From positions 1 to 64,000 of the forward strand of contig CACJBW010000001.1 in NCBI GenBank assembly GCA_902591775.1: a stretch of 64,000 bases of DNA, written 5' to 3'. The DNA comes from an uncultured Pelagibacteraceae bacterium. Its GTDB lineage: Bacteria; Pseudomonadota; Alphaproteobacteria; Pelagibacterales; Pelagibacteraceae. The first letter of the stretch is position 1. The number at the start of each line of letters is the position of its first letter. Shown in pieces: positions 1 through 64,000 of the stretch. The notes under the pieces were generated by a model, which did no database searches, was not told the origin of the DNA, and saw only the letters and a list, made by a program, of their open reading frames with translations. A program made the position numbers and the translations under genes.

Positions 1-30
1 GCAGAATTAAAATTTTAAATAAGATTTTAA

Positions 31-753
31 TTATTGGGAAGGGTTATTCTCTACAATAACTGTTTCTTCGGTTCCTACTGGTTTTACCGGGTCTTCGATA
101 GGCTCTGTCGCTGGATTAAGTTCTAAGCCAATAGGTGTTATTGTTGTAGGAAGAGGTGTGAATTGAGAGTCAGGGTTTTCAATAACCTCTCTTACATTCA
201 TCCTGTAAATTCCATATGCTCCTATTAAACAGTGAAATATAATTAGAAATATAAAGTAACCATTCTCTCCTATAAAATCCATAAACATAGAACATAAAAA
301 AGGTCCACTAATTGCACCCATTCCGAAGGTAAATTGTAAACCCGCACCTGCAGCGACAAATTTTTCTTTAGCTATAAAATCATTAGTGTGAGCAAATATT
401 AATGCAAACATAGGAAGACTAAAGAAAGCATATAAACCTGTAAAAATATAAAACCAAAACTTCGAGCTTGCTAAACCTTCAGGTAAATGCATCGTGCCCA
501 CTGAAAAAATTGCACATAACGCAAAGAAAGCCGAAGCAAATGTGGAATATACTGTAACTGTTCTTCTGTCATAAATATCTGATAGTTTACCAATTGGCCA
601 TTGCGAAATAGCCCCAGAAATAGCTATTAAAAATGTTACAAAAGAAATTTCAAAAATACTAAAATTCATTGACGCTGCATAAACAGCAATTAAAGCTGGA
701 AAAGATGTCATGGTTGACAAGCCTGGATGTACAACTCTTGAGCAACTTAACAA
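31..753 (-). pseudogene. MFS transporter, 5'-truncated (N-terminal TM region replaced by antisense of the neighbouring oxidoreductase)
   Basis: MFS-like segment PALIAVYAASMNFS..ISQWPIGKLSDIYDRRTV with several hydrophobic helices; first ~20 aa are the reverse complement of the adjacent Gfo/Idh gene. Confidence 0.65.
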
Positions 754-1438
754 TCTAAAACAAACAGTTAATGAGACAGGAAAAATTTGGTCAATTAATT
801 TTTCAGAAAGATTTCATGTAGCCGCTGTTACAAAAGCTGAAGAGTTAGTCGCTGAAGGTAAAATCGGTAAAGTTAAACAAACAATTGGTACTGGTCCCCA
901 CAGGCAAGGTAATTATGAAAGACCAGATTGGTTTTATGATCGTGATAGTTATGGTGGAATAATAACAGATATAGGCTCACATCAAATTCATCAATTTTTA
1001 GTATTTACAAATTCAAATGAAGCTAAAGTAAATCATGCGTTAGTTGAAAATACGACTAGGAAAGAATTTGCTGGTTTTCAAGATTTTGGTGAAGTTAATC
1101 TTACTGGAAATGGTGGTCATGGATATGTTCGTTTAGATTGGTTTACTCCTGATGCGCTTCCCACTTGGGGAGATGGAAGGTTATTTGTCCTGGGTGATAA
1201 AGGTTTTATTGAAATTAGAAAATACACAGATTTAGCAAAATCTGATAAAGGAAATCAGTTATATTTAGCAAATAATGACGAAGTTAAACATATTGACTGT
1301 TCAAATGTAAAACTCCCCTACTTTGCTAATTTAATTGAAGATGTTTTAAATAGAACTGATACTGCTTGTTCGCAAGAACTTACTTACTTATCAATGGAAG
1401 TAGCAATTAAAGCTCAAGAATTAGCAGAAAAAAAATGA
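710..1438 (+). pseudogene. Gfo/Idh/MocA family oxidoreductase, N-terminally truncated (no Rossmann GxGxxG part)
   Basis: Begins at the internal (AGKDVM)VDKPG motif; C-terminal domain intact (GGIITDIGSHQIHQF..). Confidence 0.7.
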
Positions 1439-2511
1439 AAAAATATCAAGTGGCAATAATAGGAACTAATATAGGAGCTAAGCATTTTGAAGATTTTAAA
1501 AAAGTATCAGACCGATTTAGTGTTCATACATTGTGTGGTTTAACAAGAGATCCGATAGATAAAATATTGGCGTCATATGATGATACTAAAATATCTTTGA
1601 ACTTTGATGATGTATTAAAAGTAAGGGAAATAGATATAATTGATATTTGTCTCCCACCCCATTTACACTTTTCTGCATGCAAAAAATCTCTTGAAGCTGG
1701 AAAGCATGTAATTTGTGAAAAACCACTGGTTTCAAGTCTCAAAGAAATTGATGAGCTAGAAAATATTAGCAAAAAAACAGGCAAGATAATCTTTCCAGTT
1801 TTCCAATATAGGTATGGATTAGGATTTTCTAAATTTAAAGCACTAATAAAGTCAGGACTTGCTGGAAAACCTTTAATCGCCTCATTAGAAACTCATTGGA
1901 ACAGAGGAAAAGATTATTATTCAAAACCTTGGCGAGGTACTTGGGATGGTGAACAAGGAGGAGCAATTTTAAGTCATTCAATACATATTCATGACTTGGT
2001 GAGCATGATACTAGGCCCAGTTTCAAATGTATTTGCAAAATTAACAACAAGAGTAAATGATATTGAGGTCGAAGACTGTGCGTCTTTATCAATTGAAATG
2101 GAAGATGGAACATTGGTCACTAGCTCTATCACCCTTGGTGCAGCAAATGATACCAGTAGACTAAAATTCTGTTTTGATGGACTGACAGTAGAATCGGGAG
2201 CATCTCCAGATAAACCTTATAATCCAGCTGACGATGAATGGGTATTTTTACCAAGAGCTCCTATTACACAAAGTCAAATAGATGAAGTATTATCAAAAGT
2301 CGAAATACCTAAATCATGGTACGCAGGAATGTTTGATGAAGTAGCAAAGAAACTAGATGGCTCTTCAAGTGATGAGGTAACATTGTCAGATGCTAGAAAA
2401 TCATTAGAGTTTGTAACTGCTGTTTACCAATCTTCAAGACAAAATATAAATATCAAACTTCCAATTGATAAAAATAATCCATTCTATAACTCTTGGTTAC
2501 CAAAAAATTAA
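1435..2511 (+). CDS. Gfo/Idh/MocA family oxidoreductase
   Basis: N-terminal Rossmann domain, GKHVICEKPLVSS motif, full length 358 aa. Confidence 0.88.
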   Translation: MKKYQVAIIGTNIGAKHFEDFKKVSDRFSVHTLCGLTRDPIDKILASYDDTKISLNFDDVLKVREIDIIDICLPPHLHFSACKKSLEAGKHVICEKPLVSSLKEIDELENISKKTGKIIFPVFQYRYGLGFSKFKALIKSGLAGKPLIASLETHWNRGKDYYSKPWRGTWDGEQGGAILSHSIHIHDLVSMILGPVSNVFAKLTTRVNDIEVEDCASLSIEMEDGTLVTSSITLGAANDTSRLKFCFDGLTVESGASPDKPYNPADDEWVFLPRAPITQSQIDEVLSKVEIPKSWYAGMFDEVAKKLDGSSSDEVTLSDARKSLEFVTAVYQSSRQNINIKLPIDKNNPFYNSWLPKN

Positions 2512-2596
2512 AAGAATAAAGAAAATGTGAATAAAGTAGCTCTGATGAAGGTTGTTCTAATTAAAAAATATATTAATGTAAGTAGTATTAAAAAGT

Positions 2597-3082
2597 ATGC
2601 CTTCATTTGATGTTATAAGTAAAATAAATTATCAAGAGTTTGATAATGCTCTTGCTAATTGTTTAAGGGAAATTGTTAACCGATACGATTTTAAGGGGCT
2701 TAATATTTCTATTGAAAGAAAAGATAAAATAATAACTACACTAGCTCCAGATGAATTAAAATTAAAACAAGTAAATGAATTGTTACAAGTTCACCTTATA
2801 AGAAGAAAAGTAGATCCAAGAGTATTAATTATTAAAAATTCAGAGGGTGCAGCTGGTGGAACTATAAGGCAGGTTAGTGAATTAGCTGAGGGTATAAGCC
2901 AAGAAAATGCTAAGAAGATTATTGCTGATGTAAAAAAACTAAAACTTAAAATCCAAATTAAAATTCAAGGAGAAGAATTAAGAGCTCAAGGAAAGAAAAG
3001 AGATGATCTTCAAGAAGCAATATCTGCCATAAAAGCAATAGATATAGGGCTTCCGATTGAATTTATTAATTTTAGAGATTAA
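2597..3082 (+). CDS. yajQ: YajQ family nucleotide/cyclic-di-GMP-binding protein
   Basis: MPSFDVISKINYQEFDNALANCLREIVNRYDFKG N-terminus typical of YajQ. Confidence 0.95.
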   Translation: MPSFDVISKINYQEFDNALANCLREIVNRYDFKGLNISIERKDKIITTLAPDELKLKQVNELLQVHLIRRKVDPRVLIIKNSEGAAGGTIRQVSELAEGISQENAKKIIADVKKLKLKIQIKIQGEELRAQGKKRDDLQEAISAIKAIDIGLPIEFINFRD

Positions 3083-3088
3083 TTAAAC

Positions 3089-3211
3089 ATGATTGAAATT
3101 ATTTTAGGTATATTCGTAATTGTTGTAGTGGGTTTTTATTTATTTAGACCTACTTCAAAACAAGAAGAGAAAGATTTGAAATCTAAAAATAATTGGCGAG
3201 GTGGATTTTAA
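3089..3211 (+). CDS. small single-TM protein (40 aa)
   Basis: ORF MIEIILGIFVIVVVGFYLFRPTSKQEEKDLKSKNNWRGGF, stop overlaps just before next ATG; not in ORF track because of size. Confidence 0.5.
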   Translation: MIEIILGIFVIVVVGFYLFRPTSKQEEKDLKSKNNWRGGF

Positions 3212-4096
3212 ATGGAAAAAATTTTTGGGATTGTTGTTCTAATCTTTTTTACATGTAATTTAGGTTATACAGAGCCTGTTACAATTAAAAAAACTAAGTG
3301 GCATCACATGGATATCAAAGAGCATTTTGAAATAGTCGATAAGAATGTTCGTGCTGGTAAATCAGCTCAAAAGTTTGAAATTAGACATGGTGAATGTAAA
3401 AAACAAGATTGTAAATGGGGTGCTCAAAGAACAGAAAGACATTTAAAAAAACTTCATTACTCAAGTAAAAAATTTAAAGAACCAGTATTTTATGCTTTGA
3501 GTATCTATATACCCGAAGATTTTGGATACGATTTCGTAGCATCAAAGATGTCTTTGTTTCAAGCTAAAATGAAAGGTGTAGATATGCCATTATGGATGGT
3601 TTCTACACAGGGTTCAGGCTTTCAAGTGAGATTAGGTCACTATAAGAGATGCCATGGATTCTCTTTTAAAAAAGGTAGTTGGAATGATTTTATAGTTAAA
3701 ACTAATTATAGTAGAGAAAGAATTAAAGGTGAAAAATATTTTGAGCTATGGTGGAATGGAGAACAGATTAATGAGTGCACCCATTATATTCCATTTGTAA
3801 AAAGCAAACATATTAAAGAGTCCAAAAGCCATGGGTGGAGCAGTAACAAACAACAAATTAATATGAGATATGGTATTTATAAATTTAGAGTTGGTGATTA
3901 CTTATCTCAAATAAATAGAAATAAACCAAAGGGAATGAAGACCATGACTCAACCAAGTGGTCAAAAAAATATAATAAAACCTTTTAAATATAAATGGGAA
4001 AATAAAATTCCAACAACCGTAATGCTATTTGATGAAGTGAGATTTGGTAAATCCTATGATGAAGTAGATATAAATAAGAACAAACCAGTTGATTAA
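3212..4096 (+). CDS. secreted polysaccharide-lyase-like (heparin lyase-like jelly-roll) protein
   Basis: Signal peptide; motifs SKMSLFQAK, WWNGEQI, MRYGIYKF, MLFDEVRFG shared with 52185..53102 and 53106..54068. Confidence 0.6.
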   Translation: MEKIFGIVVLIFFTCNLGYTEPVTIKKTKWHHMDIKEHFEIVDKNVRAGKSAQKFEIRHGECKKQDCKWGAQRTERHLKKLHYSSKKFKEPVFYALSIYIPEDFGYDFVASKMSLFQAKMKGVDMPLWMVSTQGSGFQVRLGHYKRCHGFSFKKGSWNDFIVKTNYSRERIKGEKYFELWWNGEQINECTHYIPFVKSKHIKESKSHGWSSNKQQINMRYGIYKFRVGDYLSQINRNKPKGMKTMTQPSGQKNIIKPFKYKWENKIPTTVMLFDEVRFGKSYDEVDINKNKPVD

Positions 4097-4257
4097 TAAA
4101 TTAAAAAATCTTTTAAGTTTATGGTTCTGTGTTGTAGGATTTTTTAGAGAAACTAGTCCTGAAACTTGAACAAGTTGAGATAAATTAGTTGAAAATCTTA
4201 TTGATTGGGAATTTATTGTGTCTATATTATTTTAATTTATTAATGAAAGGAAAAACT

Positions 4258-4515
4258 ATGAACTTTGTTGGAACAACAACATATGAAGGAACTAAAAAAG
4301 ATGCAGATGAATTATACAGTATATTTAAAGATGATCTTGCAAAATGTACTTCATCATTTGAATGGGCACACATTCGTGAAGGTAAAATGATTTTTATTGC
4401 AAATGTCACTGATGAAGAAAAATTTTATGCCTTATTTGAAGATCAAAGATCTAAAGACTGGAACGCAAAGTTTAATGCTAAAGATGAAGCTTGGAAACTT
4501 GAGAAAATAATGTAA
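4258..4515 (+). CDS. small conserved hypothetical protein
   Basis: ORF from internal ATG (MNFVGTTTYEGTKKDADELYSIFKDDL..) within 4189..4515; the ORF-track N-terminal extension looks non-coding. Confidence 0.5.
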   Translation: MNFVGTTTYEGTKKDADELYSIFKDDLAKCTSSFEWAHIREGKMIFIANVTDEEKFYALFEDQRSKDWNAKFNAKDEAWKLEKIM

Positions 4516-4564
4516 CTAGTTTACAAACTAGAACTTTTTGAGGTAAAATAAGAAAAGTGAAGGT

Positions 4565-4703
4565 GTGAACAAAGAAAACGCAAGTAAACTCTGGAAAATT
4601 ATTCAGGAAGCTGGCGATTATTTACGGTGCTAGTGGTACAAAGTACCCCACACTACCTCACCCGACTTCATACTTGTTATGCGGCAAATTAAAATTCGAT
4701 TGA
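4565..4703 (+). pseudogene. decayed copy of the 7103..7330 small gene
   Basis: 32 nt identical (4592-4623 = 7130-7161) then in-frame TAG at 4631; residual similarity continues in +1 frame (..GTKYPTLPHPTSYLLCGKLKFD*). Confidence 0.65.
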
Positions 4704-4741
4704 AAAAAAATTGCTTAAAAACTCGTAAATTTAACAAGTAT

Positions 4742-4762
4742 ACTAGAACTAGAACTAGAACT
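4742..4762. repeat. tandem hexamer (ACTAGA)x3
   Basis: ACTAGAACTAGAACTAGAACT read directly. Confidence 0.9.
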
Positions 4763-4767
4763 TTTTT

Positions 4768-4836
4768 AGATAAATCAAATAGCTGATTTTCAAGCAAATA
4801 GACACATGTTTCAGAATTTGATAATATTATATTATG
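4768..4836 (+). repeat. 69-bp leader repeat copy A, ending at the ATG of 4834
   Basis: Ungapped alignment with 5979-6047, about 55/69 identical by eye. Confidence 0.8.
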
Positions 4837-5940
4837 AAAAAAATTTTGGTTATTACATTATTAATTTTTATCTCAAGTACGGTTCTTAACGCAGAAACAA
4901 TTAAACCAAAAAAAACACCACTTAAAAAATTATCCAAACAATTAGGCAATGGAGAATTAATTAAGATTAATTCATATCAAACTTCTGATTATAAAGGTAT
5001 TATGGAGGGCTGGTACAAAGAAAGTCCAATAACAGTAGACGCTCTAATTTCTTATCCTCAAGGTGATGGACCATTTCCTCTTTTGTTAATCGTTCATAGT
5101 AGTGGTGGTGCTGATGAATTTACTGCAGATTGGCTAGAATTTATGAGAGATCAACAAAAGCCATTACTAGACATGGGTATAGCTACTATGTATTTAGATA
5201 ATTTTTCTGCAAGAGGAGCAAAACACACTTACCGTGATCAATCAAAGGCTTCTTTATGGTCTACTTATATAGATATGTTTATGGCATTAGATTATCTAAG
5301 CAAGGATCCAAAAATAAATATTAAAAAAATAGGAGTTTCTGGTTATTCAAGAGGTGGAAACCTTTCAATTATGGCTGCTGAAAAAAGATTGAGAGATGCC
5401 TTAGTTAGTAAAGATCTTTATTTCGCTGCATCTCAACCAAGATCTGCTGAATGTGGAATATCTGGAATGTTTAGAAATCCAACTCCAGTTAAAGAAACTA
5501 AAATTTGGTATGTACATGGTTTAGCTGAGGATTATACCTTGCCAGGTCCATGTGTAGAAGTAATGAAAAAAATGCAAGCTAAAGGTGCTGATATTGAAAT
5601 AGATTTAAGAGAGGGATGGTATCATTTATTTACTGGAAATTATGGGCCAGAAATTGAAAAAAGAACACAATATTTTTGGAAGTGTCCTAATTTTTACACA
5701 GAAGATGATGGTAATCCTAATAAAGAGTTCATGGATTTAATTTTAAAAAATACAAAAATAAAAAGTTTGGATGAATTTAATGAGTTATCACGTAAAAATC
5801 CGAGAAAAGCTTTTAAAACAATGTTCAAGGGTCTTAAAAAAGAAAAATGTATTGGAAAAGGTGTTACTGAAGGGGGTAACCATGGAAAAACTTTTATGCC
5901 GGAGTATTTAGCTTTTTGGAAGGAAAATTTATTAAATTAA
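4834..5940 (+). CDS. secreted dienelactone-hydrolase-like alpha/beta hydrolase
   Basis: Signal peptide; GVSGYSRGGN nucleophile elbow; DYTLPGPC..H. Confidence 0.85.
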   Translation: MKKILVITLLIFISSTVLNAETIKPKKTPLKKLSKQLGNGELIKINSYQTSDYKGIMEGWYKESPITVDALISYPQGDGPFPLLLIVHSSGGADEFTADWLEFMRDQQKPLLDMGIATMYLDNFSARGAKHTYRDQSKASLWSTYIDMFMALDYLSKDPKINIKKIGVSGYSRGGNLSIMAAEKRLRDALVSKDLYFAASQPRSAECGISGMFRNPTPVKETKIWYVHGLAEDYTLPGPCVEVMKKMQAKGADIEIDLREGWYHLFTGNYGPEIEKRTQYFWKCPNFYTEDDGNPNKEFMDLILKNTKIKSLDEFNELSRKNPRKAFKTMFKGLKKEKCIGKGVTEGGNHGKTFMPEYLAFWKENLLN

Positions 5941-5978
5941 TTTAATTAAAAAACTTGATCACAAACTTGTAATAAAAG

Positions 5979-6047
5979 AGATAAATCAAATAGCCATTTT
6001 TAAACCAAATAGACTCACGGTTCAGGATCTGTTAATATTGGATCATG
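5979..6047 (+). repeat. 69-bp leader repeat copy B, ending at the ATG of 6045
   Basis: See copy A at 4768-4836. Confidence 0.8.
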
Positions 6048-6209
6048 TATCAACTAATACCTGTAGTATATATGATAGGAGTTCTATTGTTGGTTCTGCC
6101 TGCTTTTTTACAGTCTAATTCTAAATTAAAACAATTGTTAACTAATTTTACTATTTGGATTATCATAGTGCTTATAATTGTTACTTTTATTTATTTATTT
6201 AAGGATTAA
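6045..6209 (+). CDS. small membrane protein (54 aa, two TM)
   Basis: MYQLIPVVYMIGVLLLVLPAFLQSNSKLKQLLTNFTIWIIIVLIIVTFIYLFKD; stop overlaps ATG of 6209. Confidence 0.5.
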   Translation: MYQLIPVVYMIGVLLLVLPAFLQSNSKLKQLLTNFTIWIIIVLIIVTFIYLFKD

Positions 6210-7048
6210 TGAAAAAACTTTTAGGGATAGTGGTTCTTGGTTTGTTGTTGAGTGGAAACTCTAATGCTTGTGAAAAAGAGGATTTCATAAAATATATATC
6301 AGCAGGTAAAAACAAATGTATAGCAATTTTAAATTTGGGAAAAATAAAAAAGGGTAAAAAAAACTTAATAGTATTTCTTCATGGCGACGGTAGTCCTAAT
6401 TCTCCAAGACCAGGAGTACCCAAAAAAAGTCATATTAGATTTGCAAATGAATTAATTAACAATGATAACAATATCTTTCTTTTTGCAAGACCCGGTTACT
6501 TTATTAGAGAAAGAGGAAGTAGTGAAGAGGATAGATATTCATCAGGACCTCGTGATGCTATAAAGAGTACAATAGTAAATTATGATTGGAAAAATTTTCA
6601 AATACTAGCACCTGCATTACAAAATCTTAGAAAATATTATAAACCTGAGAAACTAATTTTAATTGGTCATTCTGGAGGAGCTTATCAGGGAGGCACTATT
6701 CATGGAAAAGTTCCAGGATTAGTTGATATAAATATTTTGATCTCTTGCCCGTGTGACTGGGAAATTAGAAAAAAACTAAGCAATGGTAAAAAATGGGAAA
6801 CCAAATCTCAATTGAAAAAATTAAAAAAATATTCACCAAGTTTTAATTATGAAGATATAGATATAGAATCTCTAAATGTATTAATTGTTGGAAAGGATGA
6901 TAAAAATACAGCTCCAGGAGTTTCAGAATATTATTATGATTTACTTAAAAAGAAAAAACTACAAGTTAAGTTGCATATTATTGATGGAGGCCACGGATTA
7001 AGGTCTATGCCAACAATTGGATCTATAATTAAAGAATATATAAACTAA
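6209..7048 (+). CDS. secreted alpha/beta hydrolase
   Basis: Signal peptide MKKLLGIVVLGLLLSGNSNA; LIGHSGGAYQGG nucleophile elbow; DGGHGL. Confidence 0.8.
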   Translation: MKKLLGIVVLGLLLSGNSNACEKEDFIKYISAGKNKCIAILNLGKIKKGKKNLIVFLHGDGSPNSPRPGVPKKSHIRFANELINNDNNIFLFARPGYFIRERGSSEEDRYSSGPRDAIKSTIVNYDWKNFQILAPALQNLRKYYKPEKLILIGHSGGAYQGGTIHGKVPGLVDINILISCPCDWEIRKKLSNGKKWETKSQLKKLKKYSPSFNYEDIDIESLNVLIVGKDDKNTAPGVSEYYYDLLKKKKLQVKLHIIDGGHGLRSMPTIGSIIKEYIN

Positions 7049-7125
7049 TGAAAAAACTTTTAGTTATCTTAGTTACAGTTTTGTTTTGGTGTAATACTAG
7101 TTATGAACGAGGAAAACCGGCGTAA
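7048..7125 (+). pseudogene. orphan signal-peptide ORF (remnant)
   Basis: MKKLLVILVTVLFWCNTSYERGKPA* : signal peptide with no mature domain; runs into the start of 7103. Confidence 0.5.
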
Positions 7126-7330
7126 ACTGTGGAAAATTATTCAGGAAGCTGGCGATTATTTGGAAGGACAACTTCCAGATCATCCTAATCATCCTAAAGG
7201 CAGAAATCCTTATGCTCATGTCTCAATTTGTGTAAAAGGTAAATTTAATGCAAGTTATAAAGATATTGAGGATGAAAAATTTGATGAAGTAGTAAATTAT
7301 ATAAATTTCCTTAAAGAAAATCCTAGCTAA
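7103..7330 (+). CDS. small conserved hypothetical protein (75 aa)
   Basis: Intact ORF; N-terminal 32 nt shared with decayed copy at 4565. Confidence 0.65.
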   Translation: MNEENRRKLWKIIQEAGDYLEGQLPDHPNHPKGRNPYAHVSICVKGKFNASYKDIEDEKFDEVVNYINFLKENPS

Positions 7331-7331
7331 A

Positions 7332-8378
7332 TTAAGATTTAATTATATTTAAAAATGAATCTACATCATCTGGATGAGTATTCCAGGCAGCAACTAATCT
7401 AACAGCTTTGTCTTCCCACTCATCATCGTTAATTTTGTAACCATTTGAATTAAATTGATCAATTATATTTTTTGGTATTTTAACAAAAACTTCATTTGCA
7501 TCTGTTGGGTAAGCTAATTCAATATTTTTATGTTTCAGCAAGCCTTGGCTTAGTTTTTTACCCATAGCATTTGCATGTTTAGCATTTTTTAACCAAACGT
7601 CATTTGAGATATAAGCATCTAATTGAGCTGATACAAAACGCATCTTTGATAGTAAATGTCCTGCTCTTTTCATTAAAAAAGCTAAATTTCCAACTAACTC
7701 TGGTTTAAAAAAAATAATAGCTTCTGCTGCTAGGCATCCATTTTTAGTTGCTCCAAATGACAGTACATCAATTCCAGACTTCCATGTCATTTCTGCTGGG
7801 GTACAGTTTAATGAAACTAATGCATTTGCAAATCTTGCACCATCCATATGAATATTTAGATCATGTTTATGAGTAATCTCTGATATTTTTTTTATTTCAT
7901 CTAAATTATAAGCAACACCTGTTTCACATAGTTGGGTAATACTTACTGACGATGGTTGAGTATGATGTACCACGCCTTTTCCAGAAATATTTCTATCTAG
8001 TTCTTCTGCTATTATTTTTCCATTAGTCCCATTCAGATTTACTAACTTTGCACCTCCAGTATAAAATTCGGGAGCTCCACATTCATCTACATTTATATGG
8101 GAAAGTCTATGGCAATAGATATTTCCAAAAGAAGGAGTCATAGTTGATAAGGCTAAAGCATTAGCTGCTGTGCCTGATGTTGTTGGAAAAACTATAACTT
8201 CTTTCTCAAATATTTCTGAAAATTTATTTTGTAAGTTTTTCGACAGCTCGTCATTACCATATGGAGTTTTGTCATCCTCATTAGCTTTAAGAATTGCATT
8301 TAAGACTTCTGGACATGCACCTGTAACGTTATCTGAAGCAAATTTTACTCTTTCTCTTTTTGTTTTTATCTGAGCCAC
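7332..8378 (-). CDS. ltaE: low-specificity L-threonine aldolase / beta-eliminating lyase
   Basis: PLP fold-type I: MDGARFANALVSL, SFGATKNG lysine motif. Confidence 0.9.
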   Translation of the reverse strand: MAQIKTKRERVKFASDNVTGACPEVLNAILKANEDDKTPYGNDELSKNLQNKFSEIFEKEVIVFPTTSGTAANALALSTMTPSFGNIYCHRLSHINVDECGAPEFYTGGAKLVNLNGTNGKIIAEELDRNISGKGVVHHTQPSSVSITQLCETGVAYNLDEIKKISEITHKHDLNIHMDGARFANALVSLNCTPAEMTWKSGIDVLSFGATKNGCLAAEAIIFFKPELVGNLAFLMKRAGHLLSKMRFVSAQLDAYISNDVWLKNAKHANAMGKKLSQGLLKHKNIELAYPTDANEVFVKIPKNIIDQFNSNGYKINDDEWEDKAVRLVAAWNTHPDDVDSFLNIIKS

Positions 8379-8380
8379 AA

Positions 8381-9496
8381 TTATTGCTTTGGAAAATAAT
8401 CTTTTAATTCACCTTCTCTATAAACATCTGCTGTACAACAATGTAATCCACCTCCAAATGCATAAGCATCTCTAAGCTCAACAGGAATAACCTCCATTCC
8501 TAATTTATCTAGTTGTTCTGCTTGGTACACTTCACTTTTTTCTACACATACAGTTTTAGGATCTAAAACTAGAACATTCATTGATAGCCATGTTGAGGAG
8601 TAACATAGAGGTGGAGGTTCGTTGTGTGCAGGTTGAGCACTATCAATAATTTCCCATCCGTTATTTTCAAACAATTTTCTTTGGTCTTTAGGAAGTCTTC
8701 TTTGAGGATTGTTAATTATTAAACCCTCCTTGATAGGTGTAAAAGTTGCATCTATATGAATTGGATAAGGATCACCTGGAAAATTAACAGCATGGACCCT
8801 GTGATCTTTATAATGTCTTTTTAACCAATCAATTCCTTTTAAATTTGTTGTAAAACCATGTTGTACTACTAAATCTTTCCCAAACCTCAAAACATCAGCA
8901 GCATCAAATAGCGGCTCCTCCTCAGTAGTTACAAAATATTTATTTTCTGTCCATTCTAACCTTTTTTGAATTCCTATTTTATCTGATAAATAGTCCTCTC
9001 TGTAATCCTCATCGGTTAATCTAGGTTTAGGAGCAGATTCGTGTCTCATATTTGGATCTGAATTATAATATTGTTTTAAAAGTGGTCGGTAACATAAATA
9101 TTCAAACCATCGGCATCGATAACTCATCGTAGCCTCTAAAATTTCATTACCTACAGTTAACAAAACATCTCTCGGTGGCATGCAACCAAACATCGTCTCT
9201 GCTTGCCAATCAGGTGTAGATGTTTTTTGATTAAAATCAATTGGATCTGGTCTATCAACTTTAATCCCTCTTTTTTTTAATATATTTGAAAAATTATCTA
9301 AAAGTTGATTTGCTTTATCTACAGTATCTTTAGTTCTTGGACCAAATTTTCCTCTCATATCGCTGTCTTCTGGAACTTTGGCATCTAATGCTGGCTCAGG
9401 GGCAGGTATACAAGTACCATCTGCTTTACCTACTATTACATGTTTCAGTGGATCCCATTCATTCCAACTATTAACAATTACTTTTTCATCATTCAT
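8381..9496 (-). CDS. L-arginine:glycine amidinotransferase-like (GATM family)
   Basis: PRDVLLTVGNEILEATMSYRCRWFEY, HIDATFTPI, catalytic GGGLHCCTAD. Confidence 0.9.
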   Translation of the reverse strand: MNDEKVIVNSWNEWDPLKHVIVGKADGTCIPAPEPALDAKVPEDSDMRGKFGPRTKDTVDKANQLLDNFSNILKKRGIKVDRPDPIDFNQKTSTPDWQAETMFGCMPPRDVLLTVGNEILEATMSYRCRWFEYLCYRPLLKQYYNSDPNMRHESAPKPRLTDEDYREDYLSDKIGIQKRLEWTENKYFVTTEEEPLFDAADVLRFGKDLVVQHGFTTNLKGIDWLKRHYKDHRVHAVNFPGDPYPIHIDATFTPIKEGLIINNPQRRLPKDQRKLFENNGWEIIDSAQPAHNEPPPLCYSSTWLSMNVLVLDPKTVCVEKSEVYQAEQLDKLGMEVIPVELRDAYAFGGGLHCCTADVYREGELKDYFPKQ

Positions 9497-9497
9497 T

Positions 9498-10403
9498 TTA
9501 ATTTAAACCTATAAATCTTCTATTAGACTGCATAATGAGGCTATAGTAAAAAATTGACATAAAGATAAAAAATCCACCAATAATAGTATTCGTCGATGGG
9601 ACTTCATTAATTCCCATCCATGGTAACCACACCCAGAATATTCCACCTATTACCTCAGTAAGTGAGAGTAAAGTTAGATCAGCTGCTGGAATATTTTTTG
9701 ATCCAATTGAGTACAAAATCAAACCCATGCATACTAGAGTTCCATGAGTAGCAAATAAGGCTTCATTTTTTCCACTAGATAGAAAATTAGCATCGTTCGA
9801 AATAAGTATTACAGCAGAAAATATGAAACAGAACAATCCCGCAAATGCTACAGTAGTAAATTTTGGTGTTTCTTTTCTCCATCTAAGTGAAACAGAAAAA
9901 ATTGAGAAACCTAATGCAGAAATAAGTCCAAAAACAAGCCCTGGCAATGAATTTTTACCTGAATTGTCAAAAGCCATTATACATATACCCGCTGCTGCAA
10001 CTACAATCGCAATCCATACTGTTAATGAGATTTTTTCTTTTAAAAACAAAAATCCTAATAGTGCTGTTATAAATGGCATTGCCGCAAGACAAAGTAAAGT
10101 GATAGCTGCTGTCGTATTAGTAATTGACCATATAAATGTTATCATTGCGGTACCAAGACCAATACCTCCAATTAGACCTGATATACCAACTTTAAAATAA
10201 TTTTTATAAAACTCTTTTCCTTCCTCGAGGAACAAATACATATTAAGCAAAAGAAAAATAACTATTCCTCTAGTAAATAAATATTGCCAAGGAACTGTTT
10301 CTGGCTGATCGATGTGTCTTACAACATATGGACCAAATGACCAAAAAATACCAGCAATTAATACGATTGGGATAGCTACTTTAGGATTTTTTAAGTTTAG
10401 CAT
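9498..10403 (-). CDS. EamA/DMT family transporter
   Basis: 10 TM, duplicated EamA pattern. Confidence 0.88.
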   Translation of the reverse strand: MLNLKNPKVAIPIVLIAGIFWSFGPYVVRHIDQPETVPWQYLFTRGIVIFLLLNMYLFLEEGKEFYKNYFKVGISGLIGGIGLGTAMITFIWSITNTTAAITLLCLAAMPFITALLGFLFLKEKISLTVWIAIVVAAAGICIMAFDNSGKNSLPGLVFGLISALGFSIFSVSLRWRKETPKFTTVAFAGLFCFIFSAVILISNDANFLSSGKNEALFATHGTLVCMGLILYSIGSKNIPAADLTLLSLTEVIGGIFWVWLPWMGINEVPSTNTIIGGFFIFMSIFYYSLIMQSNRRFIGLN

Positions 10404-10478
10404 GTGCTATTTTTTTATTTAAGAAGTATGAAAATATAAATATAAATTTGTATAATAACAATCAAATAAATACTCAAA

Positions 10479-10877
10479 TTGATGGATATAAATATTTTAA
10501 AAATAGCTTCTGATACCAAAAATAATAAACATATCAATAATTGCACTCATTCAATGAAATATAAAAGTCAAATTTGTGGTGATGAGATTGAAATTTTTTT
10601 AATTATTAAAGACAATGTTATAAAAGATTTCTCTTATCAGTCTCAATCTTGCATATATTGCAATGCATCTGCAAATTTAGCTACAAAAAATTTTAAAAAA
10701 AAAAGTAAAGATAAAATTAAAAATTTTTTAAAATTATTAGATCAGTTTAATGATAAAAAAAATATATCATTTCCAAGTGAATGGAAAGAGTTTAAAAAAC
10801 TCTTTGATAAAAAAAATTATGCGAGAAAAGAATGTTTAACGCTTCCAATAAAAGCATTAAAAAAAGTAATACAATAA
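10479..10877 (+). CDS. NifU/SufU-like iron-sulfur scaffold protein
   Basis: CGDEIEIFL, SCIYCNASANL, RKECLTLPIKAL cysteine pattern. Confidence 0.75.
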   Translation: MMDINILKIASDTKNNKHINNCTHSMKYKSQICGDEIEIFLIIKDNVIKDFSYQSQSCIYCNASANLATKNFKKKSKDKIKNFLKLLDQFNDKKNISFPSEWKEFKKLFDKKNYARKECLTLPIKALKKVIQ

Positions 10878-11339
10878 ATGAATAAAGATAAAATTTTAAA
10901 ATCTTTTTTTGCATTTTTTTTTTCGACTATTACAATTGGTGTTCTCACTTTATTAACTTATAAAACTAATTTTGGACTTTTTTTAATTGCATCATTTGGA
11001 TCCTCAATGGTTCTTTTATATGGCTATCCAGAAAGTCCATTTGCAAAACCTAAAAATATATTATTTGGTCATCTAGTAACTTCAACAATTGGAATTCTAT
11101 TTTATAATTTTATCCCGTTACCAATTTATATATCAATACCTTTAGCGGTAGGTCTTGGTGTTGGATTGATGATTTTGCTAGATGTAACCCACCCTCCAGC
11201 TGGAGGAAATCCTATTATAGTCATATTGGGCTCAGTATCGTTTGACTATTTACTCTCCCCAATATTAACGGGATGTTTGATTATAATAGCCTTTGGAATT
11301 GTTCTGAATAAATTCGTTGCTAAAAAGAAATACCCCTAA
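10878..11339 (+). CDS. HPP family membrane protein
   Basis: DVTHPPAGGNPI motif, 4 TM. Confidence 0.88.
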   Translation: MNKDKILKSFFAFFFSTITIGVLTLLTYKTNFGLFLIASFGSSMVLLYGYPESPFAKPKNILFGHLVTSTIGILFYNFIPLPIYISIPLAVGLGVGLMILLDVTHPPAGGNPIIVILGSVSFDYLLSPILTGCLIIIAFGIVLNKFVAKKKYP

Positions 11340-11438
11340 TCAACTACTATTCGTTTGATTGATGTTCTAATTCTATGCTACACTTTAATAAGAAAATATC
11401 TATAGAGAGATTTTAAAACATAAATATTAGGAGAAAAA

Positions 11439-12638
11439 ATGAAAGTACTTTGCGTGTTATATGATGATCCTAAAGGTGGTATGCCTAAAGCTTACCCTTT
11501 ATCGGATCTTCCAAAATTAGAAAAATATCCTGATGGAATGACTTTACCTAGTCCAAAAGGTAGGGATTTCACACCAGGAGAATTATTAGGATGTGTATCT
11601 GGTGAATTAGGATTAAGAAAATTTTTAGAGAGCAATGGTCATGAGTTAGTTGTAACTAATAGTAAAGATGGAGAAGGATGCGAGGCTGATAAACATATAG
11701 TCGATGCAGATATAGTTATTTCTCAACCATTCTTTCCTTATTATTTAACAAAAGAAAAGATTGAAAAAGCAAAAAACTTGAAAATGGCAATAACTGCGGG
11801 AATTGGTTCAGATCACGTAGATTTACAAGCAGCAATGGATCATAAAATTGATGTCGTAGAAGTTACTTTCTGTAACTCAAGATCAGTTGCTGAGCACATA
11901 GTAATGATGATAGTTTCACTTGTTAGAGATTACCACAACCAACATCGAATCGTTAATGAAGGTGGATGGAATATTGCAGATGCTGTTCAAAGATCGTACG
12001 ATGTTGAGGGAATGCATATTGGAACTGTAGCAGCTGGAAGAATTGGTTTAGATGCACTCAGAAAAATGAAACCATTTGATGTTCATCTTCACTATTTTGA
12101 TAGGCATAGATTACCTGAGTCAGTTGAAAAGGAGTTAAATCTTACTTTCCATGAAACTGTGGAGTCTATGGTTAAAGTATGTGATGTTGTAACAATCAAC
12201 TGTCCTCTGCATCCTGAAACAGAAAACTTATTTGATGATGAGATGATAGGTAAAATGAAAAAAGGTGCATACATTGTAAATACTGCAAGGGGTAAAATTT
12301 GTAATAGAGACGCAATAGCAAAAGCCTTGAAGAGTGGACAATTAAGTGGATATGCGGGAGACGTATGGTTTCCTCAACCAGCTCCAAACGATCACGTGTG
12401 GAGAACAATGCCAAACCATGGAATGACACCTCATACTTCTGGAACATCACTATCTGCCCAAGCTAGATATGCTGATGGTGTAAGAGAAATATTGGAATGT
12501 TTCTTTGAAGGTAGTGAAATACGTAATCAATACTTGATTGTTAAAGACGGACAATTAGCTGGAATGGGAGCGCATTCTTATAGTAAAGGAAGCGCTACCG
12601 GTGGTTCAGAAGAAGCGGCAAAATATCAAAAAAAATAG
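11439..12638 (+). CDS. fdh: NAD-dependent formate dehydrogenase
   Basis: D-2-hydroxyacid dehydrogenase fold; FDH-type TVAAGRIG, FDRHRLPE, TPHTSGTSL. Confidence 0.93.
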   Translation: MKVLCVLYDDPKGGMPKAYPLSDLPKLEKYPDGMTLPSPKGRDFTPGELLGCVSGELGLRKFLESNGHELVVTNSKDGEGCEADKHIVDADIVISQPFFPYYLTKEKIEKAKNLKMAITAGIGSDHVDLQAAMDHKIDVVEVTFCNSRSVAEHIVMMIVSLVRDYHNQHRIVNEGGWNIADAVQRSYDVEGMHIGTVAAGRIGLDALRKMKPFDVHLHYFDRHRLPESVEKELNLTFHETVESMVKVCDVVTINCPLHPETENLFDDEMIGKMKKGAYIVNTARGKICNRDAIAKALKSGQLSGYAGDVWFPQPAPNDHVWRTMPNHGMTPHTSGTSLSAQARYADGVREILECFFEGSEIRNQYLIVKDGQLAGMGAHSYSKGSATGGSEEAAKYQKK

Positions 12639-12659
12639 AGTTTTAAATATAAATTATTA

Positions 12660-12693
12660 AAGGTAAGCTATCAACATTAAGATAGCTACCTTT
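12660..12693 (+). terminator. hairpin terminator after fdh
   Basis: AAGGTAAGCTATC-aacattaa-GATAGCTACCTTT. Confidence 0.75.
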
Positions 12694-12694
12694 A

Positions 12695-13273
12695 ATGAAA
12701 AAACTTTTATCAATAATTTTCATTCTTATTTCTTCAATAAGCTTTGCCAATTCTCCAAATTTTGAAAGAGCTTATTTTGCTGGAGGATGTTTTTGGTGCA
12801 TGGAGGAATCTTTTGAAAATATTCTTGGTGTATCAAAAGTAATTTCTGGATACTCAGGTGGTACTACCGAAAATCCTACATATAAAGAAGTTACTTATGG
12901 AAACACAGGTCATTTTGAAGTTATAGAGGTCATATATATCCCAGAAGTAGTTAGCTACGAAAAACTTTTAGAAGAATTCTGGATTAATATTGATCCTTTT
13001 GATGCTGCAGGACAATTCTGTGATAAAGGATATAGCTATAGATCAGTGGCATTTTATCAAAATGATAAGCAAAAAAACTTAATAGAAAATAGTATTAAGG
13101 AAATAGAGAAAAAATTTAAAAAAAAAGTAGTAACTTATGTTAGAAAATTTGATAAATTTTATATTGCGGAGGCTGTTCATCAAGATTATTACCAAATAAA
13201 TTTTCTTAATTACTTAAGATATAAAAAAGTATGTAGACGCGAAGCAATATTAAATACTATTTGGGGGTCTTAA
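12695..13273 (+). CDS. msrA: peptide-methionine (S)-S-oxide reductase, with signal peptide
   Basis: AYFAGGCFWCMEESF active site; Sec signal. Confidence 0.95.
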   Translation: MKKLLSIIFILISSISFANSPNFERAYFAGGCFWCMEESFENILGVSKVISGYSGGTTENPTYKEVTYGNTGHFEVIEVIYIPEVVSYEKLLEEFWINIDPFDAAGQFCDKGYSYRSVAFYQNDKQKNLIENSIKEIEKKFKKKVVTYVRKFDKFYIAEAVHQDYYQINFLNYLRYKKVCRREAILNTIWGS

Positions 13274-13274
13274 A

Positions 13275-14282
13275 ATGTCTGTTGTTAGTAAATACGTATC
13301 TTTAAAAAATTATATTCCAATCGGCTTACCACAAGAGACAGATTTTGAAATAAAGTCAAAAGAAATTTCAATTAATGATGAAAAAAATATTTTAGTATCA
13401 AATTCATGGATATCAGTTGATCCATACATGCGTGCAAGAATGACTGAGAGAAAAAATTATAAACCACCATTTAAAATCGGTGAAGAAATGGAAGGGTATG
13501 CAATTGGTAAAGTAGAACTCTCAAATGATAAAAATTTTAGTGTTGGAGATTTAGTATTCAGCAGTCTTGGTATGAGAGATAAATTTGTTTGCAGTTCTGA
13601 TGAATTAAAGAAATTAAAACCAATTGATATACCTATACAGTCATACTTGGGTCCACTTGGAATGACAGGTCATACAGCTTACATTGGACTTTTCAAACAT
13701 GGAGAATTGAAATCTGGGCAAACTATATTAGTCTCCTCTGCTGGAGGTAGTGTTGGATCTACAGTTTGCCAAATTGCAAAAAATCTTGGTTGTAAAGTTA
13801 TTGCAAGCACAGGGTCTGATGAAAAAGTTGATTGGTTAAAAAATGAATTAAAAGTTGATCATGCTTTTAATTATAAGAAAGTAGAAAACCTTGTATTGCA
13901 TTTCAAGGAAATTTGTCCTGATGGTTTTGATCTTTATTTTGATAATGTTGGTGGAGACTTTTTAGAGTCCGCTATTTTCCAAATGAAAACATATGGTCGT
14001 ATTGTGATTTGTGGAAGAATTTCACAGATGAATGCAACAAATCCTGGATCTGGTTTGAAAAATATGGCTTATGTTTTAGTAAAAAGACTTACAATAAAAG
14101 GATTTCTTATTTTTGATCACGATAATGAAAGAGAGCCATTTGAAACTGAAATGTCAAAATGGTTGGCAGATGGTAAAATAAAATTTAAAGAAACTATCTA
14201 CGAAGGAATAGAGAATGCTCCAAAGTCATTTATTGATTTATTAAACGGTAAAAATATTGGCAAAATGCTTGTCAAAATTTAG
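13275..14282 (+). CDS. NADP-dependent MDR-family oxidoreductase (CurA-like)
   Basis: VSSAGGSVGSTVCQIAKNLGCKVI; PYMRARM. Confidence 0.9.
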   Translation: MSVVSKYVSLKNYIPIGLPQETDFEIKSKEISINDEKNILVSNSWISVDPYMRARMTERKNYKPPFKIGEEMEGYAIGKVELSNDKNFSVGDLVFSSLGMRDKFVCSSDELKKLKPIDIPIQSYLGPLGMTGHTAYIGLFKHGELKSGQTILVSSAGGSVGSTVCQIAKNLGCKVIASTGSDEKVDWLKNELKVDHAFNYKKVENLVLHFKEICPDGFDLYFDNVGGDFLESAIFQMKTYGRIVICGRISQMNATNPGSGLKNMAYVLVKRLTIKGFLIFDHDNEREPFETEMSKWLADGKIKFKETIYEGIENAPKSFIDLLNGKNIGKMLVKI

Positions 14283-14316
14283 TTTAGAAATTTTGTGACT
14301 TCAAAATCCTCAATAA

Positions 14317-15165
14317 ATGATTAAAACATTTCCTTTACTATTTATATTGCTATGGTCATCTGCATTCATCTCAGGTGATATTATAGTTCAGAATGCATCA
14401 CCTTTTGCAGCACTTGCCTTTAGATTTGGAATTGTAACAATAGGTTTCTTCTTATTCGCATTACTTAAAAAAGAGATAATTTTTACAAAAGTGAGATATA
14501 TATTAGAAAGCATAACTACCGGCGTATTGTTTCATGGATTATATCTTGGTGGTTGTTGGTACGCTTTTCATGTAGGAGTTCCTGCAAGTGTTGTAGCATT
14601 AATTGTTACTCTTCAACCGATATTAACTAATTTATTATCAGGACCAATCTATAAAGAGGTAATAGGATGGAGGCAGTGGGTTGGTATTGCGTTTGGTTTT
14701 GTAGGCTCTTTGCTAGTACTTGGAGTAGATTTTGGAGAAGAGTTTCCTAAAGATGGATTAGTAACTTGTTTTATTGCCCTTGCTGCAATCACTACAGGAA
14801 CCTTGTGGCAAAAAAAACTAAGTGGTAATGTCCCATTATCAGTTAATAATGGATTTCAAGCTTTTGGGGGCTGTTCTTTTAATTTAATTTTAATATCAAT
14901 TTTTGAAACTCCTTATATAAATTTTACAACAGGATTTTTATTAGGGATGACACATCAGATTATTCTAGTGTCGTTTGGAGCCTTTACAATTTTAATGTTT
15001 TTAATAAAAGCAGGTTCGGTAAGTAAAACTTCAACATTATTTTTTCTTGTCCCACCTACAACAGCTGTGATGGCCTATTTATTTTTAGGAGAAAAATTAT
15101 CTAATATTGATATAGCAGGATTTATACTTGCAACAATTGGCGTTTATATTGCAACTAGAAAGTAA
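14317..15165 (+). CDS. EamA/DMT family transporter
   Basis: 10 TM EamA pattern. Confidence 0.88.
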   Translation: MIKTFPLLFILLWSSAFISGDIIVQNASPFAALAFRFGIVTIGFFLFALLKKEIIFTKVRYILESITTGVLFHGLYLGGCWYAFHVGVPASVVALIVTLQPILTNLLSGPIYKEVIGWRQWVGIAFGFVGSLLVLGVDFGEEFPKDGLVTCFIALAAITTGTLWQKKLSGNVPLSVNNGFQAFGGCSFNLILISIFETPYINFTTGFLLGMTHQIILVSFGAFTILMFLIKAGSVSKTSTLFFLVPPTTAVMAYLFLGEKLSNIDIAGFILATIGVYIATRK

Positions 15166-15345
15166 GTGAAAATTTTAAATTTTATAAAAAAATTTTATCG
15201 ACCTTTTGTGTTAACTTATCTTTTTTTTTCAATTGGGATAAGTTTTTATCCATCTTTTGAATTTTACTCGTTTAAAGGACAATTATTGATTTTAGCTGTA
15301 TCTATATTTAACGGAATACTAGGAGTTTATATTAAAAAATTATAA
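15166..15345 (+). CDS. small membrane protein
   Basis: GTG-start ORF MKILNFIKKFYRPFVLTYLFFSIGISFYPSFEFYSFKGQLLILAVSIFNGILGVYIKKL. Confidence 0.4.
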   Translation: MKILNFIKKFYRPFVLTYLFFSIGISFYPSFEFYSFKGQLLILAVSIFNGILGVYIKKL

Positions 15346-16443
15346 AACGTAAGGTTCCGGTCTAGCATTACTTTTTAAAACTCTTTCTACATCAAAAACA
15401 CTTATATCTATTGATTGGTAGCTACCTGTTGTGATCAATTCAGTCAGAGCCCTTCCAATACCTGGTGCCTGCATTAAACCTCTTCCAGTGAAACCAGAGG
15501 CTAAATAAACATTGTCATATTTTGGATGTTTGCCTACAACTGCGTTGTTATCAAGTTTATTACAATCATAAAATCCTGCCCAACCACCGGTTAATTTTAG
15601 TTCTTCAAAGGCTGGAACTCTTTTTGCCAGAGCAGGCCAAACTAATTCTTCAAAATCATTCCATGCTGGTTCTAAATCTTTCGCATCAAATACAGATATA
15701 GGTGAACCTGCTAAGAACTCTTTACCCTCTGGTCTCCAATATACACCTGTTGTTAAATCTCCAGTTAGTGGCATATCAGGAAAATGTTTTGGACATTTAA
15801 CTCGAAATACAGTGTGCTTTTGTGGTTCAACTGGAATATCTGATAACAATTCTTTAGTCCAACATCCTGCTGCTGAAATGATAGTTTTTGCATTTATCTC
15901 AGACAAATTTTTAACCTCACCTTTAAGAAACTCTGCGCCTAACTCAATTGCTTTACTTTTTAAAGCACTATGAAACATAAAAGGATCAATCCAACCTTCA
16001 CTTTTATTATCAGTATATGTAGCTGTTTCTATACCTTCGTTATTTATATATGGAAAAATTTTATTTAATTCTGAACCTTTAATATTTTTTGTACCAGCAT
16101 CGCATTCTCTATGATTTTCCAAAGCTTTATATTGTTCCTCTGCATGTTCTGGTCCAAACATTAAAAGGTATCCATTAGGAACCATGCTTGCCGTTGGGTT
16201 TGGATTTTTTTTTGTTTTTAACAATTCTGGTATTTTAAAAATGAATTCTCTAGCAAACTTACCTAAAAGTATATTTTCTTTTTGAAAAAATTGTCTTCTA
16301 AATCCACCTAAAGACAAAGGAAATGAGGCAGTCTTATATGTAGGGTCTCTCTCAATTACCTTAACTTTTCTACCTTCCTTTGATAAAAAGTATGCAGTAG
16401 CAGCGCCTATTATACCTCCACCAACTATGACGACATCATCCAT
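15340..16443 (-). CDS. FAD-dependent amino-acid oxidase / DadA-SoxB-like oxidoreductase
   Basis: VVIVGGGIIGAATAYFLSKEG; GFTGRGLMQAPGIG. Confidence 0.88.
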   Translation of the reverse strand: MDDVVIVGGGIIGAATAYFLSKEGRKVKVIERDPTYKTASFPLSLGGFRRQFFQKENILLGKFAREFIFKIPELLKTKKNPNPTASMVPNGYLLMFGPEHAEEQYKALENHRECDAGTKNIKGSELNKIFPYINNEGIETATYTDNKSEGWIDPFMFHSALKSKAIELGAEFLKGEVKNLSEINAKTIISAAGCWTKELLSDIPVEPQKHTVFRVKCPKHFPDMPLTGDLTTGVYWRPEGKEFLAGSPISVFDAKDLEPAWNDFEELVWPALAKRVPAFEELKLTGGWAGFYDCNKLDNNAVVGKHPKYDNVYLASGFTGRGLMQAPGIGRALTELITTGSYQSIDISVFDVERVLKSNARPEPYVL

Positions 16444-16458
16444 AAATTTTAGTATATA

Positions 16459-17559
16459 CTATTTTCTTTGCATTAACCATAAAGCATCTTGAGATAAAAA
16501 ATAAATTTTTCCGTTAGAGGGATGCACTTGAATGTCTCTAATTCTTCCAATTTTATTTTTAAAAATAACCTCTTCTTTTACATTTGATAAGTCTTCAAAT
16601 ATCAGTTTTCTTAAGGATTTATCTTTTAAAGAAGTGATTAAAGCATGACTATTCCACTCATTAAACTCGTCACCTTTATAAATAGTTATTGCGCTAGTTG
16701 CTATTGAGGGTACCCAATATTGAATAGCTTTTGTAAATCCAGGTTTCCATTTTGGGCCAATTGGAATTCCAGAATAATTGGTTCCTCCCCATCCTAAAAT
16801 TTTCCATCCATAATTTTCACCTTTTTTAACTTCTCCGAACCAATCTCCACCTTTTGCCCCATGATTACTCATGTAAACTTTTCCATCAAATTCAGAAAGT
16901 GCCATCCCTTGAGGATTTCTAATTCCAATTTGATAAATCTCTGGCAACCAATCTACCATACCCTCAAACTTTGGATTATCTTTTGGTATACTTCCATCTA
17001 AATGAATTCTTATAATACTACCTGGATGCTTTGAGGCGTCTTGTGCAATCATACCTTGTCCTCTCTCACCCGCAGAAGCAAATATAAAATTATCTTTGAT
17101 AACTAATCTTGATCCAAAATGATAACCAGAGTCTATTGGGGGATTTGCTTGAAAAATATTTTTAAAGTTTAATTGTTTCCTATTAAATTCTGCTTTTGCA
17201 ATAGAAGTGCTAGTTTTATATCCACCTCTATCTTCAGTATATGAAATCCAAATATTATTGTCTTTATGAATAATATCTAATAAGCCTCCTTGACCATGGA
17301 CAACAAAGTTAAGTTGATGACTAATTTCTTGAACTTCTCTAGATAAAATATTTACAATTTTTATTTTGCCGGTTTTTTCTGTAATTATTATTTCATTACT
17401 ATTAATAAAAGAGGATCCCCAAGGTGAATCTAGGTTAACTAATTTTTCTAATTTAAAGTTTTGTGAATACGATTTTGAGGCAAATACGAAAAAAAGAATT
17501 AAAACGTATATTATTTTTTTCACTTTATGAAAGTTTTGATCTTCCACCATCAACTGCAA
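16459..17559 (-). CDS. PQQ-dependent sugar dehydrogenase family (aldose dehydrogenase-like), secreted
   Basis: Signal peptide (start probably near 17523), beta-propeller motifs IYQIGIRNPQGMAL. Confidence 0.85.
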   Translation of the reverse strand: MQLMVEDQNFHKVKKIIYVLILFFVFASKSYSQNFKLEKLVNLDSPWGSSFINSNEIIITEKTGKIKIVNILSREVQEISHQLNFVVHGQGGLLDIIHKDNNIWISYTEDRGGYKTSTSIAKAEFNRKQLNFKNIFQANPPIDSGYHFGSRLVIKDNFIFASAGERGQGMIAQDASKHPGSIIRIHLDGSIPKDNPKFEGMVDWLPEIYQIGIRNPQGMALSEFDGKVYMSNHGAKGGDWFGEVKKGENYGWKILGWGGTNYSGIPIGPKWKPGFTKAIQYWVPSIATSAITIYKGDEFNEWNSHALITSLKDKSLRKLIFEDLSNVKEEVIFKNKIGRIRDIQVHPSNGKIYFLSQDALWLMQRK

Positions 17560-18235
17560 TTATTTGACCCGTTACCCAGGAACTTTCCTCGGTAAGTAAA
17601 AATTTTGCCAAAGCTGCTCCATCTTTACCCTCACCTAGTCTTTTAAGTGGGTGGGCTTTAGCTATTCCTTGAGCAATTGCTGTATTTTTTAACATTGGTT
17701 GAGCTATCTTAGAATTAGTTAAACTTAGAGCAACACTATTAACTCTTATGTTTGGAGCAAATTCAGCTGCTAATGATACAGTTAGTCCCTCAATAGCTGC
17801 TTTGGTTGATGCTATTATTGAATGATTTGTAAAACCTCTTTGAGCTGCAACTGTTGAAAATAAAACAATTGAACCATTATTTTGTTTTAGGTTATCTTGA
17901 TATCCTTTGATTAAGTCTACCGCAGAATAAAAATTAAGTTTCATACATTTATTGAAATCATTCTCAGTTGCCATCTTTAAAGGCTTCAAATCTATAGACC
18001 CAACACAATATGCTACACCTTTGATTTCTGATATGTCTGATTTAATTGTATCCACGAACCCCTCGTGTAATACATCTGCCACAGTATAAGAAGAGTTCAA
18101 TTTCTCAGCTAAATTTTTAAGTTGACTTTCATCTCTTCCAACTAAATGAATTTCTTTACCAGAAGAATACATTTGCTCTGCTAAATTGGATCCGATAGAA
18201 CCTGTCGCACCGACAATTAGATATTTTTCTGACAT
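17525..18235 (-). CDS. SDR family oxidoreductase
   Basis: GATGSIGSNLA; SIIASTKAAIEGL; QIIAVDGG. Confidence 0.9.
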   Translation of the reverse strand: MSEKYLIVGATGSIGSNLAEQMYSSGKEIHLVGRDESQLKNLAEKLNSSYTVADVLHEGFVDTIKSDISEIKGVAYCVGSIDLKPLKMATENDFNKCMKLNFYSAVDLIKGYQDNLKQNNGSIVLFSTVAAQRGFTNHSIIASTKAAIEGLTVSLAAEFAPNIRVNSVALSLTNSKIAQPMLKNTAIAQGIAKAHPLKRLGEGKDGAALAKFLLTEESSWVTGQIIAVDGGRSKLS

Positions 18236-18245
18236 ATAATAATTA

Positions 18246-19742
18246 ATGAAATTATTTTTTATACTTGGAAATCAGTTATTTCCATTAAAAAACCTCGACC
18301 GCTTCAAAAAAGACCACCTATTTTTTATGTCAGAAGACTACCAATTATGTACATATGAAAGACATCATAAATTAAAAATTCTACTATTTTTATCTTCAAT
18401 GAGATCTTATGCGGATAAATTGAAGGAAAATAAATTTAAGCTTAATTACTCAAAAATTGATTCTACTGATTTTAAAAAGGACTATACGAAGAAATTAGAA
18501 AAATTGTTAAAGATGAATAAGATAAAAGAAGTAACTAGTTTTGAAATAGAGGATAAATTTTTTGAAACAAAAATAAATAATTTTTTAAAAAAACAAAATA
18601 TTCAGTGGAATATAATTCGATCGCCAATGTTTTTAGATAGTCGTGAAGATTTTAAAAAATATTTATCAAAAACAAAAAAACCCTTTATGGCAAAGTTTTA
18701 TAAAGAAAAGCGAGAGAGATTAAACATTTTGTTAAACAAAGATGGTACACCAGAGGGAGGAAAATGGAGTTTTGATGAGGATAATAGAAAAAAACTGCCA
18801 AAAAATATCTTAATACCAAAATTTCCAGAAATTAAAGAAACTAAACATACAAAAAGTTTAAAACCAATTATTGAAAAATTATTTAGTAAACATCCAGGAG
18901 ATACCAAAAAATTTTGGTTTGCAACTGAATATAAAGATATTTCAAAATTATTAGATTTTTTTATTAAAGATAAGTTAAACCTATTTGGTGATTACGAAGA
19001 TGCTGTTGATCAAAAAAATAATATTTTATTTCACAGTGCTCTTAGTCCGTATTTAAATCTAGGTTTAATAACGCCAGACATTATCATTCAAAAAATAATG
19101 ACTTATCACCATAGTAAGAGTGTGAGACTAAATTCTTTAGAAGGTTATATAAGACAAATAATTGGTTGGAGAGAGTTTATGAGAGGAATATATCAAAATT
19201 ATAGTAAAGAAATGGAAAGTGGAAATTTCTTTAAACATAATAGAAAAATGAAAGATACATTCTATGATGGCAGCACTGGTTTGGATCCTTTAGATCATGC
19301 AATTAAAAATGCTAGCAAATTTGGTTGGTCGCACCACATTGAAAGATTAATGATATTGTCAAATATTATGAATTTATGCGAAGTTGAACCAAAATCAGTT
19401 TATAAATGGTTCATGGAAATGTTTGTGGACTCATCTGATTGGGTTATGGTTCCAAATGTTTATGGAATGGGTTTGTTTAGTGATGGTGGAATTTTCGCAA
19501 CTAAGCCTTATATCTGTGGATCAAGTTATTTTATGAAAATGATGGATTTTAAAAGGGGCAACTGGTGTAATGTTATGGATGGTCTTTATTGGCGTTTCAT
19601 AGATAGAAATAGAAAATTTTTTTTGAAAAATCCAAGGTTGTCTATGATGGTAAGAATTTTTGATAAAATGAAAGAAAATAGAAAAAAATTAATATTATCA
19701 GAAGCAAACAAATTCATTAAAGATAATACTTATGGGAATTAA
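18246..19742 (+). CDS. deoxyribodipyrimidine photolyase-related (FeS-BCP/CryB-like clade)
   Basis: EGYIRQIIGWREFMRGIY; HHIERLMILSNIMNLCEVEP. Confidence 0.9.
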   Translation: MKLFFILGNQLFPLKNLDRFKKDHLFFMSEDYQLCTYERHHKLKILLFLSSMRSYADKLKENKFKLNYSKIDSTDFKKDYTKKLEKLLKMNKIKEVTSFEIEDKFFETKINNFLKKQNIQWNIIRSPMFLDSREDFKKYLSKTKKPFMAKFYKEKRERLNILLNKDGTPEGGKWSFDEDNRKKLPKNILIPKFPEIKETKHTKSLKPIIEKLFSKHPGDTKKFWFATEYKDISKLLDFFIKDKLNLFGDYEDAVDQKNNILFHSALSPYLNLGLITPDIIIQKIMTYHHSKSVRLNSLEGYIRQIIGWREFMRGIYQNYSKEMESGNFFKHNRKMKDTFYDGSTGLDPLDHAIKNASKFGWSHHIERLMILSNIMNLCEVEPKSVYKWFMEMFVDSSDWVMVPNVYGMGLFSDGGIFATKPYICGSSYFMKMMDFKRGNWCNVMDGLYWRFIDRNRKFFLKNPRLSMMVRIFDKMKENRKKLILSEANKFIKDNTYGN

Positions 19743-20103
19743 AGTTTATTTTAACGATTCTTGCAATATTTGTAGAATGGAAATAAATCATTATAAAAAA
19801 ATTGCAAATAGTGATTTGGAGTGGATAGATATTACAAATAATGATGAGGCTATAAAAATAACATCTAAGTCGCAAAAAGAGTTGCTCAGAAGGTTGCATG
19901 TAATAAATGATGGTGAAGTTATTGGAGGTGCTAAAGCATTTATTATAATTTGGTCAAAAATACCAAAATATAAAATCCTATCTAAAATTTTTTCAATAAA
20001 ACCCTTATTTATTATTTTTCATTATATATATGAAATTGCTGCATTTTTCTTATTTTTAAAAAACAGAAAACAATTAAATGAAAAAACAAAACCTACCAAC
20101 TAA
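19732..20103 (+). CDS. DUF393 thiol-disulfide oxidoreductase-like
   Basis: [23 protein letters not shown]. Confidence 0.85.
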
Positions 20104-20206
20104 GGTATGCAAAGTTTGTAACAAGCCTTTTTCTTGGAGAAAAAAATGGAAACTTAATTGGGAAAAAGTTAAGTATTGTTCTAAGAGATGCGCCTCTAGT
20201 AATTAA
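20078..20206 (+). CDS. DUF2256-like small Zn-finger protein
   Basis: [42 protein letters not shown]; missed by ORF track due to size. Confidence 0.85.
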
Positions 20207-20500
20207 TTATTGTGTATTGCTTTTTCTAGGATCTTTAAGTGATTTTAAAATTTTTGATAGCCCCGTAATTTTTAAACTATAATAAATCACATAAATTAAA
20301 GTTAGTCCTAAAGCCATGGTAGATAGAAACACAAAGATGGCTGTCAAAATTTTTTCTTGGAACCAGTTCTCTACTCCAGAGTTAGAATAATAAAGAATAT
20401 TCCAAAACGCGACGAAAATTAACTCATATATGATTATAATTTTGAACATATGGTTGATATAGTTCTCAATATAATGAATACTATTCAATTCTTGTCGCAT
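20207..20500 (-). CDS. small membrane protein (two TM)
   Basis: Hydrophobic segments; intact ORF. Confidence 0.55.
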   Translation of the reverse strand: MRQELNSIHYIENYINHMFKIIIIYELIFVAFWNILYYSNSGVENWFQEKILTAIFVFLSTMALGLTLIYVIYYSLKITGLSKILKSLKDPRKSNTQ

Positions 20501-20537
20501 GTCGATAAAAATTTATGAGATAAAACAAAGAAAATAG

Positions 20538-21293
20538 ATGAAAAAAGTAATTTGGATAACTGGCGGTAGCAGTGGAATAGGAAAAGCAGTTGCATTAAAG
20601 TTTGCAAATAAAGGATGGCAGGTAATTATATCATCAAGACGTGAGGAAGTCTTAAAAGATATTTCAGATAAAAATGAAAATATTGATTATTTGAAATTAG
20701 ATATTGTTGATTATGAAGCATGTCATTCAGTTTTTAAAACTATTGTTGAGAAATACAACAAGGTTGATATTTGTTTTTTTTCTACTGCAATTTATGAGCC
20801 TGAAAAAGAGAAGGATTTTGATCTTCAGAATATAATTGATGTTACAAATGTGAATTATATTGGAACCATAAACTGTATTAAAGCTGTTGAAAAATATTAC
20901 AAAGAAAAAAGGCAAGGAGTTATATCTATTGTATCTTCTACTGCAGGATACAGAGGATTGCCAAATTCAACTGCCTATGGGCCTGCAAAAGCAGCTCTTA
21001 TTAATTTAGCAGAAAGTTTATATCTTGATTTTCAAAGATATGATGTTCGCGTATGTCTAGTCAGCCCTGGATTTATCAAAACAAGACTTACGGATAAAAA
21101 CACATTTAAAATGCCATTTTTAAAAACCACACAATATGCGGCTGAACAGATTTATGATGGTTTAATAAATAAAAATTCATTTGAAATAGCTTTTCCTAGA
21201 AGTTTATTTTTAATATTAAAATTTTTTAAGATTTTGCCAAATGGGATCTACTTATATTTGATAAGAAAAATGACGAAGCTTCAAAAAAAATAA
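20538..21293 (+). CDS. SDR family oxidoreductase
   Basis: WITGGSSGIGKAVA; YGPAKAALINLAE. Confidence 0.92.
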   Translation: MKKVIWITGGSSGIGKAVALKFANKGWQVIISSRREEVLKDISDKNENIDYLKLDIVDYEACHSVFKTIVEKYNKVDICFFSTAIYEPEKEKDFDLQNIIDVTNVNYIGTINCIKAVEKYYKEKRQGVISIVSSTAGYRGLPNSTAYGPAKAALINLAESLYLDFQRYDVRVCLVSPGFIKTRLTDKNTFKMPFLKTTQYAAEQIYDGLINKNSFEIAFPRSLFLILKFFKILPNGIYLYLIRKMTKLQKK

Positions 21294-21295
21294 AT

Positions 21296-21832
21296 TTAAT
21301 CTTTTACAAACATCACAGTTAATTCTGCAACTTTAATACCAAACTTTGTCATTTTTGCTCTATTAATTGCTACTCTTTCATCTTGCATAAAGATCCAATC
21401 ATCAAAAGTTATTTTCATTTCTCTTCCTTTTACAGGAACTAACAGTACATATTCAAACTTAAATGCAGGACCATAAGAAAAACCTTTTGCAGTTCCAACT
21501 ACATCTCCAGCAGTGCCTTCATAGTTATGTTCATCAATTTTATTGATTGTCCATTGCCTATTTTGAATTTCTCCATCGTTCCAAACAAATTTTTCGTCAA
21601 GTATTAATTGTTTTCCATCCCACTTTCCATCTAGGTCTGCAGAAAATTGTCTTGTCACTTTACCTGATCTATTTTGTAAAATTCCCCATGCTTTTACATT
21701 TCCAGATAAATACTCTTCTATTATTAATCTAGGCTTTTGGTTTTTGAAATCTTCTGGTTTCATTGCTTGGTTTGATGAACAACTTGTAATCAATACTGTA
21801 ATTATTATCAATAAGAAATATTTTATTTTCAT
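21296..21832 (-). CDS. DUF3833 family lipoprotein
   Basis: Lipobox ITSCSS; conserved FSADLDGKWDGKQLILDE..F. Confidence 0.85.
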   Translation of the reverse strand: MKIKYFLLIIITVLITSCSSNQAMKPEDFKNQKPRLIIEEYLSGNVKAWGILQNRSGKVTRQFSADLDGKWDGKQLILDEKFVWNDGEIQNRQWTINKIDEHNYEGTAGDVVGTAKGFSYGPAFKFEYVLLVPVKGREMKITFDDWIFMQDERVAINRAKMTKFGIKVAELTVMFVKD

Positions 21833-21840
21833 AATATTAT

Positions 21841-23013
21841 TTATTTTTGAAGAGCAAATTGGATTAAGTCTATATTTTTAGATTTAAATCCAGCTTCACA
21901 ATAAGATAAATAAAAATTCCACATTCTTTTAAAAGTATTGTCAAAGCCTTGAGATGAAATTTGTTCCCATTTTTCTAAGAACTCTTCTCTCCAAATATTT
22001 AGTGTATTTGAGTAATGATCACCATATGAATTACAATTCTCAAACTTTAGTCCAGATTGGTTTGCAAGATTTACTAACTCATTTTTACTAGGTAAAAAAC
22101 CACCAGGAAAAATATATTTTTGGATAAAATCAGTTTTACTTTTATATCTATCATAGATAGAGTCATCTATGGTAATTGATTGTATAGCTGCTGTTCCTCC
22201 ATCAACTAGGTTTTCTTTGATAATATTAAAATAGTTTTTTAAATAACTCTGCCCTACTGCTTCTATCATTTCTATAGAAGCTATTGAATTATAATTATTT
22301 TTAACATCTCTAAAATCTAACATTTGTATATTTATTTTTTCATTCAAACCCTCTTTATGAATTCTTTCTTTTGAATATTCGTATTGTTTTTTGGAGATTG
22401 TTATACAATCTAACTTTACGTCATAATTTTTTCCAATATATTCTGCAAATCCTCCCCAGCCACAGCCAATCTCAAGCATCTTATCGCCTGATTTAGGCTT
22501 AACAAGACTCGAGAGTTTTTTATATTTATTTAACTGAGCTTTTTCCAAATCATTACTATCGTCAAAAATTGCGCTTGAGTAAGTTAGGGTTTTATCAAGC
22601 CATAATGAGAAAAATTCATTCCCTAAATCATAATGTTTTCTAATGTTTTCTTTGCTCCTAGATTTATTATTTTTAATAAACAATCCTCTGATTTTATTAA
22701 ATATTGAAAGATCGAAAGAGCCAGAAAATTTATGAACTATTTTTATATTTTTTGCCGCTAGCTCTATAAGATTAGTTAAATTATTTGTCTCAAAGTAATT
22801 ATACATATATGCTTCTGCCAGACCTACACTACCATTTTTGATAATTTTAAAAGTTAATCCTGGTTTATTTATTTTTAGATCAGCATTTAATTTTTCATTA
22901 CCTTTTCCGAAGGTATATTCTTTTCCATCATGGTTTATTATTTTTAAATTTCCATGTTTAATAAATTTTAGTGAGTTAAAGACAATTTTGTCTGATAATT
23001 TATTCAAATTCAC
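21841..23013 (-). CDS. cfa: cyclopropane-fatty-acyl-phospholipid synthase family
   Basis: ENIRKHYDLGNEFFSLWLDKTLTYSSAIF; MLEIGCGWGG. Confidence 0.93.
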   Translation of the reverse strand: MNLNKLSDKIVFNSLKFIKHGNLKIINHDGKEYTFGKGNEKLNADLKINKPGLTFKIIKNGSVGLAEAYMYNYFETNNLTNLIELAAKNIKIVHKFSGSFDLSIFNKIRGLFIKNNKSRSKENIRKHYDLGNEFFSLWLDKTLTYSSAIFDDSNDLEKAQLNKYKKLSSLVKPKSGDKMLEIGCGWGGFAEYIGKNYDVKLDCITISKKQYEYSKERIHKEGLNEKINIQMLDFRDVKNNYNSIASIEMIEAVGQSYLKNYFNIIKENLVDGGTAAIQSITIDDSIYDRYKSKTDFIQKYIFPGGFLPSKNELVNLANQSGLKFENCNSYGDHYSNTLNIWREEFLEKWEQISSQGFDNTFKRMWNFYLSYCEAGFKSKNIDLIQFALQK

Positions 23014-23776
23014 TTTTTTCTACCGAACTATTATTTTTAATATTTATTTTTTTTTTAATAAACTTTATTCCTTTTAACCATAGTTTAAATGCCTCATAGT
23101 GGATTGCGACAATAACTTTAAATGTCATCAAGGGGTGAAAAATATAGGAAACGAATAGATTTTTATTACTAAATTCTTTTGCGGTACCGTCCTGGGATGC
23201 GAATAAAAGTTTACCATCATTATCAGATTGGTCAATTATAACTGATATTTTGTCTGAGGGTTTATTTACTCTAAATTTGTAATTGCACTCCATATCTATG
23301 AAAGGCGATACATGAAATTTTTTTACACAACTATTTCTTAAAGTTTCATTATCTTCAGCTTTGAAAATGTATGTGTGTTGTTCACCAAATGTATTTTTAA
23401 CCTCATAAAATAAAGAGATTATCTTATCGTACTTATCATATATAAAGAAAACACTTAGAGGATTAAATACATAACCCAATATTCTTGGATAACAGAATAA
23501 TTTGATTTTAACGTCTTTATTGTCGATACCAATATTTTCTAGTTTTTTTTTTACCCAGTTTTTTAAAGAGGTACCATCTCTATCCCCATGGTCTTTATCA
23601 AAAAAACTAATGATATTGAATTTATTATATGAAAATAATTTAATTTTATTATCAATTTCATTTAAATCATCTAAGTCTATTAGTAATGAAAAAACCCTAT
23701 ATTTGAAATAATGATTTTTAGGTTTAAATCGTCTATGTATTACTTTTCCTACGTATATCTTAGAGTTTTTAAGCAT
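23000..23776 (-). CDS. DUF1365 family protein
   Basis: VIHRRFKPKNHYFKYRVFSLLIDL; YPRILGYVFNPLSVFFIYD. Confidence 0.93.
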   Translation of the reverse strand: MLKNSKIYVGKVIHRRFKPKNHYFKYRVFSLLIDLDDLNEIDNKIKLFSYNKFNIISFFDKDHGDRDGTSLKNWVKKKLENIGIDNKDVKIKLFCYPRILGYVFNPLSVFFIYDKYDKIISLFYEVKNTFGEQHTYIFKAEDNETLRNSCVKKFHVSPFIDMECNYKFRVNKPSDKISVIIDQSDNDGKLLFASQDGTAKEFSNKNLFVSYIFHPLMTFKVIVAIHYEAFKLWLKGIKFIKKKINIKNNSSVEKSEFE

Positions 23777-25007
23777 TTATATACTTAATCATATCTATTG
23801 ATGATTTTATACCATCTTCATGAAATCCATATCCAAAATAACTACCACAAAATAAAATATTATTTTTATTTTGAATTAGGTGAAGATCTTTCTGGCTATT
23901 GATTGCATTTTGATCAAAGTAAGGGTGTGTAAATATAACTTTTCGGATTATCTTATCTTCGGGTATCTCTAAATAAGGATTTAATGTTAAAAAAATATTT
24001 TTATTTATATTCAAATTTTGTAATAGGTTTAACCAATAAGTAATCGAATTTTTTTCACTATTCTCAGACTCGATAGAGGAATTCCATGAACACCAAGCAC
24101 TTTTATTATTTGGCATATAACTTATATCCTCATGGACTATAGCTTCATTTGTTTTATATTTAAAATTACTTAAGATCTTATTTTCTATTTCTTCAGGATT
24201 TTCAATTAAAGAGAGAGCTTGATTAGCATGAGTGGCCAATACGACTTTATCGTAAGTAAAATATTCATTTTTATCTCCATAATAAACCTGAACTCCTGAT
24301 CCAATTCTTTTAATTTTATTAATATTATAATTTTTATAATATTCTCCACTGATTTTACTTAGAATTTTATCTACATATGTTCTACTTCTTTTGGAAACTG
24401 TAAACCATTGTGGTCGATCTTTTAATTTGAATAATCCATGATTTTGAAAAAATTTAAAAAAAAATTTCAATGGCATTTGTTTTGCCTCGTAAGGGGGCAT
24501 TGACCATATAGCTGATACCATAGGAATAATATGAAATTTGATAAAGTACTCTGACAATTTTAAATTATCTAAATAGCTGCCTAAAGTAATATTTTCGTTA
24601 ATTGGATCTTGGTTTTCACTTTGTTTATAAAAACTAATTATAGTAAAAAACATCTTCAAAAATTTTATATTTAACAAGTTTATTTTATTGCTAAAGATTC
24701 CAGAAAGACCTTTTCCACAATATTCTATATTTGAGTCTCTAACGGATACTGAGAATGACATATTGCTTCTTTCGATAGCAATATCATTTTCTTGAAAAAA
24801 ATTTATTAAATTTGGATAAGTTTTTTTATTAAATACAATAAAGCCTATATCAACAGGGACTATATTATCTCCAACATTAACATCAATAGTATGAGAATGA
24901 CCTCCAAAATGGTCTTCTTTCTCAAATAGATCTACTTTATATTTTTTAGATAAACTGTACGCTGCACTTAGACCTGATATACCAGAGCCAATAATAGCAA
25001 ATTTCAT
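23769..25007 (-). CDS. FAD/NAD(P)-binding amine-oxidase-like protein (COG2907 type)
   Basis: FAIIGSGISGLSAAYSLSKKYKVDLFEKEDHFGGHSHT. Confidence 0.92.
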   Translation of the reverse strand: MKFAIIGSGISGLSAAYSLSKKYKVDLFEKEDHFGGHSHTIDVNVGDNIVPVDIGFIVFNKKTYPNLINFFQENDIAIERSNMSFSVSVRDSNIEYCGKGLSGIFSNKINLLNIKFLKMFFTIISFYKQSENQDPINENITLGSYLDNLKLSEYFIKFHIIPMVSAIWSMPPYEAKQMPLKFFFKFFQNHGLFKLKDRPQWFTVSKRSRTYVDKILSKISGEYYKNYNINKIKRIGSGVQVYYGDKNEYFTYDKVVLATHANQALSLIENPEEIENKILSNFKYKTNEAIVHEDISYMPNNKSAWCSWNSSIESENSEKNSITYWLNLLQNLNINKNIFLTLNPYLEIPEDKIIRKVIFTHPYFDQNAINSQKDLHLIQNKNNILFCGSYFGYGFHEDGIKSSIDMIKYINA

Positions 25008-25885
25008 TATTGAGGATTATATTTATTTTCTTTTGTAAAGGATGAGACAAATTGTAGAAAAACTGCAAGAATTATAATGCTTCCTCCTATTAATACGTAG
25101 AATGAAGGGTTTTCATTTACAAATAGCCAAGCCCAAAGAGGACCAAGTATCGCCTCTGTAAGCATTATTATGCCAACCATAGCTGATAGAGTTTTTCTCG
25201 CACCAATTGTTATAAAAATAAAGCCAAGTCCTATTTGAAATGTCCCAGACAAAAATGCCAAAAACATATCATTTAAAGATATAGAAATTTTTGTTGAAGC
25301 TAAAAAACCTATTATCATTGCAATTATTCCAGCAACTAATTGTAGGGGCACCATATCTACATGAGGATATCTTCTTACAATTAAAATTAGAGATGCAAAG
25401 GTAATTGGCATAACAAAGGCAACAATATTTCCAGACATTTGTCCACTTGATAGAGTATTTCCTAGCATTAAAATTAATCCAGAAATTGCTAAAATGATAG
25501 AAGCTAAAGTAATTTTTGAAATTTTTTCTTTTAAAAAAAAATATCCAAATATCGCTAAGAAAATTGTTTGTGTTTGTATTATGAAATTAGTATTTGCAAC
25601 AGTTGTATTGTACATAGCAAAAACATAACTGCTAAATCCAATACCCAATATAATTCCACCAATTAAGCCAGGAATTCCCGATACATAAATTTTTTTAAAT
25701 ACCTCTTTTTTGTAAGTTGCAATTAAAAAAATAGTTACAACAATTATAAAAAAAACCTGTCTCCAAAATAAGATTTGCCATAAAGTTGATCCTTCAAATG
25801 ATTTAACAATCAACCCACCAAAACTAAGACAAAATGCACCAAAAAAGATTAATAATGGACCTGGTATCTTTGAAATAAAATTCAT
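25007..25885 (-). CDS. EamA/DMT family transporter
   Basis: 10 TM EamA pattern. Confidence 0.88.
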   Translation of the reverse strand: MNFISKIPGPLLIFFGAFCLSFGGLIVKSFEGSTLWQILFWRQVFFIIVVTIFLIATYKKEVFKKIYVSGIPGLIGGIILGIGFSSYVFAMYNTTVANTNFIIQTQTIFLAIFGYFFLKEKISKITLASIILAISGLILMLGNTLSSGQMSGNIVAFVMPITFASLILIVRRYPHVDMVPLQLVAGIIAMIIGFLASTKISISLNDMFLAFLSGTFQIGLGFIFITIGARKTLSAMVGIIMLTEAILGPLWAWLFVNENPSFYVLIGGSIIILAVFLQFVSSFTKENKYNPQ

Positions 25886-26841
25886 TTAATATTGGAAATC
25901 AAATTTTGAGTTTCCATCTCATACAACTTAAAAATAGTTTCTGCATCTTTTAAATTAATTTCTTTAAATTTAATTTTTGATCCTGGAGGTATTTGTACTA
26001 GTTTGTCATAATCAGCGCTTATTACAACTCCGATCTTAGGGTAACCACCTATGGTTCCATGATCAGATAGCATAATTATTGGATCCCCATCTGCTGTGAT
26101 TTGGATAACACCCTTCACTAATCCTTCTGACTTTATATTTGTATTTTTAATATTACTAATCTTAGGTCCTTTAAGTCTTATACCCATACGGTCACTTAAT
26201 TTTGTAACATTAAATTCATCACTAAAAAATGAAACTATTGCATCCTTTGAAAAATAATCAAAATGAGGTCCTTTTATTATTCTAATATTTTCAATTTTAG
26301 AATTTAGGTATTCTATTTTATTTTTTGGCAGGATTTTTTTTATATTTTTTAAATGAATTATTTGTCCTTTCTTAAGTTTTTCCCCACTATTAGCGCCAAT
26401 TTTAGCCTTAGTATTTGTAGAACAACTATTTAAATAATAATCTATCTCAAATGTGCCTCCAATAGATAAATAACCATATACTGATCGATTGGTAGACAGT
26501 ATATCTAAGCAATCATTATTCTCTAAAATAATATTTTCGTAACAACTAAATTCTAAATTTTTGTTTTTTCTTATAATTTTAAAATTAACATCTCCAGTAA
26601 CATTGATGAAGATATTTTCTCCTATATATTTCAATTTTGGACCTTGGTATGCAAATTCAATAACCGGATTATTTATTTCATTGTTTGAAATGGTATTTGC
26701 TAATAAAAAATTCCTATTATCCATTGCTCCACTAAAAGGTATGCCTATATGATAAAAATTATTTCTACCGTTATCTTGAAATGTAGAATTGATACCTGGT
26801 CGTAATACCTCAAAATAATTTTTATTCATATTTTTTTTCAT
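25882..26841 (-). CDS. pxpC: 5-oxoprolinase subunit C / biotin-dependent carboxyltransferase family
   Basis: VLRPGINSTFQDNGRNNFYHIGIPFSGAMD. Confidence 0.9.
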   Translation of the reverse strand: MKKNMNKNYFEVLRPGINSTFQDNGRNNFYHIGIPFSGAMDNRNFLLANTISNNEINNPVIEFAYQGPKLKYIGENIFINVTGDVNFKIIRKNKNLEFSCYENIILENNDCLDILSTNRSVYGYLSIGGTFEIDYYLNSCSTNTKAKIGANSGEKLKKGQIIHLKNIKKILPKNKIEYLNSKIENIRIIKGPHFDYFSKDAIVSFFSDEFNVTKLSDRMGIRLKGPKISNIKNTNIKSEGLVKGVIQITADGDPIIMLSDHGTIGGYPKIGVVISADYDKLVQIPPGSKIKFKEINLKDAETIFKLYEMETQNLISNIK

Positions 26842-27496
26842 ACTCTAGTTTAGAAATTGGATAAAATGATATTGTATCACCTGGATTAATTAGATTTGGC
26901 TCAGTATTTTTTTTATTATCAAAAATATCAACTGGTGTTTTACCAATTATATTCCAACCACCTGGACTTTCAAAAGTATAAATATTACAAAATTGCTCTG
27001 TTATACCTATGGAATTTTTTGGGACCTTAACTCTTGGTGTTTCTAAACGCTTTGCAAAAAGAGATTTATCCATATCTCCCAAGAATGGCATGCCCGCAAT
27101 AAAACCTGTCATATAACAATAATAATTTTTTGAAAAGAATGTTTCATAAATTTTTGCTTCATTTATCTTTAATAATTTTTGTAAACGTTTTATATCTAGT
27201 GCAAATTCCTCTGCACAACAAACTGGGATTTTAATTAGATTATTTTTTGAATTATTATTTTTTTTTAACTCTAGATTTTCAACTTGTTTTTTTAATTTAG
27301 CAAAACTAGTAAGTTTTAAATCGAAACTAATTACTAGTTTATTATAACTTGGTGTAATATTTGTAATACCTAAAAAATTACTATATCTTAAATTATTAAA
27401 ATAATTTATAACATTTCTGTTAATTTCTTTATTTACCTCAGTACCAAAGTCACAGTACAATGCTGCGTCACCAAGATTTGATATATTTTTAATCAT
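26822..27496 (-). CDS. pxpB: 5-oxoprolinase subunit B (KipI family)
   Basis: GFIAGMPFLGDMD; TPRVKVPKNSIGI; ESPGGWNIIGKTP. Confidence 0.9.
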   Translation of the reverse strand: MIKNISNLGDAALYCDFGTEVNKEINRNVINYFNNLRYSNFLGITNITPSYNKLVISFDLKLTSFAKLKKQVENLELKKNNNSKNNLIKIPVCCAEEFALDIKRLQKLLKINEAKIYETFFSKNYYCYMTGFIAGMPFLGDMDKSLFAKRLETPRVKVPKNSIGITEQFCNIYTFESPGGWNIIGKTPVDIFDNKKNTEPNLINPGDTISFYPISKLEYEKKYE

Positions 27497-27523
27497 GTCA
27501 TGTTATACTTTAAGCTTTATAGT

Positions 27524-28297
27524 ATGGAAATTAATTTAAATTGTGATTTAGGTGAAAAATCAAAGCATCATTCAAATGAGAATGATCCTGATTTACTCAA
27601 AATAGTAAATTCTGCAAATGTGGCTTGTGGGTACCACGCTGGAGATGAGGAAACTATGAGAGAAGTTGTAGAGATTTCAAAGCAAAATAATGTAAGTATT
27701 GGTGCACATCCATCTTTCAATGATCCAGAAAACTTTGGCAGAAAACGGATTAATCTTGGTGCTGATGAAATTTCTAAGCTTTTAATAGATCAATATGAAA
27801 TTTTGCAAAATATTGCCATTAAATTAGATGAAAAGGTTTCTCATATTAAACCACATGGAGCCTTAAATAATATGGCTTGTGAGGACCTTGAACTAGCAAC
27901 AATTTTGGCAAAAACTATTTATAGTATTGATAAAGATATAATTTATTTAGTACCAACAGGTTCAAAAATGGAAATTGCAGCTAAAAAATTAAATATGAAA
28001 ATTGCATGTGAAATTTTTGCAGATAGAAATTATGAAGACGATGGAACACTTGTGTCAAGAGGTAAGGACCATGCCCTAATAACCGATCCTGAGCGAGCTA
28101 AGGAGCATGTATTCAATATGGTGAAAAACCAAACTCTTAATTGTCACAGTGGAAAACAAATACCTTGTGAAATCGATTCAATTTGCATACATGGAGATAA
28201 CAAAAGTTCTCTCTCGACTGCAAAACAGGTAAGGGAAAACTTAATAAAAAATAATTTAGAATTAAAGCCTCTAAATAAAATGAAAAAATTTATATAA
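27524..28297 (+). CDS. pxpA: 5-oxoprolinase subunit A (LamB/YcsF family)
   Basis: MEINLNCDLGEK start; NVACGYHAGD; VAHPSFND-like; FADRNYEDDGTLVSR. Confidence 0.92.
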   Translation: MEINLNCDLGEKSKHHSNENDPDLLKIVNSANVACGYHAGDEETMREVVEISKQNNVSIGAHPSFNDPENFGRKRINLGADEISKLLIDQYEILQNIAIKLDEKVSHIKPHGALNNMACEDLELATILAKTIYSIDKDIIYLVPTGSKMEIAAKKLNMKIACEIFADRNYEDDGTLVSRGKDHALITDPERAKEHVFNMVKNQTLNCHSGKQIPCEIDSICIHGDNKSSLSTAKQVRENLIKNNLELKPLNKMKKFI

Positions 28298-28299
28298 TT

Positions 28300-28779
28300 A
28301 TGATTAAAAAACTATTTACTTTTCTCATATTCTTTTTTTTAACAGTTGAAACTTTTGCTGCTGGAACAAGTTCATCAGATAAAAAACCGAGCTATAAAAA
28401 TGCTGTAAAAATAATTGAAGCAGCTAAGAAATATGAATCCAAAAATAAAATGGATAAAGCATTAAAAAGATATGAAAAAGCTCAAAAAATTTTATTAAAA
28501 CTCGACAAAGAAAAGCCCTTACAAGCTGATACACTAAACTACCTAGGTTTTACAACTAGAAAACTTGGAGACTTTGAAGCAGGAGAAAAATATTATTTGT
28601 TAGGTTTGCAAGTTGATCCAAAGCATGTTGGTATAAATGAATACTTAGGTGAATTATATGTTGTAACCAACAGAATTGATTTAGCAAAAGAAAGATTGGA
28701 AATTTTGAAAAGCTGTAATTGTGAGGAGTATAAAGAGTTAAAAGAAATTATTGAAGGGACAAAAAAATCAAAATACTAA
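28300..28779 (+). CDS. secreted TPR-repeat protein
   Basis: Signal peptide plus TPR-like helices. Confidence 0.75.
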   Translation: MIKKLFTFLIFFFLTVETFAAGTSSSDKKPSYKNAVKIIEAAKKYESKNKMDKALKRYEKAQKILLKLDKEKPLQADTLNYLGFTTRKLGDFEAGEKYYLLGLQVDPKHVGINEYLGELYVVTNRIDLAKERLEILKSCNCEEYKELKEIIEGTKKSKY

Positions 28780-30086
28780 TTGATATTTTGAATCATTTGT
28801 TCAGGCATCCATAAAGCGATTTGTGGGAACAGCACAATCAGTAGGACTGCAAAAATCATTAATAAAAATAATGGGAAGGCACTTTTTGCAATGAAACCCA
28901 TATCTTTGTTTGCCATTCCTTGGAGAACAAATAGATTAAAACCAACAGGTGGTGTAATTTGAGCCATTTCTACAACAATAACTAAAAATATTCCAAACCA
29001 AATCATATCAAAGCCTGCCTGCCTTATCATTGGTTCAATTATTGCCATTGTAAGAACAACTGCAGAAATTCCATCAAGAAACATCCCAAGAATTATGTAA
29101 AAAATCATTAACACAAATATTAATAAATACGGTGATAACTCCATATTCTGTATCCACAATGCTAGATTTCTGGGCAAACCTGTAAATCCCATAGCAAGTG
29201 ACAAGAAAGTTGCCCCAGCTAAAATAAATGCAATCATACATGAAGTTTTAGTTGCTCCAAGCAATGAGTCTTTAAATGTATTTAAGTTTAAACTCTTTTG
29301 AAAATAAGAGAGAATTAAAGCTCCAACAACACCTAAAGATGCGGCCTCGGTTGCTGTTGCTATACCAGTATATATTGAACCTATCACGCCAAGTATTAAT
29401 AAAATAACTGGAATTAATTGTTTGGATTTGCCTAGTTTATTTAAAAATGAAAAATTTTCATAATTAGTTGGCATTTTATTTTTATTTAATAAAGACCAAA
29501 CAATTACATAGCCCATAAAGATTAGAGCAATCATTATCCCTGGAATTATTCCAGCTATAAAAAGTTTTGCAATTGACTCTTGAACAGTTACACCATAAAT
29601 AATTAAAATTATTGAGGGCGGAATTAAGAGGCCTAATGTTCCTGAACCTGCCAAGCTTCCAAGTAAAATTTTTTCAGGATATTTTCTTTTTCTTAGCTCT
29701 GGAATTGACATTTTTCCAACTGTAGCAACTGTTGCAGCAGATGATCCAGAGATAGCGGCAAACAAGGCACAACCAACAACATTAACGTGTATCAAACCTC
29801 CTGGTAACTTCTGAAGCCATGGTGCCAATCCCTCAAATAAATTTTCTGATAATTTAGTTCTAAAAAGAATTTCACCCATCCACACAAATAATGGTAATGC
29901 TGTTAGTGTCCACGATGATGAAGCTCCCCATATTGTTGTGGCCATCGCATCTCCTACTGGTCTAGAAGTAAACAAAATCATGCCTATTGAAGATACCCCA
30001 ACCATACTTATGGCTACCCATATCCCAGATCCTAAAAAAAACAGTAAAACACTAATAAAAAAAAATGCTAATAAAATTTCAATCAT
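28776..30086 (-). CDS. dctM: TRAP transporter large permease (DctM)
   Basis: 12 TM; GLLIPPSIILIIYG; TPPVGFNLFVLQG. Confidence 0.93.
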   Translation of the reverse strand: MIEILLAFFFISVLLFFLGSGIWVAISMVGVSSIGMILFTSRPVGDAMATTIWGASSSWTLTALPLFVWMGEILFRTKLSENLFEGLAPWLQKLPGGLIHVNVVGCALFAAISGSSAATVATVGKMSIPELRKRKYPEKILLGSLAGSGTLGLLIPPSIILIIYGVTVQESIAKLFIAGIIPGIMIALIFMGYVIVWSLLNKNKMPTNYENFSFLNKLGKSKQLIPVILLILGVIGSIYTGIATATEAASLGVVGALILSYFQKSLNLNTFKDSLLGATKTSCMIAFILAGATFLSLAMGFTGLPRNLALWIQNMELSPYLLIFVLMIFYIILGMFLDGISAVVLTMAIIEPMIRQAGFDMIWFGIFLVIVVEMAQITPPVGFNLFVLQGMANKDMGFIAKSAFPLFLLMIFAVLLIVLFPQIALWMPEQMIQNIN

Positions 30087-30567
30087 ACTTGTTAACTATT
30101 CTTAAAATTAATTGATGAAAGACACATATAAAAAATAATAATGAACCAATTGCTACACTCGATTGAGGTATCCAAATTAAAATTTCATCAGCACCTTCAC
30201 TTCTTTCTTGAAACTCATAAGATATCTTTAACATTTTAAGAAAATAAAATGCCATATATCCTGAAAAAATAGATGCTATGATTAAACTCCAAATTTCAAG
30301 AAACTTTTTTCTTAGATCAGTGGCTTTTTCTAAAAATAATGTGATCCTTATATGACCTCCATTTACAAAAGTGTATGAAAGTGCAAAAAATGAGGAAGCC
30401 GCCATACAGTAACCAGAATATTCAGCTAAACCTCTTATATAAAAACCAAAAATTCTTGAGGCAATTCCAGTTAAAATAAAAACTGCTATCAAAATTAAAA
30501 AAAACGCAGCTATATATCCTGAGAAATTATATAAATTATTTAAAGATTTATTAATTTTATGTAGCAT
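30079..30567 (-). CDS. dctQ: TRAP transporter small permease (DctQ)
   Basis: 4 TM, between DctP and DctM. Confidence 0.9.
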   Translation of the reverse strand: MLHKINKSLNNLYNFSGYIAAFFLILIAVFILTGIASRIFGFYIRGLAEYSGYCMAASSFFALSYTFVNGGHIRITLFLEKATDLRKKFLEIWSLIIASIFSGYMAFYFLKMLKISYEFQERSEGADEILIWIPQSSVAIGSLLFFICVFHQLILRIVNKYD

Positions 30568-30570
30568 AAA

Positions 30571-30595
30571 AAAGGCCGTTTTTTAAACGGCCTTT
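30571..30595 (-). terminator. perfect 11-bp stem hairpin + U-tract between dctP and dctQ
   Basis: AAAGGCCGTTT-ttt-AAACGGCCTTT, followed on minus strand by T-tract and then ATG of dctQ. Confidence 0.8.
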
Positions 30596-30610
30596 CTAAT
30601 TATATTGATT

Positions 30611-31582
30611 TTATTTGTAAGCAGCAAGTACGCTAGCTCCAGTTTTGCCAGCCTTTTTCTTCCATTCCTTTGCCATTTTTTTTCCAACTTTTTGGAAATG
30701 TTTTTCTAAATCAGCGTTTACTTTACCTACTGTCATACCCGCAGCAGCTAACGCTTTTTTATCCTCAATATTTCCAACTCTAGAAAGCATCCAACCTTTT
30801 TCTTCTGCAGCAGTTGCTTCTTTCATTATTAGATTTTGAGTATCCGCATCTAGTTTGTTCCAAGATCCTCTATGAGCAACTACCATATTTTTTGGAAACC
30901 AGGCAGCTATATCATAGAAATATTTTACGCCGTTCTCCCAAATTTTACTATTTTTTCCAGTAGTTGGCGAAGTAATCATACTCTCAACTGCTCCAGTTGA
31001 AAATGCTTGACTTATTTCTGCAGCTTCAATTTTTGTTGGAGCCATACCAGTAAGTTCAGCAATTCTAATTGTTGCTGAATTATAAGCTCTAAATTTTAAA
31101 CCTTGTAAATCTGAAACACTATTAATCTCGTTTTTACTATACAAACCTTGTGCAGGCCATGGTACCGCATACAAAAATACCAATCCTTTTTGGCTCAAGC
31201 TTTCTATGATTGCTGGTTTCGATGCTTGATAAAGTTTCATAGCATCATCATAAGATGTTGCTAGGAATGGTTGTGAATCAATCTCAAGAATAGGATCTAC
31301 TTTTCCAAGAGCCGACATAAATCTCTCTCCCATTTGAGCCTGACCAGTTCTGACAGCTCTAAAGATTTCTCCACCTTTAAATAATGATCCTCCAGGATGA
31401 GTTACAATTGTTAATTTACCTCCACTTTTTTCTGAAACATTTTTAGCAAATTCTGCAGCATTAGCTGAATGAAAATTGCTTGCACCATAAGCTAAAGCCA
31501 TATCCCACTTTTCAGCAGCATTTACGTTCGCTGTTAACAAAACAGAAAATAAAATAGAAATTAAAGTTTTTAAATTTTTCAT
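30611..31582 (-). CDS. dctP: TRAP transporter substrate-binding protein (DctP)
   Basis: Signal peptide; SVSDLQGLKFRAYNSATIRIAELTGMAP. Confidence 0.93.
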   Translation of the reverse strand: MKNLKTLISILFSVLLTANVNAAEKWDMALAYGASNFHSANAAEFAKNVSEKSGGKLTIVTHPGGSLFKGGEIFRAVRTGQAQMGERFMSALGKVDPILEIDSQPFLATSYDDAMKLYQASKPAIIESLSQKGLVFLYAVPWPAQGLYSKNEINSVSDLQGLKFRAYNSATIRIAELTGMAPTKIEAAEISQAFSTGAVESMITSPTTGKNSKIWENGVKYFYDIAAWFPKNMVVAHRGSWNKLDADTQNLIMKEATAAEEKGWMLSRVGNIEDKKALAAAGMTVGKVNADLEKHFQKVGKKMAKEWKKKAGKTGASVLAAYK

Positions 31583-31604
31583 TAATCCTCCTTATTTTTA
31601 AAAA

Positions 31605-31624
31605 AATACATCTGATTATGTATT
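31605..31624. promoter_or_regulatory. inverted repeat upstream of dctP
   Basis: AATACAT-ctgatt-ATGTATT perfect 7-bp arms. Confidence 0.45.
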
Positions 31625-31696
31625 ATTTGTTAAATCAATAGAAAATTTTCCATGTTTTATTGAAAAATAAGAAAATAATACTATTATGCAGTTATC

Positions 31697-32311
31697 TTGA
31701 TCGAAGAAGCCCTTATTTTACTACAAATTATATTTATAAATATAATTTTAACTGCTGATAATGCCATAATAATTGGCCTTATCGCATCTAATTTTGTCCC
31801 TAAAAATAGAAAAAAAATTATATTTTGGGGAGTAGTCGGGGCTTTAGTATTTAAAGTTTTATTCGCAGTATTTGCTACATATTTATTCAAATTTTACTTT
31901 ATAAAAATTCTAGGAGGTTTGCTGTTAATTTGGATAGTAAATGATTTAAGAAAAGATCTTTTACAAGTTGAAAAGCAAACTAAATCTCCTACAAAAAAAT
32001 CTTTAGAACCGTCATTTGCTAAAGGTATGTATAAAGTACTTTTTGCAGATATTACAATTAGTTTTGATAATGTTATAGGTGTTGTTGGGGCTTCTAAGGG
32101 TAATTTTGGATTTATGATTTTTGGTTTAATTTTATCCGTTGTACTTACTGGTGCAATGGCCACTTATCTAGCTAGTTATGTCCAAAAACATTTATGGGTT
32201 GTCTACGTTGGAATGGCATTTATTCTTATCCTCGCAATACAACTTATTATTGGAGGACTTGTAGACTTAGAAATTTTAAACATTAACGAACAGTTTAAAA
32301 AATATTTTTAA
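31697..32311 (+). CDS. TerC/YjbE family integral membrane protein
   Basis: TADNAIIIGLIASN; DITISFDNVIGVVGASKG. Confidence 0.9.
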   Translation: MIEEALILLQIIFINIILTADNAIIIGLIASNFVPKNRKKIIFWGVVGALVFKVLFAVFATYLFKFYFIKILGGLLLIWIVNDLRKDLLQVEKQTKSPTKKSLEPSFAKGMYKVLFADITISFDNVIGVVGASKGNFGFMIFGLILSVVLTGAMATYLASYVQKHLWVVYVGMAFILILAIQLIIGGLVDLEILNINEQFKKYF

Positions 32312-33087
32312 TAAGAATATTTAATTGATGGGTATGAGCCTTTCTTAACATCTGATTTAAATTTTTTTACTGCTTTCCTTGCATTACTTTTCAAATCAGC
32401 ATATTTTTTTACAAATTTTATTTTAGTATCTGTTAGTCCCAATAAATCATCTGTAACTAAAATCTGACCATCACAAAAATTTGATGAACCAATTCCTATT
32501 GTGGGAATTTTAATTGACTCTGTAATTTCTTTAGAAGCTATTCTTTCGACACATTCCAAAACAATTGCAAATACGCCTGCGTCTTCTAGAGATTTTGAGT
32601 CTTTTAATAAATTTTTTTTTTCAATATCTGATTTACCTTTGTATCTGAACTTCCCTCTTACTGACTGTGGTGTGATACCTATGTGTCCCATCACAGGTAT
32701 TTTATGTTTGATTAAGTGTTTAACAATTTCATTAATGTTTCTTCCTCCTTCCAATTTTATTCCATCACATTTAGTTTCTTTCATTACTTTTCTACAATTT
32801 TTAAGTGCTTGCGATTTATTTTTGTATGTATTGAAAGGCATATCTACAATCATTAAACTTTTTTTAACTCCCTGTCTTACGCTCTTTGAGTGTTCAATCA
32901 TCATTGAAAGATTGACTTTTCTCGTAGTTTTAAAATTATATAAAACTGAGCCTAAAGAGTCGCCAACAAGTATTAAATCGGCGTAATTATCAATTACTTC
33001 TGCTATATTTTTTGAATAAGCAGTTAAACAAACAATTTTAAACTTATGTTTTTTTTTAAGAACAAGCCTACTTGTTTTTGTAAGCAT
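32308..33087 (-). CDS. panB: 3-methyl-2-oxobutanoate hydroxymethyltransferase
   Basis: LTAYSKNIAEVIDNYADLILVGDSLG; PVMGHIGITPQSV. Confidence 0.93.
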   Translation of the reverse strand: MLTKTSRLVLKKKHKFKIVCLTAYSKNIAEVIDNYADLILVGDSLGSVLYNFKTTRKVNLSMMIEHSKSVRQGVKKSLMIVDMPFNTYKNKSQALKNCRKVMKETKCDGIKLEGGRNINEIVKHLIKHKIPVMGHIGITPQSVRGKFRYKGKSDIEKKNLLKDSKSLEDAGVFAIVLECVERIASKEITESIKIPTIGIGSSNFCDGQILVTDDLLGLTDTKIKFVKKYADLKSNARKAVKKFKSDVKKGSYPSIKYSY

Positions 33088-33097
33088 ATATACCTGC

Positions 33098-33517
33098 TTA
33101 CCAAATACCTGTATTTTCCATAGATTTCCATGGCTCTAAAGGTTCTAAATAACCATCTTGTAAAATTTCAACTGATATCTTGTCAGGAGATCTAACAAAT
33201 GCCATGTGACCATCTCTTGGTGGTCTATTTATTGTATAACCCATGTCCTTTAATCTCTGACAAGTCTCATATATGTTATCAACTCTGTAAGCTAAGTGTC
33301 CAAAATTTCTAGATCCATCACCTAAACTGTCTCCATCCCAATTATAAGTCAATTCTATTTCAGCACCCTTATCATTTGGGGCGGCCAAAAATACCAACGT
33401 GTATCTTCCCTTCTCACTCTCTTTTCTTCTTGTTTCTTTTAATCCTAATCCATCACAAAAAAACCTTAATGAATCTTCAATATTTGAAACTCTTATCATT
33501 GTGTGTAAATATTTCAT
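33098..33517 (-). CDS. gloA: lactoylglutathione lyase (VOC family)
   Basis: MIRVSNIEDSLRFFCDGLGLKE; ELTYNWD. Confidence 0.9.
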   Translation of the reverse strand: MKYLHTMIRVSNIEDSLRFFCDGLGLKETRRKESEKGRYTLVFLAAPNDKGAEIELTYNWDGDSLGDGSRNFGHLAYRVDNIYETCQRLKDMGYTINRPPRDGHMAFVRSPDKISVEILQDGYLEPLEPWKSMENTGIW

Positions 33518-33538
33518 AAATTTATTTATACAGTCTTA

Positions 33539-35101
33539 TTATTCCAATTCAATAGTACTCGGTGGCTTAGAAGTAATATCATAAACTACTCTATTAATAC
33601 CTCTTATATTATTTACGATTTGATTAGATACTGTTTGCATGAAAGATTTATTAAATTGAAAGAAATCAGCTGTCATTCCATCTTCTGATGTAATTGCCCT
33701 TAAAAGACAAAGAAACTCATAAGTTCTATTATCTCCCATTACGCCGACTGTTTTTACAGGAAGTAATGCAGCATAAGCCTGCCAAATCTTGTTATATAGG
33801 TTATTTTCTTTTAAAGAATTGATAAAATAATGATCAGCCTCTTTTAAAATATTAATTTTTTCTTTAGTTATTATGCCAGGCATTCTTATTGCAAGACCTG
33901 GTCCTGGAAATGGGTGTCTAGAAATTATTTCATTACTCAATCCTAGTTCTGATCCTAACTTTCTAACCTCATCTTTAAAAAGGTATTTTAGTGGTTCTAC
34001 TAATTGAAGTTTCATTTTTTTTGGCAAACCACCTACATTATGATGTGATTTAATTTTTGAAGTTTGACTTCCAGTGACAGATTTACTTTCAATTAAATCG
34101 GGATACAAAGTTCCTTGAGCCAAAAATTTTACATTTTTAATTTTATTTGCATATTTTTCAAATATTTTAATAAAAAGATTTCCTATTATTTTTCTTTTTT
34201 TTTCTGGATCAGATATATTTTTTAATTTTGATAAAAATAAATTTTCAGCATTCACATAAATTAGATTAATTTTAAATTTCTTTTTGAATGTATTTACAAC
34301 TTGCTTTTCTTCATTTTTTCGAAGTAGACCAGTATTAACAAAGATGCATGTTAATTTTTTTCCTATTGCATTTGATAATAATTTAGCGACTACACTACTA
34401 TCTACACCACCAGATAATGCACAAATAACCTTCGAATTTCCTACACTATTTCTTACTTCATTTATTAACTTTGTTTTCTGATCTTTTGCTGACCAATTTT
34501 TATTTAATTTACAAATAGAAAATAAAAAATTTTTTAGTATTAATTTTCCTTTAATTGTATGACTTACTTCTGGATGAAATTGAATACCAAACATTTTTTT
34601 TTCTAAATTTTCAATTATGCACATCTTAGAATTGTTACTTTGTGCAATTATTTTGAAGTTTTTTGGTAATTTTGTTACTTGATCAGCATGACTCATCCAA
34701 ACACTATTTTTTCCTTTAGAAAAAAAATTTTTTGTTAACTTACTTTTTTTAATTTCTTTTACCTCTGCTAGTCCAAATTCTCTATATTTTGAATTTCTTA
34801 CACTTCCACCCATTGTTTTTGAAATTATTTGATGTCCAAAACAAATACCTAGTACAGGAGTCCCTAATTTAAGAAGTTTACTATTAAACTTTACTTTTTT
34901 GCTTTCATAAACATTCAATGGGCCACCAGATAAAACAATACCTTTGATATTTTTTTCAAAATTTTGGAACTTTTCTATTTTTTTGTGACTTATAATTTCA
35001 CAATAAACCCCCAGTTCCCTTATTTTTCTTGCAATTAATTGTGTAAATTGAGAACCAAAGTCTACAATAAGTATCTTATTGAGAGTGTCCTCAAGACGCA
35101 T
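33539..35101 (-). CDS. guaA: GMP synthase (glutamine-hydrolysing)
   Basis: [31 protein letters not shown]. Confidence 0.97.
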
Positions 35102-35519
35102 CTTTTATCTCAAAATCCTTTAATCGACTTTCTATTGAAGCAATTTTTTCACACATATCTACACAAATTTTTTTAAAATCTTCACTTAATTCATCTGCTT
35201 TTGAAAAGTTTGATCTTTCTAACTCCATATCAATTAAAAGGTACATTGCTTCTTCGTTCTTAGGATCTAAAAGTAAAGTAGTTCTTATATTTTTTTCTTC
35301 TTGTCTTTTATCATCTTCAATTTTAAAAATTTTAGCTAAATAAAGGTAAGATACCGAGTCTTTTGGGTTATAAACTATGTTTCTATGAAATAAAAATTTT
35401 GAATCTTCATATTTTTCTTTATCGAATAAATCTTTAGCTTGATTAAAAAAATTATTTTCATTTGTCTTAGCAACAGTACTAACTAAAAAAAATGTTAAAA
35501 TTAAAATTAAGTATCTCAT
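35091..35519 (-). CDS. secreted TPR-like protein between guaB and guaA
   Basis: Signal peptide; helical repeats; overlaps guaA start. Confidence 0.65.
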
Positions 35520-35521
35520 AA

Positions 35522-36586
35522 TTATTTTTTTATAACATCTATATTATGTACCATACTTTCATAAAATCCTGCTTTAGTAATTTTTACAAATTTCGGTTTT
35601 TTTCTTAAATCAATTACTTTCTTGGCTCCCATGTAGCCCATTGAAGATTTTAAACCTCCAACTAGGTTGTAGATTATGTTATCAACTTTACCTTTGTATT
35701 TAATATATCCCTCTACACCTTCCGCTACGTATTTTGATGTATCCTTTTGTTTTGTTTGAAAATATCTGTCTGCTGAACCTTTATTCATAGCACCAATTGA
35801 TCCCATACCCCTGAAATATTTATATAATTTTCCATTTTTTTTAATTTTTTTTCCAGGTGCCTCATCTGTACCTGCAAATAATGAACCTATCATAACTGCA
35901 TCTGCGCCAGCTGCTAATGCTTTAGCAATATCACCAGAAAATTTTATTCCACCATCAGCAATTAACCTTGTTTTACTTTTCCCAATTCCCTTTTTAACAT
36001 TTAATATCGCACTTAGTTGTGGAACACCTATTCCAGCTACAAGTCTTGTTGTACAAATAGATCCTGGACCAATACCTACTTTTATAATATCAACACCTAG
36101 TCTAACCAAAAATTTTGCAGCTTCTGCTGTGGCTATATTTCCAGCACAAATTGCAGTTTTCTTAGGACGTATTTTTTTTATTTTTTTAATTATATCTCCT
36201 ACTTTTTTGGTATGTCCGTGCGCTGTATCAATTACTATTAAGTCTAAGTTTTCTTTTAATATTTTTTGAGCTCTTTTTAATTCTTTATCACTCGCACCAA
36301 CTGCAGCACCTACTAGTAATTTTTTTGATTTTACTTTTCTAATTTCTCTAATCTGTTCTTCAATATTTAAGTTTCTATGAATTATTCCTAATCCCCCTGA
36401 TCTTGCCATAGCAATCCCCATTGAAGATTCTGTAACAGTGTCCATTGCAGATGACAAAAGTGGTATTTTCATCTTTAGACTTTCTGTTAAATTTATGGAG
36501 GTGCTTACTTCACTAGGTAGAATTGCTGAGTAATTTGGCGCTAGAGTAACATCATCAAATGTTAAAGCTTCTTTAATAGTTTCCAT
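35522..36586 (-). CDS. guaB: IMP dehydrogenase, CBS-less short form
   Basis: GIGPGSICTTR catalytic loop; GGLGIIHRNLNIEEQ joined directly to KLLVGAAVG. Confidence 0.93.
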   Translation of the reverse strand: METIKEALTFDDVTLAPNYSAILPSEVSTSINLTESLKMKIPLLSSAMDTVTESSMGIAMARSGGLGIIHRNLNIEEQIREIRKVKSKKLLVGAAVGASDKELKRAQKILKENLDLIVIDTAHGHTKKVGDIIKKIKKIRPKKTAICAGNIATAEAAKFLVRLGVDIIKVGIGPGSICTTRLVAGIGVPQLSAILNVKKGIGKSKTRLIADGGIKFSGDIAKALAAGADAVMIGSLFAGTDEAPGKKIKKNGKLYKYFRGMGSIGAMNKGSADRYFQTKQKDTSKYVAEGVEGYIKYKGKVDNIIYNLVGGLKSSMGYMGAKKVIDLRKKPKFVKITKAGFYESMVHNIDVIKK

Positions 36587-36625
36587 GTCCTTATATAAAT
36601 GATTCTTGAAAAAATAAAAGGATAA

Positions 36626-37237
36626 CTATTTCAAATTTCTACAAATTATAAAATTTTCTTTAGAGTCTTTTCTGCTTGAAGGAGGCTTGAAAATATGAAC
36701 ATCTTTAAAAGATTTTTTACCTAATGCGACAATCTCGTTAAAAGATGATCCCATGAAAAGTTTAGAAATAAAATTTCCTTTTTTATTGAGTAATTCAATC
36801 GCAAAATTCATTGCTTCTATACATAATTCTCCTGTAACTAATGAGTCTACACTTTTATTACCTGTGGTGTTAACTGCCATATCAGAGACTATAAGATCAA
36901 CTTTCTTACCAAAATAATTTTTGATATTTTTTTTTTGCTGTTCCTCAGTAAAATCCCCTTTAATATGTATTAAATTCTTAATTGGTTCAATATCCTTTAA
37001 ATCAATTGAAATTATTTTAGAGTTGTTGAAATTTCTTGATATATACTGTGACCAACTACCCGGGGCTGCACCAAGGTCTATAACTGAAATATTATTTTTG
37101 ATTATTTTAAATTTATCATTTATTTCTTGCAATTTGTATACAGCTCTTGACCTATAACCCTCTAACTTTGATTTTTTGACGTAAATATCTCTTTTTTGCT
37201 TAATGATCCAGTTTTTAGAAAATTTATTCTTTTTCAA
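36626..37237 (-). CDS. rlmE: 23S rRNA (uridine-2'-O) methyltransferase
   Basis: SRAVYKLQEINDKF; DLGAAPGSWSQ; DLIVSDMA. Confidence 0.93.
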   Translation of the reverse strand: MKKNKFSKNWIIKQKRDIYVKKSKLEGYRSRAVYKLQEINDKFKIIKNNISVIDLGAAPGSWSQYISRNFNNSKIISIDLKDIEPIKNLIHIKGDFTEEQQKKNIKNYFGKKVDLIVSDMAVNTTGNKSVDSLVTGELCIEAMNFAIELLNKKGNFISKLFMGSSFNEIVALGKKSFKDVHIFKPPSSRKDSKENFIICRNLK

Positions 37238-38137
37238 CTAATTCTCAAATCTTAAGGATTTTTCAATTATATCTCCATCCAATGTTTTAATTTTGGACAT
37301 ATAATTTTTATTATTTCTTATATTGTCATTATTTTTTCCTGCTAAATGAATAATTCCTATTTCATGGTTTGGTAAATAAGGTTCAACAAAAGTATTTTGT
37401 TTTTTGTCAAATTTAATCGCTTCGATTAAAGTCCAGTTACAATAAGCAGGTAAAATTTCTACGTTTAAATTATCTGAATATATTGTAATATTCATTGCAA
37501 TTTGTTCTGAACCCCAAATTTTTCCCGAAGATAAAGCTTTTTTTAAATTTTTTTGCCAGATTTCCCAATGAGGAGCACTTTCTTCTAAGCAAAATAATCC
37601 AATATTCAAATGGGGTTTAAGAGCAACTTCTCTTGAAACTTTTTCTGAGAATCCTGATGATTTAGCGTGTTTATAATTTTGTGATTTTATTCTCGCAAAA
37701 CTACCCCACACCCAATCTGCTCTTAAAACTCTTCCGTAAGATCTATCTACTGATGTTGCTATTGCTAATTTATTATTCTCACAGCCCTGAAAGTAAAGAT
37801 CGATTGCAAACCAAGAGTTTACCCATGCATCAGCATCTATCCATAAATATTTTTTATACCCTGGAAAATAATTTGGTAAAAATGCTCTAGACACTTGACT
37901 TTTCAACCACTCTCTTCCTTTTACCTTGAAATTCGAAACTTTTATGTCCCACTCAGCTTTTTTGATTTGGTATACTTTTTTTTCTAATATTTGAATTTGT
38001 TCGTCAGTTAATCCTGCATCCATAATACAAATATCTACCGATTTACTTTGTTCAAATCTTTTAATTGAGTCTATTAATTCATTAAGAAGATTGAAGTAAT
38101 TTGAATCTGCTAATGAGATTATTGTGTTTTCTCTCAT
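37238..38137 (-). CDS. glycosyltransferase (GT8-like)
   Basis: IISLADSNYFNLLNELIDS; KYLWIDADAWV; NIGLFCLE. Confidence 0.7.
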   Translation of the reverse strand: MRENTIISLADSNYFNLLNELIDSIKRFEQSKSVDICIMDAGLTDEQIQILEKKVYQIKKAEWDIKVSNFKVKGREWLKSQVSRAFLPNYFPGYKKYLWIDADAWVNSWFAIDLYFQGCENNKLAIATSVDRSYGRVLRADWVWGSFARIKSQNYKHAKSSGFSEKVSREVALKPHLNIGLFCLEESAPHWEIWQKNLKKALSSGKIWGSEQIAMNITIYSDNLNVEILPAYCNWTLIEAIKFDKKQNTFVEPYLPNHEIGIIHLAGKNNDNIRNNKNYMSKIKTLDGDIIEKSLRFEN

Positions 38138-38935
38138 TTATAACACATCTTCATGATGATCAGTTTCATCTGCGATGGCTTTCGCATTTTTTTTAATCAT
38201 AAGATAATGCATTGAACTTATTGGAACCATTAATAGATAAATTACACCTGAAATAATAATAGCATTAAATGTATAAACAAGAATTAAGCCAAAATATAAT
38301 ATTATTCCAAATAGCAAAAATATTGATGTACTTCTTGGGACAGCTATTCTTTTAAAAGAATAGGTTGGTATTTTGCTTATTAATAATATTGAAACAATTA
38401 TAAACAAAATTGGTACGATAATTTGATAATTAAAGTTTAAAAACTGAAATTCACTAATACTTAATATTAAAGGCATTAAAACTAGAATTCCACCTGCTGG
38501 AGAAGGAATACCTTCAAAAAAATTATCTTTCCAAGAACTCTCCTCGTTTGATGAAACATTAAACCTTGCAAGTCTTAGAGCAACACAAACAACATAAATT
38601 AATGCAATTAACCAACCTACTCTTCCTATTCCAGACAACGCCCAAAAATACATTATAAAAGCTGGAGCAACACCAAAACTTATAACATCAGTAAGAGAGT
38701 CTAGTTCTTTTCCAACTTTAGAAGTTCCTTTAATTAACCTTGCAATTCTTCCGTCTAATCCATCGATAATTGCAGCTATTATAACTGCGATAATTGATAA
38801 TTCAAATTTACCGTCAAATGCAAACTTAATTGAAGTCAATCCAATACATACTCCGACAAGTGTCAAAATATTTGGTAAAATAACTCTTGTTTTTTTATTT
38901 GAAACTAATTTAATGTTTTTATTTTGTTGCTCCAT
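38138..38935 (-). CDS. pssA: CDP-diacylglycerol-serine O-phosphatidyltransferase
   Basis: DGLDGRIARLIKGTSKVGKELDSLTD. Confidence 0.95.
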   Translation of the reverse strand: MEQQNKNIKLVSNKKTRVILPNILTLVGVCIGLTSIKFAFDGKFELSIIAVIIAAIIDGLDGRIARLIKGTSKVGKELDSLTDVISFGVAPAFIMYFWALSGIGRVGWLIALIYVVCVALRLARFNVSSNEESSWKDNFFEGIPSPAGGILVLMPLILSISEFQFLNFNYQIIVPILFIIVSILLISKIPTYSFKRIAVPRSTSIFLLFGIILYFGLILVYTFNAIIISGVIYLLMVPISSMHYLMIKKNAKAIADETDHHEDVL

Positions 38936-38939
38936 TAAA

Positions 38940-39584
38940 CTATTTTTTTGCGATTAAAGTTTCACCTGCTAAAGTTTTTTGGTCAACTTTTACTAAAGGA
39001 GTATAATTTTCAAAATACATATCAGCTCTACTTCCAAATCTGATCATTCCTATTCTTGAACCTTGTTCTACAAGCTCATCTTTAGAAACTTCTGTTACAA
39101 TTCTTCTTGCTACAAGTCCTGCTATTTGGACAACAATTATATCTTCTCCATCAGAATTTTTAATTTTATAATAATTTCTCTCATTATCTTCACTAGCCTT
39201 ATCTAAAGACGCATTAAAAAATTTTCCTGGTTTATAAAGTATCTCAGATATTGCTCCGGAACATGGAGATCTGTTTACATGGCAATCAAATACATCCATA
39301 AAAATACTTATTTTTTTCATTTGTTTATTTTCTAAACCTAATTCTTTTGGACCGTTAGTATCCATTACTTGTAATACAACTCCATCAGCTGGACTTGTAA
39401 GATAATTATCATCGCCAATAGAAATTCTTTCAGGATCCCTAAAAAAATAATAACACCAAATAGTTAATACCAACCCTATAAAACCAAGAAATCCATTTAT
39501 GAAATAGAGAATTATAGTTGCGATTGCAAAAATAATAATAAATTTGTATCCTTCATTGTGTATTTTTGGAAATATTTTACTCAT
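38940..39584 (-). CDS. psd: phosphatidylserine decarboxylase
   Basis: FFRDPER; DCHVNRSPCSG; RFGSRADM. Confidence 0.95.
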   Translation of the reverse strand: MSKIFPKIHNEGYKFIIIFAIATIILYFINGFLGFIGLVLTIWCYYFFRDPERISIGDDNYLTSPADGVVLQVMDTNGPKELGLENKQMKKISIFMDVFDCHVNRSPCSGAISEILYKPGKFFNASLDKASEDNERNYYKIKNSDGEDIIVVQIAGLVARRIVTEVSKDELVEQGSRIGMIRFGSRADMYFENYTPLVKVDQKTLAGETLIAKK

Positions 39585-39662
39585 GACAATCCTATAATTG
39601 ATAATTTTGGATTAATATGTATACAAAAAGAATAAATTCAACTATTAAGATATATCGAAAAA

Positions 39663-40877
39663 ATGAGTAAAATTAAGGTTAAAAACCCCATTGTAGAGTT
39701 AGATGGCGATGAAATGACCAGAGTTATATGGGACTTCATAAAAAATAAGCTTGTTTTAACTTACCTTGATCTCAAAATTGAGTACTACGATTTGGGAATG
39801 GAAAGTAGAGATAAAACAGAAGATAAAATCACAATTGAATGTGCTAATGCAATTAAAAGAAATGGTGTAGGGATTAAATGTGCAACAATCACACCCGATG
39901 AAGCTAGAGTAAGGGAATTTAATCTTAAAAAAATGTGGAGATCTCCAAATGGTACAATAAGGAATATTATTGGAGGAACTGTTTTTAGAGAACCAATAAT
40001 TTGTAAAAATATTCCAAAACTAGTGCCCTCATGGACAGATCCATTGATCATAGGTAGGCATGCGTTTGGTGATCAATACAGGGCAACAGACTTTACGGTA
40101 CCTGGTAAGGGTAAATTAGAAATCAAATGGACTGCTGAAGATGGTTCTGATGAGAGAAAGTATGAAGTCTTTAATTTTCCAGGGCCTGGAATAGCTCTAT
40201 CAATGTATAATTTAGATAAGTCAATAGAAGACTTTGCTAGATCTTGCTTTAATTATGGATTAATTAAAAAATGGCCAGTTTACCTTTCTACTAAAAATAC
40301 AATTTTAAAAAGATACGATGGAAGATTTAAAGATATTTTTGAAGAAGTTTTTGAAAAAGAATTTAAGGATAGATTTGATCAAAATAAAATTACTTATGAA
40401 CATAGATTGATAGATGATATGGTAGCATGTGCTATGAAATGGCATGGCAAATATATTTGGGCATGCAAAAATTATGATGGAGATGTGCAATCAGATACAG
40501 TTGCTCAAGGATATGGATCTTTAGGTTTAATGACAAGTGTATTGCTTGCTCCAGATGGCAAAACAATGGAGGCTGAAGCTGCACATGGAACAGTAACAAG
40601 ACACTTTAGAATGCATCAACAAGGTAAAGAAACCTCAACAAATCCTATTGCATCTATTTTTGCATGGACAAGAGGTTTGGCTCATAGAGGAAAATTAGAT
40701 GGAAATGAGGAATTAATAAAGTTTTCAGAAACACTAGAAAAAGTATGTGTTGATTGTGTTGAAGAAGGCTCAATGACTAAAGACTTAGCTATTTTGATAG
40801 GGCCTTCAACAAAGTATTTAACAACTAATCAATTTTTAGATACTTTAGATGGTAAGTTGAGACAAAAACTAAATTAA
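39663..40877 (+). CDS. icd: NADP-dependent isocitrate dehydrogenase
   Basis: [35 protein letters not shown]. Confidence 0.97.
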
Positions 40878-43532
40878 AGTTTTAATTTTTTCAAAAGCTT
40901 CATCAATTTTATCTTTAAATTGGCCTCCTGCTTGTGCAAAATCTTTTCTACCACCACCACCTTTTCCACCAATAATTTCAGATCCAGTTTTAGCAAATGT
41001 GACTGCATCATACTTATCAATAAGTTCATCAGTTATCCCAACTGCGAGACCTACTTTGTCTTCTAAACTAGCAAAAACTATAACAATTCCTTTTTTTAAC
41101 TCTTTTTTTCCGGCATCAACCAATTTTCTTAGCTCTTTAGGTGGAAGATCATCAACTTTTTGAAATCTTACACTTATATTATTAATTTTAACATCTTGAA
41201 TTATATTTTTTAAATTATTTTCTAAAATTGAACTAAATTTTAATTGCTCTAGTTGTTTTGATAATTCTTTAATTAAAATCTTATTATCTTCATTTTCTAT
41301 ATTTGGTTTGCCACCTAATTTAATTATCTGTTTTGATAAGTCATTTATCATTTCTTCATCTTTTTGTGCAGATAAGTCAGATAATTTTTCTTTATTTTGT
41401 AAGAAACTATTTAATTGATTTTCTCTAAGTGCTTCTACTCTTCTCACACCTGCTGCAATTGATGATTGGCTAATAATTTTGAATTTTCCAATGTCACCAG
41501 TGTTTCGTACATGCGTACCTCCACATAATTCAGTGGAAAAATACCTTTCTTTCTCATCTCCCATAGATAATACTCTAACCTCTTCTCCATATTTTTCTCC
41601 AAAGAGTGCCAGGGCTCCATTATCTACTGCTTCTTTAGGAGTCATTATCCTTGTTTTAACTTCTGTTTTTTTTTGTACCATTGAATTAACGTGATTTTCT
41701 ATTTTTTCTATTTCCTGGTCTGAAATTGGTTTCATGTGGCTAAAATCAAATCTTAATCTATCTGGCGCTACTAATGATCCTTTTTGTGTAACATGAGTGC
41801 CTAATACTCTTCTTAAAGACTCATGCAAAAGGTGTGTTGCAGAGTGATAAGCTCTTATATTATTACGTCTATCAATATCAATTTTCATCTCGACATTGTC
41901 TTTGATCTTTATACTTCCTGATTTAACTTTACCGTAATGTACAAATAGATCGCCTAATTTTTTTTGGACATCTGTTATTTCGAACTTAAAGTTTCCAGAT
42001 ATTATTTCACCAGTATCTCCTACCTGTCCCCCAGACTCTCCATAAAAAGGAGTTTGATTTAAAATAATAATTCCTTCATCGTTTTCACTTAATTCATTTA
42101 CTTCTTTGTTGTCTTTTAATAATGATAAAATAATACCTTCTGCTTGGTCAGTTTCATAACCTAAGAATTCTGAAGGACCTAATCTATCTTTTATCGAAAA
42201 CCAAATATCATCTACGGTACTATCGCCTGAGCCTTTCCAATTTTTCTTAGCAAGTTCTTTACTTTCTTTCATTAAACTTTGAAATTTATCACTATCAATT
42301 GTCATAGATTTATTTTTTAAAATATCTTGCGTAAGATCCAATGGAAAACCGTAGGTATCATAGAGTTTAAAAGCTACTTCTCCAGGTAATATCTTGTCTA
42401 TTTTAGTCATTTCCTCATTTAATATTTTAATACCTCTGTCTAAAAGAATTAAAAATTTTTCTTCTTCCATTCTCAATGTTTCTTTAATTAAAGACTCAGC
42501 TCTTTCTATTTCTGAGTAATTACCTTTCATTTCATCTTTTAAGGTTTTAAAAATATTATAAAAAATTGGTTCTTTAGAACCGAGCAGGTGTGAATGCCTC
42601 ATTCCTCTTCTCATAATTCTTCTTAGGACATAACCTCTTCCTTCATTTGATGGCAAAACTCCCTCAGCAATTAAAAATGAGCTTGCTCGTAGGTGATCAG
42701 CTATTACTCTAAAACTTGCTAAATTATTGTTATTAGGCTGGACTTTTAAAATTTCTGCAGCAGAGTTTATTATTTTTTTAAAATGATCTGTTTCGTAGTT
42801 GTCGTGTGTTCCTTGAAGTAATGCAGCAATTCTCTCTAAACCCATTCCAGTATCAACTGATGGTTTTGGCAAATTAATACGCTTATCTTTTGAAACTTGC
42901 TCATACTGCATAAAGACTAAATTCCAAATTTCTATAAATCTATCCCCGTCCTCATTTTTTGTTCCTGGTAATCCGCCTTCTAAGTGGTCTCCATGATCAT
43001 AAAATATTTCTGAACAAGGACCACAAGGTCCAGTTTCACCCATAGACCAAAAATTGTCAGATGTTGCTATCCTTATGATTTTATCTTCACTTAACCCAGC
43101 AATTTTTTTCCAGTAATTAAATGCTTCGTCATCGTCATGGTAGACTGTTACATAAAGCCTATTCTTATCTAAACCAAATTCTTTTGTTATTAAATTCCAC
43201 GCAAGTTCAATAGCTCTTTCTTTAAAATAATCACCAAAAGAAAAGTTTCCCAACATTTCAAAAAACGTATGGTGTCTTGGAGTATAGCCAACATTTTCAA
43301 GATCGTTATGCTTACCACCTGCTCTTACACATTTTTGAGATGTTGTAGCTCTTTGATAATCTCTCTTTTCCAGTCCAGTAAACACATTTTTAAATTGGAC
43401 CATTCCTGAATTGGCAAACATCAATGTTGGGTCATTATTCGGGACTAAATTGCTAGATTCAATTATTTTATGATCATTTTTTTCAAAATAATCTAAGAAT
43501 GCTGACCTGATTTCATTTAATGTTTTAGCCAT
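40869..43532 (-). CDS. alaS: alanyl-tRNA synthetase
   Basis: [49 protein letters not shown]. Confidence 0.98.
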
Positions 43533-43581
43533 ATTTAACTAAAATACAGCATTTTTATATGATGTCTACACCTCTGAAGGG

Positions 43582-43612
43582 AAAAAAGGCACCCAATAGA
43601 GCGCCTTTTTTT
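43582..43612 (-). terminator. hairpin terminator downstream of recA
   Basis: AAAAAAGGCAC-ccaataga-GCGCCTTTTTTT. Confidence 0.75.
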
Positions 43613-43631
43613 AATAACTAAAAGTTATCTG

Positions 43632-44756
43632 CTAATTTTTTTTAGTAGGAACTTCTTCCTCTTTTTTCTGCGCTTCAAGCTTTTCTTCACTTAAAGGATT
43701 GCCCTCAATCTTCTTTGAAATAACGCCAGCTTTTTCTCTGATAGCCATTTCAATTTCAGCAGCAGCTTTTGGATTTTGCTCAAGGTAAAGTTTAGCATTT
43801 TCTCTACCTTGACCAATTTTTTCACCTTTATAAGCGTACCATGCTCCTGATTTTTCAACAATCTCAGCTTTGGCACCAAGGTCGATTAGTTCCCCTACTT
43901 TACTAATTCCTTTTCCATACATTAAGTCAAATTCAACAACTTTAAATGGTGGTGCAACTTTATTTTTAACAACTTTTACTCTTGTTGTATTTCCAACTAT
44001 TTGTTCTTTATCTTTTATTGCTCCAATTCTTCTAATATCCATTCTTACAGAAGAATAGAATTTTAAAGAGTTACCCCCTGATGTTGTCTCTGGACTTCCA
44101 AACATTACACCAATTTTCATTCTAATTTGGTTAATAAATATAACCATTGTATTAGTTCTTGAAATTGATCCTGTTAATTTTCTAAGAGCTTGAGACATTA
44201 GTCTTGCTTGAAGACCAACATGATGATCCCCCATATCTCCTTCAATTTCTGCTCTTGGAGTTAATGCTGCAACTGAGTCGACTACTAAAACTGACATTGA
44301 GCCAGACTTAATTAAAGTATCTGTTATTTCCAATGCCTGTTCACCAGTATCTGGTTGTGAAATAAGTAATTCTTCAGTGTTAACACCTAATTTCTTAGCG
44401 TAGACTGGGTCCAATGCATGTTCTGCATCTACAAATCCACAAATTCCACCTGCTTTTTGTGCTTCAGCAACAACTTGTAAGGCTAATGTAGTTTTACCAG
44501 ATGACTCTGGTCCGTAAATTTCAACAATTCTACCTTTTGGCAATCCACCTATTCCAAGTGCTAAATCCAAACTTAAAGAACCAGTAGAAACGGACTCTAT
44601 ATCCATTGCTTTTTGTTCTCCAAGCTTCATCACAGAGCCTTTTCCAAAACTATCTGTTATTTGGCTGATTGCAGCATCTAGTGCTTTATTTTTTTCTTTA
44701 TCTTCCAATTCTTTATCTTTTGCGGTTTTCACCACTTTTAGGTTATTTTTAGTCAT
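43632..44756 (-). CDS. recA: recombinase RecA
   Basis: [16 protein letters not shown]; canonical full length. Confidence 0.99.
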
Positions 44757-44806
44757 TTTTTGCCTCGTTTTTTTTATTTATTAACATTCGAATCATGAAA
44801 ATAAAT

Positions 44807-44821
44807 GTACACATTTTGTTC
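44807..44821 (-). promoter_or_regulatory. candidate SOS (LexA-type) operator upstream of recA
   Basis: Minus strand GAACAAAATGTGTAC; GAAC-N7-GTAC, one mismatch from GAAC-N7-GAAC. Confidence 0.5.
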
Positions 44822-44864
44822 TCATTGGCAATATTTTTTTAAAATTAGGGCTAGAAATCCATAT

Positions 44865-46163
44865 TTATCTGAGTTTTAGGTATTCGCTATTTAATAAGCC
44901 TGCTGACTTCAACAGTCGATATTGGGCTAATAAGTAATTTCTTTCAGCTTCGGCAAGATTAATTTTAGCATTTATTAAATTTGATCTTGATTGAAGAACA
45001 TCAAATGTAGATCTATTCAAACCACTCTCATATTCAAAGCTAATTCCCTCATTTGCAATTTCAGCGGCTTTAACTTGTGATTGTACGGCTCTTAAAAGAC
45101 TTTTTGAGGACTCTAAAGTAGACCAAGCTGCAGTAACACTTTGAGTATTATTTCTAAAGGCATTCTCAAGTAGTAATTTTTTCATACCTTTAACTTGAAG
45201 ATTTTTATTTACGTTAGATTTATTCTTTCCACCAAATTGAAATGGCCAACTTACTGTTGCTTGAAGAACATCTTTTTCTCTTTCATCATAAGTGGCACTT
45301 AAATCATCTGTATATGATCTTTCAAGTGAAAGTTTTGCTGTAGGAGATAAATCTGACCTTGCAATTTTAACATCTAATTCAGATTGTCCATATTCTATTT
45401 CTGCGATTATAAGGTCAGGACTTTTTTGTTCAGATATTTTTTTTGCATCAACTAAAGTAGATGGAAGTGGAACTTCAGAATTATATATTTTTTTTAATTT
45501 TTCATTACTAGCAATCGGTCCAATAATATTTTCATAAGCTAATTTACTAGTTACAATATTATTTTGCGCTCCAATATAGCCCGCTTGTGCTCCTGACAAA
45601 GAAGATTGTGACTGTGCTAAGTCAGTTGCAGTTATTTGAGCTCTTGATAGTCTTGCATTATCTATTTCGAATTGTCTTTGAAGTAAGTTAACATTTTCTT
45701 CATTGATACTTAATTTCTCATAAGCAAGAATTAAACCTGTGTAAGCCTCAATTGCTTTCATAAAAACATCTTGCTCTTTTTTAATAAGTTGTGCTTCAGA
45801 CAAGTTTAACCCTAATTTACTTTTTTCATATTTTGTATCACGTCCACTGCCATCTAAAAGTGTTTGCTCTAATTTTATAGAAGATGTCATAGGATTTGTA
45901 TTAGTAATTGAAGCATCAGTACCATTTTGATTTGTTAGTTTATTAGTATCTTCAAAGCTTTTGGTTCCGGAAAGTGTTAAAGTTGGAAAAAAATCACTTT
46001 TAGAAATATTTAAAACTTCTTTTTGAACTTCCAAATTTTTTCTTTCTGCTTGTAACTCTAAATTATTCTGAGAAGTAATTTTTAATGCTTCACTCAAAGT
46101 TGCAGCGCTAGCTGGCAAGATAAAAACTATGAAACAAGTGATAATTAAGGATAATTTTTTCAT
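44865..46163 (-). CDS. tolC: TolC family outer membrane efflux protein
   Basis: Signal peptide; duplicated OEP coiled-coil repeats. Confidence 0.92.
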   Translation of the reverse strand: MKKLSLIITCFIVFILPASAATLSEALKITSQNNLELQAERKNLEVQKEVLNISKSDFFPTLTLSGTKSFEDTNKLTNQNGTDASITNTNPMTSSIKLEQTLLDGSGRDTKYEKSKLGLNLSEAQLIKKEQDVFMKAIEAYTGLILAYEKLSINEENVNLLQRQFEIDNARLSRAQITATDLAQSQSSLSGAQAGYIGAQNNIVTSKLAYENIIGPIASNEKLKKIYNSEVPLPSTLVDAKKISEQKSPDLIIAEIEYGQSELDVKIARSDLSPTAKLSLERSYTDDLSATYDEREKDVLQATVSWPFQFGGKNKSNVNKNLQVKGMKKLLLENAFRNNTQSVTAAWSTLESSKSLLRAVQSQVKAAEIANEGISFEYESGLNRSTFDVLQSRSNLINAKINLAEAERNYLLAQYRLLKSAGLLNSEYLKLR

Positions 46164-47086
46164 CTCTTATATTTTATTGATTTAATTTGATGATTTCTAT
46201 TTAAATTTAATACAATTGATGAATATTTTGGAGCAAATTTAAACATATTTTGTGTGACCCTTTGATAAGTCTGCATAAATGTTAATACTTCATTTTTGCT
46301 CATAACTTTGCTATTTGCTTTGTTTTTTGAGTTTAATTTAAGTAATGCCTCCTGTTTAAGCCTCCAACTTTGTAATAATTTGAAATTACCAGCTTTTAAA
46401 AATAACAAACAGTCTAATTTAGAAAATAATTTTTTATATTTTGTTTGTAGTTGACCATTTACATATTTTCTCCATTTTAAATTTTTATCTGCTGTTCTTT
46501 CAAGAGAATTAATCGATTTTTTTAAGGTTGTATTTTTTTCTGCTCTAGCTCCTACACACCATCCTTCAAAGATTATAACATCTGGTACATTCTTAACTAG
46601 ATACCAAGACTTTCTTTTTAATCTATCATCTATTGCCTTATTAAATTTAGGAAGTCTCTGTTGATTAAATCGCTTTTCCTTTGTTTTTTTAAGAAGATCA
46701 AAAATAAAGTTTACATCGTGAGTACCTGGAACACCTCTGGTCATTAATAAGGGATGAATTTTTTTAGATAATTTTATTCTATCTTTTCGGGTTTTATACA
46801 AATCATCAATTGATATTTTAAAAACATTTAACTTAAAATATTTCGTTAAAATGATTCTTAGAATAGAACTAATTGTTGTTTTACCAGTTCCTTGACCTCC
46901 TGCTAAGCCTATTAAGTAAGGTTTAGATTTATTTGTTCTATTTGAAATCCAGAAACTAATTGGAATTAGAAAAGATTTAATCATCTTTTCTTTATTTTTA
47001 AATTTTTCCTTTGTTGTTTCTTGAGATCTTATAAACTTAAAACAGTCTTTACTAACTTTTTTATAACACTCAGTAATTGATTGCAT
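46160..47086 (-). CDS. P-loop kinase, D-glycerate 3-kinase-like
   Basis: IGLAGGQGTGKTTISS; GVPGTHDVNF; FEGWCVGARA. Confidence 0.8.
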   Translation of the reverse strand: MQSITECYKKVSKDCFKFIRSQETTKEKFKNKEKMIKSFLIPISFWISNRTNKSKPYLIGLAGGQGTGKTTISSILRIILTKYFKLNVFKISIDDLYKTRKDRIKLSKKIHPLLMTRGVPGTHDVNFIFDLLKKTKEKRFNQQRLPKFNKAIDDRLKRKSWYLVKNVPDVIIFEGWCVGARAEKNTTLKKSINSLERTADKNLKWRKYVNGQLQTKYKKLFSKLDCLLFLKAGNFKLLQSWRLKQEALLKLNSKNKANSKVMSKNEVLTFMQTYQRVTQNMFKFAPKYSSIVLNLNRNHQIKSIKYKR

Positions 47087-47093
47087 AAAAAAT

Positions 47094-47462
47094 TTATTGT
47101 TTTTGATCTAAAGGATGATTTTTGCCATCGTTCACTGGCACATCTTCAATTTCAAATGGCTCCACACCTTCTATACAAGCAATATTTACACCAAATATTT
47201 TTGGATTACTTCTAGGTCTGTTATGAGTATGAATTCCACAAATTGAACAAAAGTAATGTTTAGCGGTATTAGTATAAAACTGATAAAGTGATAACTTATC
47301 CTCTCCTTTTATAAGTTTGAAATCATCAGGACCAAGCACTCCAATAATGTAACCTTTTTTTTTGCAAATTGAACAATTGCAACGCATGATTTTTTCAATA
47401 CCACCCAAAGGCATCTTAACTTCTGCTTCTATTGCACCACAATGACAGGATAATTTTTTCAT
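47094..47462 (-). CDS. GFA family (glutathione-dependent formaldehyde-activating-like) protein
   Basis: SCHCGAIEAEV; CNCSICKKKG; FCSICGIHTHNRPRSNP. Confidence 0.9.
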   Translation of the reverse strand: MKKLSCHCGAIEAEVKMPLGGIEKIMRCNCSICKKKGYIIGVLGPDDFKLIKGEDKLSLYQFYTNTAKHYFCSICGIHTHNRPRSNPKIFGVNIACIEGVEPFEIEDVPVNDGKNHPLDQKQ

Positions 47463-47481
47463 ATTTTAATCTCCTAAAAAT

Positions 47482-47964
47482 TTATCTTTTATTATCTTTT
47501 AAATAATTTTTATATCTTTCGTAACTTTCTTTTGGCCAAGTATTTTTTAAATCATACATTTTTTCAAAACAATTTGCATCATCAGTAAGTTTCAACCATG
47601 GATCTTTATCTTTTGTAAATATATGCGCTTCAGGAGGAAAGTTTTCGGAATTATCTAAAGTTTTAGTTCTAACTGTTGATCGACCAACTGCCGTAGCATA
47701 ATCAGTATAAATATATGTACCACATTTGTTACAAAAATAAGCTCTTGAGGTAGCTCCACTACCTGTTTTAAGTTCAGTTGACGAAATATCACCCTCTATA
47801 ATTAATGTATTGTCTAGAACGCTAGTATTAATAACATAAGAAGATCCAGTTATAATTTTACAATCTTTGCAATGGCAAGCTTGGGTGAATAGAGGCTTCT
47901 CGGTAATTCTATATTTAACCTGACCACAAATACATCTTCCTGTTAAGCTTTCGTTTTTTTTCAT
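47482..47964 (-). CDS. GFA family protein
   Basis: GRCICGQVKYRI; CHCKDCKIITGS; FCNKCGTYIYT. Confidence 0.9.
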   Translation of the reverse strand: MKKNESLTGRCICGQVKYRITEKPLFTQACHCKDCKIITGSSYVINTSVLDNTLIIEGDISSTELKTGSGATSRAYFCNKCGTYIYTDYATAVGRSTVRTKTLDNSENFPPEAHIFTKDKDPWLKLTDDANCFEKMYDLKNTWPKESYERYKNYLKDNKR

Positions 47965-48079
47965 TTTTTATATTTAAACTATTTATGGTTAAAGTTATCC
48001 ACAAGTATACTAAATATAGTTTTGATGTTCACGTTTTGATTCACTTTTGATTCAGTTACAGACTCAAAATACAACCTGA

Positions 48080-48108
48080 TTGACACTATTGAATAACTTG
48101 GATATTAA
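48080..48108 (+). promoter_or_regulatory. sigma70-type promoter of umuDC
   Basis: TTGACA (48080-48085) - 17 bp - TATTAA (48103-48108). Confidence 0.65.
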
Positions 48109-48111
48109 TTA

Positions 48112-48126
48112 GAACAAAATAAGAAC
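48112..48126 (+). promoter_or_regulatory. SOS/LexA-type operator of umuDC
   Basis: GAACAAAATAAGAAC = perfect GAAC-N7-GAAC, 4 nt before umuD ATG. Confidence 0.8.
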
Positions 48127-48130
48127 ATTT

Positions 48131-48526
48131 ATGAAGCTAACTATACCTTACTATTTACATAAAGCTGGCGCGGGTTTTCCGTCCCCTGCCACAGACTATA
48201 TTGAGGAAGATATCGATTTAAATGTTCATTTAATCAAAAATGTTCCAGCAACTTTCATCATAAGAGTTCAAGGGAAATCAATGGTGGATGTTGGAATTAA
48301 TGATGGCGATCTATTAGTTGTTGATAAAAGTTTAACGCCAAAAAACTTCTCAACAGTTATTGCAAATGTTCATGATGAACTAGTTGTTAAAAGTTTAGTT
48401 CAAGAAAGAGATAAAAAATTTTTAACATCAGGTTCTAAAGAATTTACAGATCGAATTTTAATTAATGAAGATGAAGATATATTTATTTGGGGAGTTGTAA
48501 CTTATGTCATCCATTCAGTATACTAA
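48131..48526 (+). CDS. umuD: UmuD-like S24 family autoprotease
   Basis: AG cleavage context ([11 protein letters not shown]), [20 protein letters not shown] Ser motif, ELVVKSL Lys. Confidence 0.93.
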
Positions 48527-49781
48527 AAAAATAGCACTTATTGATTGTAACTCTTTTTACGTTTCTTGTGAAAGATTATTCAATCCTAAAATAAGAAAAA
48601 AACCTGTTGTAGTTTTATCTAATAATGACGGTTGTATAATTTCAAGATCAACTGAAGCAAAAGCTTTAGGTATTAAAATGGGAGAACCTTACTTTAAAGC
48701 AAAAGATATTATTATTAAAAATAGAGTTGAAGTTTTTTCATCTAATTATTCTTTATATGGAGATTTGTCTAGAAGGGTGATGCGTACATTAAAAAGATTT
48801 AACTCTGCTATTGAAGTTTATTCTATTGATGAAGCATTTTTAGATTTATCAAATTTTCCAGATAATGAAGTTGAAAAAGTTGGAAGAGAAATTAGAGAAA
48901 CAGTTTTAAAGTGGACAGGTATTCCAACTAGTATTGGTATCGCTAAAACAAAAACTTTAAGCAAGGTTGCAAATCATATTGCAAAGAAAAAAAAATCAGG
49001 TGTAACAAGTTTGATAGGAATTGAAAATATTGATCCAATATTAGAAAAAGTTGAAATTAATGATGTATGGGGTGTAGGAAGACAACTAACGAAATTTTAT
49101 CATAAAAATGGAATTTATAACGCGAAGCAACTTAAAAATAAATCTAATACATGGATAAAGAAAAACTCCAATGTTTTAGGCTCAAGAACTGCAATGGAAC
49201 TAAGAGGAGTTCCTTGTATCGATTTAGAAACAACACAAACAAAAAGAAAAAGCTGTGTTGTATCTCGTTCTTTTGGCCAAAGAATTGAAAAATATCAAGA
49301 ATTAAAAGAAGCAGTTGCAAATTATTGTTTGAATGCGTCTGAAAAAATAAGATCTGAGTCTTTAATTGCAAAATCAATTACAGTTTTTGTTAGAACAAGT
49401 CCTTTTCAAAGTAGATTTGGATATTATTCAAACTCAAAAACGATAGATTTTGCAATTTCAACAAATAATAGTATTGAAATAGTTAAAACTGCTCTAGTTG
49501 CTTTAGACTCTATTTTTAAAAATGGCTACCGTTATCAAAAAGCGGGCGTAATGCTTACTGGTTTATCCAATGAAGATCGTAGTAAGAACCTATTTTATTC
49601 TGAAAAAGACGAGAAAATAAAGGGGTTAATGAGGTCTATTGATAATACTAACTATCGATATGGAAGATCTACGTTAAGTCTTGCTAGTGCGGGTGTTCAA
49701 AAGAGATGGAACATGAGAAGAGAACATTCTTCTAAAATAGATACAGCCGATTTTTACTTACTGCCAACAATTAAAGGTTGA
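48504..49781 (+). CDS. umuC: DNA polymerase V catalytic subunit UmuC
   Basis: [27 protein letters not shown]. Confidence 0.96.
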
Positions 49782-50932
49782 TTAAGATTAATTTTAAAAA
49801 GTTTAGCTGCATTTTTATATGCAATCTTTTCTTGTACATCTGGGCTTAAAGATCCAATCATCAAACGAACATGCTTCATATAGTGTTCAACAAAAACATC
49901 ATGTGCTGGGCTTTTACCTAATTTATGATCAGAACCAAAAAAATATCTATCGGAATATTTTTCCATCGATTTTGCCCAAACCTCATGTAATTTAAATCTA
50001 TAATCATTTGGGATATGCAAATCCTCAAAGCCCCAAAGAGAAGACCAATGAAATGCTATTTTCCAGTCAGTATATGTATTAGGACAATAATCAAAAATTT
50101 CTTCAAGGTCTTTTGTTGGCATCATTCCTGTATGAGCTATCACAATTTTTGCGTTGGGGTATTTTTCACATTTTTTTTTATAAAAATTTTTAAACTCTGT
50201 TAATCTATCTATCCCATCTATTTCATGAAAAGGCTCCAGGTGTAAATTAATCGGCATACGGTGTTCATTGACAAATTCGAACGCCTTATCAATAATTGGG
50301 TGCTTAAGATCTAAATCTAATTGCGGTTGATACCCACCATAAGGGGGATTTTTTTTCTTTTTATTATAGTGAACTAGTCCAGCTTCTCCCAATCCATAAC
50401 ATTGTCCTTTTTTAAATCTTTTAATAGTTTCTTTAAACTCTTTATTAACTTCTGAGTTCTTATATTTTTTTTTATTTGCTGACATTCCAATAAAATTGGA
50501 ATGACAATTAGTTAAAACATTCTGATGCTCTGCAGCAAAATCATAATAATAATTCCAATTATCTTCTGATTTGTAAGTATTTGGAGTTCCCATAATTACA
50601 GACATAAAAACATTTGCCTTATTTGTTAACATTGGCAAATCTTCTATAAAATACTCAGTACCTATATCTAAAGCTCTTCCGGTGGATTTTCTAGGATGTG
50701 CATGACCATCTATTATAGGTCCTAAATAAGGTTTATTTGTATCTCTTACCTCAAGATTATTAAGTTTATAACTGTCTAAAAGTTTTTTTGCTTCTTCACG
50801 ACTTTCAGTTTTTCCAAACATAATTCTTTCATAAGCCCAGTGATCGAATCTATAGTGTTCGTCAAAACTGTTGGCAAACGTTGGTAAAATTAAAAAAATA
50901 AATAACAAAATTTTTTTCATTAATTCATACAC
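49754..50932 (-). CDS. secreted amidohydrolase-family TIM-barrel metal hydrolase
   Basis: Signal peptide; [32 protein letters not shown]. Confidence 0.8.
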
Positions 50933-52188
50933 TTTGGTTCAAACCCAAAGTTTCTATCTACAAAATAACCTGACTTTTTAGATTTCCACATCCTATCATT
51001 TGCAACAATAGTATGATCTCTGTCTGTGTACTTCTCAATTAACCAGTCTAGAGAAATGGCCATCTGGTGTACATGATATGTTGCATGTGCTTGATTTTTT
51101 GTAAAATTCTGCATTCCTGATGGGTCTTTACGTTTTCTATAAGTTTTAATGTCTGTCAAACCCAGGTTTAGAACATCGACAGTTTTATCTATTTTTTTCT
51201 TTAATTTTTTTGGAAACTTATTGTAACCCCACAGCTCAGCTATAGCATAAAGCCCGAGCAGATTGTTTACACCTTGTGAATGATACCAGACATCTCTAAC
51301 ACCCCTGAAACTATTATTATGAATGTAGCCATCATCGTATACAACTTTATTAGCTTTACCAATTCCTTTTTTAATCCATTTTGCTACTTCCTCTGGTTTA
51401 TCTTTCCAAGCTAAATATGATAATACAGAAATTGTTCCATCAGCCATTTGAATAAAACCTCTCGCAGATTTTTTTGTTGTTAATTCTTTTGTAGCCCACG
51501 GCTTGATATATTTTTTGTATAAAGTATCAATATACTTATCAATAATTTGAAATTGTTCTTTAGTAAATTGATCCTTCATTAAATATGCTTGTTGAATATA
51601 AGTGGCTCCATAAATTTGAGCTTCATGTGGCCTGTGAGAAATACAAGGTTTGTCACCTTTTGCTTTGCCACCACCGTAGCATAGTTTATCAACTTTGCCT
51701 TGATCTTTTAGTATACTAATTTCTTTGGAAGTTAATGTATTTAACATCACACCTGCTTCAGCCCAGGCTGCCATTACTTTTGCAATAATTGGACCATGTT
51801 CATCCATTTTGTTATTTACGATTGCATAAATAATAGTTCCGTGTAATAGCGCTAACCGGTTAGTATGTTTTTCATGATTCACATATATACTGTTTGATCT
51901 AGCTTCATGATCTTTGTTCCAATTATATTCCGTAAGTTCCATTAAATGATCATAATTATTTCCTTGAAGTTCAGGATTTTTTTTTTTACTTACATGTGTT
52001 ATAGCAAGATCCATTTCCCAATATTCTTTACCCCAACTGCCTTTACCATGCACACCCTCTAGTGAACAAGTTTCTTTTGTAAGCTCGTTAGCAAAGAAAT
52101 ATTTTGGAATAACAATATCATTTTTCTTTGCGTAAGCACTACCACTCAACAACGAAACTAGAACCACGATCCCTAAAAGTTTTTTCAT
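50920..52188 (-). CDS. secreted alginate-lyase-like (alpha/alpha toroid) protein
   Basis: Signal peptide MKKLLGIVVLVSLLSGSAYA; YDDGYIHNNSFRGVRDVWYHSQGVNNL; helical. Confidence 0.65.
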   Translation of the reverse strand: MKKLLGIVVLVSLLSGSAYAKKNDIVIPKYFFANELTKETCSLEGVHGKGSWGKEYWEMDLAITHVSKKKNPELQGNNYDHLMELTEYNWNKDHEARSNSIYVNHEKHTNRLALLHGTIIYAIVNNKMDEHGPIIAKVMAAWAEAGVMLNTLTSKEISILKDQGKVDKLCYGGGKAKGDKPCISHRPHEAQIYGATYIQQAYLMKDQFTKEQFQIIDKYIDTLYKKYIKPWATKELTTKKSARGFIQMADGTISVLSYLAWKDKPEEVAKWIKKGIGKANKVVYDDGYIHNNSFRGVRDVWYHSQGVNNLLGLYAIAELWGYNKFPKKLKKKIDKTVDVLNLGLTDIKTYRKRKDPSGMQNFTKNQAHATYHVHQMAISLDWLIEKYTDRDHTIVANDRMWKSKKSGYFVDRNFGFEPKCMN

Positions 52189-53102
52189 TTCAAAAATGAT
52201 TTTGAAACCTTAAGAATGTGGCTAGGATTAAATTTTTTATCATTTTTTCTATATGAATAAACTTCATATTTTTCAACATTTTGTGACACAAGCTTTTGAC
52301 ATTCAGATTTATTAAACAATTTTTCACATTTTTTTTCAGATCTTACCCCATCAAAAAAAATAATTCTTTGAGGCATTTTATTTGTCTCAAATATATTTTT
52401 ATATCTAGACATAAAGCTATTATATAATCCATATCTTAAGCTTTGCTCTTTACCTTTGCTTGGATGATTTGAGATACCCTTAAAATCAATCTTTAATTGT
52501 CCATCTATCCAGACCCTCATGAAACCCTTATCGGGGTCAGGGTGCCAATTAGTATTAAAAATAATTTGAGTCCAATTACCTAATAATTCTTCATTTTTTT
52601 TTAATAGTATGTACGAGTCTCTAAATGTATCTCCATTTCTATTAAAAGTTAAACCGGCATGCATATGCTGAAACATTACTAATACTTTTGAAGGTTTGTG
52701 CCTTTTCCATTGTATTAAAGACATTTTAGATGGTGCAACTGAATTGTAATCTTTTGGTAAGAAAATATAAAATTGGTACCATCTCTCATATTTTGAAGGA
52801 TATCTTTTGTAATATAATTCAGTTCTTTCTCTATCATTTTCACAATCACTCCATTTTGGTTCATAACCACATTCGCCGTCATTTAGTTCAAATCTAATTG
52901 ATTTTTCTCCAATAATAGAAAAATCAGATACAGAAACAGGGTTAACTGCATGTCTTGCATTTAGAAAATGAAATTGTTCAGGAATTGCTTTTCCATATTT
53001 ATCTTCTTTTAAAGCTTTTTTGACTTTTGAAAATTTTGTTTTTGCAAATGCATTGCTATTAACTAAAAATCCAATTATTAAAAAAATTAAGAAATTTTTC
53101 AT
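52185..53102 (-). CDS. secreted polysaccharide-lyase-like jelly-roll protein
   Basis: SKMSLIQWKRH, VWIDGQLKIDF, LRYGLYNSF, IIFFDGVR; paralogous to 3212..4096. Confidence 0.65.
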   Translation of the reverse strand: MKNFLIFLIIGFLVNSNAFAKTKFSKVKKALKEDKYGKAIPEQFHFLNARHAVNPVSVSDFSIIGEKSIRFELNDGECGYEPKWSDCENDRERTELYYKRYPSKYERWYQFYIFLPKDYNSVAPSKMSLIQWKRHKPSKVLVMFQHMHAGLTFNRNGDTFRDSYILLKKNEELLGNWTQIIFNTNWHPDPDKGFMRVWIDGQLKIDFKGISNHPSKGKEQSLRYGLYNSFMSRYKNIFETNKMPQRIIFFDGVRSEKKCEKLFNKSECQKLVSQNVEKYEVYSYRKNDKKFNPSHILKVSKSFLK

Positions 53103-53105
53103 TAT

Positions 53106-54068
53106 TTATTTCATTTTTATTTCGGGTAATGGCTTGTCCCATTTTATAGACTTTGAGATTTTTTTTCCATGAGTACTATCACGCCATGAGCTTTTTTTAG
53201 TTTTAACATAAGAAATTGATTCTCTAGTACCAGAAGAATAAGAACATTTACCCTCGTCTAAGATCTGTTCACAACTGTCACTGAAACCAAATTCTTTTAC
53301 AGTTACGGATTGAGTCGGAATTTTATCTAAAGCCATTTGCTCTAACCATCTATAAAACCCCCACTTAAAAGTATAACCATTGCCAATAGTAAAATTTGGT
53401 CCGTATACCTCAAAAATTCTTTGATTGTCTAACCACCCAATTATTTCTCCATTATCTTTTTTTGAAGCCAATATTTTCAAACTCAAAGTTCGATAGTCCT
53501 TATAATCCTCCACATATCCAAGGTAAAATTTGTAACCAATTTTATCAAAATTAGAATTATCTGGGTCCCCCTTTAGGTAAAATACCTCTTTAGTAAAATT
53601 TATTTGATGAGCGATCCTATCATCAGAATATTGAAATTTCATCCAGGGTAAAAGTCTAGAATTACCTTTATTTGCTATTACCTGAAATAAAGAGCCACCT
53701 AAGCCATACTTAATTGGAAATTCATTTAATTTAAATTTATATTTAACATAAACCGGCTTTTCAAATTTTCTAGGCTTTTTCGCATTTGCCATCTCCCATC
53801 TTTGATTTCTTTGACCAGTTCTCTTCCAATCATCTTTATGACCTTTAAACTTTGTATCTAAAGTAATTTTAATTGCTTTACCGTTTTTATCCTCAATAAT
53901 TGATAAAGCTTTTTTTTTTGATATTGATCTGGTATCATTAACTAGTTCTTTTTTAGCTTTTCCTATTAGAATTTCTTTTTTTAAAAATTTGTAGGGATTT
54001 TCAGATGCGTTAGAAATTGTAGATAAAAAAATAAAAAAATAAATAATTAAAAATAATTTTTTCGTCAC
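53106..54068 (-). CDS. secreted polysaccharide-lyase-like jelly-roll protein
   Basis: GGSLFQV, GWLDNQRIFEV, FKWGFYRWL; paralogous to 52185..53102. Confidence 0.6.
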   Translation of the reverse strand: MTKKLFLIIYFFIFLSTISNASENPYKFLKKEILIGKAKKELVNDTRSISKKKALSIIEDKNGKAIKITLDTKFKGHKDDWKRTGQRNQRWEMANAKKPRKFEKPVYVKYKFKLNEFPIKYGLGGSLFQVIANKGNSRLLPWMKFQYSDDRIAHQINFTKEVFYLKGDPDNSNFDKIGYKFYLGYVEDYKDYRTLSLKILASKKDNGEIIGWLDNQRIFEVYGPNFTIGNGYTFKWGFYRWLEQMALDKIPTQSVTVKEFGFSDSCEQILDEGKCSYSSGTRESISYVKTKKSSWRDSTHGKKISKSIKWDKPLPEIKMK

Positions 54069-55237
54069 GCTTTGAACAATTTGTCAGAGAGATTATCTAA
54101 TTTTTCTCCCCAAAAAACTTCTTTTTGTATTCTGTTGAAATCAATGTCAAAAACAGAAGACATGGCTGATGCATAAACAGATCTAGCATCTAATGTTACA
54201 TTAAGATCTCTGCCATCAAAAAGCTCTTTCTTTTTTAAACCTGGCCAGTCTGTGTGCACTTGGCTTTTCTTAATTAATCCACCAGCCATAAATATTGCTG
54301 TTCCATAACCGTGCTCAGTTCCATTACCGCCATTTTGTTTAATGGTTCTCCCAAACTCAGTAACAGTTAGTATCAACGTATCTTTATATGAGTCTTTAAG
54401 TTCAGCTTTTAAATTTTTTATAATGTCATCCATTTCAACTAAACATTTCGTATGAGTACCGTTCACTCCACCTTGGGCCGTATGTGTATCGAAACCATTT
54501 ACCTCAAACACTGCAACTCTTGGTCCATTTGGTTTTCTTAAATATGCAGCAGCTTGTTTTGAAAGATTGTTATTTTCTCTTTTATCCCAATTGCTAGAAT
54601 ACCCAGCCATCATCTGTTCATTTTTCCGTTTTTTTATGTAGTTCATCATATCCATTAACTCTTCTTCTGAGCTATCGGCATATATAGATTGTAATAAATT
54701 TAACGTTTCGTCTCTTGGAAGTTTTCCATCTGATGGAAAATAATTATTATTTTTAGGAACTCCTCTTAATAAAAGAGGCATAGGTAAAGATAATGCCAAT
54801 CCTTCTCCTTGAAGCTTAGCTAATTTCATAGCTCTTCCTACCCAGCCTGTCTTTTCTTTATATGGAGTTCTTCCGCCAGACTCCATTAGGTTTTGGCCTT
54901 CAAAGTGAGATCTTGCTGTATAAGGAATGCTAGTAGCATGAACTATGGCCCCTGTGTTTTCCTGCCAACAGCTATGAAAAGTTTTTAGTTTTGGATGCAA
55001 AGCAAAATCTGAATCTAGCTTAATTGTATTTTCGATTAAAATATTCCTTCTTCTTTTTTCAAAATTTTTATCTCCGATTACGGGTACTGCACAAAGTCCA
55101 TCCATTCCTCCCCTAAGCATAATAACTACTAGATTTTTCTTTCTTGATGAAGAGGCTAAGATAGGCAAATTAAATCCTGATAAAAATAAAGTAGTTGCTG
55201 CTGTACCTTTTAAAAAATCTCTTCTTGATATCTTCAT
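54065..55237 (-). CDS. DUF1501 family protein with Tat signal
   Basis: SRRDFLKGTAATTLFLSGF; VVIMLRGGMDGL; FGRTIKQNGGNGTEHGYG. Confidence 0.92.
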   Translation of the reverse strand: MKISRRDFLKGTAATTLFLSGFNLPILASSSRKKNLVVIMLRGGMDGLCAVPVIGDKNFEKRRRNILIENTIKLDSDFALHPKLKTFHSCWQENTGAIVHATSIPYTARSHFEGQNLMESGGRTPYKEKTGWVGRAMKLAKLQGEGLALSLPMPLLLRGVPKNNNYFPSDGKLPRDETLNLLQSIYADSSEEELMDMMNYIKKRKNEQMMAGYSSNWDKRENNNLSKQAAAYLRKPNGPRVAVFEVNGFDTHTAQGGVNGTHTKCLVEMDDIIKNLKAELKDSYKDTLILTVTEFGRTIKQNGGNGTEHGYGTAIFMAGGLIKKSQVHTDWPGLKKKELFDGRDLNVTLDARSVYASAMSSVFDIDFNRIQKEVFWGEKLDNLSDKLFKA

Positions 55238-56679
55238 GCTTTTAATACCTCTGGTAAATTAAATAGAATCATATGTTTTTCCTCATTAGTTTTAGCTCTT
55301 GCTACAATTTTTAAAATTTTATCAGGATTATCAAAGTTAGTACGAATTATTCTTTCATGGATAGTATTATCGATTTGATCACTTATTTTATACTGATGGA
55401 ATGCTTTTTTAGCGTAAATTAATCTTCTAATAACTAACTCTGTTGATAGCCAGTCTTTTTCTAAGTCTGAATATCCATTTGGTTGTTTTTGCTTATAAGG
55501 ATGACACCCAATATCTTCTAATAACCAACTTGGAAATCTCATTTCATGAGATGGTTTAAAACCGAATACAAATTGATTCATTTTATATTCACTAACAGGA
55601 TATTTATAAATAGAACCTGACATATTAATTGTTGTTAACCACCAATTTTCTGGATTTTGAAATTTTTTATATTTATCGTTGTATTCAAATGCAACTTTAA
55701 TTGCAGCTTTGTGAACTTCTGGAAGGAGACCGTCTGATTTTTCCCAAGCTTTAATAACTGGTGCAATCATTTGAGGTGTTGGATTGTCAGTAATTAAATA
55801 TTTACATAGTTTTGTTGATATAAACTCTCTACAAGACGGGTGATTAACTAAATCTTTTATTGCAAGCTTAATACCTTTCTTTCCACTTTTGTAAACTTTT
55901 CCTAATACTTTTTTCTTACCTGGTTCATGTATTTCTCTGTCAAATGATACGTCATGACCATGTTCTCTTCCCTTTGTCCATTTAGGTCTCCAACCAGTCA
56001 TAATTTTTGCAAGTTCTATAACATCCTCTTGTGTGTATCCTCCATCTGGAGAAATAGTATGCAGTTCCATTAACTCTCTAGCATGATTTTCATTTATAGT
56101 TGCTGGTTCTTTTTTTTGTCTTCTCCAATCTTCTTTTCCACTAATTGATTTTGGACCAACATTATCTTTATTATCAAGATGCATTATCATTGGCCAAGCT
56201 AGAGTGGCTTCTTTTACCATGGTCTCAAATGTTTTATCCATATTGGATCTTAAAAATTCTCTTTGATAAGCTCCAGTTGAAAAAGAAGACAAAGTTTGAG
56301 TATCACTTATTGTAAAATGATTTCCCCAAAAGTACCAAAGCTTTGCAAGAACTGGGTGGTCACTTCTTAAAGCCTCTGCGTGTCTTATACAAATTTCATT
56401 ATTTGGCCAAAACTGTTTACCAACATCATTTTTTAATTGACGTTCTGCTCTTCTAAATCCTTCTGGGTCATTTTTATATTTTTTACTTAATGTTGTATTT
56501 TCTTCTACTCTAAACTTAATCCAATACTTTCTCATCTCTTTTTCGGATAAGATATATTTTCCTTTCCAATTGAATTCGGGAATGGTTTCAACTTGTTTTT
56601 GAGCCCAAACTAATGGATCAGATGGAGCTTTCTCATCAGGTTTTAAACCAAAAGCAACTTTTCTAAAAAAGTTCTTCAT
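55234..56679 (-). CDS. DUF1800 family protein
   Basis: LWYFWGNHFTIS; NENHARELMELHTIS; YTQEDVIELAKIMTGWR. Confidence 0.92.
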   Translation of the reverse strand: MKNFFRKVAFGLKPDEKAPSDPLVWAQKQVETIPEFNWKGKYILSEKEMRKYWIKFRVEENTTLSKKYKNDPEGFRRAERQLKNDVGKQFWPNNEICIRHAEALRSDHPVLAKLWYFWGNHFTISDTQTLSSFSTGAYQREFLRSNMDKTFETMVKEATLAWPMIMHLDNKDNVGPKSISGKEDWRRQKKEPATINENHARELMELHTISPDGGYTQEDVIELAKIMTGWRPKWTKGREHGHDVSFDREIHEPGKKKVLGKVYKSGKKGIKLAIKDLVNHPSCREFISTKLCKYLITDNPTPQMIAPVIKAWEKSDGLLPEVHKAAIKVAFEYNDKYKKFQNPENWWLTTINMSGSIYKYPVSEYKMNQFVFGFKPSHEMRFPSWLLEDIGCHPYKQKQPNGYSDLEKDWLSTELVIRRLIYAKKAFHQYKISDQIDNTIHERIIRTNFDNPDKILKIVARAKTNEEKHMILFNLPEVLKA

Positions 56680-56697
56680 ATAAAATATTATAAAAAA

Positions 56698-57567
56698 TTA
56701 TTTTATTTTTTCAATATTATGTATATTTGTTAAAGAATTATTAAATTCAGTCATATTTTCTCTTCCTGAGATTTTTAAAATAACTAGACCAAATATAATG
56801 ATTAAAGCCAAGGGTATTGCTGTAATTACACTTATATAATCGGCTATAATTATTAAATATAATGCATAAAAAGCTATTGATCTAAAAATTACACCTGTTT
56901 TAAAAACAGCGATAATGGCTAATGAATGCTTTATTAAATTGATGAAACTCATTTTTGAGGGACCAAAATATCTTGAACCTCTTATTGATGGAGATTTAAT
57001 TAAATTATTTTCAGTTTTTGCCAAAGATCCTGAAAAACTACTCCAAGTTGCTTTCTCCTCAATTAGCTTTTTAACTGTTTTTTTTGTAAGGCAAGTATAG
57101 TTTCCAAATTTTATAAATTTCCCTGTAAATGTGAAAGTAATTATTTTATGAAAAAAATAGCAAATTTTAAAAATTAAACTCTCAGATCTTTTAACTCTTT
57201 CTCCAACAATGGTATTATTTGGATTATCTTTAATCTTTTCCACAAAGTTTCTTATTTCCTCAGGTCTATCCTCTCCATCTCCATCCATAGGTATTACATA
57301 ATTAAATTCCTCATTTTCTGAGATATATTTAAGTCCTGCAGCAATACATCTTGCATGTCCTCTATTATTTCTCATATTTATTAATTTTAAAGATTTAATA
57401 TTTTTTATATTTTTAGTTTCTAGAATTTTTTCTTCAGTTGAGGCATCATCGACTACAATAACTGAGAATGAAGCTTTAAGGTCGGAGACATTAGTATTAA
57501 TTTCTTCAATTAATTTTGATACAGATTTAAAATCATTGAAGACTGGAATTAATATTATAATATTCAT
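56698..57567 (-). CDS. GT2 family glycosyltransferase (polyprenol-phosphate type)
   Basis: ILIPVFNDFKSV; VVDDAST; PMDGDGEDRPEEI; C-terminal TM. Confidence 0.88.
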   Translation of the reverse strand: MNIIILIPVFNDFKSVSKLIEEINTNVSDLKASFSVIVVDDASTEEKILETKNIKNIKSLKLINMRNNRGHARCIAAGLKYISENEEFNYVIPMDGDGEDRPEEIRNFVEKIKDNPNNTIVGERVKRSESLIFKICYFFHKIITFTFTGKFIKFGNYTCLTKKTVKKLIEEKATWSSFSGSLAKTENNLIKSPSIRGSRYFGPSKMSFINLIKHSLAIIAVFKTGVIFRSIAFYALYLIIIADYISVITAIPLALIIIFGLVILKISGRENMTEFNNSLTNIHNIEKIK

Positions 57568-57692
57568 TAACTTATTGAGCCTATCAGTCTAAATAGAGAA
57601 GCAAAAAAACCATATCCTGAGAGTTCAATTAAAACAACAATTCCAATAATGAATAAAAGTCTCTTGTTTTTTTGATTAAATTGAAATTTCAT
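57567..57692 (-). CDS. small single-TM protein (41 aa)
   Basis: MKFQFNQKNKRLLFIIGIVVLIELSGYGFFASLFRLIGSIS, touching both neighbouring genes. Confidence 0.5.
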   Translation of the reverse strand: MKFQFNQKNKRLLFIIGIVVLIELSGYGFFASLFRLIGSIS

Positions 57693-59002
57693 TTATATGT
57701 TAAGCATTTCATATCTTTGTTGCACAATTGGACTTCATTTGAACTATAAATCCATTTTGGTCTTTCTGGAAGATGATAAGATATATTCCCAGCAATCCAT
57801 TCATTGCCTTTAATATATTCCATTTTTCCAAGTTCCTTACCCACAGTTTCATAAAAAACTTTAGCCTGCTTAGCTAACTTTTTACCTTCAAAATCAGTTC
57901 TTTTATCAGTTTTAGTAATTGAAACATAAGAATACAAAATTGGAGATAATAAGAATAATATCAAAAAGATTGAAGAAAACATTCTCATTTTTTCAAAATT
58001 AATTTCTGATTTTAAAATATAAACAAATAACAAGCCAAAGCTTATATAAAATGGTGTCATCCACATAGTTCTAATTTTTACACCCATAGTAAATGATGTA
58101 AGAAAAATAAAAAAAATTGGAATTAAATTAATTGATAATAAAAACAAAAGCTTTTCATCGTTTAAATTTATATTTATTTTAAATTTTTTAATTAAAACAA
58201 AAATCATTAGTAAAAACGGTAATAATATTCCAATTTGCTTGCCTAGAAATATCGTAGGATGTTTTAAGTGATTTAAAATACTTGCCTCTTCTGATCCAGT
58301 TCTTAGAAGTCCATAAGTAATAGTTACATAATTATTCTCAGTTAACCAAATAATGTGTGGTAATAAAATTATAATAAAAGGAACGAAAGAAATTAGGCAC
58401 TTTAAATTTAATCTTTTGGTATAAATCATGTAAATTAAAAGTACATCTATTGCTAAACCTAAATAGACAAATAAATATTTAGATAGAAACCCAAGTCCAG
58501 CAAATAGACCAAGTAAAAACCAATCTGTTATTTTGTTATTCTTAATTCCTCTCCATAAATAATATACAGAGAGAGACCAAAACGGTATTAAGCAAACATT
58601 TACATTAAATTCAGGTGTAGTGAAGTTATAGAAATATATTCCCTCTAATAACAAAACCGATAATAAACAATAAATTTTGTTATCAAAAAAATCTTCAGCT
58701 AACTTAAAAACTACAAGGAATGAGACTACGATACAGATTTGACTTAACAAATAATAAGCCCAGTCTTGAGATCCAAAGATTTGGTAAAATATTTCAGGTA
58801 AAAATGCGCTCATTGGCGGGTGCTTATTAAATCCCCAGTCTAAATTACTACCCCATGCTAAGGCCTCTATAGTATCAAGTGGTAAATTGTTATTTGTTAA
58901 ACTGGGAACCAATGTCCATATGATTAAATGAGCTGAAACAAAAATATAAAATAAATTACTTATATTCTTTTTATAAATAGCCATTTTCATTAATTTATAC
59001 AA
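57689..59002 (-). CDS. GT39/ArnT-PMT-like integral membrane glycosyltransferase
   Basis: WGSNLDWGFNKHPPMSAFLP; >8 TM. Confidence 0.88.
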   Translation of the reverse strand: MYKLMKMAIYKKNISNLFYIFVSAHLIIWTLVPSLTNNNLPLDTIEALAWGSNLDWGFNKHPPMSAFLPEIFYQIFGSQDWAYYLLSQICIVVSFLVVFKLAEDFFDNKIYCLLSVLLLEGIYFYNFTTPEFNVNVCLIPFWSLSVYYLWRGIKNNKITDWFLLGLFAGLGFLSKYLFVYLGLAIDVLLIYMIYTKRLNLKCLISFVPFIIILLPHIIWLTENNYVTITYGLLRTGSEEASILNHLKHPTIFLGKQIGILLPFLLMIFVLIKKFKININLNDEKLLFLLSINLIPIFFIFLTSFTMGVKIRTMWMTPFYISFGLLFVYILKSEINFEKMRMFSSIFLILFLLSPILYSYVSITKTDKRTDFEGKKLAKQAKVFYETVGKELGKMEYIKGNEWIAGNISYHLPERPKWIYSSNEVQLCNKDMKCLTYK

Positions 59003-59063
59003 TTAATCCATTCTTGACACTCAATAAATGATGAATATATTCACCAAATTCATAAATTTGAGT

Positions 59064-59480
59064 ATGGTAAAGATCTCTAAAAAATATATTCCAAAAGAAA
59101 CTGAAAAATATATGTGTGCAAAACATCTTGCATATTTCAAACAAAAATTAATGGAGTGGAAAAAAGATCTAAAGAGAACTAACAATGAAGCAATATTTAA
59201 CGCATCAATGGATGACAATAGTGCATCTGCAGATATCGTTGATCAAGCAAGCTCTTATACAGAAAAAAATGTTGAGATGAGAGCAATCAATAGGCAGATT
59301 AAACTAATTTCTAAAATTGATGGAGCTTTAAAAAAAATACAAGATGGAACTTATGGTTTTTGTGAGGAAACAGCAGAACCTATCGGTCTTAAAAGATTAA
59401 TGGCAAGACCAGTTGCTACTTTATGTATAGCAGCACAAGAAAAGCATGAAAAAGAAGAAAAAGTTTACGCTGACATTTAA
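59064..59480 (+). CDS. dksA: DksA/TraR family RNA polymerase-binding regulator
   Basis: YGFCEETAEPIGLKRLMARPVATLCIAAQEKHE; start placed at MVKISKKYIPKE. Confidence 0.93.
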   Translation: MVKISKKYIPKETEKYMCAKHLAYFKQKLMEWKKDLKRTNNEAIFNASMDDNSASADIVDQASSYTEKNVEMRAINRQIKLISKIDGALKKIQDGTYGFCEETAEPIGLKRLMARPVATLCIAAQEKHEKEEKVYADI

Positions 59481-60103
59481 GGGTAATCTATTTCAGCATC
59501 TTTATTTAATGCTTTAAATCCTTTAATAACAGCAGGGCGTTTAGCTATATCAACGTACCACCTAGATAAACCTTTAAAATTTTCTAATCCAATGTCATGT
59601 CTTTTATGTCTTGCAATCCAAGACCATGTGGCAATGTCTGCAATAGAATACTCTTTACCAGCTAAATATTCACTTTGTGAGAGTCTTTCCTCTAAATCTT
59701 CATAAAGTTTTCTTGTAATCTTAAAATATCTTTCTTCTCCCCACTCACTTTTGCCTTGATGATAATAATGAAACTGATGATGTTGTCCTATCATTGGTCC
59801 AATTAAACCCATTTGGGCCATTAACCATTGATTTATCTCAAGTCTGTTCTCTTCAGGATAAAACATATTACTTTTTTCACCCAAATACATCAAAATCGCA
59901 CCAGACTCGAAGACTGATTTATTGTTTTCGTGATCTTTAATTACTGGAATTTTATTAAAAGGACTAATTTTTTTAAAGTCTGGTTTATGTTGTTCACCTT
60001 CGCTTAGGTTGACTTTTGTTATTTTGTAACCAAAATTTATCTCCTCAAGCATAATACTAATTTTCCAACCATTTGGCGTATCAGCAGTAAATAGTTCTAT
60101 CAC
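59477..60103 (-). CDS. glutathione S-transferase family protein
   Basis: FTADTPNGWKISIMLEEINFGYKI; SIADIATWSWIARH. Confidence 0.92.
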   Translation of the reverse strand: MIELFTADTPNGWKISIMLEEINFGYKITKVNLSEGEQHKPDFKKISPFNKIPVIKDHENNKSVFESGAILMYLGEKSNMFYPEENRLEINQWLMAQMGLIGPMIGQHHQFHYYHQGKSEWGEERYFKITRKLYEDLEERLSQSEYLAGKEYSIADIATWSWIARHKRHDIGLENFKGLSRWYVDIAKRPAVIKGFKALNKDAEIDYP

Positions 60104-61115
60104 TACTTTACACCCAATCTATCTTTTATTGTGTTTGATGCTGTTGTAAATTCAAATCTATATTTTTCGTTAGGTCTTGCGTACTTGAAACAACCTCTAG
60201 CAGCTAAAGCACCTTCATGAAAACCTGATAGTATTAACTTAAGTTTTCCTGGATAAGTACATATGTCACCGATAGCAAATATACCTTTCTTATTAGTTTC
60301 AAAGTTTTCAGTATTAACTGGGATTGCTTTTTTATCTAAATTAAGGCCCCATTCTGCTATTGGTCCAAGTTGCATTATCAAACCAAAGAAACCCAAAACG
60401 TAATCTACTTTTAATAATTTACTCTCTCCGTCTTCACTTTTAATTTCTACTTCTTCTAAAGAACCATTTCCTTTAACATCTTTAATTGAGTATTTAGTAA
60501 ATAAATTAATTATATTTTTTTCGCTTAATTCTTTAATTTTTTTAACACTCGAAGGTGCGCCTCTGAACTCATCTCTTCTATGAATAAGTGAAACTTTAGA
60601 AGTATTAGATAGCTCAATTGCCCAATCAAGAGCACTATCTCCACCACCAAATATAGCTACAGATTTATCTTTAAAAATTGTTTTGTCTTTGATTGAATAC
60701 AAAACTGCGGTTCCATCAAACTTTTCTGCACTTTTTGTCGGAAATTTTCTGGGTTCAAATGATCCAACGCCTCCAGCAATTACAACGTTTGGTGTTTGGA
60801 ATTTTTTTCCACTAGTTGTTTTAACAATCCAATTATTGTTTTCATTTGTTAGTTCTTGAACTCTATCATTTAAATGAAAATTAAAATTAAATGGTTTTAT
60901 TTGTTCTAATAAACTATTTGTAAGCTCTTCTCCTGTACACTCTGGGACCGCAGGAATATCATAAATTGGTTTATCTGGATAAAGTTCTATACATTGACCA
61001 CCAATTTTATCTAGGTTATCAACAATTTCGCACGTCAATCCAATAATACCAAGTTGATGTGCACAAAATAATCCTGTTGGACCTGCTCCAACTATAACAG
61101 CATCAGTTTTTATCA

Positions 61116-61116
<1 letters not shown>
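60103..61116 (-). CDS. ferredoxin/thioredoxin-reductase-like NAD(P)/FAD oxidoreductase
   Basis: VIVGAGPTGLFCAHQLG; VAIFGGGDSALDWA; AIGDICTYPGKLKLILSGFHEGALAA. Confidence 0.92.
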
Positions 61117-61493
<377 letters not shown>

Positions 61494-61513
61494 TATATCG
61501 TAACTAATTGTTA

Positions 61514-62293
61514 CTAAGCTCTTCTTGTAGAGTTAGAAACTGCACAAGACCAGATAATTAAACCAAATGCGATTTTATTAACAAAGTCTGCTAAGTTATA
61601 GATAACGTTTAATGCGTTACCATCTATTCCACCTGTTAGGTAACCAAAAATGTAACCTAATGGGTAAATAGCCCAACCTACAGTAACAATCATTCTTAAA
61701 GCTCCAAATGCAGTTACTAAAGATTTATTTCCAGATTTAGCGGCAACTTTTCCTGCTTCTCCTGAAAAGATTTCATAAAGAATGTAAATCCATCCAGCCA
61801 TACCGATTATGAAACCTAGTGTAGCGTTAATGAATCCTGCTTCTCCAAGATATCCACCTATTAACATAACTAGTGAACCTATTAAGATTCTCCAGAATAT
61901 GTTTGTGTCAACTTTTCTTACTGCTGAAAGAATTAAGTAAAATTCTACTAGCTGTAGTGGTACAGTAATTAACCAGTCAATGTATCTGTAAACAGTTGGA
62001 GTATCACCTGTTTCGATCCATACTGCTCTCATATACATATAGTGAATAAATGCTATACCTGTTACTAATCCAGCTACGTTAACCGATTTTCTCCATTGTG
62101 AACTGACATTAGCCTGTTCCATAAAGAAAAATGCTGTAGCTGCTAACATACCCATTGATATTAACCAAAACGAAATACCTACAAAATCGTCTGTGGCTAA
62201 AAAGGCAGTTGCTGCGTTAGCTGCCGTAGTTGCTCCGAAAAGCACTGCCGCTAATGCTAACATTTTCATTGTCTTCATAAAAAACTCCCTCAT
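61514..62293 (-). CDS. proteorhodopsin (blue-type, Gln at the spectral-tuning site)
   Basis: RYIDWLITVPLQLVEFYLI; 7 TM; NKIAFGLIIW retinal lysine. Confidence 0.98.
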   Translation of the reverse strand: MREFFMKTMKMLALAAVLFGATTAANAATAFLATDDFVGISFWLISMGMLAATAFFFMEQANVSSQWRKSVNVAGLVTGIAFIHYMYMRAVWIETGDTPTVYRYIDWLITVPLQLVEFYLILSAVRKVDTNIFWRILIGSLVMLIGGYLGEAGFINATLGFIIGMAGWIYILYEIFSGEAGKVAAKSGNKSLVTAFGALRMIVTVGWAIYPLGYIFGYLTGGIDGNALNVIYNLADFVNKIAFGLIIWSCAVSNSTRRA

Positions 62294-62308
62294 AGTTAGT
62301 TTTTTTTT

Positions 62309-62324
62309 AGTTTAAATTTAAACT
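62309..62324. promoter_or_regulatory. 16-bp perfect palindrome upstream of proteorhodopsin
   Basis: AGTTTAAATTTAAACT. Confidence 0.5.
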
Positions 62325-62329
62325 ACAGA

Positions 62330-62345
62330 CTAATCTAATGATTAG
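62330..62345. promoter_or_regulatory. inverted repeat upstream of proteorhodopsin
   Basis: CTAATC-taat-GATTAG. Confidence 0.4.
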
Positions 62346-62492
62346 CCCAAAGTTAGGGGTTAAATAACAAATAAAATAAGTTTGTTGAAGAGTTATTTTG
62401 AAGCAATAAGTATTGATTTTATTAGCTTTATGAAATTAAATACAACCTGTTATATAAAATCATTATAAAAGTGTGTCAAAAAACAAATCACT

Positions 62493-64000
62493 ATGAAAAA
62501 TAGTTTTAAAGAAATTTATGAAGAATCTATTCAAAATCCTGAGGAATTTTGGAAAAATGTTTCAGATGATATTTTTTGGTTTAAAAAACCAACCAAGATT
62601 CTAAACAAATCTAATCCTCCATTTTATAAATGGTTTGAAGATGGTGTTACAAACACCTGTTACAATGCAATTGATGTTCATATTGACAATGGTAATGGTG
62701 ATAAGACTGCTTTAATCTATGATAGCCCTATAACTAACAGTAAAGCAAAATTTACATATAGTGAATTAAAAGAAAAAATATCAAAATTTGCAGGAGCACT
62801 AGATAATCAAGGTATTAAAAAAGGTGACAGAGTAATTATCTACATGCCGATGATTCCCGAAGCAGTTATAGCAATGCTAGCTTGTGGAAGAATTGGTGCA
62901 ATACACTCAGTTGTCTTTGGTGGATTTGCATCAAATGAACTGGCAAGTAGAATTGATGATAGTAAAGCAAAAATTTTAATTACTGCCTCTTGTGGATTTG
63001 AACCAGGGAGAACTGTTGAATATAGACCTTTAGTTGACGGAGCATTAAAACTTGCAAAACACAAAGTTGAAAAAGTAATTTTCTTTCAAAGGAAAGATCA
63101 CGAGGTAAATCTAAACAGTCCACTTGAAATAAGTTGGGAAGAGTCCCTCAACAACGCTAAAGACAAAGATTGTGTTGAGATAGGATCAAATGAATTTGCC
63201 TACATTTTATATACATCAGGAACAACAGGAATACCAAAGGGTATAGTAAGAGATATTGGCGGTCATATTGTTGCTCTTAAATGGACAATGAAGAATATTT
63301 ATAATGTTGATGAGAATGATGTTTGGTGGTCAGCTAGTGACATAGGCTGGATAGTTGGTCATTCGTATATTGTTTACGCTCCGTTATTCAAAGGATGCAC
63401 TACAGTTTTGTTCGAGGGAAAACCAGTTGGAACACCTGATGCAGGGGTATTTTGGAGAATAATTTCAGAATATAAAATTAAATCTTTGTTTACAGCTCCC
63501 ACGGCATTTAGAGCTATTAAAAAAGAAGACCCAGATGGAAAGTTTTTTTCTAAATATGATTTAAGTTCTTTTGAGTCTTTATTCCTTGCTGGAGAAAGGG
63601 CTGATCCTGATACAATAAAATGGGCTGAAAATCTTTTAAATGTTCCAGTGATTGATCACTGGTGGCAAACCGAAACTAGTTGGGCAATAAGTTCAAATTG
63701 TACTGGAATAGAAATGCAAAAAACAAAGTATGGTTCAGCATGTAAAGCAGTTCCAGGTTATGATGTTAAAATAATTAAACCAGATCATTCAATCGCAGAA
63801 CCTAATGAGATGGGTGATATAGTTGTTAAATTGCCTTTGCCACCTGGTACTTTTCCTACACTTTGGAATGCTGATAAGAGATATAATGAAAATTATATGA
63901 CTAATTATAAAGGTTACTATCAAACATATGATGCAGGTCATATAGATGAAGATGGATATATATGGATTATGTCACGAACTGATGACATAATTAATGTTGC
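62493..64000 (+). CDS. propionyl-CoA/acetyl-CoA synthetase (partial, runs off window)
   Basis: YTSGTTGIPKGIVRDIGGH; DHWWQTETSW; AACS-family; no stop before window end. Confidence 0.9.
   Translation, partial: MKNSFKEIYEESIQNPEEFWKNVSDDIFWFKKPTKILNKSNPPFYKWFEDGVTNTCYNAIDVHIDNGNGDKTALIYDSPITNSKAKFTYSELKEKISKFAGALDNQGIKKGDRVIIYMPMIPEAVIAMLACGRIGAIHSVVFGGFASNELASRIDDSKAKILITASCGFEPGRTVEYRPLVDGALKLAKHKVEKVIFFQRKDHEVNLNSPLEISWEESLNNAKDKDCVEIGSNEFAYILYTSGTTGIPKGIVRDIGGHIVALKWTMKNIYNVDENDVWWSASDIGWIVGHSYIVYAPLFKGCTTVLFEGKPVGTPDAGVFWRIISEYKIKSLFTAPTAFRAIKKEDPDGKFFSKYDLSSFESLFLAGERADPDTIKWAENLLNVPVIDHWWQTETSWAISSNCTGIEMQKTKYGSACKAVPGYDVKIIKPDHSIAEPNEMGDIVVKLPLPPGTFPTLWNADKRYNENYMTNYKGYYQTYDAGHIDEDGYIWIMSRTDDIINV

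Follow-up and report, generated by a model that had tools for sequence, protein, structure and literature searches.

Six co-directed genes between two glycosyltransferase genes and umuDC

The window, i.e. the whole 64,000-nucleotide stretch analysed, derives from an uncultured member of the Pelagibacteraceae within SAR11, the ocean's most abundant bacteria. Six co-directed and tightly spaced genes occupy positions 49754–56679 of its minus strand, all present at the coordinates and strand reported by a first-pass annotation made from the sequence, and Pfam supports the DUF1800, DUF1501, PLa and amidohydrolase assignments among them. From the upstream end, they encode a DUF1800 protein (481 aa, 55234–56679, PF08811 E=6e-72), a Tat-exported DUF1501 protein (390 aa, 54065–55237, PF07394 E=7e-27 plus a TAT signal), the exported jelly-roll polysaccharide-lyase relative PLb (320 aa, 53106–54068), the exported PL20-like polysaccharide lyase PLa (305 aa, 52185–53102, PF14099 E=6e-26), the exported alpha-toroid protein ALY with a PL5-like fold (422 aa, 50920–52188, placed by Foldseek), and the exported amidohydrolase AMH (392 aa, 49754–50932, PF04909 (Amidohydro_2) E=8e-10), the last bearing out the amidohydrolase of the first-pass annotation. 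On the left flank, a GT2 glycosyltransferase gene (56698–57567, minus strand, PF00535 E=1e-15) lies 18 nt upstream of the DUF1800 gene, with a PMT_2 family glycosyltransferase gene beyond it (57689–59002, minus strand, PF13231 E=4e-33); on the right flank lie umuC (48504–49781, plus strand, named from sequence and homology by eye), which converges on the cargo genes PLb to AMH and overlaps the 3′-end of AMH by 28 nt, and umuD (48131–48526, plus strand). The PMT_2, umuC and umuD flanks are all conserved.

Counted from the AMH end, the intergenic gaps within the run are −13, −4, +3, −4 and −4 nt, in agreement with the overlaps and the 3-nt separation noted earlier, and such tight packing makes co-transcription of the six genes likely. 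It had previously been called almost sure, but the spacing constitutes weak special evidence for an operon, because in the rest of the window 52% of same-strand neighbours are no more than 4 nt apart, with a median gap of 3 nt. The clustering is nevertheless more than chance, since members of these gene families turn up repeatedly at this site in other SAR11 genomes. Sec-type N-terminal signals were recognised in PLb, PLa, ALY and AMH, and a pattern scan of the families found Sec-like signals in all cargo families and the Tat motif in DUF1501, so that the export assignments of the first-pass annotation hold, as does its remark that the six-gene run includes no TonB receptor.

The GT2|umuC site is hypervariable in SAR11

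The 57 loci that contain DUF1501 as well as umuC show 39 different cargo orders, and in seven of them the DUF1800-DUF1501 pair stands without cargo. GT2 directly abuts umuC in the empty-site genomes L117, L118 and L120, and lyases lie at the site without the DUF pair in L116, L119 and L123. The umuC flank retains 82–99% identity across the compared loci, and umuD 94–100% identity to the closest ones. With its conserved flanks, replaced content and empty sites, this is a flexible genomic island, which roughly one in five of the sampled near-complete genomes possess, and the six genes represent one allele of a hypervariable Pelagibacteraceae site between the PMT/GT2 pair and the convergent umuDC. 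The cargo pool comprises exported PL20-like and PL5-like lyases, GH10-like proteins, the amidohydrolase and uncharacterised secreted proteins, or urease genes; PL was detected in 33 of the 57 loci, ALY and GH10-like proteins in 16 each, and urease, which has no glycan link, in 11. The amidohydrolase is 97–99% identical in all eight other carriers. In other genomes GH10-like and sulfatase genes adjoin the site, and TRAP-transporter-like genes, named by eye, occur near some other loci and are absent from the run in the window.

The exact six-gene order was found in one other genome, L036. At third codon positions its four cargo genes are 98–100% identical to those of the window, versus 72%, 85% and 88% for GT2, DUF1800 and DUF1501, respectively, a comparison by which the DUF pair and the cargo have had different exchange histories. 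The six genes had been proposed as a single system; we rejected such a fixed system because the order recurs once and its modules also occur separately. What stands of the expected synteny is that the parts co-occur across SAR11. In addition, no gene family recurred beside the DUF pair in 20 regions from other alphaproteobacteria, and the attempt at inferring the function of the pair from its neighbours was therefore dropped.

A literature search confined largely to open-access journals, preprints excluded, returned no description of this island. The site is empty in genome G126, apparently strain HTCC1062, and the island could therefore not show in the SAR11 hypervariable regions HVR1–HVR4.

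Lyase-like folds of the exported cargo

PLa scored 92 bits against PF14099 (curated cut-off 29.9), which places it in the family by profile, and its family profile matched the Trichoderma reesei PL20 glucuronan lyase 2zzj (E=5e-10). Taking the catalytic residues of 2zzj to be H53, Q91 and Y200, the equivalents of the latter two, Q131 and Y227, are invariant in the PLa family, while H53 aligns beside its invariant R93, an arginine in the histidine's place. PLa shares with 2zzj the jelly-roll fold family and, in this alignment, the Gln and Tyr, but is bacterial, about 300 aa long and would have an invariant Arg in place of His53, its lyase role being predicted. PLb reached 27.3 bits, below the same cut-off, whereas its relative L022:6618-7799 (36% identity) scored 40.3 bits and hhalign joined the PLb and PLa families with E=2e-11; PLb is accordingly called a PF14099/PL20 relative rather than a member, with R90-x-E92, Q129 and Y239 as its invariant residues. 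Both jelly-roll proteins of the first-pass annotation were hence recovered by profiles; single-protein sequence searches of the PDB gave nothing useful, and profile searches did better.

ALY had no Pfam match, PF05426 included. Its structure model (pTM 0.71, mean pLDDT 64) gave as best Foldseek matches the PL5 polyuronate lyases Smlt1473, PanPL and AlgL (probability 1.00, E 3e-4 to 1e-2, from this pLDDT-64 model), followed by PL38, pointing to a PL5-type alpha-toroid as had been foreseen. In a profile alignment with these alginate/polyuronate lyases, the active-site Arg and Tyr are retained but the Asn-His pair is replaced by Asp/Asn-Gly, so ALY was not filed as a PL5 member and could be inactive. 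The first-pass annotation had staked its lyase claim on lyase folds with catalytic residues: the folds do match, but ALY holds part of the PL5 catalytic set.

A sulfatase-like fold is predicted for DUF1501

Foldseek placed the DUF1501 structure model (pTM 0.78) closest to S1 sulfatases, YejM and EptC (TM about 0.4, E about 1e-4), and the modelled fold belongs to the alkaline-phosphatase/sulfatase-like superfamily. Residues S110-H111, D250, H252, E294 and H309 are invariant in 28 alphaproteobacterial sequences. DUF1800 is its constant partner; a signal-like pattern was found in just 2 of 90 SAR11 members, and no export signal was found in the DUF1800 protein of the window. We excluded a DUF1501 from another genus (G148), since none of the genes around it on its contig resemble those of SAR11.

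ALY and PLa have relatives in one phage lineage

The closest non-SAR11 relatives found for ALY and PLa both belong to one uncultivated jumbo-phage-like lineage of marine viruses, with 75–81% identity for ALY and a sister-group relationship between PLa and the phage lyases in the tree (support 100/100). These phage proteins are exported or lipoprotein forms, having signal peptides or lipobox-like N-termini, and sit amid nucleotide-metabolism genes, features that suggest export by the infected cell rather than use in a tail. Relatives of PLb, AMH and the GH10-like cargo were not found in viral contigs, nor were those of ALY or PLa among INPHARED annotated phages and PHROGs, and a BFVD fold search with ALY yielded no significant match.

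Discussion

Building on computed features, namely the anatomy of the site, its variability and block exchange, the export signals, the fold classes and the phage relatives, we tentatively favour, with slightly less than even confidence, the reading in which the six genes form one allele of a modular island whose exported cargo edits a uronate-rich envelope glycan of the cell or its kin and is not for food. The island sits at the convergent GT2/umuC junction, a site adjoining glycosyltransferase genes. Its first module would be the DUF1800-DUF1501 pair, a Tat-exported predicted hydrolase with a sulfatase-like fold plus a partner that lacks a signal, the two probably folding or assembling jointly in the cytoplasm; its second would be the swappable, Sec-exported carbohydrate-active cargo, here two PL20-like relatives, a divergent PL5-fold protein and an amidohydrolase. 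Lineages exchange cargo blocks, for which recombination between the conserved flanks is the simplest route, and the DUF pair and the lyases need not act jointly. At least the PL20-like proteins would act by beta-elimination, either in the periplasm or on the cell surface, and their uronate-rich target would be part of the envelope of the cell or its kin, in line with the self-made glycan that the first-pass annotation had considered.

Similar enzymes nourish other marine bacteria, and the genes might alternatively form a minimal feeding system, in which the exported lyases degrade dissolved polyuronates from algae or bacteria, and small products enter via porins and general transporters to be catabolised. 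The relationships of PLa to glucuronan lyase and of ALY to PL5, together with the GH10-like and sulfatase genes next to the site elsewhere, speak for this, yet we consider it unlikely: the run lacks an uptake gene, and neither KduI (PF04962) nor KDPG aldolase (PF01081) was found in 13 SAR11 genomes in which control profiles matched, although uronate catabolism could proceed via non-orthologous enzymes beyond these markers. The exported or lipoprotein phage forms, being the closest non-SAR11 lyase relatives, also argue against feeding and are more easily explained by action on the infected cell. Moreover, published work portrays Pelagibacter as scavenging and as occupying a narrow glycan niche (PMC10322874).

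That the GT2/umuC junction simply tolerates insertions, with the DUF pair, the lyases and urease as unrelated modules lacking any joint function, appears improbable. It would account for sites where the DUF pair stands alone and sites where lyases occur in its absence, for the urease loci, for the separate exchange histories and for the pair having no recurring neighbours in other alphaproteobacteria, but not for the dominance of exported carbohydrate-active families in the cargo or for its co-direction with the DUF pair. Very unlikely is a purely phage-facing role, in which the cargo removes or alters a phage-bound glycan at a resistance locus kept by phage pressure, since the strong allelic variability and the two lyase families that a single phage lineage also encodes, as exported proteins or lipoproteins, are offset by the lack of any known defence gene recognised by Pfam in the cargo and by the GH10-like, amidohydrolase and PLb families, for which no relatives were found in viral contigs.

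Going further than the envelope-glycan reading, SAR11 and the jumbo-phage-like lineage might take their exported uronate lyases from a common pool, all of them acting on one and the same glycan of the SAR11 envelope. The island would then be a swappable locus for glycan trimming that phages drive, and the phage lyases would be host-acting exports of the infected cell rather than tail-borne enzymes; we regard this as doubtful. If an own acidic glycan is indeed edited and phages carry related enzymes, the island would offer a direct handle on SAR11 surface make-up and phage encounter. SAR11 is described as a small-molecule scavenger, and the island is often stocked with exported lyase-like proteins; with the site empty in the apparent reference strain, surveys based on references would overlook this trait. 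It also provides a concrete setting for testing the widespread, uncharacterised DUF1800-DUF1501 pair.

Comparison with known systems

Like polysaccharide utilisation loci, the island clusters exported lyases, glycosidases and sulfatases, but the SAR11 run has no TonB/SusCD pair or dedicated transporter, its composition varies, and the canonical uronate-catabolism markers KduI and KDPG aldolase were not found in the 13 genomes. Phage depolymerases are phage-encoded polysaccharide-cutting enzymes; the phage relatives described here are likewise phage-encoded and of a predicted polysaccharide-cutting type, but differ in their signal peptides or lipobox-like N-termini and their nucleotide-metabolism surroundings. 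Elsewhere, DUF1800-DUF1501 pairs adjoin bacterial chitin synthases (PMC5122149), and there too the same two families share an operon with a GT2-family glycan gene and DUF1501 is Tat-borne, whereas the SAR11 locus has no chitin synthase and its cargo is lyase-like and variable. Compared by description, HVR1–HVR4, defined on HTCC1062 in a paper that does not mention lyases, umu genes or urease (Wilhelm et al. 2007, PMC2217521), similarly hold variable content between conserved SAR11 flanks, and HVR2 also concerns the cell surface; in contrast, the GT2|umuC cargo consists of exported lyase-like enzymes and not of LPS synthesis genes or autotransporters.

The minus-strand run and its flanks

Six ORFs were verified on the minus strand at 49754-56679, encoding DUF1800 (55234-56679), DUF1501 (54065-55237), the exported jelly-roll lyase relatives PLb (53106-54068) and PLa (52185-53102), the exported alpha-toroid protein ALY (50920-52188) and an amidohydrolase (49754-50932), with the coordinates and tight packing described in the first-pass annotation. 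The packing supports an operon, though it is unremarkable here, since half of all same-strand neighbour pairs in the window are no more than 4 nt apart. Pfam matches were obtained for five of the six proteins, one below the curated cut-off, while ALY had none. The window's genome (0.97 Mb, 70% complete) has SAR11 (Pelagibacteraceae) single-cell genomes as its closest named relatives.

PMT_2 and GT2 glycosyltransferase genes border the run on one side and convergent umuC and umuD on the other. Genes were clustered across 14 regions of related genomes together with 80 named SAR11 loci in which a relative of DUF1501 occurs. In the closest loci, the flanks were mostly 81-100% identical to those of the window, but DUF1800 and DUF1501 only ~54-70%, and most cargo differed. 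The 57 loci having both DUF1501 and umuC displayed 39 gene orders, with DUF1501-umuC distances from -3 to 9206 nt; the site was empty in seven, and urease genes replaced or joined the lyase cargo in 11 (L029, L041, L107, L114 and others). GT2 directly adjoins umuC in loci L117, L118 (genome G126) and L120, and loci L116 and L123 instead hold, without the DUF pair, PL5-type lyases and a gene for an 895-aa protein, PEP carboxylase-like by eye (L116:3250-5937 and L123:3662-6349). The anatomy and variability of this island are well supported.

DUF1501 was present in 26 of the 127 near-complete Pelagibacteraceae genomes sampled, one of the 26 a likely contaminant. The DUF1501 match on L126 (contig C12 of genome G148) is credited to another SAR11-family genus, and this contig, which lacks SAR11-like genes, is probably contamination of G148. 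Tandem double DUF1800-DUF1501 pairs, clearly diverged in sequence, were observed in L038, L040, L083 and L125. An exported, very Gly/Met/Ala-rich protein of 820-840 aa without Pfam match is encoded in L042 (14146-16653), L026 and L125, always adjoined by a 180-203-aa partner.

Exchange of the cargo

The six-gene set, earlier treated as one system, recurred in its exact order in locus L036 (AG-918-P10), and there only. Third-codon-position identity between the window and L036 was 98-100% for the four cargo genes, from PLb to the amidohydrolase, versus 94% for umuC, 88% for DUF1501, 85% for DUF1800, 82% for PMT and 72% for GT2, indicating a recent move of the four as one block, whose history is distinct from that of DUF1800-DUF1501. 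The more distant L021 had the pattern reversed (flanks 58-68% and DUF1800/DUF1501 73-83% identical to the window), which also points to exchange. The eight further carriers of the amidohydrolase all have it at 97-99% identity, including L034, where it occupies a different genome position. Exchange of cargo is well supported, and homologous recombination between the flanks would be the simplest reading of its mechanism.

Related lyases also lie outside this site. An exported toroid lyase-like gene (L033:8645-9787) and, in another SAR11 genome, a jelly-roll lyase-like gene (L135:8325-9167) occupy the same histidine operon junction (gene names by eye), so this operon seems to be another place where lyases insert. 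A further PF14099 lyase relative of the window's own genome was located outside the island (L133:9115-10182, contig C12).

Predicted proteins and their phage relatives

PLa belongs to PF14099, and the family profile matched the glucuronan lyase 2zzj at 5e-10; PLb is related to PLa by profile comparison and keeps R-x-E, Q and Y. The ALY model (pTM 0.71, but mean pLDDT only 64) matched best the PL5 lyases Smlt1473, PanPL and AlgL, followed by PL38. Profile comparison with the PL5-type cargo of the GT2-umuC site revealed that ALY retains Arg and Tyr and has Asp/Asn-Gly at the position of the PL5 Asn-His, so its fold is lyase-like but its active site altered, and it may have no lyase activity. DUF1501 was modelled as an alkaline-phosphatase-superfamily protein with invariant S110-H111, D250, H252, E294 and H309. 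Because a Tat motif occurs in 89 of 90 SAR11 DUF1501 members and a signal-like pattern in 2 of 90 DUF1800 members, the comparison suggests that DUF1800 is a cytoplasmic partner or a Tat passenger.

Three viral contigs of 72-99 kb encode full-length ALY homologs with 75-81% identity, far closer than a second SAR11 ALY subtype (about 31-36%), for which another four viral contigs encode homologs at 61-65%. Thymidylate synthase, ATPase and HNH family genes, all phage genes, neighbour the phage ALY homologs and have relatives in PA5oct and other jumbo phages. In the ALY tree, phage and SAR11 genes were interleaved, with long-branch warnings on single rows; in that of PLa, phage lyases formed the sister group of its subfamily, with support 100/100. 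Collinear genes link the contigs of these lyases to the ALY contigs, so a single phage lineage harbours one enzyme or the other. This lineage (viral contigs L189-L201) is uncultivated and jumbo-phage-like, and its lyase-like genes encode exported or lipoprotein forms.

Possible roles of the island and comparison with known systems

From the PL20 and PL5 relationships we infer a uronate-rich glycan as candidate substrate. The function of the island is not well supported; ranked first, and held tentatively, is that it edits an envelope or self-associated acidic glycan. A feeding role ranks second and seems rather unlikely: the run holds no dedicated uptake gene, and a search of 13 SAR11 genomes (12 at least 90% complete) turned up no KduI and no KDPG aldolase, while controls gave matches. 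That the site is merely permissive for insertion is doubtful and ranks third, and a purely phage-facing role is improbable and ranks fourth.

SAR11 hypervariable regions have long been known (PMC2217521), and DUF1800-DUF1501 pairs have been recorded beside bacterial chitin synthases (PMC5122149). In the open literature searched, preprints and most subscription journals aside, no description of the GT2-umuC island or of exported lyases in the jumbo-phage-like lineage was found, and no annotated phage or PHROG matched the phage relatives of ALY and PLa. These relatives have a signal peptide or a lipobox-like sequence at the N-terminus, and in this they are unlike tail depolymerases.
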